Positions 1-48,696 of a stretch of DNA of 48,696 bases are shown one piece after another. This stretch comes from Flavobacteriales bacterium (GTDB lineage Bacteria > Bacteroidota > Bacteroidia > Flavobacteriales_C > GCA-002722245), in assembly GCA_023251075.1 (NCBI GenBank), contig JAHEZM010000027.1, positions 1-48,696 of the forward strand, given 5' to 3'. The notes beneath the pieces were generated by a model that had not been told where the DNA came from, did no database searches, and saw only the letters and a program-made list of their open reading frames with translations. Within the stretch, counting starts at the first letter, position 1. Each line of letters begins with the position of its first letter. Position numbers and translations under genes: made by a program.

Positions 1-10
1 ACACATACAG

Positions 11-44
11 GGCTTTAGCCAAAAAATATTGTTCGGCTAAAGCC
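11..44. repeat. Short hairpin, 10-bp perfect inverted repeat
   Basis: GGCTTTAGCC at 11-20 and GGCTAAAGCC at 35-44 are exact reverse complements around a 14-nt AT-rich loop. There is no strong T-run, so it is not a clear terminator. It is the first of three palindromic units in the first 155 bases, which suggests dispersed intergenic repeats. It lies downstream of the MtfA-like gene; what lies beyond the left edge is unknown. Confidence 0.6.
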
Positions 45-65
45 TTATTATGAAAACAATCAAAT

Positions 66-85
66 CCGTCGGTTAAAACCGACGG
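66..85. repeat. 20-nt near-perfect palindrome
   Basis: CCGTCGGTT and AACCGACGG form a 9-bp stem with a 2-nt centre. The GC-rich palindrome stands out in an AT-rich intergenic background. I take it to be a dispersed palindromic (REP-like) unit rather than a terminator, because no T-run follows on either strand. Confidence 0.6.
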
Positions 86-108
86 CAATTGAAATTAAAA
101 ATACTATA

Positions 109-153
109 AGATTGCTTCATCCGTCGGCTGACGGATCTCGCAATGACGAAGCG
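109..153. repeat. Dispersed palindromic repeat with ATTGCTTC / GCAATGACGAAG ends
   Basis: The unit has an inner palindrome (ATCCGTC / GACGGAT at 119-135) flanked by ATTGC and GCAAT. From memory, repeats of this look (ATTGCTTC...CTCGCAATGACG) are scattered through intergenic DNA of many bacteria. That family link is recalled and has not been checked here. Confidence 0.5.
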
Positions 154-171
154 GTTAAAGAGATTCAAAAA

Positions 172-1503
172 TCACCTCAAGCCCTTATCATAAATATGAA
201 TATTCTTTTCTTTCAAAACACCCAATACTTGTTTAATATTGTCATAGGCAGAAGGAAGGTAGAAGGTTTTTTTTCCAAATTGACCTTTATTGGTGTAATA
301 TACTTCCAGTGTTTTTTTTCCTGTTAGGCTGATATTTACTGTTGCAGATACAATGTTATCAAAACCAAAACGATGTGTTTTTCGAAGAGAGAAAGGATTA
401 GTGAATGTCATTCCTTTATCATAAACATGAATGATGGCTGATTGCAAAAATTTTTGGGCGCTTAAAGAAAGTAGCGTCAATGAAACTGTCAATATAAAAC
501 TCAAAGAGGAAATACTATTGTGAAAGAGATATAAAACAAAACCCACAGGAACTACCAATTCGATACGAACGATGAGACGGATAAATCTTCCAATAGAAAA
601 ATTAGTACACATTTTTTCAGTGTGTTCAGGAAAATCCAGGTTTTCTATTTCTGGTATTTCATGAATTCGTGGTGATTTTCCAATTTGCAATGGATCTTGG
701 TTTAATAGGATAGCTAAGGTTTCATAAACGTCGGGTAAGTTCTCTTTAAATTCTTGAGGGCGTTCAAAAAAGTGTTCTACAGAAACAGCAAAAAATTCAT
801 GTTCGTTGCTTTTGGCGTAGCTACGTAAAATAGTTTTTTTGTTTTCTTTCGCCATTTCGAGAAAAGTTTTTTTCATTACCGATCTCCATCTGATATAATA
901 GTTTTCAAAAAAACCATCAGTACTATTGCTTTCCAACATTCCTAATTCGAGGGCGTGTGCCATTTCGTGTAAACCTAAGTTTACTCCCGAAGTAGCCATG
1001 TCGTATCCTTTTTTGAAATCGACCCATGAATAGCGAATCAATCGGTCTTTTCTATATTCTCCTTTGAAATACGCTTCCGACATACGTGAATAATATTTTT
1101 CAGGAAAAACCTGAATGTAATCTATGTTCTCTAAAAGATATCCATCCAATCCAAAAGTTAGCTGCACAGCTGCTGCCGATATGTAAATTTTTACTTCTTC
1201 GGTAACTACAAACCCTTCTTTGCCTGAAAATTTAGTGTTTACCATAAAGCCACCTACACGTAAAGCAAATTTTCTTTTTTCATCGATGCTTAATTTTTGG
1301 TAGTAAGGAAATTCTTTATTTAAGAAATTATGAATTTGTGGTTGCTTAATAAGGATGAGCGGACTTTGAGCAAGAAACAGTAAGTTGTTGTGTTTGTGAA
1401 TTAATTTTTCCGATTTAAGATCACCGTCTTTGAAATATGAACTAAAGGAAAAATAAAGGGCTAATGCAACGGGAGCAATAATGAGAATAATTACTAAAAT
1501 CAT
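172..1503 (-). CDS. MtfA-like zinc metallopeptidase with membrane segments
   Basis: A predicted membrane-anchored zinc peptidase of the MtfA (DUF980) type. The HEMAH motif (HExxH, H179/E180/H183) gives two zinc ligands and the catalytic Glu. A later acidic segment around residues 230-245 (SNEHEFFAVSVEHFFE) fits the place of a third ligand. The N-terminus is one transmembrane helix (residues 1-20). After the peptidase domain come about two further hydrophobic segments (near 330-375) and a short C-terminal domain of unknown role. Classical MtfA is cytosolic and about 265 residues, so the membrane anchor and C-terminal extension are notable. It is the last gene of the panB / pseudouridine synthase / peptidase run, 8 nt after the preceding stop. 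The substrate is unknown. Confidence 0.75.
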   Translation of the reverse strand: MILVIILIIAPVALALYFSFSSYFKDGDLKSEKLIHKHNNLLFLAQSPLILIKQPQIHNFLNKEFPYYQKLSIDEKRKFALRVGGFMVNTKFSGKEGFVVTEEVKIYISAAAVQLTFGLDGYLLENIDYIQVFPEKYYSRMSEAYFKGEYRKDRLIRYSWVDFKKGYDMATSGVNLGLHEMAHALELGMLESNSTDGFFENYYIRWRSVMKKTFLEMAKENKKTILRSYAKSNEHEFFAVSVEHFFERPQEFKENLPDVYETLAILLNQDPLQIGKSPRIHEIPEIENLDFPEHTEKMCTNFSIGRFIRLIVRIELVVPVGFVLYLFHNSISSLSFILTVSLTLLSLSAQKFLQSAIIHVYDKGMTFTNPFSLRKTHRFGFDNIVSATVNISLTGKKTLEVYYTNKGQFGKKTFYLPSAYDNIKQVLGVLKEKNIHIYDKGLR

Positions 1504-1511
1504 AAAACGAA

Positions 1512-2192
1512 TTATGCTTTAAAATTTTTGAAATTTTTCCAGTAAAGATTGTCAGGAACCGGAGCTTCGATCACTGTTTTTACATTGGTAACAGGGTGCA
1601 TGAAAGTTAAGAATCTTGCGTGTAAACAAATGGATCGATCTTTATTGGGCATAGGAGCACCATATTTGGTGTCGCCCTGAATAACGCATCCTATTTTTGA
1701 AAGTTGAACACGTATTTGATGGTGTCGGCCGGTTTTAGGAGAAACTTCTAACAAATTCTGATGATCATAGGACGTGAGCCATTTGTAAGTAAGCACGGCC
1801 AATTTCGAATTTTTAATTTCCTGTTTGAAAGCGAAAGATTTATTCTTTTCTGAATTTTTTACCAGATAGTTTTTCAACTCATCTTCTTTTTCAGGAGGTG
1901 GTTGCACTACTATTGCCCAGTAAGTTTTATTGATGGTTTTATCTTGAAACATTTGGTTTAAGCGAGCCAATGCTTTGGATGTTTTGGCAAATAAAACCAC
2001 ACCCGTTACCGGACGATCAATGCGGTGCGTTACTCCCAGATAAACATCTCCGGGTTTGTTATACTTTTTCTTTAAGAATGCTTTGATTTTATCACCCATG
2101 GGCTCATCACCTGTTTTGTCGCCCTGCACTAAATCCGAAGCTGCTTTATTCACAGCAATTAAATGATTGTCTTCGTAAAGTACTTCAATCAT
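1512..2192 (-). CDS. RluA-family pseudouridine synthase, short form
   Basis: Isomerises uridine to pseudouridine in an RNA, probably rRNA or tRNA. The HRIDRPVTG motif carries the catalytic Asp (D59), and the later GRHHQIRVQL stretch is the second family signature. At 226 residues it lacks the N-terminal S4 domain found in RluC/RluD and resembles the single-domain members (RluA/TruC-like), so the target base cannot be assigned. The start ATG overlaps the panB stop (TAATG, 1 nt), which indicates translational coupling. Confidence 0.88.
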   Translation of the reverse strand: MIEVLYEDNHLIAVNKAASDLVQGDKTGDEPMGDKIKAFLKKKYNKPGDVYLGVTHRIDRPVTGVVLFAKTSKALARLNQMFQDKTINKTYWAIVVQPPPEKEDELKNYLVKNSEKNKSFAFKQEIKNSKLAVLTYKWLTSYDHQNLLEVSPKTGRHHQIRVQLSKIGCVIQGDTKYGAPMPNKDRSICLHARFLTFMHPVTNVKTVIEAPVPDNLYWKNFKNFKA

Positions 2193-3010
2193 TAGTATTG
2201 TTCTTTTTCGTTAGGAAAATCACCACTTTGAACATCTTTAATATAGTTCTTGGTGGCTTTGCTCATTAAATCATGAAGATTTAAGTATCTTCTAAGGAAG
2301 CGCGGACTAAATTCGTTATTCATTCCAAACATATCGTGAGATACCAAAACTTGTCCGTCAACATGTCTCCCAGCACCAATTCCAATAATTGGAATTTTCA
2401 GTTTTTTCGCAATTTCTTTTCCTAAAGCGGCAGGTATTTTTTCTAAAACAATAGCAAAAACACCGGCAGCCTGAAGAGCCAATGCATCTTCTAATAGTTT
2501 TTTAGCCTCTAATTGTTCCTTTGCGCGAACGTTATAAGTACCAAATTTATAGATAGACTGTGGGGTTAAGCCTAAATGTCCCATTACAGGAATTCCTGCA
2601 GATAATATTCTTTCAATAGAATCAACTATTTCTTTTCCACCTTCCAGTTTCACAGAGTGAGCACCTGCTTCTTTCATAATTCTGATGGAAGAGTTCAATG
2701 CTTCTTTAGAATTCCCCTGGTAAGAACCAAAAGGTAAGTCTACTACCACCAAAGAGCGATTCGTGGCACGAATAACAGAGGCAGCATGGTAAATCATTTG
2801 ATCTAAAGTAATAGGAAGGGTGGTTTCATGTCCGGCCATTACATTCGATGCTGAATCACCTACCAGAATAATGTCGGTTCCAGCACCGTCAATGATTTTA
2901 GCCATGGTGAAATCGTAAGCGGTAAGCATAGAAATCTTTTGCTTTTTTCGCTTCATTTCTTGTAGAGTATTGGTGGTAACTCTTTTAATTTCTTTGGTGT
3001 TTGCCGACAT
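2192..3010 (-). CDS. panB: 3-methyl-2-oxobutanoate hydroxymethyltransferase
   Basis: First committed step of pantothenate (coenzyme A) biosynthesis: transfers a hydroxymethyl group from methylene-tetrahydrofolate to alpha-ketoisovalerate, giving ketopantoate. The 272-residue length is typical. Family landmarks are [35 protein letters not shown] (Mg-binding DS), the LPFGSYQG loop, KLEGG, and [21 protein letters not shown] near the C-terminus. It opens a short operon on this strand, with the pseudouridine synthase start overlapping its stop. No other pan genes are in the window. Confidence 0.96.
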
Positions 3011-3047
3011 GTTTTTTTTATAAGTTCGTAAATCTAATAAATAGATG

Positions 3048-3992
3048 CTATTCTTCCTTGACAGCTGGCGTTTCTTTTAAAATTACTTTGTTTTCAGGGG
3101 TGGGAGTTTTTTCTTCTTTAACAGGTTCATTGGTGGGAGGAACTGTTGCAGATTCCTCTGGATGGATAACAATAGTATCGCGTTTAGTTACTGCCTCTTT
3201 TAAAAAAATATTTACTTCAATTAGTTTGGCATTTACTTTTTCCAAAGAGTCTATTTTGCGCATCAATTGATTTTCAATCACGCTTTTTAAACTGTCGTTT
3301 TCTTTTTTCAAACCATCTACCGAGTTGTTTAATGATTCTAGGTTATCGGGAATATCGGCAGTGATTTTATACAAGTAAAAATAATCTACTTTGCTTTTCG
3401 ATCCCGGTCCGGCCAACAAGCCCATTTCACCCGCTTTAAAAGCATTGTTTTCGAAGGAAAAAGTATATTGATCGTTGATGTAGATGTCGTATTTTCCGTT
3501 GTAGCACTTAATCACTAACTTATTGAACTGATCGGGCCCATTGATGTTTTTTGATTTCACCCATCCGCTTTCACCGCTAGTAATATATTGCCCGGCACTT
3601 ACAATTCCACGTACTCTGAATTGTTGTTTTTTATTCAGTTCTAAAACAAACCCTCCCGATCCATCGGCTTGAGCCATAAACAAAACACCTACTGTTTGAT
3701 TGCTTGCTGAGCTAGAGATCAAAGCCAATGAGGTTTTAATCATGAATTTATTTTCAATTTTTTTAAAGGAAGGAACTACAGCTCTCGATTTATCACCACT
3801 AAGGCGGTTCATGTAATAATAGCCTTCCACCACATAGCATTTAATATCTGCCTCATTGTACAGAGGCCAGTTTTCTGTATTATCAGTGTAGTCATCGTAA
3901 AATAATTTTTCCGATTGTTCATTGGTTATAAATGGCTGTGCAATGCCACATACTGGCATAGCCAGCAGTAATTTTAAAAATGTGTTTTTCAT
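3048..3992 (-). CDS. Exported LamG/3-keto-disaccharide-hydrolase-like beta-sandwich protein with coiled coil
   Basis: The ATG at 3990-3992 is chosen because it gives a clean signal peptide ending at GIAQPF; the frame stays open further upstream into dnaK but without export-like sequence. The mature protein (314 aa with signal) has a beta-rich domain at about 25-215 with the feel of a concanavalin/LamG-type jelly roll ([38 protein letters not shown]), as in DUF1080-like glycan-binding domains. A short coiled coil follows (about 220-275), then a Pro/Thr/Glu/Lys-rich tail. I see no catalytic signature. Probably a periplasmic or surface protein that binds a ligand; function unknown. It is divergent from dnaK. 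Confidence 0.65.
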
Positions 3993-4167
3993 AATGATAC
4001 CCCGTAATGATATTGCTAAGGTAATAAATGTCTTTTTGTCACGAAATATCTTGGGGCTAAGAATTAATTTCCGGGAAAAGTGACAGAAAGGCGACAAGCT
4101 GGCGGTGTAAATGCGATGGCACAGGCATTGACAATAGGAGACAAAACAATTTAAAAATAAATTTAAA

Positions 4168-6084
4168 ATGGGAAAGATTATAGGAATCGACTTAGGAACT
4201 ACCAACTCATGTGTGGCCGTTATGGAGGGAAGTGAACCAGTAGTAATTGCAAACAGTGAAGGTAAAAGAACAACCCCGTCGATTGTGGCATTTGCCGACA
4301 ATGGCGAGCGTAAAATAGGGGATCCTGCTAAACGTCAGGCAATCACCAATCCAACTAAAACAATTTACTCTATCAAAAGATTTATGGGAACCACTTACGA
4401 TCAGTCGGCTGACGAAGTGAAAAGAGTTCCTTATACTGTAGTAAGAGGAGACAACAATACTCCACGTGTTAAAATCGACGATAGAAATTACACTGCCCAA
4501 GAAATTTCTGCTATGATTTTGCAAAAAATGAAGGCTACTGCTAAAGATTTCTTAGGACAAGAAATTACGGAGGCAGTTATTACTGTACCAGCTTACTTCA
4601 ATGATGCACAAAGAAAAGCAACTAAAGAAGCAGGTGAAATTGCCGGATTAGTAGTAAAGAGAATTATCAATGAGCCAACGGCTGCGGCTTTGGCTTATGG
4701 TTTAGATAAAAAAGGAAAAGACATGAAAATCGTGGTTTTTGACTGCGGAGGTGGTACTCATGACGTGTCGGTTCTTGAATTAGGTGATGGTGTGTTTGAA
4801 GTAAAATCTACCGATGGTGATACGCACTTAGGGGGTGATGATTTCGACCACGTAATTATCGACTGGTTGGCTGATGAGTTCAAAAAAGACGAAGGATTGG
4901 ATTTACGTCAGGATCCAATGGCTTTACAACGATTGAAAGAAGCTGCTGAGAAAGCTAAAATTGAATTGTCGAGCACTGCTTCAACAGAAATCAACTTGCC
5001 TTACATCATGCCTGTGAACGGAATTCCTAAACACTTAGTGAAAACTTTAACTCGTGCTAAGTTTGAGCAATTGGCAGATTCTTTAATTAAAAGAACTATT
5101 GAGCCTTGTAAAACAGCTTTGAAAAATTCTGGTTATTCAGTAAGTGATATCAATGAAATTATCTTGGTGGGTGGATCAACTCGTATTCCGGCTATTCAGG
5201 ATGCAGTTAAAGCGTTCTTTGGAAAAGAACCTTCTAAAGGGGTTAATCCAGATGAAGTAGTGGCAATTGGTGCTGCGATTCAAGGTGGTGTGTTAACTGG
5301 TGAAGTGAAAGATGTATTGTTGTTAGATGTTATTCCTCTTTCTTTTGGTATTGAAACTTTAGGTGGAGTATTAACTAAAATGGTAGAAGCAAATACTACT
5401 ATTCCTACCAACAAAAAAGAAGTTTTCTCTACTGCTGCCGATAACCAACCGTCTGTAGAAATTCACGTGTTACAGGGTGAGCGCGCAATGGCGAAAGACA
5501 ATAAATCTTTAGGAAGATTCCATTTAGATGGCATTCCTCCTATGAGAAGAGGTGAGGCGCAAATTGAAGTTACTTTTGATATTGATGCCAACGGTATTTT
5601 GAATGTATCGGCTAAAGAAAATAGAACAGGTAAACAACAAAGTATTCGTATTGAAGCTTCTTCCGGATTGTCGAAAGAGGATATCGAAAAAATGAAACGT
5701 GAAGCTGCTGAAAATGCAGATTCAGATAAACAAGCAAAAGAAAGAGTAGATAAATTGAATCAGGCTGATGCATTGGTTTTCCAAGTGGAAAAACAATTGG
5801 CCGACCTGGGCGATAAATTACCTGCTGATAAAAAACAAACTATTCAAAATGCGGTAGATGAGTTGAAAAAAGCACATCAATCACAAGATTTGAATTTGGT
5901 TGAATCGGCTACTAAAAATGTAAATGATACTTTACAAACAATGGCTGCTGATATTCAAAATGCTTATCAGGCTCAACAAGGTGGTGCGCCAGGGGCTGAA
6001 GGAGCACCAGGAGCAACTAACTCTAAAGGTGATTCAGAGGTAACTGATGTTGATTTTGAAGAGGTTTCTGAAGATAAAAAATAA
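4168..6084 (+). CDS. dnaK: Chaperone DnaK (Hsp70)
   Basis: ATP-dependent Hsp70 chaperone working with DnaJ and GrpE. The start [18 protein letters not shown] is the N-terminal nucleotide-binding signature; [11 protein letters not shown], the second phosphate loop [14 protein letters not shown], and [10 protein letters not shown] follow. The substrate-binding domain begins near residue 385 ([15 protein letters not shown]), and a helical lid ends in [10 protein letters not shown], the usual Hsp70 tail. Length 638 is standard. The second loop has Cys and His where many DnaKs have Leu and Phe; the phosphate-binding Gly and Thr are kept. dnaJ and grpE are not adjacent. No CIRCE operator is visible upstream. 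A good terminator follows the gene. Confidence 0.98.
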
Positions 6085-6110
6085 GTAGTATAATAATCAG
6101 CTTTAACAAA

Positions 6111-6138
6111 AACGGGAAGTGAAAGCTTCCCGTTTTTT
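6111..6138 (+). terminator. Rho-independent terminator of dnaK
   Basis: AACGGGAAG (6111-6119) pairs with CTTCCCGTT (6126-6134) around a 6-nt loop and runs into six T residues. It lies 27 nt after the dnaK stop. The convergent acyltransferase gene ends at its edge. Confidence 0.88.
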
Positions 6139-7216
6139 ATTTTACTCTGCTTTGTCGGAATTTCTCTATTTTATTTCCAACAAAAATATTAAGCAAATAG
6201 GCAAATAACACCGACAAAAGAATAACGATTACTGTTCTCCAGCTTCCCGATTTTATTTGCAATGCGCCCACCCAGCTCAAAATAAATATGTGAGATATAT
6301 AAATGGGGTAGGAGAGTTCTCCAAGTTGTCGGTCTGTTTTCCAGTTTTTTGATAAAATAAAAATGAAAGGCAGAGCACTAAAAAAAAGAAGAAGATATAA
6401 TGTCATTTTTCCTGGAATAGTTATATATCGGTACATTAAACTAAAAGCAACAACAGCAATAAAAACAGATTTCAGGAAAATATTGTTTAGTTGTTTTTCT
6501 TTCAATATAGTGTAGATTCGGTAAGCAATAATTCCTAATAAAAAAAAGAGTAATTCGGTGGGGAAGAATCTGTAAGACCAAGGATCATGTTGAAGATTGA
6601 AATGGTAGTAAATCACCATACGCAAGGCAAAAGAGCTAATAAGAATGAGTATTATTATTTTTAAACTTCTTTTGGCTAAAAAAGGCGCAATGAGATAAAA
6701 CATAACTTCAATGCCAATGCTCCATGCTTGTGCTACAAATAAAAAGTAGTAAAGTTTCGGATTGGTTTGATGAAAATCAGCAGTGAAAAAGAGTGATCCA
6801 TCGGCTTTATCAAATCCCAAAAACATTACTACATCTTGAAAAAACAGGAATACATTGGTGAAAATCATAAACAGCAAAGTGCCAATATCCATTGCATCAG
6901 AATATTTTTGAAACATGCTATAGCTGTTCACATATTGGTACATATCCAATTGGGAAAAGGCGAAAGCACTCAAAAATGTTAGCAGTAGAACAATCCAGTA
7001 AATAGGATAGAGACGCAAAAAACGATTGGATATAAAAAGTTTATAGCTACCATTATTGCCTACATATTTTTCATTAAGAATTAGGGCAATATAAAAACCT
7101 GAAATGATATAAAAAGCTTGTACGGCTATACTGCCTCCGATAGTGGTGTATCCCCATACAGAACCAGAATGCGAGAACACCACCCCAATAGCCAATATTA
7201 ATCTTATTAATCCCAC
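6137..7216 (-). CDS. Acyltransferase 3 family membrane protein
   Basis: An integral membrane O-acyltransferase of the OafA/NodX type, which moves acyl groups onto surface polysaccharides, lipids or other envelope molecules. The start GLIRLILAIGVVFSHSGS contains the catalytic-type His of the family, followed by QAFYIISGFYIALIL in TM2. About ten hydrophobic segments fill the 359 residues. The start is GTG at 7214-7216, supported by a -7-like TACTTTTG about 20 nt upstream; no ATG lies nearby. The acceptor is unknown and no glycan cluster is adjacent. Confidence 0.85.
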   Translation of the reverse strand: MGLIRLILAIGVVFSHSGSVWGYTTIGGSIAVQAFYIISGFYIALILNEKYVGNNGSYKLFISNRFLRLYPIYWIVLLLTFLSAFAFSQLDMYQYVNSYSMFQKYSDAMDIGTLLFMIFTNVFLFFQDVVMFLGFDKADGSLFFTADFHQTNPKLYYFLFVAQAWSIGIEVMFYLIAPFLAKRSLKIIILILISSFALRMVIYYHFNLQHDPWSYRFFPTELLFFLLGIIAYRIYTILKEKQLNNIFLKSVFIAVVAFSLMYRYITIPGKMTLYLLLFFSALPFIFILSKNWKTDRQLGELSYPIYISHIFILSWVGALQIKSGSWRTVIVILLSVLFAYLLNIFVGNKIEKFRQSRVK

Positions 7217-7235
7217 TCCTTTCTATAATGAGGGG

Positions 7236-7243
7236 CAAAAGTA
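7236..7243 (-). promoter_or_regulatory. Candidate -7 promoter element for the acyltransferase gene
   Basis: On the minus strand TACTTTTG matches the Bacteroidota -7 consensus TAnnTTTG, about 20 nt before the GTG start. I see no convincing -33 TTTG partner at normal distance. Confidence 0.35.
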
Positions 7244-7391
7244 ATTGAATAATTTGATTCGCTACTTAATTTTTAGGTCTTCTAAAACATTTGATAATTA
7301 AGCATGTTTTCAACTATTCTAATAAAAAAGGTAAGTCAATTGTGTTTAAAGTATCTGATCGGAATAAGTCGATAGATTTTAGAATAATTAT

Positions 7392-7850
7392 TTACGACAA
7401 AAATTTTTGTCGAATCATAAACTCCAGTTTTTTGTTTGCTTCTTTCAATGATTCTGTTAGTTTAACATTTTCTTTGCGTAAAGAATATATTTCGTAGGCT
7501 TTTTCTAAAATGATTTTAAGATCATTTTCTTTCCATGGCTTTTCAACGTATTGATATACTCTCCCTTTATTGATAGCATCAATTACAGCACTCATATCGG
7601 AATAGCCCGTTAATAAAATCCTGATAGGATCGGGGTGATTTTCAATAATAGACTCTAGAAATTCAATACCTGTAGTTTCGGGCATTTTTTGATCGGTAAT
7701 GATAATGTGGATATCATTTTCTTGCTCTAAGATTTTCTTTCCTTCCTTAGCTGATGCCGCTGTAAATATCTCAAATCCCTTACGAAAAGTAGCTTTGAAA
7801 GCGGTTAAGTTCATCAGTTCATCATCAACGTAAAGAATCTTTATTTTCAT
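7392..7850 (-). CDS. Stand-alone response regulator receiver protein
   Basis: A 152-residue CheY-like receiver domain: acidic pocket D9/D10, phospho-acceptor D53 in IIITDQKMP, conserved Thr in LLTGY, and Lys in EKPW. After the receiver (about 1-122) there is only a short charged coiled coil with no output domain. The receiver subtype (YQYVEKPWKENDL) is like those fused to HD-GYP or PP2C outputs. The ATG at 7848-7850 is preferred; the upstream alternative adds only 8 residues. It is transcribed away from the GNAT / methyltransferase / histidine kinase operon, so it is a plausible phosphorylation partner of that kinase or an adaptor to the nearby phosphatase. That pairing is inference. Confidence 0.9.
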   Translation of the reverse strand: MKIKILYVDDELMNLTAFKATFRKGFEIFTAASAKEGKKILEQENDIHIIITDQKMPETTGIEFLESIIENHPDPIRILLTGYSDMSAVIDAINKGRVYQYVEKPWKENDLKIILEKAYEIYSLRKENVKLTESLKEANKKLEFMIRQKFLS

Positions 7851-8051
7851 AATATCGAATTTAAATCCATTCAATTTTAAGCTTATATTTACTGAAGGTA
7901 CTATTATTTAATAAAAGTACATTTAATAAAACTGAGCCGGTATACGGTGAATTTTCAAAAGTGGTTTTATAAAAAAGAAAAGTAACTAATGAACTGAATT
8001 AAATATTTTTCTCAAAAATATTTTTTAGCTTCAACATTGAAATATGCTTTT

Positions 8052-8750
8052 ATGTTTAAAATCAGAGTGTTTAAAGCAATTGATGATCCTTCCTCTACTG
8101 AAAAGTATTTCATAGGTCATAGAAATGTGTTGAAGAGTTATGGGGTTGATGAGGTAATTGCACCAGATACTCAATGGTTTAACAATCCGAATATCTATAT
8201 CATTATAGTTGAATCCCTAGATGGTACTAAAGTATACGGCGGTGCCAAAATTCAAGTAAAGGTTCAGGATGAAGAACTTCCTATTGAAAAGGCGATAGGA
8301 CCTCTTCATCCCAAGATATATGATATTGTAAATAAAGAAATACCCAATGGCACAGGAGAGTTTTGTGGTTTATGGAATTCAAGAGAAGTTGCCGGATGGG
8401 GAATTGGTAGTATTTTTTTGGTGAGAGTTGGAGTAGCGCGGGCGGGAATTGCTATTTCTCAGGCTTTAAAAATAAATTCGTTATTTGCATTATGTGCTTC
8501 ATATACTTTGCCTATTGCTATAAAAACCGGATTTAAGCAACACATTGACTTAGATGACGGTAAAGGATTTGCCTATCCTACAGATGATTTTAGAGCCTAC
8601 ATTGCTTTCCTTGAAGACACTACTACTTTAAGAAGTGCTGTGGATGAGGAGAGGAATCATATTTTTGATTTAAGAAATAATCCCAATCAAATCAGAAGTG
8701 AAGAAGGACCGAAGGGTAAGACCAATATTCGCTATGATTTAAAACTGTAA
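8052..8750 (+). CDS. GNAT-fold N-acyltransferase-like protein, unassigned
   Basis: A 232-residue protein with the outline of a GNAT fold. Residues 101-130 (TGEFCGLWNS, then IFLVRVGVAR) look like the central beta strands with an acidic residue at E103. Residues 130-161 (ARAGIAISQALK then YTLPIAIKTGFK) look like the pantetheine-binding turn and the helix-strand that follow. The Glu-Phe/Leu-Trp patch before the acyl-CoA site recalls LuxI- and FeeM-type N-acyl synthases more than ribosomal acetyltransferases, but the similarity is weak and judged by eye. The ATG at 8052 is chosen over an in-frame TTG at 8037. Four bases separate it from the methyltransferase start. A signal-molecule synthase is possible; a plain acetyltransferase is the alternative. 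Confidence 0.5.
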   Translation: MFKIRVFKAIDDPSSTEKYFIGHRNVLKSYGVDEVIAPDTQWFNNPNIYIIIVESLDGTKVYGGAKIQVKVQDEELPIEKAIGPLHPKIYDIVNKEIPNGTGEFCGLWNSREVAGWGIGSIFLVRVGVARAGIAISQALKINSLFALCASYTLPIAIKTGFKQHIDLDDGKGFAYPTDDFRAYIAFLEDTTTLRSAVDEERNHIFDLRNNPNQIRSEEGPKGKTNIRYDLKL

Positions 8751-8754
8751 TTTT

Positions 8755-9519
8755 GTGGAAGAATTTTATGATGCAGATTATCTTCAGAAAACGGGTTTAA
8801 TTTTGCAAAAAATTAAACAGGCATCCTACCAGCCTTTTACCAAAATGCTTGGTTCAAAAATTATTGATTTAGGTTGTGGAACTGGTGGCGATGTGAATGC
8901 AATGGCAAAAATGCTTGACTCAAGTAATTCTATTGTAGGTATCGATCATAATTCAATTTTATTGGAAGAGGCGAGAAGACAAAATGCAAGTCATAAAAAC
9001 TGTTCTTTTCTTCAAACCGAAGCGCATATTTTGCCTTTTGCAGAGGGCGAAATTTCGGGTTTGCGCTCAGAGCGGCTTTTTCAACATCTTTCTCATCCCT
9101 CTGAAACAGTGAGAGAGTTGTATAGAGTACTTTCTTCTAATGCTCCCATTGTAATTGTTGAAACCGATTGGAAAGGACTTGTTTTCTACAATGCTCTGCA
9201 TGAGATTGAAGACAAAGTAACGAGATATTTGGTGGAGAAAAAGGTAAACAATGGCTATGCTTCACGAACCCTTATTCAACTTTTACAAGACTCTTCATTC
9301 AAAATTTTAAATACAGAAATTCATAATTTTTATTTTAAGTCATTAAAGGATGCTAATGCAGCGTTAGAAATAAGTACCGTTTTAAACGAGGCATTAGAGC
9401 ATTGTTATATTGACCAAAATGAACATCGAAAAATAAATGAAACCATTCATGAGTTAGATAGTAAAGGAGCTTTTGTTTGTTCTATCAATACGATCTTGAT
9501 CTATGCCCAAAAATTATGA
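8755..9519 (+). CDS. Class I SAM-dependent methyltransferase
   Basis: A small-molecule type methyltransferase of 254 residues. Motif I is IIDLGCGTGG (about 36-45), with an acidic end of strand 2 at GIDHNS and the motif LPFAEGEISGLRSERLFQHL, which fits the UbiE/Methyltransf_11 group. The start is GTG at 8755, 4 nt after the acyltransferase stop; no in-frame ATG gives a better N-terminus. The stop overlaps the kinase ATG (ATGA at 9516-9519), so all three genes are probably translated as one unit. It may modify the product of the upstream acyltransferase; the substrate is unknown. Confidence 0.85.
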   Translation: MEEFYDADYLQKTGLILQKIKQASYQPFTKMLGSKIIDLGCGTGGDVNAMAKMLDSSNSIVGIDHNSILLEEARRQNASHKNCSFLQTEAHILPFAEGEISGLRSERLFQHLSHPSETVRELYRVLSSNAPIVIVETDWKGLVFYNALHEIEDKVTRYLVEKKVNNGYASRTLIQLLQDSSFKILNTEIHNFYFKSLKDANAALEISTVLNEALEHCYIDQNEHRKINETIHELDSKGAFVCSINTILIYAQKL

Positions 9520-11621
9520 AAAGCAGAATTTTAATATTCTTATTCCTTTGTCTTGTACTAAAGGGAAATAGTCAGTTTACTATTTCTAATTTAAATACCA
9601 GAAGCCATCTTCTAGGGGAGTGTTTTTATTATTTTAAAGACAGTTCTAATGCCGATTTCGAAACAATTAGAACCAAAGCTGATTTTAAGAAACAAAACGC
9701 AGAGGTGGCTAATTTTGGATTAGCGGAGGGAGCTATTTGGATTAAAGCAACACTTGAAAATAAAAGTGAAGATGAAGATTATAAAATAATCATAGATTAC
9801 CCCATTATTGATAAGGTACAATTTTATTTTCCGGAGAATGATAAATATTCTTCTATTGTTTCGGGAGAAAATATTCCATTCAATCAAAGAAATTTAAAGT
9901 ATCCCAATTATATATTTGATATTAAGCTCAAAAAAGGGGAAAGTAAAACCTATTATTTTAAAATAGAAAGTAGTGAGCAAGTGATTTTGCCTATTTATGT
10001 GGCCGACAATAACTCTCTCATTAAATTAAGCAGCACAGATAATCTAATTGTAGGTATTTATGCAGGTATATTTTTAATAATGATCTTTTATAATTTTTTT
10101 ATTTTCATTTCAACCAGAGACAAAAGCTACATTTTTTACGTGTTTTATATTGTTTTTGTAGCTCTTACACAAATAGGAATTAAAGGATATAATTTTCAAT
10201 ATTTATGGCCTGATCTTCCAGAATTTCAATTAATGAGTTTACCTATTTTTGCTAGTTTGGCCGGAATTGCTGCTTTGTTTTTTACCAAGGAATTTTTACA
10301 AACAAAAAGCAATCTTCCCAAAATGCATTATGGTATTCCTATTCTTACGTTTTTATTTTCGTTGAGTATTGCAGCAGCCATTTTTAATAAGCTTTTACTG
10401 AGTTTTAATATCATGCAATTAACCACTTCATTGCTCACGATATATATCATTACGGTTTCACTTTTATCAGTAAAGAAAGGCAAAAGGAGTGCGATGTTTT
10501 TTGCGATAAGCTGGATTGTTTTAATGGTGGGTGCAATTTTATTTTTACTAAAAGATTATGGAGTACTTCCTTTTAATTCTCTTACCAGTCACATGATGTT
10601 AATTGCTTCTGCTGCAGAAATCATGTTGCTTTCTTTTGCATTGGCAGATAGAATTAAAATCCTTCAGCAAGAAAAAGAACAATCTCAGTTGGTTGCATTG
10701 AAACTGGCTAAAGAGAACGAAACCATCATTGTAGAACAAAACATAATGTTGGAGAAGAAAGTGGACGAAAGAACGCTTGAGCTTCAAAAAACCAATGAGA
10801 GTTTGAAATCAGCACAAGCGCAATTGATCAATGCCGAAAAAATGGCTTCATTGGGTCAGTTAACAGCAGGCATTGCGCATGAAATCAATAATCCAATAAA
10901 TTATATTATTAATAGTATTCTTCCTTTGAAAAGAGATGTGAATGACGTTTTAGAGTTGGTTAATAAAATGGAAGACCTGGAAAATAAAGAAGATAAAATA
11001 TTGGAAATTCAAAAAATCGCTGCATTGAGAAAAGAGAATGATGTTGATTTTTCAATTCAGGAAATTGCACAGCTTCTAGAAGGAATAGAGGAGGGGGCCC
11101 GCAGAACAGAAAATATTGTGAAAGGGTTGAAAAGCTTTTCACATTTGAACGAAGAGGGCATGAAACCGAGTGATTTAAATGAAGGCATCAGATCTACTTT
11201 ACTGTTGTTAAAATACAAATTGAATACAGAGATTAACCTGAATTTACAATTAAATGCCACTTCCGCGGTACAATGTAATGGGGGTAATATGAATCAGGTG
11301 TTTATGAATATTTTAGGGAATGCAATAGATGCTGTAGAAAGCAAATTTGAGAATAATGCAGGGGGTGAAATATCTATAGAAACTAAGGAAACAGGGGATC
11401 GTTTTTCCGTGATCATAAAAGACAATGGTAGCGGAATGGATGAAAAAGCAAAAGCAAAAATTTTCGATCCTTTTTTTACTACTAAGGAAATAGGAAAAGG
11501 TACAGGTTTAGGAATGTCGATAGCTTATGGTATTGTTGAAGCGCATAGAGGTGAGATTCATGTAGAGTCTGCCTTGGGCGTAGGAACAACAATCACTATT
11601 CAACTCCCCATAAATAAATAA
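9516..11621 (+). CDS. 7TMR-DISM receptor histidine kinase
   Basis: A membrane sensor kinase of 701 residues. In order: signal peptide (1-19, ending GNSQ), an extracellular 7TMR-DISMED2-type jelly-roll domain (about 25-165, with GAIWIKATLEN), seven transmembrane helices (about 175-390), a coiled coil (about 395-445), the HisKA box with H455 in LTAGIAHEINNP, and an ATPase domain with the N box (NQVFMNILGNAIDAV), DNGSGMD and GTGLGMSIAYGIVEAHRG. DISMED2 domains are thought to bind carbohydrate-like or other small ligands. The ATG at 9516 gives the signal peptide and an ATGA overlap with the methyltransferase. It has no receiver of its own, so a separate regulator is needed; the divergent receiver protein nearby is the obvious candidate. 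Confidence 0.93.
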   Translation: MKSRILIFLFLCLVLKGNSQFTISNLNTRSHLLGECFYYFKDSSNADFETIRTKADFKKQNAEVANFGLAEGAIWIKATLENKSEDEDYKIIIDYPIIDKVQFYFPENDKYSSIVSGENIPFNQRNLKYPNYIFDIKLKKGESKTYYFKIESSEQVILPIYVADNNSLIKLSSTDNLIVGIYAGIFLIMIFYNFFIFISTRDKSYIFYVFYIVFVALTQIGIKGYNFQYLWPDLPEFQLMSLPIFASLAGIAALFFTKEFLQTKSNLPKMHYGIPILTFLFSLSIAAAIFNKLLLSFNIMQLTTSLLTIYIITVSLLSVKKGKRSAMFFAISWIVLMVGAILFLLKDYGVLPFNSLTSHMMLIASAAEIMLLSFALADRIKILQQEKEQSQLVALKLAKENETIIVEQNIMLEKKVDERTLELQKTNESLKSAQAQLINAEKMASLGQLTAGIAHEINNPINYIINSILPLKRDVNDVLELVNKMEDLENKEDKILEIQKIAALRKENDVDFSIQEIAQLLEGIEEGARRTENIVKGLKSFSHLNEEGMKPSDLNEGIRSTLLLLKYKLNTEINLNLQLNATSAVQCNGGNMNQVFMNILGNAIDAVESKFENNAGGEISIETKETGDRFSVIIKDNGSGMDEKAKAKIFDPFFTTKEIGKGTGLGMSIAYGIVEAHRGEIHVESALGVGTTITIQLPINK

Positions 11622-11627
11622 GTAAAA

Positions 11628-13100
11628 TTATTTTTTAAATAATTTTCTGGCTTCATTGATGTTAGTGTTGCTAATGATAGAAAATAGAAATATTTTATAC
11701 AATCTATTTTCTGAAATAGTGATGGCTTTTGCGAATACGTCAAATTTATTGGTATCTACATCCTTAGAAAGTAAAGTAAGTATTTCAAACATGATAAATT
11801 GCTCCTTCTCTAAAATATAGTCATTGCTGCTTATTTTATGTTGAATGAATTTTAATTTTCGTTTGAATTCATCTTCTTTATTGCTTAGCCAATAGATGAG
11901 CAATAAGCCAATTTCACTTTCAATATATAGGGAGGAGAGTTTGTTTTCTTTAGAATGATTCTGGAATTCTATGATCCATTTTAATGCTTCTTTTAAGCGG
12001 TTATGGAGTAACATCAATTCGGCAAGATTCCATAAGGTTATTCCCAGTAATTTAGAATTTACATGAACATTTTCTGTAACAACCTTTTGAACGGTATCTA
12101 ACAAGTCTTTAATGTCAGCGTCTGTTCCAGTCCATTTCAACAAATATATTCTACTCTGAAAGTAAACGTCGTAGTACTTTTCTATAAAAATACTATCCGA
12201 ACTATTTTCTACCATAGGTTGAAAATAATTATGGAAGAAACTGAAGTATTTTTTTAGTTTTTGGATGCTGTGTTTATGAATCAAATAGGTGCACATATGC
12301 CCCGTAAGGAGAATCTTATTGATGTTATCGTGTTTGTAAACCGATGATTTGAAAATAAGATCAAATTGTTGTTGCCTTATTTCGTAATGTTTTTCCTGAT
12401 CATTTTGAATAAAATAATGGATAGCTTTTATTTCGCAAAAAGCCATTTTCGACTGATCTGTTTTTAAATCATCAAAATTTGAAAGCAAAGGATTTTGTAT
12501 GATTTCAGTCAATTCATTTTTTACTGATTCAGTTTTGTTGAGGAAATAATATTCGTTATAGGCTACCAATGCTGCTCTGTATAATTCTGATATGGATTCA
12601 ATTTCTTTTTGTTGAATGGAAAATTTTTTCATTTTCACTTGCAGTATTGCAGCAGTTTCTCTAGTGAGTGTGCCTGCGAAATTGTGCAATTGCCATTCTG
12701 AATCGTAAGCCTTGTTGAGTATATAAAAAATTTCTTTTTCTTGGGCGAGTTCTATAATTCTGGTATTTAGCTTTTTTGCGTCATCTAATAATCCTTTATT
12801 CAACAGCAATTGAACATCGGCTAATGAGCCCTGTAAAGTATGCTCTGTAGAGCTGTTAGAATGAAAGAGCCTTAAGTTTTTTAAAGTAGTGGAGTATAGT
12901 TTATTGAAATTTGCCCTGAGAACCGTAGCGGGTTTCTTAAAAGTTTTTTCTAATTCCTTTATGTCGTATTCTTTCAGCTTAGAAAATTCGTCGAAATACA
13001 CCGACAGTTCACTGTTCGATTTGCTGGCATTTATTCTAAGTTTGATGTATCGTTTTTCGCTTTGACTCAAAGAGTGTACTAGCTTGTGCAAACTTTTCAT
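11628..13100 (-). CDS. Alpha-helical repeat protein, Bacteroidota-type, unknown function
   Basis: A 490-residue soluble protein, almost wholly helical, with no signal peptide or membrane segment. The N-terminus (KSLHKLVHSLSQSEKRYIKL) and a following winged-helix-like stretch (KTFKKPATVLRANFNKLYST) resemble a family I have seen only in Bacteroidota. The rest looks like degenerate TPR units without exact consensus. It converges with the histidine kinase, with 6 nt between the stops, and lies between two signalling proteins, so a scaffold role is conceivable. I do not recognise a specific function. Confidence 0.7.
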   Translation of the reverse strand: MKSLHKLVHSLSQSEKRYIKLRINASKSNSELSVYFDEFSKLKEYDIKELEKTFKKPATVLRANFNKLYSTTLKNLRLFHSNSSTEHTLQGSLADVQLLLNKGLLDDAKKLNTRIIELAQEKEIFYILNKAYDSEWQLHNFAGTLTRETAAILQVKMKKFSIQQKEIESISELYRAALVAYNEYYFLNKTESVKNELTEIIQNPLLSNFDDLKTDQSKMAFCEIKAIHYFIQNDQEKHYEIRQQQFDLIFKSSVYKHDNINKILLTGHMCTYLIHKHSIQKLKKYFSFFHNYFQPMVENSSDSIFIEKYYDVYFQSRIYLLKWTGTDADIKDLLDTVQKVVTENVHVNSKLLGITLWNLAELMLLHNRLKEALKWIIEFQNHSKENKLSSLYIESEIGLLLIYWLSNKEDEFKRKLKFIQHKISSNDYILEKEQFIMFEILTLLSKDVDTNKFDVFAKAITISENRLYKIFLFSIISNTNINEARKLFKK

Positions 13101-13202
13101 TGAGATCTAAATTATTCAGTATAGGTACTTTTATCTAATCTACACTTTAATTTCTAAATTTTGTTAGGTTCAGAAAATTTTATTGAAACAATCAATTTTT
13201 TG

Positions 13203-14435
13203 TTAAATTCTTATTCCCACTACTATGATATCGTCTGTCTGTTCAGTGTGTTTTTGCCAATCCAATAATGTTTTTTCTAAAGTATTGTATTGACCTTCGG
13301 CAGTAAATGAAGATATTGAATTTAATAATTCTCTAAATCTGCTATGACCGAATTTTTTATCATGAGGTCCGCCAAACTGATCGGTAAAACCATCGGAAAA
13401 CAAGTATAGCATATCGTTTTTTTCTAACTGATAAGTGTTTGTTTCTATTTCATCATCTTGTTGGTTGGAGCCAATTTCATATTTGTTAGGAGATAGAACC
13501 ACTAAGTTTTTTCCCCGAACTATGTAAATGGGATTTTGCACTCCCGAGTATTCTAAAATGAGTGTTTGTTGATCTATAATACAAACTGCCACATCCATTC
13601 CGTCGGTTGATTTGTTGGGTTGTTCTTCTTTGTTTAGTAGGGTATTAAAGTTTTTATCCAGTTCCTTAATCAATCCAGAGGTGGATATAATTTTTTTATA
13701 TCTAACAGCATTTTTTAGGGTTTGTAAGCCTATGATGGAGAGCAACGCACCAGGAATACCATGTCCGGTGCAATCGGCAGCAGTTAAGTAAATTTTGTTT
13801 TCATTAATATTAAACCAAAAGAAATCTCCTGAAACCACGTGTTTTGCCGATTGAAACACAAAAGAAGAGGGGAAAATCGTTTTTAATTTGGTTAACGATG
13901 GCAGTAGTGAGTTTTGAAGCTGAAGAGCATATCTTAAACTTTTTTCATTTTCATCTTTGTATTTTTGAAGACTTTTTCCGTATTCATTAAGAATTTGAGA
14001 AGTGAATTTTTGATCTGTTACATCTCGTGCTGTTGAGTAAATTAAACCACTTTCTACAACGGGTACCGATCTCCAGGAAATCCAAATTAAATCACCATTC
14101 TTGCAAATGTATCGATTCTCAAAATTCACTACGGAAATACCATTTTTTAAATCATTCATTTTCCGTAAGGTTAATTCCCTGTCTTCTTCATACACAAAGC
14201 AAATATGGGGTATAGCCAATAACTCTTCAGAGGAATAACCCAGTAGGGTGGTAAAAGAATAGCTTATTTTTTTGAGATAGCCATCCATGCCAATGATGCA
14301 AACTAAGTCGAGAGACAATTCAAAAAACAATTGGATTTTTTCTAATTGTTTTATTTCATTGATTTTTTCCGACAAAGTCTCTTTATAGAAATTAAAGCCA
14401 CGATAAAATCTCAGTACACTTAATTTTTCTTCCAT
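13203..14435 (-). CDS. PAS domain protein phosphatase of the SpoIIE/RsbU type
   Basis: A cytosolic 410-residue protein. A PAS domain (about 35-145) contains LVCIIGMDGYLKKI and ends in YSTARDVTDQ. A short coiled coil follows, then a PPM/SpoIIE serine phosphatase domain (about 175-410) with metal-binding patches VSGDFFWF, AADCTGHGIPGALLS, DGMDVAVC and LFSDGFTDQFGG. Such proteins dephosphorylate anti-sigma-factor antagonists or other phosphoserine proteins when the PAS domain senses a signal. No STAS-domain antagonist or RsbW-type kinase is in the window, so its partner lies elsewhere. Confidence 0.9.
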   Translation of the reverse strand: MEEKLSVLRFYRGFNFYKETLSEKINEIKQLEKIQLFFELSLDLVCIIGMDGYLKKISYSFTTLLGYSSEELLAIPHICFVYEEDRELTLRKMNDLKNGISVVNFENRYICKNGDLIWISWRSVPVVESGLIYSTARDVTDQKFTSQILNEYGKSLQKYKDENEKSLRYALQLQNSLLPSLTKLKTIFPSSFVFQSAKHVVSGDFFWFNINENKIYLTAADCTGHGIPGALLSIIGLQTLKNAVRYKKIISTSGLIKELDKNFNTLLNKEEQPNKSTDGMDVAVCIIDQQTLILEYSGVQNPIYIVRGKNLVVLSPNKYEIGSNQQDDEIETNTYQLEKNDMLYLFSDGFTDQFGGPHDKKFGHSRFRELLNSISSFTAEGQYNTLEKTLLDWQKHTEQTDDIIVVGIRI

Positions 14436-15006
14436 AAATATTAGCCTAACATTTATAATAATACCTCCTGTTAATCAGGGGAGGATGAAGCATGATACCA
14501 AAACTTAGAAAAATCAGGTTAGGAAATTAACAGGAGGCATTTTACAACATAGGTTGTTTTTATTGTTTAGTCACTAATCTATCTGACAATAGTTTAACTA
14601 AATTGATTTTACAAAAATATTTTTTTCATTTCGTTACTTTTAAGATTCAGTATTTGTTTTTATACAACCGCATGTATTCCTTTATTTTAAATGGTAATAA
14701 GAGTTATTAAACTAGTTTTTTAATAACTTTCATGTGTTTTTTATTGTTCATAAAAAATGAACTTTTTAAGTGTAATTCCGAGGTGGTAAAGTAATGCTAC
14801 TTATGAATTTCAAGTATGAATACTTATTTTTTTGTAAAGATTCAATCACACCAACAAGTAGTCTGATCCCTCCATAAACATTGCTCGTCTCCTAATTGTC
14901 CTATTGTTCAAAAGCCCTGTCCTACTCTTGTCTATTGTTGTTTTTACTCTTCAACTGTTACGGTGATATAGATTTACCAAACCAAAATAATTTAAACTTA
15001 TTACCA
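14436..15006. other. Intergenic region of 571 nt without a gene
   Basis: No open frame with protein-like composition and no tRNA cloverleaf seen. It holds a 12-nt inverted repeat (14464-14475 / 14526-14537) just upstream of the phosphatase gene, and two TGTCCTA direct repeats (14897-14903, 14919-14925) before the secreted T9SS protein. The rest is very AT-rich. Confidence 0.6.
14464..14537. repeat. 12-bp inverted repeat upstream of the SpoIIE-type phosphatase
   Basis: CCTCCTGTTAAT at 14464-14475 and ATTAACAGGAGG at 14526-14537 are exact reverse complements separated by 50 nt. It could be a pair of operator half-sites or a long-loop hairpin in the phosphatase leader. No T-run follows either arm. 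Confidence 0.5.
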
Positions 15007-15576
15007 ATGAAAAATCAGACTTTACTTTTAGGAATTTTATTTTTTAATTTTTTACTCTCGACACTTACCGTAAAAGCCCAAAACTGTTTGAATGTTGCAA
15101 CTCAAATAAACAATGTGCTTTGTCCCACAGATCATTATGGCTCTATAAAATTAACCCCTACAGGGGGTAGTGGTAATTACACTTACGATTGGCAGGAAGT
15201 TCCCAATTTCCATTTCGAATTTTTAGGGTCATTGGCTGTGGGCACTTATCACTATACGGTAACCGATAACAGCAATCAATCTTGTTTTACAACAGGTGTT
15301 GCAAATATAGTGTCAACCAGTGTTATGTGCAGTGTCGGGGTGAACGATCTGGAGTTAGCACAGGCAATTAGTGTTTTTCCTAATCCCAGTAATGGTAATG
15401 TAAATATTGTTTCTAAAACATCGGGGAATTATAAGCTTGTAGATATTCTTGGACATACGGTTGATCAAATTTATTTGAATGCCGGATTGAATTTAATTTC
15501 CTTAGATCATCTTTCACAGGGAATTTATTTCTTGCAAAATGGAGTGGTTATTTCCGATAAAATATTAATTCAGTAG
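15007..15576 (+). CDS. Secreted protein with SprB-like repeat and T9SS sorting domain
   Basis: The ATG at 15007 opens a clear signal peptide ending TVKAQN; the frame is open further upstream but not protein-like. Of 189 residues, about 25-110 form one SprB-type repeat (GSIKLTPTGGSGNYTYDW, GTYHYTVTDNSNQSC), an Ig-like fold common in Bacteroidota adhesins. The last 70 residues are a type A T9SS sorting domain (VFPNPSNGNVNIVS ... LSQGIYFLQNG), which directs outer-membrane export and cleavage or anchoring. With one small domain it is probably a minor surface protein. A terminator follows at 15650. Confidence 0.8.
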   Translation: MKNQTLLLGILFFNFLLSTLTVKAQNCLNVATQINNVLCPTDHYGSIKLTPTGGSGNYTYDWQEVPNFHFEFLGSLAVGTYHYTVTDNSNQSCFTTGVANIVSTSVMCSVGVNDLELAQAISVFPNPSNGNVNIVSKTSGNYKLVDILGHTVDQIYLNAGLNLISLDHLSQGIYFLQNGVVISDKILIQ

Positions 15577-15649
15577 TTAGTGTTTCTCCTCGTGTTTCCC
15601 TATTCTTTATGTAGTACTCCCTCTCCTGAAGGGAACATGTAGTTTAAAG

Positions 15650-15675
15650 GGGCAGGATCTCACCTGCCCTTTTTA
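15650..15675 (+). terminator. Rho-independent terminator after the secreted T9SS protein
   Basis: GGGCAGG (15650-15656) pairs with CCTGCCC (15663-15669) around a 6-nt loop and is followed by five T residues. It separates the T9SS gene from the large sensor regulator. Confidence 0.85.
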
Positions 15676-15740
15676 TAGTTTAATTGATTGACGTACAAAT
15701 ATTCTCTATTTTGGATGCTTAAACTCATCGTCTGATTATC

Positions 15741-18506
15741 ATGATTCGATCACTGTTATTACAGATTCTTATTGTCGCTGTTATCCCTTTGTATGCAACA
15801 GTTCCCCGAATAGTGAATTACAATTCTGATCATTTTAAAACACATCCTTTGGTTTTGTCGATGAATGAAGATACAGCGCGTGGCGTAATGTATTTCTCTA
15901 ATGCCTATCGTTTATTGCAGTTTACAGGTGATCAATGGAATTCTGTTTACAATGCTGAATCTGCTTCCTGTGATCATAATTCAAGCGGTGATATTTTTAT
16001 TGGAAGTGAAAATGATTTTGGAGTATTGAAGTCGGATCTACCAGGTTCTTTACTCTTTACTTCTTTAGCGAAATCGATTCCTGCTACGGGTAAAACACAA
16101 GTATTCAAACAAACTTTGTGTGTTGGAAAAAACACGTATTTTTTATCGCATGATTTGGTGGTTTTTTATAATGGTACAGAGTCGCGCTATTTTAGATGCG
16201 ATAAAGAAGAAAACTTTTTATTTATAGCAGTCGTCAATAGCTCTGTTTTGGTTTTTACATCTAAAGGAAGAGTTGGAAAGTTAAGTGTTTCGGGAATTGA
16301 TTTTTCCATGATGCCTTTTGGAATTATAGTAAATCAGGTACTTTCTGTAGGCGAAAAGTATTTATTGTTGGGGTCGAATAATTTGTTTTGGTGGAATGTC
16401 CGAAATGAAATTCAGAAAATAAATACAGGTTCAATTGATTTGTCTCAAGTAAATTGTATCTCCATTCTGCAAAATGGAGATATTGCTTTAGGTACCCAAA
16501 AAAATGGAATTATTCTTTTTGATCCTAATAGCGGATTATTTGAAATAGTAGATAAATCGAAAGGTATAGCCAGCAATATTATTCATTATTTACATACCGA
16601 TCGGTTTGGTGATTTGTGGGCTGCCACGGATAATGGGGTTTCCTTGCTTAAGTATGGCTCTCCGTATACTTATATTAACGACAATCAGGGAGTAGAAGGA
16701 ATGGGCTATGCCAGTATTGTTTTTGATAATAAAGTGTATTTGGGGAGTGCCAGCGGATTGTATTTCTATTCCAGTAAAACTCTAAATAGCAATCCTCAAA
16801 AGATAAGTGGGGTGAATGGTTATGTTCACGATTTAGTAAATGTTAATGGGCATTTGCTGTGTGCCAATGAGTATGGTGCTTTTGTAATTAAGAACAATAG
16901 TGCGCTGAAGTTTACAACAGGAGTGGGTAAGGTTTGGAGTATACGACAAATTCCTAGGGAGAAAAATAAATTTCTGATGGGGACTATAGACAATCTGAGT
17001 TTGTGGGAAATCAATGAAAATGGAGATTGTAAATCATTAGGTGTAGTTTGGGGGTTTTCCGAATCGTGCAGAAAATTTGAAATTCAAAATAATGTGGTGT
17101 GGATGATTCATGGCAATAAAGGTTTGTTTAAAATTCAATTGGATAAGGATTTTAAAACGGCAATGAAGTGGGAGAATTACAATGTTCAACATCATTTAGA
17201 GGGCAATTATTTCAAGGATATTATTGAGATAAATGGTGCGCTTTTCGTGGCTGGCTACGGAGGTGTTTTTGGTATTAATAGCGATATGGAAATGGTGAAA
17301 TCAGCACTTTTTTCTAAAATTCCTTACGCATTTCATCGTCTTCGAAAAATTAATGAGCATGAATTGTTTATTAAGGTGGGTCAAAAACCTGTTATCATTT
17401 CTTTAGTGAATGGTTATTATCAGGAAAAATACAATCTGCTGGATATGGATTACAACGTGGCGGGAAGTGCTGAGAATATCACGAAAATAAATGAACGTAA
17501 TTATTTGGTAGGAGTAGAGCAAGGATTTACCTTATTCACTCCTCGCCAGAAAGGAAATGAATTACCCAAAGTTTTTATCAGAGAAATTAGAATTTCAAAT
17601 AAAACAAAGGATTCGTTGCTTAGCGTAAATTCAGTTCCCTTCAAAATAGATTATGATTTTAACACCCTTAAAATTGATTACAATCTTCCGGTTTTTGGTA
17701 ATAAGGAGGCGGTGGTTTATTTTTTAGTACTGAAAAAATCAGGAGAAATCATAGCCATAGATTCCACCATCAATACAGTTAAAGAATACTCCAATTTGAA
17801 GGAAGGGGATTACACTATAGAGATTTCATCGATGATGAACAATAAGAAAAGTCTGGCTACTTCATTTGTTTTTTCTATTCTTCCTCCGTGGTACAGATCT
17901 GCTATGGCTTACTTGATTTATGCATTGTTCGTGTTGCTAGTGGTTTATTGGGTGGTGAAACAATTCAATAAAGCAGAGCAGGTTCGCGTTCAACTCACGC
18001 ACGAAAAAGAAATAGCTATTGAAGATCAAAAGGTACATTATGAAGAGGAATTAGCTCAAGCAGAAACACAAAGAAAAGAAGACGAAATGGCCTTTTTGGC
18101 TTTGAACTACGCGCAAAAGAAGCAAATGCTAAATACTGTTACCGAGAGTATTCAAAAGTTGATGAGTACCATGACAGATGAAAACGATAAGCGTGAATTA
18201 AAGAATTTGATGCTCACCATTAATATGGATATGGAGGAGAGCGATGAAAATAAGTGGGAAAAATTTCAAGTTCATTTAGATAATACGCAAGATAATTTCT
18301 TTAAAAAACTGAAGGAGAAAGATAGCGATTTAGATGAGTCGGGATTGCTGATGTGCTCCTATATTAAAATGGGGAAAAGCAATAAAGAAATCTCTAATTT
18401 GTTAAATATTTCGGTAGCGGCTGTGGCGAAAAGAAAGTACCGGATGAAGAAAAAATGGAATCTGGAAGAAGACGATTCCCTTACGGAATTCTTGAAAACA
18501 TTGTAA
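15741..18506 (+). CDS. Propeller sensor regulator with C-terminal LuxR-like helix-turn-helix
   Basis: A one-protein transmembrane transcription regulator of 921 residues. A signal peptide (1-20) is followed by a long beta-propeller-like periplasmic sensor (about 25-620, with repeats such as DRFGDLWAATDNGVSLLK), a Y_Y_Y-type Ig domain (about 625-715), one transmembrane helix (about 725-742, AYLIYALFVLLVVYWVV), a coiled coil and a C-terminal helix-turn-helix (about 865-921, GKSNKEISNLLNISVAAVAK). There is no kinase or receiver domain. The architecture is common in Bacteroidota; targets are usually unknown. The two neighbouring exported proteins are candidate targets, and short TGTCCTA repeats occur upstream of both. 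Confidence 0.85.
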   Translation: MIRSLLLQILIVAVIPLYATVPRIVNYNSDHFKTHPLVLSMNEDTARGVMYFSNAYRLLQFTGDQWNSVYNAESASCDHNSSGDIFIGSENDFGVLKSDLPGSLLFTSLAKSIPATGKTQVFKQTLCVGKNTYFLSHDLVVFYNGTESRYFRCDKEENFLFIAVVNSSVLVFTSKGRVGKLSVSGIDFSMMPFGIIVNQVLSVGEKYLLLGSNNLFWWNVRNEIQKINTGSIDLSQVNCISILQNGDIALGTQKNGIILFDPNSGLFEIVDKSKGIASNIIHYLHTDRFGDLWAATDNGVSLLKYGSPYTYINDNQGVEGMGYASIVFDNKVYLGSASGLYFYSSKTLNSNPQKISGVNGYVHDLVNVNGHLLCANEYGAFVIKNNSALKFTTGVGKVWSIRQIPREKNKFLMGTIDNLSLWEINENGDCKSLGVVWGFSESCRKFEIQNNVVWMIHGNKGLFKIQLDKDFKTAMKWENYNVQHHLEGNYFKDIIEINGALFVAGYGGVFGINSDMEMVKSALFSKIPYAFHRLRKINEHELFIKVGQKPVIISLVNGYYQEKYNLLDMDYNVAGSAENITKINERNYLVGVEQGFTLFTPRQKGNELPKVFIREIRISNKTKDSLLSVNSVPFKIDYDFNTLKIDYNLPVFGNKEAVVYFLVLKKSGEIIAIDSTINTVKEYSNLKEGDYTIEISSMMNNKKSLATSFVFSILPPWYRSAMAYLIYALFVLLVVYWVVKQFNKAEQVRVQLTHEKEIAIEDQKVHYEEELAQAETQRKEDEMAFLALNYAQKKQMLNTVTESIQKLMSTMTDENDKRELKNLMLTINMDMEESDENKWEKFQVHLDNTQDNFFKKLKEKDSDLDESGLLMCSYIKMGKSNKEISNLLNISVAAVAKRKYRMKKKWNLEEDDSLTEFLKTL

Positions 18507-18609
18507 GTCTCCACTTTGTCCTATAGGTCTGTCCTGTAATAGTCACACCTCTTTTTTAGGGATAATTCACTTCACACCCGACATTTGGCGTAAACTAAAA
18601 TCATCTTGT

Positions 18610-19698
18610 ATGAAAGCTAATTTATCTGCCCTCCTTTTTATTTCTTCTTTTTTCTGTTTTTTACTTTTTAGTGCCCAATCCTGCAAAAAGGAAACAGCCG
18701 CAAATACCAACAACAATAATCAAAGCAATAACCAAAATAATAATAACAACAATAACAGTACTTCCGATTCTACCTACGGAGGTGAAACTACCAATCAGGC
18801 GCTTAAAATTTTGGTGATTAGCGATTTGAACAGCGCTTATGGTTCTACCACTTATGAAACAGAAGTAGGAGCGGTAATGAATAAAATCTCTGAGATTCAA
18901 CCTGATATTGTTTTGTGTGGTGGAGATATGGTTGCCGGACAAGATAATTCTTTAAGTGATACTCAGGTGAGATCCATGTGGAGTGCTTTCGATGTGAGTG
19001 TTCGAAAAAAAGTAACTGATTTAGGAATTCCTTTTGGTTTTACGGTGGGTAATCATGATGCTTCACCTTCGTATTCTCGCGATAGAACATTGGCACAAGA
19101 ATATTGGACTACCTCTGGTCATGGTACCCATCTTACTATGGTAGATTCTACAAACTATCCTTTTTATTACAGCTATATTGAAAACAATGTGTTTATTGTG
19201 AGTTGGGATGCTGCCGGACCAACTATTCCATCCCCAATGAAAACATGGTTGCAAGATCAAATGGCATCTAGCGTTGCGCAACATACGCGCTTGCAAATTC
19301 TATTGGGGCATTTACCATTATATCCTATAGTAACTGCAAAAAACAATTCAGGAGAAGTATTGCCTGATGCCGATAATCTCCGTGACTTCTTGTTAAATAC
19401 CGGAATTGATTTGTACATCAGCGGACACCAACATGCCTATTATCCCGCCCATAAACAAGGTTTACAATTGTTGAATTTAGGTGCCTTGGGAAGTGGTCCG
19501 AGAGTATTGATGAATAGCTCTCAAGTTAATCCAATAAAAACATATACTGTTATTGATGTGCCTGTAAATGATCCTTCGAATTTTACTTACAATACTTATC
19601 AACCCAGTAGTTCTTTTCAGTTGTTTGACCAAACCACATTGCCTACAAGTATTACCGGATTTAATGGATTTGTAACGAGAAGAGATATTGCGGAGTGA
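18610..19698 (+). CDS. Metallophosphoesterase lipoprotein
   Basis: A calcineurin-like phosphoesterase with a lipoprotein signal (lipobox SAQSC) and an Asn-rich linker (about residues 31-60) tethering it to the envelope. Metal-site motifs are seen in order: ILVISDLNSAYG, LCGGDMV, VGNHDAS, LLGHLPLY and SGHQHAYYP. The first motif reads D-L-N instead of the usual D-x-H; I believe this variant occurs in relatives, and the other ligands are intact. It was probably exported to act on phosphodiesters or phosphomonoesters outside the cytoplasm. It starts 103 nt after the sensor regulator and converges directly with the SirB1-like gene. Confidence 0.88.
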   Translation: MKANLSALLFISSFFCFLLFSAQSCKKETAANTNNNNQSNNQNNNNNNNSTSDSTYGGETTNQALKILVISDLNSAYGSTTYETEVGAVMNKISEIQPDIVLCGGDMVAGQDNSLSDTQVRSMWSAFDVSVRKKVTDLGIPFGFTVGNHDASPSYSRDRTLAQEYWTTSGHGTHLTMVDSTNYPFYYSYIENNVFIVSWDAAGPTIPSPMKTWLQDQMASSVAQHTRLQILLGHLPLYPIVTAKNNSGEVLPDADNLRDFLLNTGIDLYISGHQHAYYPAHKQGLQLLNLGALGSGPRVLMNSSQVNPIKTYTVIDVPVNDPSNFTYNTYQPSSSFQLFDQTTLPTSITGFNGFVTRRDIAE

Positions 19699-20589
19699 TT
19701 ATTTTTCTGTTTTATAACTGCTTACCAATTCTAACAGATGTTTAATTTCCTGAACCTTTCCTTCTTTGCCTATTTTTTGGTAGCTGAAAATAAGGTTATT
19801 CAGGTTTCTGATAATGATATCGATATTGTTGCAAGGAACAAAATGCGATCTTTTGCTTTTCACTTTTATTTGATCGAGATAACTTTGAATTTCTTTTTTT
19901 CCAAAGATTGCACCTTTAGAAAAGGGATTGATATAAAATAAAATTCCTTCCTGCTCATTTTCATTGGTAGAAGCAAATTGCTTTAATTCGTCTTCGTAGG
20001 CCAATACAAAATGATCGGGAAGATTAACACCATAAATTGGAATATCTAATCCTTGCGCAATGATCATGTACAAAATCCCTAATGATAAAGGATTGCCTTT
20101 TTTGCTTTCAATAATATTGTTGATGTACGAATTGTTAGGAGAGTGGTAGTTTTTTCTATTGCCATCGAAACCGTGAACATCGAATAAAATATGGTTTAAG
20201 ATTTTAACCTTTTCCAATGCGGTAAGATTTTCATTTAACTCTAACCAAACATCTTGTTTTATTTGATTGATGGTATTTTTTACCTTTTCTTCGTCGAGTT
20301 CAGGATATTGATATTTTGCCACTAATAAGGCTCCGGTAAGTAAGTTTTGGGCTCCTAATCTTGCCCAGTTTACTAGCTTTCTACAAACATCATCATAATT
20401 TATTTTTTGAATTATGTTTTCAATTCTTCCTTGAATGATATCGTTTTCTGAATCTTCCCAAGCTCCTTCCAGAATAGGTATAACCTCAGCCCCCATTTCC
20501 AATAAACGCCCTTCAATTTGTCCGAAGATCTCTTCATCAGGATCATCTAACAATTTAATCATTGCGTTTATTTGGTTATTATCGATCAT
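19699..20589 (-). CDS. SirB1-like transglutaminase-fold protein
   Basis: A 296-residue cytosolic protein with a SirB1/Transglut_core2-type centre (about 120-240): KGNPLSLGILYMIIAQ, DIPIYGVNLPDHFVLAYEDE and ILFYINPFSKGAIF. The N-terminal third is helical, like HEAT repeats (DDPDEEIFGQIEGRLLEMG). The transglutaminase-like Cys is not apparent in the usual place, so catalysis is doubtful. The biochemical role of SirB1 proteins is poorly known. Confidence 0.75.
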   Translation of the reverse strand: MIDNNQINAMIKLLDDPDEEIFGQIEGRLLEMGAEVIPILEGAWEDSENDIIQGRIENIIQKINYDDVCRKLVNWARLGAQNLLTGALLVAKYQYPELDEEKVKNTINQIKQDVWLELNENLTALEKVKILNHILFDVHGFDGNRKNYHSPNNSYINNIIESKKGNPLSLGILYMIIAQGLDIPIYGVNLPDHFVLAYEDELKQFASTNENEQEGILFYINPFSKGAIFGKKEIQSYLDQIKVKSKRSHFVPCNNIDIIIRNLNNLIFSYQKIGKEGKVQEIKHLLELVSSYKTEK

Positions 20590-20715
20590 AGTTGTTTACA
20601 GCTAGAATTTACAAAATTCCATTCAAACTTCAGAATTTTAAAAAGGGGAATCAACGGGAGGGAATTAATTTAGTTAAACCTTCAATGTGAATAACCTAGG
20701 TTTTTTGGCAGGTTT

Positions 20716-21216
20716 TTAATTGTTGATTCTCTTCAATTCAATGATGTTTAAATTTTCTATTTTGCTACCATTGATTTCAAACTTGAGAGCAGTTTGAACG
20801 TGATGAAAACCATGAGTACCTATTGCTCCCGGATTCATGTGGAGGCAATTCAGTTCTTTATCGTACATCACTTTTAAAATATGAGAGTGACCGCAAATGA
20901 ATATTTGTGGTTGAACTTCTTTTATAATTTGTTTAAGAGATACAGTATAGTGAGGGGGGTATCCGCCAATGTGCGTAATGAACACTTTGGTTTCTTCACA
21001 AAAAAAGATTTCATCTTTTTTGAATTCTCTTCTCACCATTTGGCTGTCAATATTACCGTAAACCGCCACCAACTTCTTTTTAGCTTTTAGTTTATCGGTA
21101 AGTTCTATATCGCCAATATCACCTGCATGCCAAACCTCATCACATTCATCAATGTGTTTTTCAATGCGGGGGTCTAAATAGCTATGGGTATCAGAAATAA
21201 GAAGAATCTTCTTCAT
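20716..21216 (-). CDS. YfcE/MJ0936-family phosphodiesterase
   Basis: A small cytosolic metallophosphoesterase of 166 residues, the normal size of the YfcE/Vps29-like family. Metal-binding motifs are ILLISDTHSYLD (DxH), VWHAGDIGD, VYGNID, FITHIGGYPPH and FICGHSHI. Members hydrolyse phosphodiesters in vitro; the physiological substrate is unknown. Its ATG overlaps the kup stop (TAATG), so it is co-translated with the potassium transporter. Confidence 0.9.
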   Translation of the reverse strand: MKKILLISDTHSYLDPRIEKHIDECDEVWHAGDIGDIELTDKLKAKKKLVAVYGNIDSQMVRREFKKDEIFFCEETKVFITHIGGYPPHYTVSLKQIIKEVQPQIFICGHSHILKVMYDKELNCLHMNPGAIGTHGFHHVQTALKFEINGSKIENLNIIELKRINN

Positions 21217-23171
21217 TAATCCAATCGTTTCAAATTGCAGTCTTTAACTTGCTTAATAATCAATGGAACTTTTTCTACTGAAACGTTGCTGGTATCTAAA
21301 CCAAAGGCTTTTTCTTCCGATAAGCTTAGGTGTTTTAAAGTAAAGTACGATTCCATGATGATTTTTTCGAAGAAAGGAAGGTCATTTTCATACGACAAGA
21401 ATTTCTTCATTACAATGAAACGGAAGTCGCCGGCAATGTTTTCCTTGTGAAGCGATTCGTATCTACTGGTAACATCCACTTCCTTGTTTTCAGAAAGCAT
21501 GCTCACCACTTGTCGGAACATAGTATTGATTCTCGGCATTTCGCGGAAACCTAAACGGAAATCAACACGAATGATTTTATGCGGAACAATTTGTGTTACT
21601 TTAAACTCACGGCAATAAGGTTCATCGGCTAAGTCGATATGTACAAACCAATAAATATCAGCACGTTTTGGATGTTTTCTTAAGATGGAATAAATCACTT
21701 TATCTTCAATCTCATTGTTTTTAGCGGCACCAGTCATATAAACCAAATGCGTTGCATATTTCTCAATGGTTTTGTCATTACTCAATTGCAATAAAATAGG
21801 AAGGTATTTATCCATGGTGGTAAATTCCACATATCGGTTTTGAATTCTGCGGGAAATCAACCAAATAAACATAACACCGCTGAGTAAGGAGGCCATAATG
21901 ATGGTAACATAACCACCGTGCATGAATTTTACTAAGTTGGCAATTAAGAAAGAAAATTCAATGGTTAAAAATACACCCAGTATTACATAAATCAACCAAT
22001 CTGGATATCTGCGAAGCACTAGAAAATTGGCCAATAAAATAGTGGTCATGATCATGGTAATGATGATCGATAAACCATAAGCATTTTCCATTGCTGAAGC
22101 TTCTTTGAACAAAAGTACAATGCCAATACAACCAAAGCATAAAATCCAGTTGATGGAAGGAATATATAATTGTCCGCGCTCTTCGGTTGGATATTTAATT
22201 TTCACTTTAGGCCACAGGTTCAATCGCATGGCTTCATTGATCAAAGTGAAGGAACCACTGATTAGGGCCTGACTGGCAACGATGGTTGCGGCCGTAGCGA
22301 TTACAATACCAAAAGGAAGAAACCATTCAGGCATTAGGGAATAGAAAGGATTTACATCACCAATCATCTGACCTTCCATTCCCAATAGAAAAGCGCCCTG
22401 GCCCAAATAATTCAAAATCAAAGTAGCTTTCACGAAAAACCAACTGATACGAATGTTCTCACGACCACAATGTCCTAAATCGGAATACAATGCCTCGGCA
22501 CCGGTAGTACAAAGAAACACGGCACCCAACAACCAGAATCCGCCAGGGTGAAGTACCAGCATTTCGTAAGCATATTTAGGATTAAGAGCAAGTAATACTT
22601 CAGGGTTATAAACAATCAATCCAATACCCAAAATACCCAACATAGAAAACCAGGTAAGCATTACCCAGCCAAAGTATTTACCTATCAATTGGGTTCCGAA
22701 TTGTTGTAAAGTAAATAACACAGCCAGAATTCCAATTACATATGGAATTACATTAAACTTAGGATCGTGCAGGTAAACTTTAATTCCTTCCATAGCAGAA
22801 GTCACTGAAATAGGAGGGGTTATAAATCCATCGGCCAATAAAGTGCTGCCACCAATAATAGCAGGATAAACCAGCCATTTTTTATTTAATCTTTTTAGTA
22901 AAGTAAATAAAGCGAAAATTCCACCTTCACCTTTGTTGTCTGCTTTAAGCGTAAGGAAAACGTACTTAACTGTAGTTTGTAAGGTAAGCGTCCAGAAAAT
23001 ACAAGATAATCCACCTAATATCACTGTTTTGTTGATAGGTTGATCATCTTCCAGAATAATAGCTTTTAATACATAAAGTGGGGAGGTACCAATATCTCCG
23101 AAAATAATGCCCAGAGTGATCAGCATTCCGGCTGCTGTCACTTTGTTCATGTGTGAGTTTTTTTCTTGCAT
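21216..23171 (-). CDS. kup: Kup-family potassium uptake transporter
   Basis: Inner-membrane K+/H+ symporter of the KUP/HAK/KT family. The N-terminus carries the family hallmark IIFGDIGTSPLYVLKA, followed by about 12 transmembrane helices (to about residue 440) and a cytosolic C-terminal domain. Length 651 fits. The frame can be extended upstream to a TTG, but that codon lies in a strong -7 promoter element, so the ATG at 23169-23171 (or a second ATG at 23148-23150) is preferred. It is followed by the co-translated YfcE-like phosphodiesterase; this suggests a nucleotide-linked control of potassium uptake, which is inference. Confidence 0.95.
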   Translation of the reverse strand: MQEKNSHMNKVTAAGMLITLGIIFGDIGTSPLYVLKAIILEDDQPINKTVILGGLSCIFWTLTLQTTVKYVFLTLKADNKGEGGIFALFTLLKRLNKKWLVYPAIIGGSTLLADGFITPPISVTSAMEGIKVYLHDPKFNVIPYVIGILAVLFTLQQFGTQLIGKYFGWVMLTWFSMLGILGIGLIVYNPEVLLALNPKYAYEMLVLHPGGFWLLGAVFLCTTGAEALYSDLGHCGRENIRISWFFVKATLILNYLGQGAFLLGMEGQMIGDVNPFYSLMPEWFLPFGIVIATAATIVASQALISGSFTLINEAMRLNLWPKVKIKYPTEERGQLYIPSINWILCFGCIGIVLLFKEASAMENAYGLSIIITMIMTTILLANFLVLRRYPDWLIYVILGVFLTIEFSFLIANLVKFMHGGYVTIIMASLLSGVMFIWLISRRIQNRYVEFTTMDKYLPILLQLSNDKTIEKYATHLVYMTGAAKNNEIEDKVIYSILRKHPKRADIYWFVHIDLADEPYCREFKVTQIVPHKIIRVDFRLGFREMPRINTMFRQVVSMLSENKEVDVTSRYESLHKENIAGDFRFIVMKKFLSYENDLPFFEKIIMESYFTLKHLSLSEEKAFGLDTSNVSVEKVPLIIKQVKDCNLKRLD

Positions 23172-23186
23172 AAGTTTAAAGCGTGC

Positions 23187-23215
23187 CAAAGATAGGCGAA
23201 AAGTTAAATCACAAA
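23187..23215 (-). promoter_or_regulatory. Bacteroidota-type promoter of kup
   Basis: On the minus strand a -33 TTTG (23212-23215) and a -7 TATCTTTG (23187-23194) are 17 nt apart, fitting the Bacteroidota consensus TTTG / TAnnTTTG. Transcription should begin near 23181, which leaves a 5' leader of about 10 nt before the ATG at 23171. Confidence 0.6.
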
Positions 23216-23295
23216 CCTAAATACTAAAGAAAATTAGTTTTGCGAAGTAAAAGTCAATTCCCTATTTTTAACAAAACCTTAAAATTTATAACGAA

Positions 23296-24210
23296 ATGAA
23301 AAAATCTTTACTATTACTCTCGAGTGCTTTTTTTCTAATGGTGGGCTCTGTGAAAGCTCAATACAGCAATTCATCATGGAGTGGTCCATGGATAGTAACC
23401 GGTGCAATTGAAAATTATGTGATTTTTGATGGGGCAGGTGTAATTACAGAAACCGGACAGGCAGGCGCTGTGGGTGGACAGGGAACTTACTCTATCAATT
23501 CACAAGGTGCCATTACAGGTACAATTGTTTACAATAGTTCTAGTTATCCATGTGCAGGTAATCTAACTAATGATAGTACTGCTTCTTTGTTAGTAACTAT
23601 CATCCCGAATGTAATGACGATTCCTTTAACTTTTTATAGAGTAACCAATGCTGGTCAGTATGCCGGTACATGGGATGGGTCAATTGTTCAAACGGTAGGA
23701 GGAAGTGTTACTAAAAACACTTCAATAGTTGTCGATAATAATGGGAATGTTACATCGGCTACTAATTTAGCGGCTACAGTTACAGGAAAATTATTTCATG
23801 CAAGAGGTATTACTGCTGGTTTAATTAAAACAGGTGAATCGGCTCCTTGGAATGAGATTCAACTAAAAGGAACTACTATTAGTAATAATATTTCAGGCAC
23901 ATCTTATTTTGGATCAACTTCAAATTCCGGAAGCTATACTTTAGCGAAACAAACCAATGTAAGTGTTTCAGTAAATGAGTCAGCTAAAGTTAGAACTTAC
24001 CCCAATCCAGTGCAGGATCAATTCACTATCGAAGGTGCTAATGGTTCTACTATTTTTATCTATGATATCTTAGGAAATCAAATTTCTAAAAATCTATTAA
24101 CAGCCAATAAATCTACATTAAGCGTAAGCTCATTAGGCTTAAGTAAAGGTGTTTATTTTTACTCTGTTACAGGAGCAGCACAAACTCAGGGAAGATTTAT
24201 TGTTGAATAA
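23296..24210 (+). CDS. Secreted protein with T9SS sorting domain, unknown function
   Basis: A 304-residue exported protein with a signal peptide ending GSVKAQY and a type A T9SS sorting domain in the last 75 residues (VRTYPNPVQDQFTIEG ... LSKGVYFYSVTG). The middle (about 23-225) is rich in Gly, Ser, Thr and Asn and looks all-beta, with two weakly similar halves (SGPWIVTGAIENYVIFDGAG and AGTWDGSIVQTVGG) that may be duplicated lipocalin-like or sandwich units. No catalytic signature is seen. It has its own terminator. Confidence 0.78.
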   Translation: MKKSLLLLSSAFFLMVGSVKAQYSNSSWSGPWIVTGAIENYVIFDGAGVITETGQAGAVGGQGTYSINSQGAITGTIVYNSSSYPCAGNLTNDSTASLLVTIIPNVMTIPLTFYRVTNAGQYAGTWDGSIVQTVGGSVTKNTSIVVDNNGNVTSATNLAATVTGKLFHARGITAGLIKTGESAPWNEIQLKGTTISNNISGTSYFGSTSNSGSYTLAKQTNVSVSVNESAKVRTYPNPVQDQFTIEGANGSTIFIYDILGNQISKNLLTANKSTLSVSSLGLSKGVYFYSVTGAAQTQGRFIVE

Positions 24211-24231
24211 TATTCAGGTTGATACGAAAGG

Positions 24232-24264
24232 ATCCCGAGGTAGAAATACTTCGGGATTTTTTTT
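24232..24264 (+). terminator. Rho-independent terminator with GAAA tetraloop
   Basis: ATCCCGAGGTA (24232-24242) pairs with TACTTCGGGAT (24247-24257), 11 bp with one G-U pair, around a GAAA tetraloop (24243-24246), followed by seven or eight T residues. It ends the T9SS gene; the convergent polysaccharide gene stops at its edge. Confidence 0.92.
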
Positions 24265-26131
24265 AATCTAACTTTTCGTAAATTGAATTTTGACTTTTAA
24301 ATTCGGGTACAATCTCCTTCATCTTTTTTACCATCTCTTCATTGTTGGTTCCGGCTAAAAGAAGAGTGAGTTCTTGAATACTGGTGCTGATTTCGTTTAA
24401 GTCGTACTCTTTTACATTTGCAATCATGATTTTAGAATGATGCGTTTTTTTTGTGTTCTCTTCGTTGTTTAATAGTTCTTCGTATAATTTTTCTCCCGGA
24501 CGTAAACCGCTGTATACAATCTCTATGTCTTTACCCAATTCCAATCGGGAAAGTTTAATCATCTTCTTCGCTAAATCGATAATTTTTACCGATTTCCCCA
24601 TATCGAAAATAAATATCTCTCCGCCTTTTCCATGAGCGCCAGCCTCTAGTACAAGCTGACAAGCTTCGGGGATAGTCATGAAAAAACGAGTGATTTCAGG
24701 GTGAGTAACAGTGATTGGTCCACCGCTTTCAATTTGTTTTTTAAATACAGGAATTACCGATCCATTGGATCCCAGTACATTTCCAAAGCGAGTGGTGATA
24801 AAACTAGTGGTGCCTTTTTTATTTAATGACTGGCAATAAATTTCAGAAATTCGTTTGGATGCGCCCATTACATTGGTTGGATTCACGGCCTTGTCGGTAG
24901 AAACCATAACGAATTTCTTTGCTTTATTTTCAATAGCTAAATCGGCTAGGTTTTTAGTTCCTTTTACGTTCACTCTTACCGCCTCTGCAGGATTGTTCTC
25001 CATCATTGGAACATGCTTGTAGGCTGCAGCGTGATAAACTATTTCGGGTTGAAAGGTTTTAAATAATAAGTTCATTCTGTTTTCATCAGAAATATCACCA
25101 ATCACCAATTCAAATTTTAAGTTTTTGAATTTCTCTTTTAATTCTACTTCTAAATCGAAAAGTGCTGATTCTGCTTGGTCAAGAAGAACTAGTAGTTTAG
25201 GGTTGAAGGAGGCGAGCTGACGAACAATTTCACTTCCGATAGAACCCGCAGCTCCGGAAATTAATATGGTTTTGTGGGTGTTTACTTCTTGAATTTTATT
25301 TTTATCCAGAACAATTTCGTCTCTATCCAGGAGGTCTTCAATTTTTACTTTCTTAATTTGCTTAAAGCTCAATTCTCCATTGATCCAACTTTGAGAGGGA
25401 GGAACATCTAAAATTCTGATATTTCTTGATAAAGCGAAATCGACAATTTCTTGCTTTTTGGCGGTGGTTAATTTCTGATCGGCCAAAATAATATGATGTA
25501 TATCTTTGCTTTCAGTAAATTTAGGTAAGTCTTTGCTGCTCAATATATTTATGCCTTCTATTTTCATTCCCCTTCTTTCATTGCTGTCATCCACAAAAGC
25601 AATTACATTGTACTTGGTTCCTGCATCACGATCAAGAGCTCTTTTGGTTATTGTTCCAAACTCACCAGCTCCATAAATAATAACACTGGCTTTGCTTTTT
25701 GCTGTGTTTTTTATTCTTTCGTAAGATATTTTAATAGTAAGTCGAAAGGCCACCATCATTACCAGCGACACCATAAAATCTATGGCTATAATGGTTCGGG
25801 GAATATTGTATTGTATTTTAAAAAGAGGAATGGTTTCGTTGAGTATGAAGAAGAGTAATGATCCGGAAAGAAGTACCAGGAAAATTCTTTGAATATCTTT
25901 GGAACTGGTATATCGAATAACACCTGCGTAGGATTTAAAGAGTAGAAAGGATAGCAGTCGAACAAGAATAACACTTACCATTGCGCCTTTGAGATATTTC
26001 ATGTCCGCTTCATGTAGATTAAAATCAAAACGGAGCAGGAAAGCTATACAAATGGAGATAATACAAATAACAACATCGGTTCCTAAAATGAACCAACGGG
26101 GTGCGTTTCTTATTTCTGGTTTTGTGATCAC
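24263..26131 (-). CDS. FlaA1/CapD-like nucleotide-sugar 4,6-dehydratase, membrane type
   Basis: A polysaccharide-biosynthesis dehydratase of the PglF/WbpM group, making a UDP-4-keto-6-deoxy sugar from UDP-GlcNAc or similar. Four N-terminal transmembrane helices (about 10-130) are followed by a first Rossmann domain (ASVIIYGAGEFGTITKRAL) and a second SDR domain (about 280-570) with ILISGAAGSIGSEIVRQL, VYHAAAYKHVPMME and STDKAVNPTNVMGASKR. Met replaces Tyr in the Y-x-x-x-K motif (MGASK), as usual in this subgroup. The start is probably GTG at 26129-26131, since the upstream in-frame TTG overlaps a -7 element. It is divergent from the epimerase gene and likely serves the same surface glycan. Confidence 0.92.
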   Translation of the reverse strand: MITKPEIRNAPRWFILGTDVVICIISICIAFLLRFDFNLHEADMKYLKGAMVSVILVRLLSFLLFKSYAGVIRYTSSKDIQRIFLVLLSGSLLFFILNETIPLFKIQYNIPRTIIAIDFMVSLVMMVAFRLTIKISYERIKNTAKSKASVIIYGAGEFGTITKRALDRDAGTKYNVIAFVDDSNERRGMKIEGINILSSKDLPKFTESKDIHHIILADQKLTTAKKQEIVDFALSRNIRILDVPPSQSWINGELSFKQIKKVKIEDLLDRDEIVLDKNKIQEVNTHKTILISGAAGSIGSEIVRQLASFNPKLLVLLDQAESALFDLEVELKEKFKNLKFELVIGDISDENRMNLLFKTFQPEIVYHAAAYKHVPMMENNPAEAVRVNVKGTKNLADLAIENKAKKFVMVSTDKAVNPTNVMGASKRISEIYCQSLNKKGTTSFITTRFGNVLGSNGSVIPVFKKQIESGGPITVTHPEITRFFMTIPEACQLVLEAGAHGKGGEIFIFDMGKSVKIIDLAKKMIKLSRLELGKDIEIVYSGLRPGEKLYEELLNNEENTKKTHHSKIMIANVKEYDLNEISTSIQELTLLLAGTNNEEMVKKMKEIVPEFKSQNSIYEKLD

Positions 26132-26137
26132 AGCCGC

Positions 26138-26145
26138 CAAAGATA
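26138..26145 (-). promoter_or_regulatory. Candidate -7 element of the FlaA1/CapD-like gene
   Basis: TATCTTTG on the minus strand matches TAnnTTTG and ends 7 nt before the proposed GTG start, so the mRNA would be nearly leaderless. No clear -33 TTTG partner is seen. Confidence 0.4.
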
Positions 26146-26195
26146 ATTAATTAGTGAATGTGGCGATTATATAGTGCATTTTTAGTCAAAATTTA

Positions 26196-26203
26196 TATTT
26201 TTG
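26196..26203 (+). promoter_or_regulatory. Candidate -7 element of the epimerase operon
   Basis: TATTTTTG matches TAnnTTTG, 20 nt before the ATG at 26223. No good -33 partner. It shares the 91-nt divergent region with the dehydratase promoter. Confidence 0.35.
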
Positions 26204-26222
26204 AGCCCAAATCAAAGTATAT

Positions 26223-27227
26223 ATGTCAGTTTCTTTAGTAACAGGTGGCGCGGGATTTATTGGAGCCCACGTTGTAAATGAATTAGTAAAGCTTAACCAC
26301 AAAGTAGTAGTATTAGATGATTTGAGCGGTGGATTCGAAGATTATATTAATCCAAAGGCAATTTTTATAAACGGTTCGGTATACGATCATGCTTTATTAG
26401 AAAAATTATTCAACGAATATAAATTCGATTATGTGTACCATCTAGCAGCTTATGCGGCTGAAGGTTTGAGTCACTTCATTAGAAGATTTAATTACAACAA
26501 TAATTTGGTTGGAAGTATCAATTTGATTAACGAATCGGTGAAACACAAGGTAAAATGTTTTGTTTTCACTTCATCTATTGCTGTTTATGGTGCGGCTAAA
26601 CCTCCAATGAAAGAAGAAACTTTCCCTATGCCTGAGGATCCTTATGGTGTAGCGAAATTCGCTGTTGAAATGGATCTGAAAACTGCTCACGAAATGTTCG
26701 GTTTAAACTACGTGATCTTCCGTCCGCACAACGTTTATGGCGAATACCAAAACATTGGCGATAAATACAGAAACGTGGTAGGTATCTTCATGAATCAGTT
26801 GATGCAAGGTCAGCAACTAAGTGTATTTGGAGATGGTTTACAAACTCGTGCCTTCAGTTATATTGGTGATGTTGCTCCTTATATTGCCAACTCGGTGAAT
26901 GTAAAAGAAGCATACAATGAAGTTTTTAACGTAGGTGCCGATCAGGAATATACAGTTAAAGAATTGGCTACCGAAGTAATGGCAGCTATGGGCATTACAG
27001 GTGAGTTAAGATATTTGGAAGCTAGAAATGAAGTGGTGCATGCTCATTCCGATCATAGCAAAATCAAAAGAGTATTTGGTATCAAAGACAGTGACTTTAC
27101 TAGCTTAGCTGTTGGATTGAAAAAGATGGCTGATTGGGCGAAAGTAGTGGGTGCCAGAAAATCAGGTGTATTCGAAAATATTGAAATTTCAGAAAAATTA
27201 CCTCCTTTTTGGGTGGAGAAAAAATAA
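26223..27227 (+). CDS. NAD-dependent sugar epimerase/dehydratase, SDR family
   Basis: An extended SDR nucleotide-sugar enzyme of 334 residues, probably acting on a UDP- or GDP-sugar for surface polysaccharide. The N-terminal VTGGAGFIGAHVVNEL is the NAD-binding loop, VYHLAAYAAEG follows, the catalytic Ser is in FTSSIAVYG, and the Tyr/Lys pair is in PYGVAKFAVE. The C-terminal half has FNVGADQEYTVKELA, typical of GalE-like enzymes. The exact substrate cannot be fixed by eye. The next gene, a glycosyltransferase, begins 2 nt after the stop. Confidence 0.9.
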   Translation: MSVSLVTGGAGFIGAHVVNELVKLNHKVVVLDDLSGGFEDYINPKAIFINGSVYDHALLEKLFNEYKFDYVYHLAAYAAEGLSHFIRRFNYNNNLVGSINLINESVKHKVKCFVFTSSIAVYGAAKPPMKEETFPMPEDPYGVAKFAVEMDLKTAHEMFGLNYVIFRPHNVYGEYQNIGDKYRNVVGIFMNQLMQGQQLSVFGDGLQTRAFSYIGDVAPYIANSVNVKEAYNEVFNVGADQEYTVKELATEVMAAMGITGELRYLEARNEVVHAHSDHSKIKRVFGIKDSDFTSLAVGLKKMADWAKVVGARKSGVFENIEISEKLPPFWVEKK

Positions 27228-27229
27228 GC

Positions 27230-28309
27230 ATGAAAAAAGTATTATTCATTGCTGCTCATCGACTGGACAGATCACCTAGTCAGCGTTTTAGATTTGAACA
27301 ATACCTTGGGTTTTTAAAAGAGAATGGATGGGAATGCCATTTTTCTAATCTTATCTCAAAAGAAGATGATGCCTTTTTTTATAAGCCCGGAAATACTTTT
27401 AAAAAATTAGGTGTGCTGATTAAAAGTGTTCGTCAGCGACTAAAAGATATTCGTTTGGCAAAAAGCATGGATTTGGTTTTTATTCAAAGAGAAGCCTTCA
27501 TGTTGGGATCAATTTATTTTGAAAAACAATTTGCTAAAAGCGGAGCCAAAGTAATTTTTGATTTCGATGATGCAATTTGGCATATGGATGTTTCTGAAGG
27601 AAATAAGAAATTTAAGTTTTTAAAAAATCCTTCTAAAACAGGAGACATTATTGCTTTGTCGGATTTAATTTTCGCAGGAAATCAATATTTGGCTGATTAC
27701 GCAAAATTGAATAATAAAAACATAGTGATTGTCCCTACTACTATTGATGCCAAAGAATATCAGCGCATGAGTCTTCCGAAAGATGTTGCTGTTTGTATTG
27801 GTTGGAGTGGAAGCGTTACCACTATCAAACACTTTGAATTTGCTATTCCAATTTTAGAGAGAATCAAAGAAAAATATGGTAATAAAGTAAAAATAAAAGT
27901 CATTGGTGATGGCAATTATCGCAATGAAAAATTAGGCGTGGTAGGAATAGGATGGAGTCATGCTGATGAAGTAAAAGAATTAAGTGGAATTGATATTGGT
28001 ATTATGCCTTTGCCTAATGATGAATGGGCGAAAGGTAAATGTGGATTAAAAGGTTTGCAATACATGGCTTTGGAAATTCCTACGTTGATGTCTCCTGTGG
28101 GAGTGAATTCTGAAATTATTCAAGATGGAGTAAATGGTTATTTGGCAGATGGAGTGGAGGAGTGGGTAGAAAAAATTTCTAAATTAGTTGAATCGGAAGA
28201 ATTGAGGAAAGAATTAGGAAGAAAGGCCCGACAAACTGTTGTTGAACACTATTCCATTGAATCGGAGAAAAATAATTATTTGAAATACTTTAACGAACTT
28301 ACAAAATGA
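27230..28309 (+). CDS. Glycosyltransferase, GT4/GT1-like
   Basis: A 359-residue GT-B glycosyltransferase. The N-terminal domain carries HRLDRSPSQRFRFEQYLGFL, and the C-terminal domain has the donor site GWSGSVTTIKHFEF, DIGIMPLPNDEWAKGKCGLK and IPTLMSPVGVNSEIIQDG with the usual Glu-containing turn. The ATG at 27230 is preferred because it leaves 2 nt after the epimerase stop. Its last codons overlap the gcvT start (ATGA), so the two are co-translated. Probably adds a sugar to a surface glycan. Confidence 0.88.
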   Translation: MKKVLFIAAHRLDRSPSQRFRFEQYLGFLKENGWECHFSNLISKEDDAFFYKPGNTFKKLGVLIKSVRQRLKDIRLAKSMDLVFIQREAFMLGSIYFEKQFAKSGAKVIFDFDDAIWHMDVSEGNKKFKFLKNPSKTGDIIALSDLIFAGNQYLADYAKLNNKNIVIVPTTIDAKEYQRMSLPKDVAVCIGWSGSVTTIKHFEFAIPILERIKEKYGNKVKIKVIGDGNYRNEKLGVVGIGWSHADEVKELSGIDIGIMPLPNDEWAKGKCGLKGLQYMALEIPTLMSPVGVNSEIIQDGVNGYLADGVEEWVEKISKLVESEELRKELGRKARQTVVEHYSIESEKNNYLKYFNELTK

Positions 28310-29397
28310 AGAAATTAGTATTGCACCACAAACATGTTGCTTTAGGCGCCAAAATAGTTCCTTTTGCCGGATTTGAAATGCCTGTTACCTATGAAGGTGT
28401 GAATGCTGAGCATGATACCGTAAGAACTTCTGTAGGTATTTTTGATGTGTCGCACATGGGTGAGTTTTTAATTACCGGTGAAGGTGCTTTGTCTTTGATT
28501 CAAGCAGTTACATCTAATGATGCTTCGAAATTAGGAGATTGTAAAATTCAATATTCTTGCATGCCTAACAATGAAGGAGGAATTGTTGATGATTTATTGG
28601 TTTACCGCGTTTCTGATATTGAATATATGTTGGTGGTGAATGCTTCTAACATTCAAAAAGATTGGGATTGGATTGCTAAGCACAATACATTCGGTGCGGA
28701 GATGAGAAATATTTCTGATGATTATTGTTTGTTCGCAGTTCAAGGTCCTAAAGCCAAAGAAGCATTACAGGATTTAACCCCCACTATTTTAACGGCAATG
28801 GATTATTACACTTTTGCCATCGATCGTTTTGCCGGTGTTAATGATGTTATTATTTCTGCAACAGGCTATACTGGTGCTTCAGGATTTGAGATTTATGTTC
28901 AAAATCAAGATGCTGAAAAAGTATTCGATGCCATTATGAAAAAAGGAGAAAAGTATGGCATTAAGCCCATAGGTTTAGCTGCTCGAGATACACTTCGTTT
29001 AGAAATGGGATACTGCTTGTATGGTAACGATATTAACGATACTACTTCTCCTATTGAAGCTGGATTATCATGGATCACCAAGTTTTCTAAACCTTTTGTG
29101 AATAGCGATAAATTAAAGGAACAAAAAGAAAAAGGTGTTTCAAGAAAACTCGTTGGATTTGAATTAATCGATAGAGGGGTTCCTCGTCATGATTATAAAA
29201 TCGTTGATGCTTCAGGAAATGAAATTGGGGTGGTAACTTCTGGTACCATGTCACCTACCATGAAAAAAGCTATAGGAATGGGTTATGTTACCAAAGAACA
29301 TTCTTCTTTAAACAGCGAAATTTTTGTTCAGGTACGTGATAAAAACTTAAAGGCGAAAGTGGTGAGTATTCCTTTTTTGGCTAGTGCGGTGAAGTAA
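28306..29397 (+). CDS. gcvT: Aminomethyltransferase, glycine cleavage T protein
   Basis: The T protein of the glycine cleavage system transfers the methylene group from the aminomethyl-lipoyl H protein to tetrahydrofolate, releasing ammonia. Length 363 is normal. Hallmarks: [20 protein letters not shown], the active-site stretch [47 protein letters not shown]-like [10 protein letters not shown], and the C-terminal barrel with [18 protein letters not shown]. It overlaps the glycosyltransferase stop by 4 nt (ATGA) and the next gene start overlaps its stop (TAATG). gcvH and gcvP are not nearby. Confidence 0.96.
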
Positions 29398-30260
29398 TGA
29401 AAAAAGTATTTCTTTTTGCTTTCCTCACTCTCCTCACTCACTCTGTATTTTCCTGGGGCTTTTATTGTCACAAACTCATCAATCAAAAGTCAGTTTATGC
29501 TTTGCCTCCCGGTATGATTGAGTTTTATAAAATGAATGAAGCTTACCTTACCAAACATGCAGTAGATCCCGATTTGCGAAAACATTCTATAGAAAAAGAA
29601 GGTGCGCAGCATTACATTGATATCGATCATTATGGTCTACATCCTTTTGATAGTGTTCCTAAATTTTGGAAAGATGCAGTATCAAAATACACGGAAGATA
29701 CTTTAAGGAAATATGGTGTGTTGCCATGGACTATCCATGATTATTACTACCGATTGGTGAAGGCATTTAAAGAATTGGATACCGCTAAAATTTTAAAATT
29801 GTCGGCCGATTTAGGTCATTACGCAGCCGATGCTTGTGTGCCTTTGCATGTTACGGAAAATTACGATGGACAATTAACCGATCAACGAGGGATACACAAA
29901 TTATGGGAAACTTATATTCCTGATCGCTTTGTGAAAAGCTACAAATTGGATTTTATCGTAGCACATTATTATTCTAACTCAACAGATACCACTTGGAAAA
30001 TGTTGAAACATAGTTTTTCTTTAATGCCTAAAGTATTAAGTGAAGACAGATTATTGAGAGCTAAATTTGAACAAGATAAAACGTACACCATTTACGCTGG
30101 AAAAAAGAAAAAAGGATTTTCTACTCAATATATCGATGCCTATAATTCAAAAATTGATGGCATGGTTGAACAACAATTAAAACAATCGATTTCTTTTGTT
30201 TCATCACTGTGGTACAGCGCATGGGTAGATGCCGGACAGCCGGTGTTGGTGAGGAAATAA
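29397..30260 (+). CDS. Secreted zinc-dependent phospholipase C / S1-P1 nuclease-like hydrolase
   Basis: An exported 287-residue alpha-helical hydrolase of the trinuclear-zinc superfamily. The signal peptide ends at VFS and the mature protein starts W-G-F-Y-C-H; an N-terminal Trp followed by His is the zinc-site start of this superfamily. Further ligand-like residues lie in DIDHYGLH, IHDYYYRLV, DLGHYAADACVPLHVTEN and GIHKLWE. The VPLH...HKLW order resembles S1/P1 nucleases, while size and overall look fit zinc phospholipase C (PF00882); I cannot decide between them. The start overlaps the gcvT stop. Confidence 0.82.
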   Translation: MKKVFLFAFLTLLTHSVFSWGFYCHKLINQKSVYALPPGMIEFYKMNEAYLTKHAVDPDLRKHSIEKEGAQHYIDIDHYGLHPFDSVPKFWKDAVSKYTEDTLRKYGVLPWTIHDYYYRLVKAFKELDTAKILKLSADLGHYAADACVPLHVTENYDGQLTDQRGIHKLWETYIPDRFVKSYKLDFIVAHYYSNSTDTTWKMLKHSFSLMPKVLSEDRLLRAKFEQDKTYTIYAGKKKKGFSTQYIDAYNSKIDGMVEQQLKQSISFVSSLWYSAWVDAGQPVLVRK

Positions 30261-30378
30261 AATGTTATGGAAGTTCTACCTAGGTAAAAGTAGAATACCC
30301 TTAGTTTGCAAAATGTACTTTTCCTTTTAAACTTTACTAAAGTTCTATTAATCTATCAAATTCTTATTGTTCTAAATT

Positions 30379-30450
30379 CTTCTAAACACTATGGTTTTTT
30401 CCTCGGAAGAGAAGAGTGTGTAAGTGCCTGTGTTTTAGGAAGAGGATGGA
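30379..30450 (+). repeat. DUF559-linked repeat, copy A (degenerate)
   Basis: 72 nt from CTTCTAAACAC to GAGGATGGA. In the last 56 nt it differs from copy B at 11 positions, mostly G/C to A/T changes that weaken the central palindrome. It starts 89 nt before copy B in the same orientation. It looks like an old, decaying copy. Confidence 0.85.
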
Positions 30451-30467
30451 TCAATAAATTGTACATA

Positions 30468-30539
30468 CTTCTAAGCACTGCGGTTTTCTCCTCGGAGGAG
30501 GAGAGTGTGCAAAGGCATGTGCTAGGGGAAGAGGATGGA
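30468..30539 (+). repeat. DUF559-linked repeat, copy B
   Basis: 72 nt from CTTCTAAGCAC to GAGGATGGA, with the central hairpin TCTCCTC-GGAG-GAGGAGA. Its 56-nt core (30484-30539) matches copy D at 53 positions. It ends 51 nt before the DUF559 ATG and is inverted relative to copy C, so B and C bracket the gene. Confidence 0.9.
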
Positions 30540-30590
30540 TTTAAAAAGATTATTTTCCTTTTCCTACCTTAGCGCCACTAACTAAACATT

Positions 30591-30968
30591 ATGCATCAAA
30601 ATTTTTACAACAAGCAGTTGCGTAGCTTTGCTCGCGGTATGCGAAAAGACTCCACTCATTCGGAAATTTATTTATGGACAAATATTCTGAAAAATAAACA
30701 AACAGGATATACCTTTTTACGACAAAGAAGCATAGCAAATTATATAGCAGATTTTATGTGTAGAACATTGAAATTGATTATTGAGGTTGATGGTTATTCA
30801 CATAATTTCAAATACGAACAAGACCTAGAACGCGATAGAAAGTTATTGGAATTGGGTTATAAAACTATACGTTTTCATGATGATGAAGTAATGCATGATT
30901 TACAGAATGTAGAAAGAACAATTATGCATGAAATAAATGAAAGAGAAAAGGAATTGAAGCTTTTTTAA
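30591..30968 (+). CDS. DUF559 (Vsr-like) endonuclease-domain protein
   Basis: A 125-residue PD-(D/E)xK-superfamily protein of the DUF559 family. It contains the family pattern in order: an early helix with STHSEIYLWTNIL, FLRQRSIANYIADFMC (the DF acidic residue), LIIEVDGYSHNF (ExD catalytic pair), RDRKLLELGYKTIRFHDDEV. These positions match the active-site layout of Vsr-type nucleases. Most of the protein is one catalytic domain with no extra DNA-binding part. It starts at an ATG 51 nt after repeat B, and its TAA directly abuts repeat C. No DNA methyltransferase is near, so a Vsr repair role coupled to Dcm is unlikely here. Association with repeats suggests repeat processing or spread. Confidence 0.9.
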   Translation: MHQNFYNKQLRSFARGMRKDSTHSEIYLWTNILKNKQTGYTFLRQRSIANYIADFMCRTLKLIIEVDGYSHNFKYEQDLERDRKLLELGYKTIRFHDDEVMHDLQNVERTIMHEINEREKELKLF

Positions 30969-31040
30969 TCCATCCTCTTCCCCTAGCACATGCCATTCCG
31001 CACTCTCCTCCTCCGAGGAGAAAATGCATCCTGCTTAGAC
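30969..31040 (-). repeat. DUF559-linked repeat, copy C (inverted)
   Basis: Reverse complement of the repeat, from TCCATCCTC to the CTTAGAC end. Its 56-nt core (30969-31024) is identical to the core of copy D. The outer 16 nt have diverged, keeping only the TCTAA-like end. It begins at the base after the DUF559 stop codon. Confidence 0.9.
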
Positions 31041-31102
31041 GATCTGGTGTGAGAAATTTTGCAAAAACAGATGAACCTCCAGTCTTTTTTATGTTGAATA
31101 TA

Positions 31103-31174
31103 CTTCTAATCACTACGGTTTTCTCCTCGGAGGAGGAGAGTGCGGAATGGCATGTGCTAGGGGAAGAGGATGGA
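31103..31174 (+). repeat. DUF559-linked repeat, copy D
   Basis: 72 nt from CTTCTAATCAC to GAGGATGGA. The core at 31119-31174 is identical to copy C in opposite orientation, with 62 nt between the two units, so C and D can form a large hairpin. The 106 nt after it, before the DsbA-like gene end, hold nothing I recognise. Confidence 0.9.
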
Positions 31175-31280
31175 TTTTGTATGAGATTATTGTAGGATTC
31201 CTTTACCTGTTATGTGGTAATGCACATACAGAATGACGAATAAAGCGATATTCACAAATAATATATCATCTTCATTAAGG

Positions 31281-31916
31281 TTATTCTCCCTCAACCACCT
31301 TCTCCATAGTTTCTAAAAACAAATGTTCGGGCTGAGCACCAGAGATAGCATACTTTCTATCGAATACAAAAAAAGGCACTCCTCGAACTCCCAAAGCAGC
31401 GCCTTCGTGCCCGTCTTTATTTACTTCATCAGCAAATTCTTTTCCGTTGAGTAATATTTCTACTTCGTCGAACGACAAGCCAATTTCTACTGCCAATTCT
31501 CCTAAAACTTCTTTGCTGTTTAAATTTCTGCCTTCGGTGAAGTAAGCAGCAAAAAATCTTTCTTCAGCTTCATTTTGCAATCCGTGTTTTGCCGCCAGAT
31601 GAATCACACGATGAACATTTAAAGTATTGGCAGGAATAATATCATCGAGTTTGTAATTTAATCCTTCTTCTTTCGCCATGTTTATCACGTGATTATTTAA
31701 TTCACGAGCATGTTCTTCCGTCCAGCCTTTTTTCTCGGCCAGCATCTGATGAATGTTTTGTCCGAGTACGGGTTTAAAATAAGGATCTAACTGATAGCTT
31801 TTCCACTCAATTTCTACATTTTTTTTAAGCGAAAATTTAGATAAAGCATTTTCAAATCTGCGTTTGCCGATATAGCAAAACGGACAAGCGATATCGCTCC
31901 AAATCTCAACTTTCAT
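31281..31916 (-). CDS. DsbA-family thioredoxin-fold oxidoreductase, FrnE-like
   Basis: A 211-residue cytosolic DsbA/FrnE-type protein. The C11-P-F-C14 motif in WSDIACPFCYIG is the redox centre, and VRGVPFFVFDRKYAISGAQP carries the conserved cis-Pro. There is no signal peptide. The ATG at 31914-31916 lies 1 nt after the trxB stop; the frame is open upstream inside trxB but without homology. FrnE-like proteins act as cytosolic disulfide isomerases or polyketide-type isomerases, and coupling to thioredoxin reductase favours a redox role. Confidence 0.9.
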   Translation of the reverse strand: MKVEIWSDIACPFCYIGKRRFENALSKFSLKKNVEIEWKSYQLDPYFKPVLGQNIHQMLAEKKGWTEEHARELNNHVINMAKEEGLNYKLDDIIPANTLNVHRVIHLAAKHGLQNEAEERFFAAYFTEGRNLNSKEVLGELAVEIGLSFDEVEILLNGKEFADEVNKDGHEGAALGVRGVPFFVFDRKYAISGAQPEHLFLETMEKVVEGE

Positions 31917-31917
31917 T

Positions 31918-32853
31918 TTACTGGGGATTAGCAGCCAACCATCTTTCGGCATCTAAAGCGGCCATACAACCTGTACCAGCTGCAGTAACTGCCTGACGGT
32001 AAACATGATCTTGTACATCACCCGCAGCAAACACGCCAGGGATATTGGTGTTGGTAGATCCTGGAATGGTTTTGATATATCCGTTTTCGTCTAAAGTCAA
32101 CTGGCCTTTAAAAATATCGGTGTTGGGTTTGTGCCCAATGGCAATAAATAATCCTGTAACTATTAAATTATTTTCTGTATTGGTTTTATTGTTTTTTACT
32201 TTAACACCTTCCACTACCTGATCACCTAAAACTTCTATTGTTTCGGTATTGAATAACACTTCAATATTAGGGGTATTCATTACCCTATTCACCATTGCTT
32301 TTGATGCGCGGAAAGAATCTTTACGAACCAGCATGGTTACTTTATTGCAAATTTTAGAAAGGTAAGTTGCTTCTTCACAAGCTGTATCACCGGCACCTAC
32401 AATGGCAACATCTTGTTTTCTGTAAAAGAATCCATCGCATACTGCACATGCAGATACACCACCGCTTTTCAATTTTTCTTCAGAAGGTAAACCTAACCAC
32501 TTGGCTGTTGCACCAGTTGCTATAATTACAGTATCGGCTGTAATTTCAGCTTTGTCTTCGATCAAAACTCTTTTAGGAGATTCATTAAAAAATACTTGAG
32601 TAGCTACACCTACACGTACATCTGTACCGAAGCGTTCGGCTTGAGCACGTAGGTCTTCCATCATTTGCGGACCTTCAACGCCTTTAGGATAACCAGGAAA
32701 ATTATCTACTTCGGTAGTATCCATTAATTGTCCGCCAGGCTGCATTCCTACATACATTACAGGTTTTAATTCAGCGCGGGCAGCGTAAATAGCAGCAGTA
32801 TAACCGGCAGGACCGGCGCCAATAATAAGGCATTTGTGATGTTCTTTAATCAT
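31918..32853 (-). CDS. trxB: Thioredoxin reductase
   Basis: NADPH-dependent flavoprotein that reduces thioredoxin. Landmarks: FAD loop LIIGAGPAGYTAAIYAAR, the redox pair in SACAVCDGFF (CxxC), the NADPH loop VAIVGAGDTACEEA, and the C-terminal FAD site GVFAAGDVQDHVYRQAVTAAG. The ATG at 32851-32853 gives 311 residues, the usual size; an earlier in-frame start adds a non-conserved extension. It is co-transcribed with the DsbA-like protein. Confidence 0.96.
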   Translation of the reverse strand: MIKEHHKCLIIGAGPAGYTAAIYAARAELKPVMYVGMQPGGQLMDTTEVDNFPGYPKGVEGPQMMEDLRAQAERFGTDVRVGVATQVFFNESPKRVLIEDKAEITADTVIIATGATAKWLGLPSEEKLKSGGVSACAVCDGFFYRKQDVAIVGAGDTACEEATYLSKICNKVTMLVRKDSFRASKAMVNRVMNTPNIEVLFNTETIEVLGDQVVEGVKVKNNKTNTENNLIVTGLFIAIGHKPNTDIFKGQLTLDENGYIKTIPGSTNTNIPGVFAAGDVQDHVYRQAVTAAGTGCMAALDAERWLAANPQ

Positions 32854-33136
32854 AACTAATTTCTTGAGCCACGAATTTAGTAACAAAAAACAGTTTAGGG
32901 TAATGATGTGGAAAAGTATAAATCGATTGTTGAATAGATTTTAATCATTAAGGCAGCTATTGGGAGTAGCTGCCACTAAAATAGATAAAGAGGGGGGTGA
33001 TTTGAAATGCATGAAGCATTCATTACTTATGCTTTGAGGACATATGATTTGATTACAAAACTATGTAGGAAATGTTGAAGGGGAGTTAGTTTATTATGAA
33101 GGAAATATCAATAAAAACTAAAGTTAAATTAACTTT

Positions 33137-34150
33137 TTACTTTCCAATCTCCCAGCGTGCGCTTGCTTTTGTGCTTAAGTTACTAAAGTCTTGATGGATG
33201 TATTTGAAGTATGCAGCAATACCAATCATAGCAGCATTATCGGTGCAAAATTGAAAAGCAGGAATGTATGTTTTCCAGTTTTGTTGAGAGGTAATTGCAT
33301 TGCGTAGTCCGCTGTTGGCGCTTACGCCCCCTGCAATTGCAATGTGTGATATGTTTTCTTGTTGTGCTGCTTTTTTCAATTGCCCCATTAAAATATCAAT
33401 AATTGTTTTTTGCACAGAAGCAGCGAGATCAATTTTATTTTCTTCAATGAAATTCGGATTTTTTTCTACTTCTTTTTTAAGAAAATAAAGTACTGATGTT
33501 TTTAATCCGCTGAAGGAAAAATTTAATTCACCTGCCTTAGGATGAGCAAAAGTAAATTTATTAGGATTGCCTTCTCTGGCCATTTTATCTAATATGGGCC
33601 CACCAGGATAGGGGAGTCCCATGATTTTTGAAATCTTATCGAAAGCTTCTCCAGCAGCGTCATCAATAGTTTCGCCTAAAATAAAAAAATCGTTGGGAGC
33701 ACTAACTTTTACCAATTGAGTATGTCCGCCTGAAACCGTTAAACAAATAAATGGAAATTCAGGAGAGGGAGAACCATCTTCAATGAAGTGTGCTAAAATA
33801 TGAGCTTCCATGTGATTGATTTCAATCAGTGGTTTGTTTAAAGCCATGCTGAATGATTTTGCGAAAGAGGAACCCACTAAAAGAGAACCCAGCAACCCCG
33901 GGCCTTTGGTAAAAGCCACCGCATCGATTTGTTCTTTAGCGATTCCGGCTGCGGTAATAGCCTGATGAACTACCGGAATAATATTTTGTTGATGAGATCG
34001 TGAAGCCAATTCAGGAACTACACCACCGTATTGCTCATGTATTTTTTGTGATGCGATGATATTAGAAAGAACCTTTTTTCCCTTCATGATGGCAGCACCT
34101 GTATCATCACAGGATGATTCAATTGCCAATATGATAGGTTCCTTAATCAT
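33137..34150 (-). CDS. tsaD: tRNA N6-adenosine threonylcarbamoyltransferase
   Basis: Catalytic Kae1/TsaD subunit that transfers threonylcarbamoyl to A37 of ANN-decoding tRNAs, with TsaB and TsaE. The 337-residue protein has ILAIESSCDDTGAAI, the metal-binding INHMEAHILAHF (HxxxH), LTVSGGHTQLVKV, GLPYPGGPILDKMA and IAGGVSANSGLR. It starts 4 nt after the porin gene. The 283-nt region before it, up to trxB, holds no gene I can see. Confidence 0.97.
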   Translation of the reverse strand: MIKEPIILAIESSCDDTGAAIMKGKKVLSNIIASQKIHEQYGGVVPELASRSHQQNIIPVVHQAITAAGIAKEQIDAVAFTKGPGLLGSLLVGSSFAKSFSMALNKPLIEINHMEAHILAHFIEDGSPSPEFPFICLTVSGGHTQLVKVSAPNDFFILGETIDDAAGEAFDKISKIMGLPYPGGPILDKMAREGNPNKFTFAHPKAGELNFSFSGLKTSVLYFLKKEVEKNPNFIEENKIDLAASVQKTIIDILMGQLKKAAQQENISHIAIAGGVSANSGLRNAITSQQNWKTYIPAFQFCTDNAAMIGIAAYFKYIHQDFSNLSTKASARWEIGK

Positions 34151-34154
34151 AAAG

Positions 34155-35504
34155 TTAAATTACGCAATGTAATCTTATCGAGAAAATATTTACCGGTCCC
34201 ATTCTATCTGCATTGTATCCGGGATTAAATAATAACTGATAAGCACCGCTTACAAAAATATTGGAGTTCAAACTCCACGAATAAAAAGTTTCCATAAGAT
34301 GTTCTTGCGCATATTTGAAATATCCATTTCCACCCAGCATGAATCCTTTGCCATTATCTTTTAAATAATTTTTATGCAAATTTGAAATTCCTGAAACAAC
34401 GTAAGCCAATCCGAAATGATCATTCGGTCTTTTGAATTTAGAACCATTGGCTTCCAGTCCAATACTTGCTGTTTGATCGATTTCGGTGAAGGCCCATGTT
34501 TCGTTCTGACCGTCGTTCCAACCCAATCTGAAAAAGCCACCCAAATATTGATTGAATTGTTGTTCTACATTGATTCCAAAACCATATTTAGATCTTCCGT
34601 ATTGTCGGGTCCCTTCTATACTCGGTCCGTTGGAAGTTAAATATCCACCGCCATTAAAGTAGTTATTGATGCTCTCTTTATAGCTTCCCATATTGGCAGT
34701 ATTGTAAAAACCCAATAAGCGAATTGCCCCAAAGTTTTCTTTAATTTTATATTTGAAAGTATATTCAATAGTGTTGGCTGAAGCTTTCGACAAATCGTGA
34801 TTTAAATCGGGCCCGTTTGCCAACAAAGGCAACATTGATAAAGCATAGCGCAATTCATGTTTAGGAGTAATCCATTCTAATACTGTGCCCACCGTATATC
34901 CTCTTGTGTTTGCTGGGTAATCCCACGCGCCATTGGCCATTAATCCCCAGCTTAAAAAGTGTTCGCGAGGATCATGTGCATAGGTGTTTTTATCAAAAAA
35001 ATCGGTCATTGAAATTTTCCCCACACTAATTCTCAGGTATTTTGTGGAAGTACTTCCCTGAATTTTATTGAAGTCTTCATTTTCTATAATTCTTTCTTTG
35101 TTAAGTGCAAAAGTTTGTTGAAAATAGCAGCGGGCGATATATACTTTTGGAGATGCGCTTCCTACTCGAAATGTTTCTCCGTTAGTAGCATTAGCAATTC
35201 CCAGCGTACTGCTTAAACCTGATCCACCAGCAATTTCGGGATTAAAGAAAAATCCGGAACCATGCCATAATCTTGCTCCAAGATAAAAGGTGGAGGTGAT
35301 GGAAGTTTGATCTTCTTCGGCAGCACTCAAAATATTTCCGGAACCATTATTTGAACTTGCACCGAAGGAAGGTTTATATTGATTAACAACAGTAATTTGT
35401 TGTTTTATTGAAAATCGTTTTGATTGTATTGAATCAGACTTTTGAGCAAGTGTGATAAAAGAAATCGACACGAAAAAGCCAAAGGCAAAAAGTCTTATTT
35501 GCAT
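34155..35504 (-). CDS. OprB-like carbohydrate porin
   Basis: An outer-membrane beta-barrel of 449 residues with a signal peptide ending ITLAQKS. The stretch LRISVGKISMTDFFDKNTYA, followed by HFLSWGLMANGAWDYPAN and GYTVGTVLEW, is typical of the OprB carbohydrate-selective porin family. Amphipathic strands recur throughout, and the last strand (NIFSIRLHCVI) lacks a terminal Phe. A role in uptake of sugars or other small solutes is likely. The tight spacing to tsaD looks accidental in function but suggests shared transcription. Confidence 0.82.
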   Translation of the reverse strand: MQIRLFAFGFFVSISFITLAQKSDSIQSKRFSIKQQITVVNQYKPSFGASSNNGSGNILSAAEEDQTSITSTFYLGARLWHGSGFFFNPEIAGGSGLSSTLGIANATNGETFRVGSASPKVYIARCYFQQTFALNKERIIENEDFNKIQGSTSTKYLRISVGKISMTDFFDKNTYAHDPREHFLSWGLMANGAWDYPANTRGYTVGTVLEWITPKHELRYALSMLPLLANGPDLNHDLSKASANTIEYTFKYKIKENFGAIRLLGFYNTANMGSYKESINNYFNGGGYLTSNGPSIEGTRQYGRSKYGFGINVEQQFNQYLGGFFRLGWNDGQNETWAFTEIDQTASIGLEANGSKFKRPNDHFGLAYVVSGISNLHKNYLKDNGKGFMLGGNGYFKYAQEHLMETFYSWSLNSNIFVSGAYQLLFNPGYNADRMGPVNIFSIRLHCVI

Positions 35505-35569
35505 ATTTTTTTATTCAATGATAAGTATTGTTTTGATTTAATTAATAGTTAACGATTTTTAAAATCTTA

Positions 35570-36280
35570 CTATTGGTAACTGCTAATAATTTCCAACAAT
35601 TCCTCTTTGCTCATTAAACCTACATCATTCCAAACTACTTTTCCGTTTTGGTATAGAAATAAAGCAGGAATATTACTAACGCCCATTGAGGTGGCTATCT
35701 CTGTTTGTTCATCCACATCAATTTTAAGAACGGTTAAAGTATCTTTTTTTAATGCAGCTATTTCTTCAATAATCGGCCCCAGTTTTTTACATGGTCCGCA
35801 CCAAGGAGCGTTGAAATCTACCAATACCAATTGTTTTGATGAAATGATTTTTTTATACATTTCAAGATTCATTGCTACTACTTCATGAGCCGTAGCAACA
35901 GCGGTAGCTTTCCCATCTTTAGTCCATCCACGAAATCCATTCTCTAAATTATACACCTTTTTAAAATCCAATTCGCTAAATTTTGCAGCAGCTTCAGCAC
36001 TTCTTTTTCCTCCGGCACAATAAACATAAATAGGCTTTTCTATATCTAGTTTTTTTGCTTCTTCTTCAAATTTATCATTGTACCAATCAATATTTTTTGC
36101 TCCTTTTATATGATCTTGAGAGAATTCTTCTTCTGTTCTTACATCAATAATTTGAGCAGTAGATTCGTCGCTTTTTAATTGGGCTTCAAAAGTGGTGGTA
36201 TCCAAATTCACGTAACCATTAGTTCCGCATGAAAAAAGTGTTATTGAAAGAAGGAAAGCAAATAGGAGTTGTTTTTTCAT
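35570..36280 (-). CDS. Rhodanese-thioredoxin fusion lipoprotein
   Basis: A periplasmic lipoprotein (lipobox LFSC near residue 18) with two domains. Rhodanese at about 25-125 has the persulfide loop VYCAGGKRSAEAA, with catalytic Cys followed by a basic loop. Thioredoxin at about 130-236 has WCGPCKK and the cis-Pro in SNIPALFLY. The fusion would let a sulfane-sulfur carrier pass sulfur or electrons to a dithiol in the same molecule. Its ATG overlaps the osmC stop (TAATG). Both neighbours deal with thiol or peroxide chemistry, which suggests a sulfide or peroxide stress function; that is inference. Confidence 0.88.
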   Translation of the reverse strand: MKKQLLFAFLLSITLFSCGTNGYVNLDTTTFEAQLKSDESTAQIIDVRTEEEFSQDHIKGAKNIDWYNDKFEEEAKKLDIEKPIYVYCAGGKRSAEAAAKFSELDFKKVYNLENGFRGWTKDGKATAVATAHEVVAMNLEMYKKIISSKQLVLVDFNAPWCGPCKKLGPIIEEIAALKKDTLTVLKIDVDEQTEIATSMGVSNIPALFLYQNGKVVWNDVGLMSKEELLEIISSYQ

Positions 36281-36714
36281 TATGCTACAATTATGCTTGG
36301 AGTCATAGTAACTCTCGCTTTTACAGAATTCGAAATTAAGCAGGCTGCTTCAGATTTATGCAATAATTTTTCGGTTTTTTCCCTCAGTGCTTCGTCTCCT
36401 ATGATTACAGTGGGTTTTAAATGAACTTCCGTCATTAATAATTTTCCGTCCACTTGTTCTAGTTTTCCAGAAGATTCACAAGTAAACGATTTGAACTCTA
36501 GCTTTGAATGATCGGCAATAGATAGAAAAGTAGTCATTAAACAGGAGCTGATTGCCGCGGTGTAAAAATGTTCAGGAGACCATATTCCTTCATGACCTTT
36601 AGGGAATTGTGGAGGTGTAGCTACTTCAATGGTGCCAGGTAGTTCGGGTGAACTAACAATACCTTTTCGATCACTAGTCCATGATATATTTACATTGTAA
36701 TTATGTGCTTCCAT
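36280..36714 (-). CDS. OsmC-family peroxiredoxin-like protein
   Basis: A 144-residue OsmC/Ohr-type protein. The conserved centre PEHFYTAAISSCLMTTFL has the first Cys, and SEAACLISNSVKARV has the second, the pair used for thiol-dependent reduction of organic hydroperoxides. The start ATG lies 29 nt after the tyrA stop on the same strand, so it may be read from the aromatic operon. It is coupled to the rhodanese-thioredoxin lipoprotein. Confidence 0.9.
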   Translation of the reverse strand: MEAHNYNVNISWTSDRKGIVSSPELPGTIEVATPPQFPKGHEGIWSPEHFYTAAISSCLMTTFLSIADHSKLEFKSFTCESSGKLEQVDGKLLMTEVHLKPTVIIGDEALREKTEKLLHKSEAACLISNSVKARVTMTPSIIVA

Positions 36715-36743
36715 GATTTTTGTTTTTTGTTTGCGCGTGATAA

Positions 36744-37604
36744 TTATTTTATTGGCTTAATTCCATTCAACACTCTTCTGATTTCATTTACTTCACTCAT
36801 AAGCTTATAAGTTTCGTAAGTGTTTCCTTCTTCAATGTGTTTTTTGAATTGTTGTAAATTATTGATGTAAGCATCCAATGCAACACTCAGGTGTTTTTTA
36901 TTTTGTTCTAAAATAGGAGCCCACATTGCGGGTGAACTTTTAGCCAAACGAACGGTAGATTCAAAACCTGAACCTGCCATATTGAAAATATTTTTCTCGT
37001 CTTTTTCTAAATCCAAAACAGTTTTACCTAAAATGAAAGAAGTAATATGCGATAAATGAGAAACGTAAGCAATATGACGATCGTGCTCTTCTGCTTCCAT
37101 ATATATAATGCGCATGTTCAGTGTTTGATATAATTTTTCAATTACTTCAATAGCTTTCGGATCACTTAATTCCTTATCGCAAATGATGGTGATTTTAGTG
37201 TCAAATAAATTATCAATTGCTGCAGTAGGACCAGAATTTTCTGTACCGGCAATAGGGTGAGAAGCAACGTATTGTTTTCTGTTTTTATGATCTTTTACTT
37301 CAGCGCAAATTCCACTTTTAGTAGAACCCATATCGGAAATAATTTGATTGGGTTTTACTTTATCTAAAAGCGATAAAACAACTTTACGTGCTTTATCCAC
37401 AGGAATAGCAATAACTATTAAATCACTTTTTTCGATCAAGGTATCTAAGTCAACAAATTCGTTGATGAACCCAATTTCTAAAGCCTGTTTGCCATGATCA
37501 GCATTGATATCGAAACCATAAAAATAATCAGCGAACTTTCGGTTGCGCAAAGATATAGCGAGAGAGCCGCCAATTAAACCTAAACCTATGATGCCTATTT
37601 TCAT
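36744..37604 (-). CDS. tyrA: Prephenate dehydrogenase
   Basis: NAD(P)-dependent oxidative decarboxylation of prephenate to 4-hydroxyphenylpyruvate in tyrosine synthesis. The 286-residue protein opens with a Rossmann loop IGIIGLGLIGGSLAISLR; SDMGSTKSGI, ASHPIAGTENSGP and DRHIAYVSHLSHITSF are family landmarks. There is no chorismate mutase or ACT domain. Third gene of the pheA / aminotransferase / tyrA operon. Confidence 0.94.
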   Translation of the reverse strand: MKIGIIGLGLIGGSLAISLRNRKFADYFYGFDINADHGKQALEIGFINEFVDLDTLIEKSDLIVIAIPVDKARKVVLSLLDKVKPNQIISDMGSTKSGICAEVKDHKNRKQYVASHPIAGTENSGPTAAIDNLFDTKITIICDKELSDPKAIEVIEKLYQTLNMRIIYMEAEEHDRHIAYVSHLSHITSFILGKTVLDLEKDEKNIFNMAGSGFESTVRLAKSSPAMWAPILEQNKKHLSVALDAYINNLQQFKKHIEEGNTYETYKLMSEVNEIRRVLNGIKPIK

Positions 37605-37610
37605 AATTCG

Positions 37611-38771
37611 TTATTTTATCTTTTTAATTCTTTCTAAAGCTTCGGCGCAAGATTCCTTTGTTCCACATAGCGATGCTCTGATATATCTGCTTCCGTTTGA
37701 TCCGAAAATAAAGCCTGGGGTGATAAACACATCGGCCTTGAACAAAATATCATCAACAAATTTCTCCACGCTTTCTACTGAATCGGGAACTTTGGCCCAC
37801 ACAAATAATCCCACCTGTTTAGGATTGTAAGTGCATTTTAACAAATCAAAAATCTCGCACACCAAAACTCTTCTTTCGCGATAAATAGCGTTTACTTCAT
37901 CGTGCCATTCCTTGCCGCTCTTTAATGCTTCTACAGCTGCTTTTTGCAAACCTAAAAACATCCCCGAATCCATATTGCTTTTTACTTTCAATATACTATT
38001 GATATAATCACTTCCACCGCAAACCCAGCCAATTCGCCAGCCAGCCATATTGTGCGATTTACTCAATGAATTCAATTCCAAACACACTTCTTTAGCTCCT
38101 TCTAAATTAAAAATAGAAGTGGGTTTGTCGTTCAATATTAAGCTGTATGGATTGTCGTTGATGATTAAAAATTCATTTTCTTTTGCCAGTTTAATCAATT
38201 CTTTCAAAGTGTTTTCATCGGCCTGTGCGCCCGTAGGCATGTTCGGATAATTAATCCAAATTGCTTTTACAGATTTTAAATCCAATGATTTTAAATGATT
38301 GATATCAATCGCCCAATCTTTATTTTCATCGAGATGGTAATATTGAATTTTTGCACCCACTAAGTTACTCACCGAGGTGTAAGTAGGGTAGCCCGGATTG
38401 GGTACCAGTACTGTGTCTCCTTCGTTGATGAAAGCCATGCTAATGTGCATAATGCCTTCTTTAGAACCAATCAAGGGTAATATTTCGTTGTTGAAATTCA
38501 GTTCAACATGATAAGTTCTTTTGTACCAATCGGCAATGCCTTGTCGTAATTCGGGTATGCCTACATAGCTTTGGTAACCATGACTTTTCTCGTCTTTAGC
38601 GGTTTGGTATAAAGCTTCAATGGTTGCTTTAGACGGAGGTAAATCGGGACTACCAATCCCTAAATTGATGATGTTTTTTCCTTCGCCGCGCAGCTGAGCA
38701 ATTTGCTTCAGTTTTTTGGAGAAGTAATATTCTTCAACGCTGCCCAAGCGTTTGGCTTCTTTGATAATCAT
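37611..38771 (-). CDS. PLP-dependent class I/II aminotransferase, probably aromatic
   Basis: A 386-residue fold-type I aminotransferase. NLGIGSPDLPPSKATIEAL, NPGYPTYTSVSNLVGA, NYPNMPTGAQ and the PLP-lysine site ELNSLSKSHNMAGWRIGW are visible, and an Arg near the C-terminus (SRYIRASLC) fits substrate carboxylate binding. Placement between prephenate dehydratase and dehydrogenase indicates the final transamination of phenylpyruvate and hydroxyphenylpyruvate. Sequence style is also close to LL-diaminopimelate and aspartate aminotransferases, so this is not certain. Its ATG overlaps the pheA stop (ATGA). Confidence 0.85.
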   Translation of the reverse strand: MIIKEAKRLGSVEEYYFSKKLKQIAQLRGEGKNIINLGIGSPDLPPSKATIEALYQTAKDEKSHGYQSYVGIPELRQGIADWYKRTYHVELNFNNEILPLIGSKEGIMHISMAFINEGDTVLVPNPGYPTYTSVSNLVGAKIQYYHLDENKDWAIDINHLKSLDLKSVKAIWINYPNMPTGAQADENTLKELIKLAKENEFLIINDNPYSLILNDKPTSIFNLEGAKEVCLELNSLSKSHNMAGWRIGWVCGGSDYINSILKVKSNMDSGMFLGLQKAAVEALKSGKEWHDEVNAIYRERRVLVCEIFDLLKCTYNPKQVGLFVWAKVPDSVESVEKFVDDILFKADVFITPGFIFGSNGSRYIRASLCGTKESCAEALERIKKIK

Positions 38772-39604
38772 GATAAATTATTAAAATCCTGTTTTTCGTA
38801 TTCTCCTAAAATAATAATATCGGTAGCGAAAGTAGTCATGGCCTTCAGCGCTTCATGATAATTTTCTAATTGTTCCCAGTTTAAATCAACATGAAAAGCA
38901 TACTGATAAGGTTTACCCACCACAGGAATAGATTGTATTTTGGAAAGGTTGATATTCTTCTCAAAAAAAATATTCAACACCTTAGCTAAACTTCCGGGAT
39001 GATGCGATAATTGAAAGCTAATAGAAGCTTTGTTGTTTTTTTCGCTGTTGTTTGCTCTTTTCGCTAAGATCAAAAAGCGGGTAAAATTCTGCTTATTGGT
39101 TTCAATGTTTTCTGCTAAAACTTCCAATTCGAAAATTTCTGCTGCTCTTTTACTTGCCACTGCAGCTACGCCTACCAATTGTTGATCATGAATTTGTTTG
39201 GCTACTGCCGCAGTGTCTTCTTTGTCAACCAACAAAGCATTTTCAAATTGCAATAAATATTCAGCACACTGACGCAAGGCAATAGGATGAGATTCGATGA
39301 GCTTTAGGTCTTCTTTTTTAGTGCCCGGTAAAGCCATTAAGCATTGATGAATGCGTAAATACACTTCTCCAATTACTTTAAAACCATATTCCTGAAGCAT
39401 TGAATAGTTTTGAAGGATGGAACCGGCAATTGAATTTTCTATGGCCATCACAGCATAATCGGCTTTATCTTTTTTGAGTGCTTCGAACAATTCCTGAAAC
39501 GACATGCATTCAACCGATTGAATGTTTTCTCCAAAATATTTTAAAGCGGCTACCTCATGAAATGAAGCAGTGATGCCCTGTATAGCGATTTTCAATTTTG
39601 TCAT
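38768..39604 (-). CDS. pheA: Prephenate dehydratase
   Basis: Converts prephenate to phenylpyruvate for phenylalanine synthesis. A periplasmic-binding-like catalytic domain (about 1-175: IAIQGITASFHEVAALKYFG, YAVMAIENSIAGSI, NKQNFTRFLILAK) is followed by an ACT domain (about 190-270: HHPGSLAKVLNIFFEKNINL) that binds Phe for feedback inhibition. No chorismate mutase domain. The ATG at 39602-39604 gives 278 residues and sits just after a good promoter; an upstream in-frame start would overlap the -7 element. Confidence 0.94.
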   Translation of the reverse strand: MTKLKIAIQGITASFHEVAALKYFGENIQSVECMSFQELFEALKKDKADYAVMAIENSIAGSILQNYSMLQEYGFKVIGEVYLRIHQCLMALPGTKKEDLKLIESHPIALRQCAEYLLQFENALLVDKEDTAAVAKQIHDQQLVGVAAVASKRAAEIFELEVLAENIETNKQNFTRFLILAKRANNSEKNNKASISFQLSHHPGSLAKVLNIFFEKNINLSKIQSIPVVGKPYQYAFHVDLNWEQLENYHEALKAMTTFATDIIILGEYEKQDFNNLS

Positions 39605-39610
39605 AAGTAG

Positions 39611-39640
39611 CAAAGATAGCAATTGGGTTCAAGGTTCAAA
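39611..39640 (-). promoter_or_regulatory. Bacteroidota-type promoter of the aromatic operon
   Basis: On the minus strand a -33 TTTG (39637-39640) and a -7 TATCTTTG (39611-39618) are 18 nt apart, a full match to the Bacteroidota consensus. The -7 ends 6 nt before the pheA ATG, so the transcript is nearly leaderless. The -33 is inside a 7-nt tandem repeat. Confidence 0.65.
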
Positions 39641-39652
39641 GTTCAGGGTTTA
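39625..39652. repeat. Four tandem 7-nt units across the pheA promoter
   Basis: GGGTTCA, AGGTTCA, AAGTTCA and GGGTTTA follow each other without gaps. Heptamers of the GGTTCAA type are widespread in Bacteroidota intergenic DNA to my recollection. The unit overlaps the -33 box of the pheA promoter, so copy-number change would alter promoter spacing upstream. Confidence 0.6.
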
Positions 39653-39748
39653 ATGTTTGTTTTTATTTTTTTAAAATTCTCAGGCAACGGATTAAATATT
39701 TTTCATCTTTTATTATGAAAATTGACTTTTTCATGGTTAATTAGGGTG

Positions 39749-39786
39749 ATGCCGCCGCGACGGGGTAATTGCGGCGGCATTTTTTT
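39749..39786 (+). terminator. Strong rho-independent terminator-like hairpin before the first ECF sigma gene
   Basis: ATGCCGCCGC (39749-39758) pairs with GCGGCGGCAT (39771-39780) around a 12-nt loop and is followed by seven T residues counted from 39780. No gene lies upstream on this strand for it to terminate: the preceding operon is read away from it. It sits 27 nt before the sigma factor ATG, so it may be an attenuator or the end of a short unannotated RNA. Confidence 0.8.
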
Positions 39787-39813
39787 AGAGGATTCTATCA
39801 CTATTTTGGGAAC

Positions 39814-40383
39814 ATGAGTGCTGTACTTGATGATATTATAGCTGGGTTAAAAAGGCAGGAAGAAAAAAGTAAAGATGAATTGTACAGCATGTACTCTTCT
39901 TTGTTTTTTGCTATTTGCTTACGTTATCTTCGTGATCGACAGGACGCTGAAGATATGTTGCACGATAGTTTTATTAAGATTTTTGAAAAAGTGAATTCAT
40001 ATACTGGCGAAGGTTCTTTTGAAGGATGGATGAAACGGGTTTTGGTAAACAATTGTTTAAACCACTTAAAAGACAAAAAGAAGGTATTGAATATAGAAAA
40101 TGAATTATGGGTGGAGAAAGATGAACATACTGTGGAAGTGGAGGTAGATGATAATGAACAGATTGATTCATCTCTATTGTTTAATTTAATTAAAGAATTG
40201 CCTGCGGGTTATAGAACTGTTTTTAATTTATTTATTTTTGATGGTTTTGATCATCGGGCAATCGCAGAAAAACTTTCTATTTCCGAAGGAACATCAAGAT
40301 CTCAATTGCTAAAGGCACGAAGATATTTACAAGTTAAGTTGAAAGAAATTCAAAAAAATGAGCAGAAAAAGTATAAATATTGA
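39814..40383 (+). CDS. ECF RNA polymerase sigma factor (module 1)
   Basis: A 189-residue extracytoplasmic-function sigma factor. Region 2 is at about 20-90 (FFAICLRYLRDRQDAEDMLHD, GSFEGWMKRVLVNN) and region 4 at about 125-180 (LPAGYRTVFNLFIFDGFDHR, SISEGTSRSQLLKARRYL). The ATG at 39814 is chosen over an in-frame ATG at 39769, which would lie inside the terminator hairpin. Its last 26 nt overlap the start of the membrane partner, the usual arrangement for a sigma and its anti-sigma. A second paralogous module lies 3.2 kb on. Confidence 0.93.
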   Translation: MSAVLDDIIAGLKRQEEKSKDELYSMYSSLFFAICLRYLRDRQDAEDMLHDSFIKIFEKVNSYTGEGSFEGWMKRVLVNNCLNHLKDKKKVLNIENELWVEKDEHTVEVEVDDNEQIDSSLLFNLIKELPAGYRTVFNLFIFDGFDHRAIAEKLSISEGTSRSQLLKARRYLQVKLKEIQKNEQKKYKY

Positions 40384-40891
40384 CGAACTTTTTAAGGATG
40401 CAGTGAATGGGTATGAAGTGAAAGCACCTACCCGTCGTAGTTCAGTTTCAAAAATTGGATTGACTACCGTGTGGAAAAAGTCTTTGATTGCCTTTGGATC
40501 AATAAGTTTGCTGTGGGCAACTGTTATTGTTGTGTTTTTACAGTTTAAAAAAGAGGAAAAGCCAGTGGTTAAAATGGCCGTTCCGGTGGTGAATACTCCA
40601 ATTAATATTCCGGTTAACTCTGCCGATCAATTTAAATTGGATGCCGAAGATAGTGTTGCTATAACTAAATCTGATATTTCGCTACAACCCAATAAAGAGA
40701 TCAATGCGAGTACTCCCATAATAAATAAAATTGCTCAACCCAAAGAAGAGGGGGAAGTGACTGTTATTACAGAGAAAACCACTTACTATCAAAAATATGA
40801 AGTGGATGCCAATGGAAATAAAACAAAAGTTATTTCTTCACATAGCTCTAAAGAATCTGATACCAGTAAGGTGGTGAAAACAGCTCGATAG
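40358..40891 (+). CDS. Single-pass membrane partner of ECF sigma (module 1), likely anti-sigma
   Basis: A 177-residue protein with a short cytosolic N-terminus (about 1-37, INIDELFKDAVNGYEVKAP), one transmembrane helix (about 38-62) and a Lys/Ser/Thr-rich periplasmic part with no recognised domain. The N-terminus resembles the paralogous protein of module 2 (DNIEELFKSSLEDFKVEPP), which points to a common sigma-binding role. No zinc-binding ZAS motif is seen. Anti-sigma function is inferred from gene overlap and topology. Confidence 0.7.
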   Translation: MSRKSINIDELFKDAVNGYEVKAPTRRSSVSKIGLTTVWKKSLIAFGSISLLWATVIVVFLQFKKEEKPVVKMAVPVVNTPINIPVNSADQFKLDAEDSVAITKSDISLQPNKEINASTPIINKIAQPKEEGEVTVITEKTTYYQKYEVDANGNKTKVISSHSSKESDTSKVVKTAR

Positions 40892-40958
40892 AATACATTC
40901 TTTCTTATTGCAACTTTCCATATTTTATGCATCTTTGCTACAATACTAAAACGACTGT

Positions 40959-43136
40959 ATGCAAATGATTAAGAATTTCTGGAAGTTTTATTTTTCAGAA
41001 CCCATTACCGACTTACGCAGCACAAAATCTTTCGCAGATAAATTAACTTCTCCATCCATCCATCGTTTGGGTTTTATTATTATCATTACAATACTAATGA
41101 TAGGAATGCCTATTTGGTCACTAGATGCCGGAACTTCTGCCGATGAAGTATTGCATTACAATCAATCGAAAAACAACTACGACTATTTTGCTACTGGCGG
41201 GGAAAATAAAACTTGCTTAAAACCAATTGGAATTGATCCTTTGTATGCTTACGGACAATCATTCGATACAGTAACTTTTGCTGTAATGAAAAAGTTAGGG
41301 GTAGAAAGAATTTATCATTTTCGTCACTTTTTTAATGGGTTTTTAGGTTGGTTGGCCTTGCTTTTTGCTGGCTTATTAGCAGCAAGAATCTTAGGATATA
41401 AAGCAGCAATATGGACTGTTTTGTTAATGTTTTTTACTCCGTCGTTTATTGGTCATGCATGGAATAATCCTAAGGATATTCCTTTTGCTACAGCATATAT
41501 CATGACCACCTTTTTTATTGTGAAGTGGTTAGAGGATTTTCCAAAATTCAATTGGAAAAGTGCCTTGCTTTTAACTCTTTCCATTGCAGCTGCAATAAGT
41601 ATTAGGGTAGGGGGATTGATTTTAATTGCTTATGCTTTCATGTTTACTTTTTTGCATTGGTTGTTTAATAGTGAAAAGAAAGAATTTAATGTTTTAGTGA
41701 AAGTGGGTTTAACTCTTGTCGGAATTTCAATACTAGGCTTTTTTATAGGAATTTTAGTTTGGCCTTTTGGCTTGGAAGGTCCCATTGAAAACTCTAAAGC
41801 TGCCTTGGATTTAATGACCAATATTAATATTCGAATCTATCAATTGTTTGAAGGCAAAAATGTTTGGAGTAATGAACTACCTCCTCGTTACATTTATAAA
41901 ATTATGTTTTTAACTATACCGGTTGTGGTATTTATAGGCTTTCTACTTTTTTTACTTACAGTTACCTACAACAAAGCCAAAAAATTCTATTTGTTTTTAT
42001 TGGTTTTTGTAACGGCATTTCCCTTGGCCTATGTTTCGTATAAGAAGTCGGTTCTGTATGGTGGATGGAGACATATGATGTTTGTGTTTCCTAGTTTCGC
42101 AGTAATGGCCGGAATTGGATTTAGTATTTTATCAGATCAGTTTAAAAAGAATAGTATGAAATTGCTGAGTACACTAGGTGTGCTGCTGTTGTTTATTTTA
42201 CCGGTTCGACATACCATTGCCAACCATCCTTATGAGTATGTGTATTACAATGAATTAGCAGGAGGAGTAAATGAAGCATCAAAATCGTACGAAACAGATT
42301 ATTATCAGCATAGTGTTAAAGAGGCCGCAGAATGGTTAGCACATTACATTGAAACCAATGATAAACCTAAGAAAGGTGAAAAGCGCAAAGTTTGTCATTA
42401 TACTAAAAACGAATTGATGCAATATTTCTTTGCTAAAGATACAGCGAATGTACAATTCATATATTCTCGTTTTTACGAAAGGTCGATGAAGGATTGGGAT
42501 TATTGTATCAGTTTTGCAGGATATATCAGTGCCGATGAAATTAAAAACAAATATTGGCCAACTAAAGATGCAATTCATGTTATTTATGTAGATAATGTGC
42601 CTATTTGTGCGGTAGAGAAACGAGGAAGTAAAGAGGATTTTTTAGGCTATGAAGCATTACAAGCTAATAAATTTCAGGAAGCCTACGATCATCTTACTAA
42701 GTATCATTATTTGTATCCACATAAACCCGAAGCCTTATATTTATTGGGTGTAGCAAGTTTTAATATCGGTAAACAGAAAGAAGCAGAGGCTTTGATTAAA
42801 GAGGCTTTAGATGTATATAATGTTTACACCGCTGCGTACGGTGCATTAGGGAATATGTATATGCAAATGGGGAAACTACAAGAATCTGTAGATGTTTTTC
42901 GTCAGTACATTAAAGTGAAAGACAATGACTCTCAAGCGCATTACGGACTCGCATTGACGTACTACAAAATGGCTAAATATCAAAGTTCTGCCGATGCCTT
43001 ACTTCATTTATTAAATAAGGTAGATAATAAGTTTCCACCAGCATACGATTTGCTGATGGCCGACTTCCAGAAACTCGGTCGTACCGATCAAATTCCACAA
43101 GTACAAGAGGCAAAAAGAAAGAATACAGGGAAATAA
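40959..43136 (+). CDS. GT-C-like membrane glycosyltransferase with C-terminal TPRs
   Basis: A 725-residue multi-pass protein. About ten transmembrane segments fill residues 35-420; the first periplasmic loop has SADEVLHYNQ, the acidic pair near TM1 expected in GT39/PMT-type (GT-C) transferases that use lipid-linked sugars. The C-terminal 200 residues are TPR-like (EALYLLGVASFNIGKQKEAE, YGALGNMYMQMGKLQESVDV, AHYGLALTYYKMAKYQSS). O-mannosyl-type transfer to proteins or lipids is plausible, but donor and acceptor are unknown. It lies between the two ECF sigma modules. Confidence 0.8.
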   Translation: MQMIKNFWKFYFSEPITDLRSTKSFADKLTSPSIHRLGFIIIITILMIGMPIWSLDAGTSADEVLHYNQSKNNYDYFATGGENKTCLKPIGIDPLYAYGQSFDTVTFAVMKKLGVERIYHFRHFFNGFLGWLALLFAGLLAARILGYKAAIWTVLLMFFTPSFIGHAWNNPKDIPFATAYIMTTFFIVKWLEDFPKFNWKSALLLTLSIAAAISIRVGGLILIAYAFMFTFLHWLFNSEKKEFNVLVKVGLTLVGISILGFFIGILVWPFGLEGPIENSKAALDLMTNINIRIYQLFEGKNVWSNELPPRYIYKIMFLTIPVVVFIGFLLFLLTVTYNKAKKFYLFLLVFVTAFPLAYVSYKKSVLYGGWRHMMFVFPSFAVMAGIGFSILSDQFKKNSMKLLSTLGVLLLFILPVRHTIANHPYEYVYYNELAGGVNEASKSYETDYYQHSVKEAAEWLAHYIETNDKPKKGEKRKVCHYTKNELMQYFFAKDTANVQFIYSRFYERSMKDWDYCISFAGYISADEIKNKYWPTKDAIHVIYVDNVPICAVEKRGSKEDFLGYEALQANKFQEAYDHLTKYHYLYPHKPEALYLLGVASFNIGKQKEAEALIKEALDVYNVYTAAYGALGNMYMQMGKLQESVDVFRQYIKVKDNDSQAHYGLALTYYKMAKYQSSADALLHLLNKVDNKFPPAYDLLMADFQKLGRTDQIPQVQEAKRKNTGK

Positions 43137-43206
43137 TTTACCAGGGAATGCAACCCCTTCGATAGAGCTGCATCTAAGTGATATATTAACTCAATTTATT
43201 ATCACT

Positions 43207-43515
43207 ATGAAAAAAGTATTTATCGAATTAAAAAGTGCATTACTGATTACACTTTGTGGATCTTTATTGATCGTAAGCTGTACCAAAGAAGAATTAGACA
43301 CCCTGTTTGGTGGTGGTGGAAAAAAAGACAACAATCCAAAAGATTCTGTTTCTAATCCGAAGGACTCTTCTGTAATAGATGACTCTACCCATACACATTA
43401 CCCTCCAATAGACTCTGTTGATAACAATAGTGGTAATGATCAGGATTCTACAGGAAATAATAGTAATCCGAACGATTCAACCAATAATCCTTATAATCCA
43501 AAAGATTCACTATAA
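43207..43515 (+). CDS. Small Asn/Asp/Ser/Pro-rich lipoprotein
   Basis: A 102-residue lipoprotein with lipobox SLLIVSC. After a short charged stretch and a GGGGKKD turn, the mature protein is almost entirely low-complexity (repeats of NPKDS, DDST, NNSGNDQD) with no secondary-structure signature. It could be a spacer, a surface-exposed lipoprotein or a target of the adjacent sigma factor. No recognised family. A hairpin follows 20 nt after the stop. Confidence 0.7.
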   Translation: MKKVFIELKSALLITLCGSLLIVSCTKEELDTLFGGGGKKDNNPKDSVSNPKDSSVIDDSTHTHYPPIDSVDNNSGNDQDSTGNNSNPNDSTNNPYNPKDSL

Positions 43516-43534
43516 GGTAAATAATTCCTATTTT

Positions 43535-43562
43535 TAAGCACTGCCGCTAGCGGTAGTGCTTA
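43535..43562 (+). terminator. Hairpin between the lipoprotein and the second ECF sigma gene
   Basis: TAAGCACTGCCGC pairs with GCGGTAGTGCTTA, 13 bp with one G-U pair, around a 2-nt centre. Only a weak T-run follows, so it may be a terminator for the lipoprotein, or a leader structure: it lies 14 nt before the sigma ATG. Module 1 has a hairpin in the equivalent place. Confidence 0.65.
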
Positions 43563-43576
43563 TTATAAAATTTCTG

Positions 43577-44149
43577 ATGTTGCAAGATGAATTAGATGCT
43601 ATAATAAAGGGTTGTGTTAAGAAGCAGTACAAATTTCAGAAATTACTTTACGAAAAATATGCTTCTTTACTTTACGCAATCTGCTTACGTTATCTGAAAA
43701 ATACAGATGATGCTAAAGATGCTTTGCAAGATGGATTCATAAAAATTTACGAAAAAATTGATACTTTCTCATTTAATGGTTCTTTTGAAGGTTGGATTAA
43801 AAGGTTGGTGGTAAACAACTGTTTAATGATATTGCGAAATAAAAAGAAAATAGGATTTGAACAGGCTTGGGATGATAATTATGAAACAGTTGAGGAGGAG
43901 GAGGAAGATGGGGATACTTATGTTGATCCAAAAATACTTTTCGGACTCATTCAAGACTTACCGGAAGGATACCGAACCATCTTCAACTTATATGTGGTAG
44001 ATGGTTTTAGTCATAAAGAAATAGCAGAAAAAATTGGAATTAATGAAGGGACTTCAAAATCTCAATTGGCAAGAGCAAAGAAATTATTAAGAAGTAAAAT
44101 ACATACATTCATAAATGAACAGGAAAGACAACATAGAAGAGTTGTTTAA
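43577..44149 (+). CDS. ECF RNA polymerase sigma factor (module 2)
   Basis: A 190-residue ECF sigma factor, paralogous to the module 1 protein along its length: FYAICLRYL-type region 2 (LLYAICLRYLKNTDDAKDAL, GSFEGWIKRLVVNN), and region 4 (LPEGYRTIFNLYVVDGFSHK, GINEGTSKSQLARAKKLL). The acidic loop between regions is Glu/Asp rich. The ATG at 43577 is preferred; an upstream GTG falls inside the hairpin. It overlaps the downstream membrane protein by 35 nt. Confidence 0.93.
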   Translation: MLQDELDAIIKGCVKKQYKFQKLLYEKYASLLYAICLRYLKNTDDAKDALQDGFIKIYEKIDTFSFNGSFEGWIKRLVVNNCLMILRNKKKIGFEQAWDDNYETVEEEEEDGDTYVDPKILFGLIQDLPEGYRTIFNLYVVDGFSHKEIAEKIGINEGTSKSQLARAKKLLRSKIHTFINEQERQHRRVV

Positions 44150-45689
44150 ATCTTCTCTAGAGGATTTTAAGGTGGAACCGCCTGAAAAAACCAAGAAGAA
44201 GTTTTTATTCTATTTAATGGGATGGAGTTTCTTTTTTAGATATAAAACCCCATTGATTGCTGCTACAATAACTTTGGCGGTGGCTTCCGGCGTGTGGTTA
44301 GGATTAAGCGATTCTGATTCTACTTTACAGACAACAAGCAATCCAACGATTGAATCATCAAAAGAAACCAAGGAAATTAGTTCCGGTGAGCATACGGGGA
44401 ATACAGGTAATGCAGATACAAAAACAATAGAATCAGAAATAAACCACCCGATTAAAGAATCTGCTGAAAGCGTTGTTGTGAATGAAAAATATGCAGAAAA
44501 AGAAAGCGTTGAAGAAAATACAGATATTACTGTTCAAACTAAAAAACACCAGCAAAATAACAAATCAAATTCTTTAATAAATAAAGAGAATTTTGAATCG
44601 AAAACAGGAGCGCAATCAAATGCTTTGAATCCTACGTCTGCATTGAATACATCTCTTGCTAGTTCATCTTCAGGAGATGAAAGTGTAAATACCGAACGTC
44701 CAAAATCTTCTGATTCAAATTCTGAAACCACGGTAAAAGGGGAAGACAATAATTCTTCTGTTCCATCTAACGAAAACGACGTTGTTGAAATCCTCAATAG
44801 CAATAATTCAGGAATTATAGAATCACCTAATACTAACGATACCTCTTCTGTTATTGATGAAGTTGAGTTGTCTGTTGATTCAATGTCTTTTTTAATTGAC
44901 TCATCCTTGGCTTCCTTAGATTCAATTAGTCATGATACTCTGTCTACTGAGAAAGATTCAAATGCATCAGTTAAGAATAAACCTTTTCTGAAATATTATG
45001 CCGGATTAAATACTACCTATACTTCATGGATGAATATTCCCGGTTCATTTTTCTATAATCCGGTTTACGCTTTCGGTATAGAAGGCAGGGTGGAATACGG
45101 TCACTTTTCAATGAATGCAGGAATTAACTATGAAACACAAAGCGTTTTTAATGCTTACACTACTGAAGCAAAAGGAACTTTGTTTATGGATTCTAATTTA
45201 GTGTATCAATACGATACCCTGAATGCGATAAAAGATAGTAGTTATATATCCTTTGAAAATACAGGTATAAAATCCACAAAGATTAATCATGATAAAAATG
45301 GATACTATAATCTTACTTTAAGTTATGTGAATATTCCGGTGCAATTAGGATATCATTTTGATTTAGGCCGACATAAAATTGGATTAGGACTTGGGGCAGG
45401 TTTGCATATTTTAGCCAATCAGCAGCATCCTCAATTTAGTTCAACTGATATAGATGTTGTTGCTCCCAAAGAATATCTTTTTGATCCTAAATCTTTATTG
45501 ATTGATTATAATGCGAGCCTTTTCTATGGCTATAAAATTAATAGTCGATTATTAGTTATAGCAAGTTTAAATGCTCGCCAGAATAGTGCTTCTCCTGTGC
45601 AAGTTAGATTGAGTCAGCAGGAAATCGACAATAATCTGAAATCACTTTATGGAATAGGTGGAAGTTTAAAACTGTTGTATAAATTTTAA
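44115..45689 (+). CDS. Anti-sigma-like membrane protein fused to an outer-membrane beta-barrel domain (module 2)
   Basis: A 524-residue protein with an unusual layout. The cytosolic N-terminus (about 1-35) matches the module 1 partner, then one transmembrane helix (about 36-68), a low-complexity Ser/Asn/Glu/Thr-rich linker (about 70-285), and a C-terminal region (about 290-524) with amphipathic beta strands ending in LKLLYKF, as in OmpA/PorT-like barrels (PF13568 style). If both ends insert, the protein would connect inner and outer membranes, with the linker spanning the periplasm. The sigma gene overlaps its start by 35 nt. Anti-sigma role and topology are inferred. Confidence 0.75.
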   Translation: MNRKDNIEELFKSSLEDFKVEPPEKTKKKFLFYLMGWSFFFRYKTPLIAATITLAVASGVWLGLSDSDSTLQTTSNPTIESSKETKEISSGEHTGNTGNADTKTIESEINHPIKESAESVVVNEKYAEKESVEENTDITVQTKKHQQNNKSNSLINKENFESKTGAQSNALNPTSALNTSLASSSSGDESVNTERPKSSDSNSETTVKGEDNNSSVPSNENDVVEILNSNNSGIIESPNTNDTSSVIDEVELSVDSMSFLIDSSLASLDSISHDTLSTEKDSNASVKNKPFLKYYAGLNTTYTSWMNIPGSFFYNPVYAFGIEGRVEYGHFSMNAGINYETQSVFNAYTTEAKGTLFMDSNLVYQYDTLNAIKDSSYISFENTGIKSTKINHDKNGYYNLTLSYVNIPVQLGYHFDLGRHKIGLGLGAGLHILANQQHPQFSSTDIDVVAPKEYLFDPKSLLIDYNASLFYGYKINSRLLVIASLNARQNSASPVQVRLSQQEIDNNLKSLYGIGGSLKLLYKF

Positions 45690-45702
45690 AAAGAGAAAGA
45701 CG

Positions 45703-46113
45703 TTAACTCGGTAATTTGCTTTTTAGAATTCCATAAATGTATACTCCTATAACAGCACTTAGCAAAGCAATTCCAATGGTGAAGTATTGAGCACCAATGA
45801 GTGCATACAATGGTCCCGGACAGGCTCCTGTAAAAGCCCAGCCAATGCCAAATAGCACACCACCAATGAAAGTTCCTTTGGTGAATTTTTTCGGGTAAAT
45901 TTCGATTTCTTTCCCATTGATAGTTTTAATTCCTCGTTTTTTAATTATTAAAATGGAGATCATTCCTGTTAACACAGCACTTCCAATTACTCCATACATG
46001 TGAAAAGATTGAAAGCGAAACATTTCTTGAATACGAAACCAGTTTATTACTTCTGCTTTGTATAAGATGATGCCAAAGAGGCTACCGAATATTAAGTATT
46101 TTATATTTTTCAT
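45703..46113 (-). CDS. YeeE/YedE-family transporter half, C-terminal type
   Basis: A 136-residue membrane protein with about four helices and the family motif AFTGACPGPLYALIGAQ, whose Cys is used for thiosulfate or sulfur-species passage in the TsuA/PmpB relatives. The ATG at 46111-46113 overlaps the stop of the other half (TAATG), so both are co-translated. The pair would assemble as one transporter. Confidence 0.88.
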   Translation of the reverse strand: MKNIKYLIFGSLFGIILYKAEVINWFRIQEMFRFQSFHMYGVIGSAVLTGMISILIIKKRGIKTINGKEIEIYPKKFTKGTFIGGVLFGIGWAFTGACPGPLYALIGAQYFTIGIALLSAVIGVYIYGILKSKLPS

Positions 46114-46670
46114 TACGATAGAATTAAAGGCAAAAGAATCCATGAAGCAATAAGTCCGCCTATAAAGAAACCAATAGTTGCTACCAAAGAAACCCAGCTC
46201 AATTGTGATAATCCGTAAATACTGTGTCCTGATGTGCAGCCATTCGCGTATCTTGTTCCAAAACCAATTAACAGTCCTCCTATGATCAATAAAATTAATG
46301 AAGAAGAATTCAGATTATTCCAATCAAAAAGTTGAGCAGGAATGTATCCTTCGAAGTTGGTAATTCCCCACCCATTGAGTAGAGATTTAGTTTCTGGTGA
46401 AATATCGATAGCGTTTGGATTGGCTAAAAAGTATGCGCCTATGAATCCGCCCAAGATAATTCCCAAAACAAAAAGAAGATTCCATATTTTTTCTTTCCAA
46501 TCGTATTTAAAGTAGTCGCTGATTTTAGGAAGCGCTGCAGCGCATATATGGCGCAGACTTGAAGAAACTCCAAAAGGTTTGTTGCCAGCAATGAGCAACA
46601 AAGGAATCATTAATCCGATTAACGGACCAGCCACATACCAGGGCCAAGGTTGAGATAAAAATTCTAACAT
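46113..46670 (-). CDS. YeeE/YedE-family transporter half, N-terminal type
   Basis: A 185-residue membrane protein with about five helices and the motif [14 protein letters not shown] (conserved Cys) near residue 145. Together with the downstream gene it reproduces the single-chain YeeE fold split in two, as in PmpA/PmpB. Probable substrate is thiosulfate or a reduced sulfur compound. The start lies just past the primary sigma terminator. Confidence 0.88.
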
Positions 46671-46677
46671 AAGTTGT

Positions 46678-46712
46678 AAAAAAAATCCTCCCCGGTACTA
46701 CCGGGGAGGATT
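46678..46712 (-). terminator. Rho-independent terminator of the primary sigma factor gene
   Basis: AATCCTCCCCGGTA (46684-46697) and TACCGGGGAGGATT (46699-46712) form a perfect palindrome; on the minus strand it runs into eight T residues. It lies 22 nt after the sigma stop. Confidence 0.93.
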
Positions 46713-46733
46713 TAAAATTAAGGTTTTTAATGA

Positions 46734-47597
46734 TTACCCTAAATAAGTTTTAAGCAACTTACTTCTGGTGTTATTTTTTAAGCGTTTGATAGCTTTCTCT
46801 TTAATCTGGCGAACACGTTCTCTGGTTAAATCGAACTTAGCACCAATTTCTTCCAAAGAGATTTCTCTGTAACCATCAATTCCGTAGAACATTTTAATTA
46901 CTTCACTTTCTCTTTCAGTTAAAGTAGCTAAAGAACGGTTGATTTCTGCTCTTAATGATTCAGTGATTAATGATTTATCGGCTTTAGGAGAATCTTCATT
47001 TTCCATTACATCTAACAAACCATGATCTTCACCATCTTGAAAGGGAGCATCAACAGATACGTGACGGGTATTCATGTGTAACACATTAGAAACTTCTTGT
47101 TCAGGTAAATCCAAATGTTCAGAAATCTCCTGAGCACTTGGCTCTCTTTCCAATTGTTGTTCTAGTGCAGAAGCACCTTTATTGATTTTGCTGATAGCAC
47201 CAATTTTATTCAGTGGTAAACGAACCATTCTCGATTGTTCAGAGATAGCTTGAATGATTGACTGACGAATCCACCATACTGCGTAAGAAATGAATTTGAA
47301 ACCACGAGTTTCATCAAATCTTTTAGCAGCTTTAATCAAACCTAAGTTTCCTTCGTTGATCAAATCGGGTAATGTCATTCCTTGTCCTTGGTATTGTTTC
47401 GCTACAGATACCACGAAACGCAAGTTGGCTTTCGTTAATTTTTCTAATGCTGCTTGGTCTCCCTCACGAATTTTTTTTGCTAATACTACTTCCTCATCTG
47501 CATTAATTAGAAGCTCTTTCCCTATTTCTTGTAAGTATTTATCTAATGTAATACTGTCTCTTTTGGTAATCGACTGGGTAATTTTAAGTTGTCTCAT
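46734..47597 (-). CDS. rpoD: Primary sigma factor, RpoD/SigA
   Basis: The housekeeping sigma factor of the short Bacteroidota form (287 residues, no long region 1.1). Regions: 1.2 ([17 protein letters not shown]), 2.2-2.4 ([51 protein letters not shown]), 3 ([20 protein letters not shown]), and 4 ([20 protein letters not shown]). It directs transcription from TTTG / TAnnTTTG promoters such as those seen here. Its own promoter carries TATATTTG 34-41 nt before the ATG. Confidence 0.97.
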
Positions 47598-47630
47598 GTT
47601 GTAATTCAGTATTTAAATTAACGAAGTGAG

Positions 47631-47655
47631 CAAATATAAACGATAGAACTACAAA
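47631..47655 (-). promoter_or_regulatory. Candidate promoter of the primary sigma factor gene
   Basis: On the minus strand the -7 TATATTTG (47631-47638) matches TAnnTTTG. A TTTG at 47652-47655 is only 13 nt away, shorter than usual, so the -33 assignment is weak. The predicted leader is about 27 nt. Confidence 0.4.
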
Positions 47656-47676
47656 AGTCCAGTTTTTTTTACTCTT

Positions 47677-48345
47677 TTATCGAACGTTTTCTTCTTTTAA
47701 GATAGAAATGTCTTCAATCAGTCGATCCACATCGCTGGTAGCGGTTCCGTCGTAGTAGCCCCGAATCCTTTTGTGGGTGTCGATTAGCACTAAGTTTTCA
47801 GTATGAATAAAATCGGCGCTGTCGCCTGTTCCTTTATTCTTCACTGCTAAATAAAAATTTCGGGCTAAGTCGTAAATTTCTTTTTTGTTTCCCGTTACGA
47901 ACTGCCACTGAGGTAGTTGGGCATTAAATCGCTCTGCATAAATCTTTAAAACTCTAGGTGTATCTACGGATGGCATGGAGCTGTGTGAAATGAATCCAAC
48001 CTTCGGATCCCCTACGTATTCATCGTAAACTCTTTTTAAATTACCGTTCATGTTCGGACAAATGGTTTTGCAGGTAGCAAAGAAGAAATTGGCAACGTAG
48101 ATCTTGTTTTCAAAAACTTTTTCAGTGATGGTGTCACCATTTTGATTCACCAGGTGGAAAGAGCGAATAACGTGACCTGCTTTGATGTTTTTCAAACTAT
48201 CACTTACAATTCCATCGGCTAAAATATCGGCTGGTTGAATGATAGGGAGTTCTTCTTTATTGTTGATTACATAAAAGTAGCGGATAGTCATACCAATGGT
48301 AAAGATGATAACTACTGCGAAAACTCTTTTGAATACTGTTGTCAT
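47677..48345 (-). CDS. SCO1/SenC-family protein
   Basis: A 222-residue thioredoxin-fold protein with one N-terminal transmembrane anchor (about 6-28). The copper-binding CxxxC lies in FATCKTICPNMNG, and the third ligand His in DFIHTENLVLID. SCO proteins deliver copper or electrons to the CuA site of cytochrome oxidase, or protect against oxidative stress. No oxidase subunits are in view; they may lie past the window. An ATG follows a -7-like TACCTTTG by 4 nt. Confidence 0.93.
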   Translation of the reverse strand: MTTVFKRVFAVVIIFTIGMTIRYFYVINNKEELPIIQPADILADGIVSDSLKNIKAGHVIRSFHLVNQNGDTITEKVFENKIYVANFFFATCKTICPNMNGNLKRVYDEYVGDPKVGFISHSSMPSVDTPRVLKIYAERFNAQLPQWQFVTGNKKEIYDLARNFYLAVKNKGTGDSADFIHTENLVLIDTHKRIRGYYDGTATSDVDRLIEDISILKEENVR

Positions 48346-48349
48346 ATTG

Positions 48350-48357
48350 CAAAGGTA
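48350..48357 (-). promoter_or_regulatory. Candidate -7 element immediately before the SCO1 gene
   Basis: TACCTTTG on the minus strand matches TAnnTTTG and ends 4 nt before the ATG, so a transcript from it would be leaderless. No -33 TTTG partner at normal distance. Confidence 0.35.
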
Positions 48358-48397
48358 TAGTTGTTTTTTGAGTAGAGGTTTAATTCAATGATTTTTT

Positions 48398-48577
48398 ATT
48401 GTTGATCCATCTCCCTGCCTGCGCGCATTCCCTCGCACCCCTCTCCTCCGAGAGGGAAACTCATACCCTGAAAATTATTCAAATAAAAAACAAATCTTGA
48501 CTTTAAGCAGCGTACATTCCCTCTCGGAGGAGAGGGGTGCGAGGGAATGCGCGCAGGCAGGGAGATGGATCAACAAT
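48398..48577. repeat. Perfect 60-bp inverted repeat with 60-nt spacer, related to the DUF559-linked repeats
   Basis: The left arm 48398-48457 and right arm 48518-48577 are exact reverse complements over 60 nt, separated by 60 nt (48458-48517). Each arm holds TCCATCTCCC, a GC-rich middle with GCATTCC and CGCAC, and the palindrome-like TCTCCTCCGAGAGGGA. In the same order, repeat C at 31 kb has TCCATCCTC, CCATTCC, GCAC and CTCCTCCGAGGAG. I read this as a second subfamily of the same element. The right arm contains the stop codon of the partial gene that follows. Confidence 0.9.
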
Positions 48578-48696
48578 ATAATTTTCTGTTGCTCCAAGTT
48601 TCTGGACTCTCAGAAAACCAAATTTTTACCTGTGGCCACACTTCCCTGAACAAAGGTGAATTTCTATAGTTATTCAGGTCATCTTCACTATCCCAA
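48570..48696 (-). CDS. C-terminal fragment of a protein, possibly antibiotic biosynthesis monooxygenase-like
   Basis: The last 126 nt on the minus strand are open and protein-like for 41 residues: SEDDLNNYRNSPLFREVWP then VKIWFSESPETWS. The gene runs off the right edge. The pattern of a Trp/Ser-acidic pair, Tyr-Arg, Leu-Phe, and a late Trp-Ser is similar to the end of ABM-fold small monooxygenase-like proteins, but the fragment is short. The TGA stop (48570-48572) lies inside the right arm of the inverted repeat. Confidence 0.6.
   Translation of the reverse strand, partial: WDSEDDLNNYRNSPLFREVWPQVKIWFSESPETWSNRKLYC

Follow-up and report, generated by a model that had tools for sequence, protein, structure and literature searches.

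Our results suggest that the window, by which we mean the whole stretch of 48,696 nt analyzed here, probably harbors a homing-like mobile element that encodes a nuclease: a DUF559 gene with hairpin ends, of which solitary repeats would be the non-autonomous derivatives. At the level of sequence comparison, an association of DUF559 genes with hairpin repeats, a matching of repeat tails to nuclease subfamilies and the insertion of whole repeat-gene-repeat units are demonstrated; we infer that the nuclease itself plays a catalytic part in spread. The tie would provide both a candidate motor for the repeats and a candidate function for the widespread and barely studied DUF559 family.

The DUF559 locus and its repeats

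The gene (30591..30968, forward strand) encodes a PD-(D/E)XK, Vsr-like nuclease of 125 amino acids in which the residues conserved in the family are intact. The sequence-only reading had placed four repeats around this single gene, with A, B and D direct and C inverted, and alignment confirmed their positions. Copy A (30379..30453, forward) is degenerate, with 77% identity to B over 84 nt and no significant DNA hairpin. Copy B (30468..30542, forward) has its hairpin core at 30488-30500 and a purine tail ending in GAGGATGGA, and copy D (31103..31177, forward; core 31123-31135, tail 31160-31174) is 92% identical to B over 84 nt. Copy C (about 30967..31024, reverse strand) does abut the end of the gene, as had been noted, its start falling at the stop codon TAA (30966-30968); 58 nt of it are 100% complementary to D. 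The folding z scores were significant for B (-3.5) and C (-3.1), weak for D (-1.2) and indicative of no hairpin for A (0.65). The description of these repeats as 72-nt palindromes holds for a core of 13 nt but not for the whole 72 nt. This core, CTCCTCGGAGGAG, had six matches in the window, representing three places read on both strands, against an expectation of 0.02 from shuffled sequences.

A further pair of repeats, additional to these four and missed earlier, lies at 48394..48581 with no nuclease gene. It belongs to a related subtype and forms a REPIN-like doublet, with 65-nt arms that are 98% complementary, two copies of the core CCCTCTCGGAGGAGAGGG (chance expectation, 0) and tails, CAGGGAGATGGA, that point outward; the same tail also flanks DUF559 genes in sister species. 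Elsewhere in the same genome, the window repeat forms solitary inverted pairs on two contigs (C14 and C4), and one further DUF559 gene was found (contig C7; 72% identical), with a repeat pair adjoining it. The spacing of the inverted pairs in this genome, about 69-91 nt, is REPIN-like.

Membership of the window protein in the DUF559 family is clear from its match to Pfam PF04480 (E 6e-30; 103.7 bits against a gathering cut-off of 20.6). An AF2 model of the protein (pLDDT, 87.7) gave VIA Z scores of 16.6 to the solved DUF559 protein 3hrl, 14.0 to the homing endonuclease I-Bth0305I (3r3p; 94 residues at 2.2 A) and 10.4 to Vsr. Judged by this model, the protein would have the Vsr-like catalytic fold that characterizes EDxHD homing endonucleases. 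The gene is free-standing, outside any intron or intein; the neighbors scanned against Pfam gave a weak phospholipase-like match, DsbA and an oxidoreductase, and PADLOC returned no match to a defense system. Vsr repair endonucleases, by comparison, nick T:G mismatches and lie beside a Dcm-type methylase.

Association of DUF559 genes with flanking repeats

In a first comparison, made with no control, most of 30 DUF559 loci from the same class had shared repeats in both flanks. We then turned to 80 DUF559 loci from a genome-wide collection, picked by protein similarity alone and mostly from Proteobacteria. A repeat common to both flanks was present for 66 of 78 DUF559 genes and for 39 of 767 other ORFs of the same 80 loci, i.e., controls taken from within the same genomic stretches, with related species not independent (blastn E<=1e-3; Fisher p 1e-57). 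DUF559 genes therefore do sit beside repeats above chance, a check that the sequence-only reading had proposed. At a stricter threshold (E<=1e-6) the counts were 62/78 and 9/767, and at E<=1e-3 a shared flanking repeat was not found for about 15% of the 78 DUF559 genes. Hairpin repeats also flank, on at least one side, the DUF559 genes carried on plasmids of Sphingomonas, Qipengyuania, Azospirillum, Sinorhizobium, cyanobacteria and Deinococcus. As the orientation and number of the flanking repeats vary among DUF559 loci, no fixed element ends can be assigned outside the in-frame cases described below.

Bacterial genes often have hairpins near their ends, and those found here might be ordinary terminators or mRNA stability elements of a small gene. 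We regard this as very improbable. The hairpins lie on both sides of the gene, belong to families with multiple copies elsewhere and are about 33-fold denser near DUF559 than in the rest of the same loci (3.3 versus 0.10 per kb), and the proposal is contradicted by hairpins that form part of the translated reading frame of essential genes, for which copies a terminator role is ruled out. A search of Rfam gave no match to an RNA element.

Relationship to BoxC/PIT/intrastrand-triplex repeats

The typical repeat is a hairpin with a pyrimidine stem and a purine stem, followed by a purine tail (CCCTCTCCC-loop-GGGAGAGGG-TTAGGGTGAGGG). Mirroring of the stem by the hairpin's own tail was perfect in 62% of cases, as against 29% when tails are swapped, and none of 300 swaps reached the observed level. 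Such mirroring is the rule for a purine intrastrand triplex and the design of the BoxC/PIT/TM repeats of E. coli. The order of pyrimidine stem, purine stem and mirror purine tail is strongly kept in relatives and only loosely so in the window repeats, which have a 7-nt stem with mismatches. Motifs of this triplex type occur at 2.4 per kb near DUF559 and at 0.05 per kb elsewhere in the same loci, a difference of about 50-fold.

Knowledge of BoxC/PIT/triplex repeats in E. coli goes back to the 1990s. They are present in many copies in >260 genomes, and their spread has been unexplained (PMC4666352). Holder and colleagues reported in 2015 that mobility genes were never found around the E. coli triplex repeats (PMC4666352); here, by contrast, a nuclease family is tied to repeats with the same hairpin and purine-mirror tail. 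In E. coli itself, the DUF559 gene ycjD adjoins a pyrimidine/purine hairpin with a purine-mirror tail, which we identify from its sequence as a probable BoxC/TM repeat. Similar repeats lie on both sides of gonococcal NGO0050, the gene of the solved structure 3hrl. The presence of ycjD in E. coli K-12 makes the proposed motor and the proposed function testable. In the open PMC literature, to which our search was confined, we found nothing that connects these repeats with DUF559 or ycjD; as subscription journals and preprints lay outside it, priority is uncertain.

Among 119 Enterobacterales genomes, a BoxC-like pattern was present in 8, and a clear DUF559 match was found in 5 of these 8 and in 9 of the 111 others (Fisher p 5e-4, with kinship not corrected for). 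The sequence-only reading had held that repeats with the same recent amplification in relatives without any DUF559 gene would tell against it, and this was in part what we observed: DUF559 was not detected in the other three of the eight genomes, one of which, G163, carries 62 repeat copies in an assembly of many contigs. Either the gene has been lost, or it was missed in a broken assembly, or the repeats can multiply without DUF559; these three exceptions count against a strict dependence of the repeats on DUF559. A BoxC-like population of 34 copies in Variovorax consists mostly of inverted pairs with a spacing similar to that in the genome of the window.

As a separate observation, Erwinia mediterraneensis (G043:C1) contains 82 BoxC-like copies, many of which alternate in tandem-like arrays that contain as many as a dozen units.

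Concordance of nuclease subfamily and repeat tail

Three DUF559 subfamilies and three tail motifs can be distinguished in the genus of the window. Subfamily I, which includes the window protein, has the tails GAGGATGGA or GGAGATGGA, subfamily II has AAGAGGGATT and subfamily III has GAGGTGGTT. Subfamily and tail were concordant in 11/11 loci, which is 1 in 9240 arrangements, a figure that should be taken as descriptive since the motifs were chosen after reading the same flanks. Protein similarity also correlates with flank similarity in the genus (Mantel rho 0.39, p 0.002), and two genomes (G001 and G003) each hold all three subfamilies and tails. The three tails were absent near the RAYT (Y1_Tnp) genes of the same genomes. 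We considered and rejected a RAYT-driven REP as the source of these repeats; the RAYT loci of the same genomes are without them.

In-frame insertions and empty sites

About one-quarter of the DUF559 matches in Bacteroidia are inside ORFs of >500 amino acids, and most of these are in-frame insertions. These are units of repeat, DUF559 and repeat whose hairpins are included in the translated frame; LeuRS has them at two sites, and the other hosts are MetH, RecG, RecJ, a protein with a SpoIIE domain and restriction-modification proteins. Pfam detected no splicing domain in these cases, which contain only hairpin-encoded peptides and DUF559. How LeuRS and other essential enzymes tolerate a nuclease domain is a question raised by these inserts.

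The LeuRS gene of G001 carries a hairpin-DUF559-hairpin unit in frame, and the same site is intact and hairpin-free in five relatives (G000, G002, G003, G004 and G028), with the LeuRS of G000 being about 90-92% identical to that of G001. Alignment of these genes indicates that the whole unit entered a coding site of G001 that had previously been empty. The comparison of loci with and without the element, which had been suggested earlier, thus yielded a clean empty site for LeuRS but none for the window element, because the neighboring gene order differs in relatives. No relative keeps the gene order of the window, and in G001 the PLC gene is directly followed by an ABC transporter gene. The region of the solitary pair on C14 is likewise not conserved in the relatives searched for an empty site. 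E. coli strains lacking ycjD were rejected as a clean empty site, as the eefRABCD operon occupies the position (PMC12817139).

In other families, too, inserts occupy the two LeuRS sites. Most of the in-frame inserts fall in one clade, which holds 13 of them (support 99/94). AU tests of whether inserts that share a LeuRS site are monophyletic gave p values of 0.07 and 0.57, and either homing from one lineage or separate arrivals may account for each site.

One alternative is that the repeats are pre-existing targets, spread by something else, into which DUF559 genes land as some insertion sequences (IS) do. Within the same genome, these hairpins are indeed the exact location of an unrelated IS, and a few genomes have repeats with no detected DUF559. 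We nevertheless consider this unlikely: the empty LeuRS sites are hairpin-free, so both repeats came with the gene, and subfamily-specific tails within one genome would demand matching target preferences. A slightly less likely alternative assigns DUF559 a Vsr-like housekeeping role, as a nuclease of repair or control that resolves or removes hairpin or triplex structures and for that reason is retained next to the repeats. The predicted Vsr-like fold would suit such a role, and triplex repeats are associated with instability in E. coli (PMC4666352). A repair enzyme has no need, however, to adjoin its substrate, to be multicopy or to bring hairpins into LeuRS, MetH and RecG. Polymorphism within a species would also be unexpected of it, and most of the ycjD locus is present in 3362 of 5426 E. 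coli genomes.

Additional in-frame segments were noted. The LeuRS of G000 has an extra segment of about 70 amino acids (G000:C42:126470-126709), which comparison ruled out as a DUF559 element, and that of G004 (contig C10) has one of about 60 amino acids in the same loop and of unrelated sequence. In some Proteobacteria (L135, L141, L159 and L180), DUF559 elements lie just upstream of recF, rlmB, tilS and meaB and share an open frame with the gene.

Proposed mechanism and comparison with known systems

We propose that the hairpin repeats would be the ends of a DUF559 mobile element and that solitary repeats and inverted pairs would be its non-autonomous offspring, related to DUF559 in the way that REPs and REPINs are related to RAYT. 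The nuclease may recognize the folded hairpin with its tail, or alternatively the target, and may nick or cut DNA, opening the target. Repair or replication would then copy the hairpin-gene-hairpin unit into the target, in the manner of a homing endonuclease, and hairpins alone could be mobilized in trans by the nuclease. One lineage, in Bacteroidia, would have become specialized in entering essential genes in frame. That repeat spread is tied to DUF559, as the sequence-only reading had proposed, finds support far outside the window in the enrichment across phyla, the match of subfamily and tail, the insertion of whole units and the presence of RAYTs without these repeats; the nuclease may also, as that reading inferred, recognize the hairpin and drive its copying. 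More broadly, we see about an even chance that DUF559/YcjD proteins are the missing mobilizers of BoxC/PIT/intrastrand-triplex repeats across bacteria. They would constitute a second, independent system beside RAYT-REP, with a homing-type PD-(D/E)XK nuclease, triplex-forming ends and one lineage in frame in essential proteins.

REP sequences are spread by RAYT tyrosine transposases. The DUF559 loci resemble REP/REPIN-RAYT systems in having a single gene between hairpin repeats, subfamily-specific pairing, and further copies elsewhere in the genome, either solitary or as inverted pairs with a spacing of about 70-90 nt. A repeat population matched to a gene subfamily, as in a REPtron, was found at all 11 loci of the genus. 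In contrast, the HuH Y1 transposase that a REPtron has between its repeats is replaced by DUF559, a PD-(D/E)XK/Vsr-like nuclease. The absence of a tyrosine transposase, as noted earlier, is true of the locus but not of the genome, where two Y1_Tnp genes lie at other places, without these repeats. Read directly, neither B nor D contains the tetranucleotide GTAG or CGTC, so that the DUF559 repeats differ from REPs in having no such tag and also in having a tail that is the purine mirror of the stem. Because the transposase and the tag are both missing, the DUF559 system is RAYT-REP-like but lies outside REP/RAYT.

The nearest fold outside DUF559 is that of I-Bth0305I, an EDxHD/Vsr-like homing endonuclease which, like the elements described here, is associated with conserved sites of essential genes. 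Unlike that type, the DUF559 element uses no intron or intein, remains in the protein or between genes and has its own hairpin ends. Rickettsia palindromic elements (RPE) are palindromic elements found in frame in protein genes; the in-frame DUF559 elements share this mode of insertion but encode a nuclease. CGTC-tagged REPs, which are said to have no dedicated transposase (PMC3733652), are palindromic like the DUF559 repeats, from which the CGTC tag is absent.

Finally, a multicopy IS with the end GGTAATGACCCATATTAAGGC was observed at four positions in G000 (C4:34652, C7:1, C32:1 and C21:101918) inside DUF559-type hairpins, in either the loop or the stem, a placement similar to that of some insertion sequences in REPs. 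At a fifth position, C43:2, its location in such a hairpin is less clear. Contigs C4, C7, C32 and C43 of G000 end or start inside this IS.
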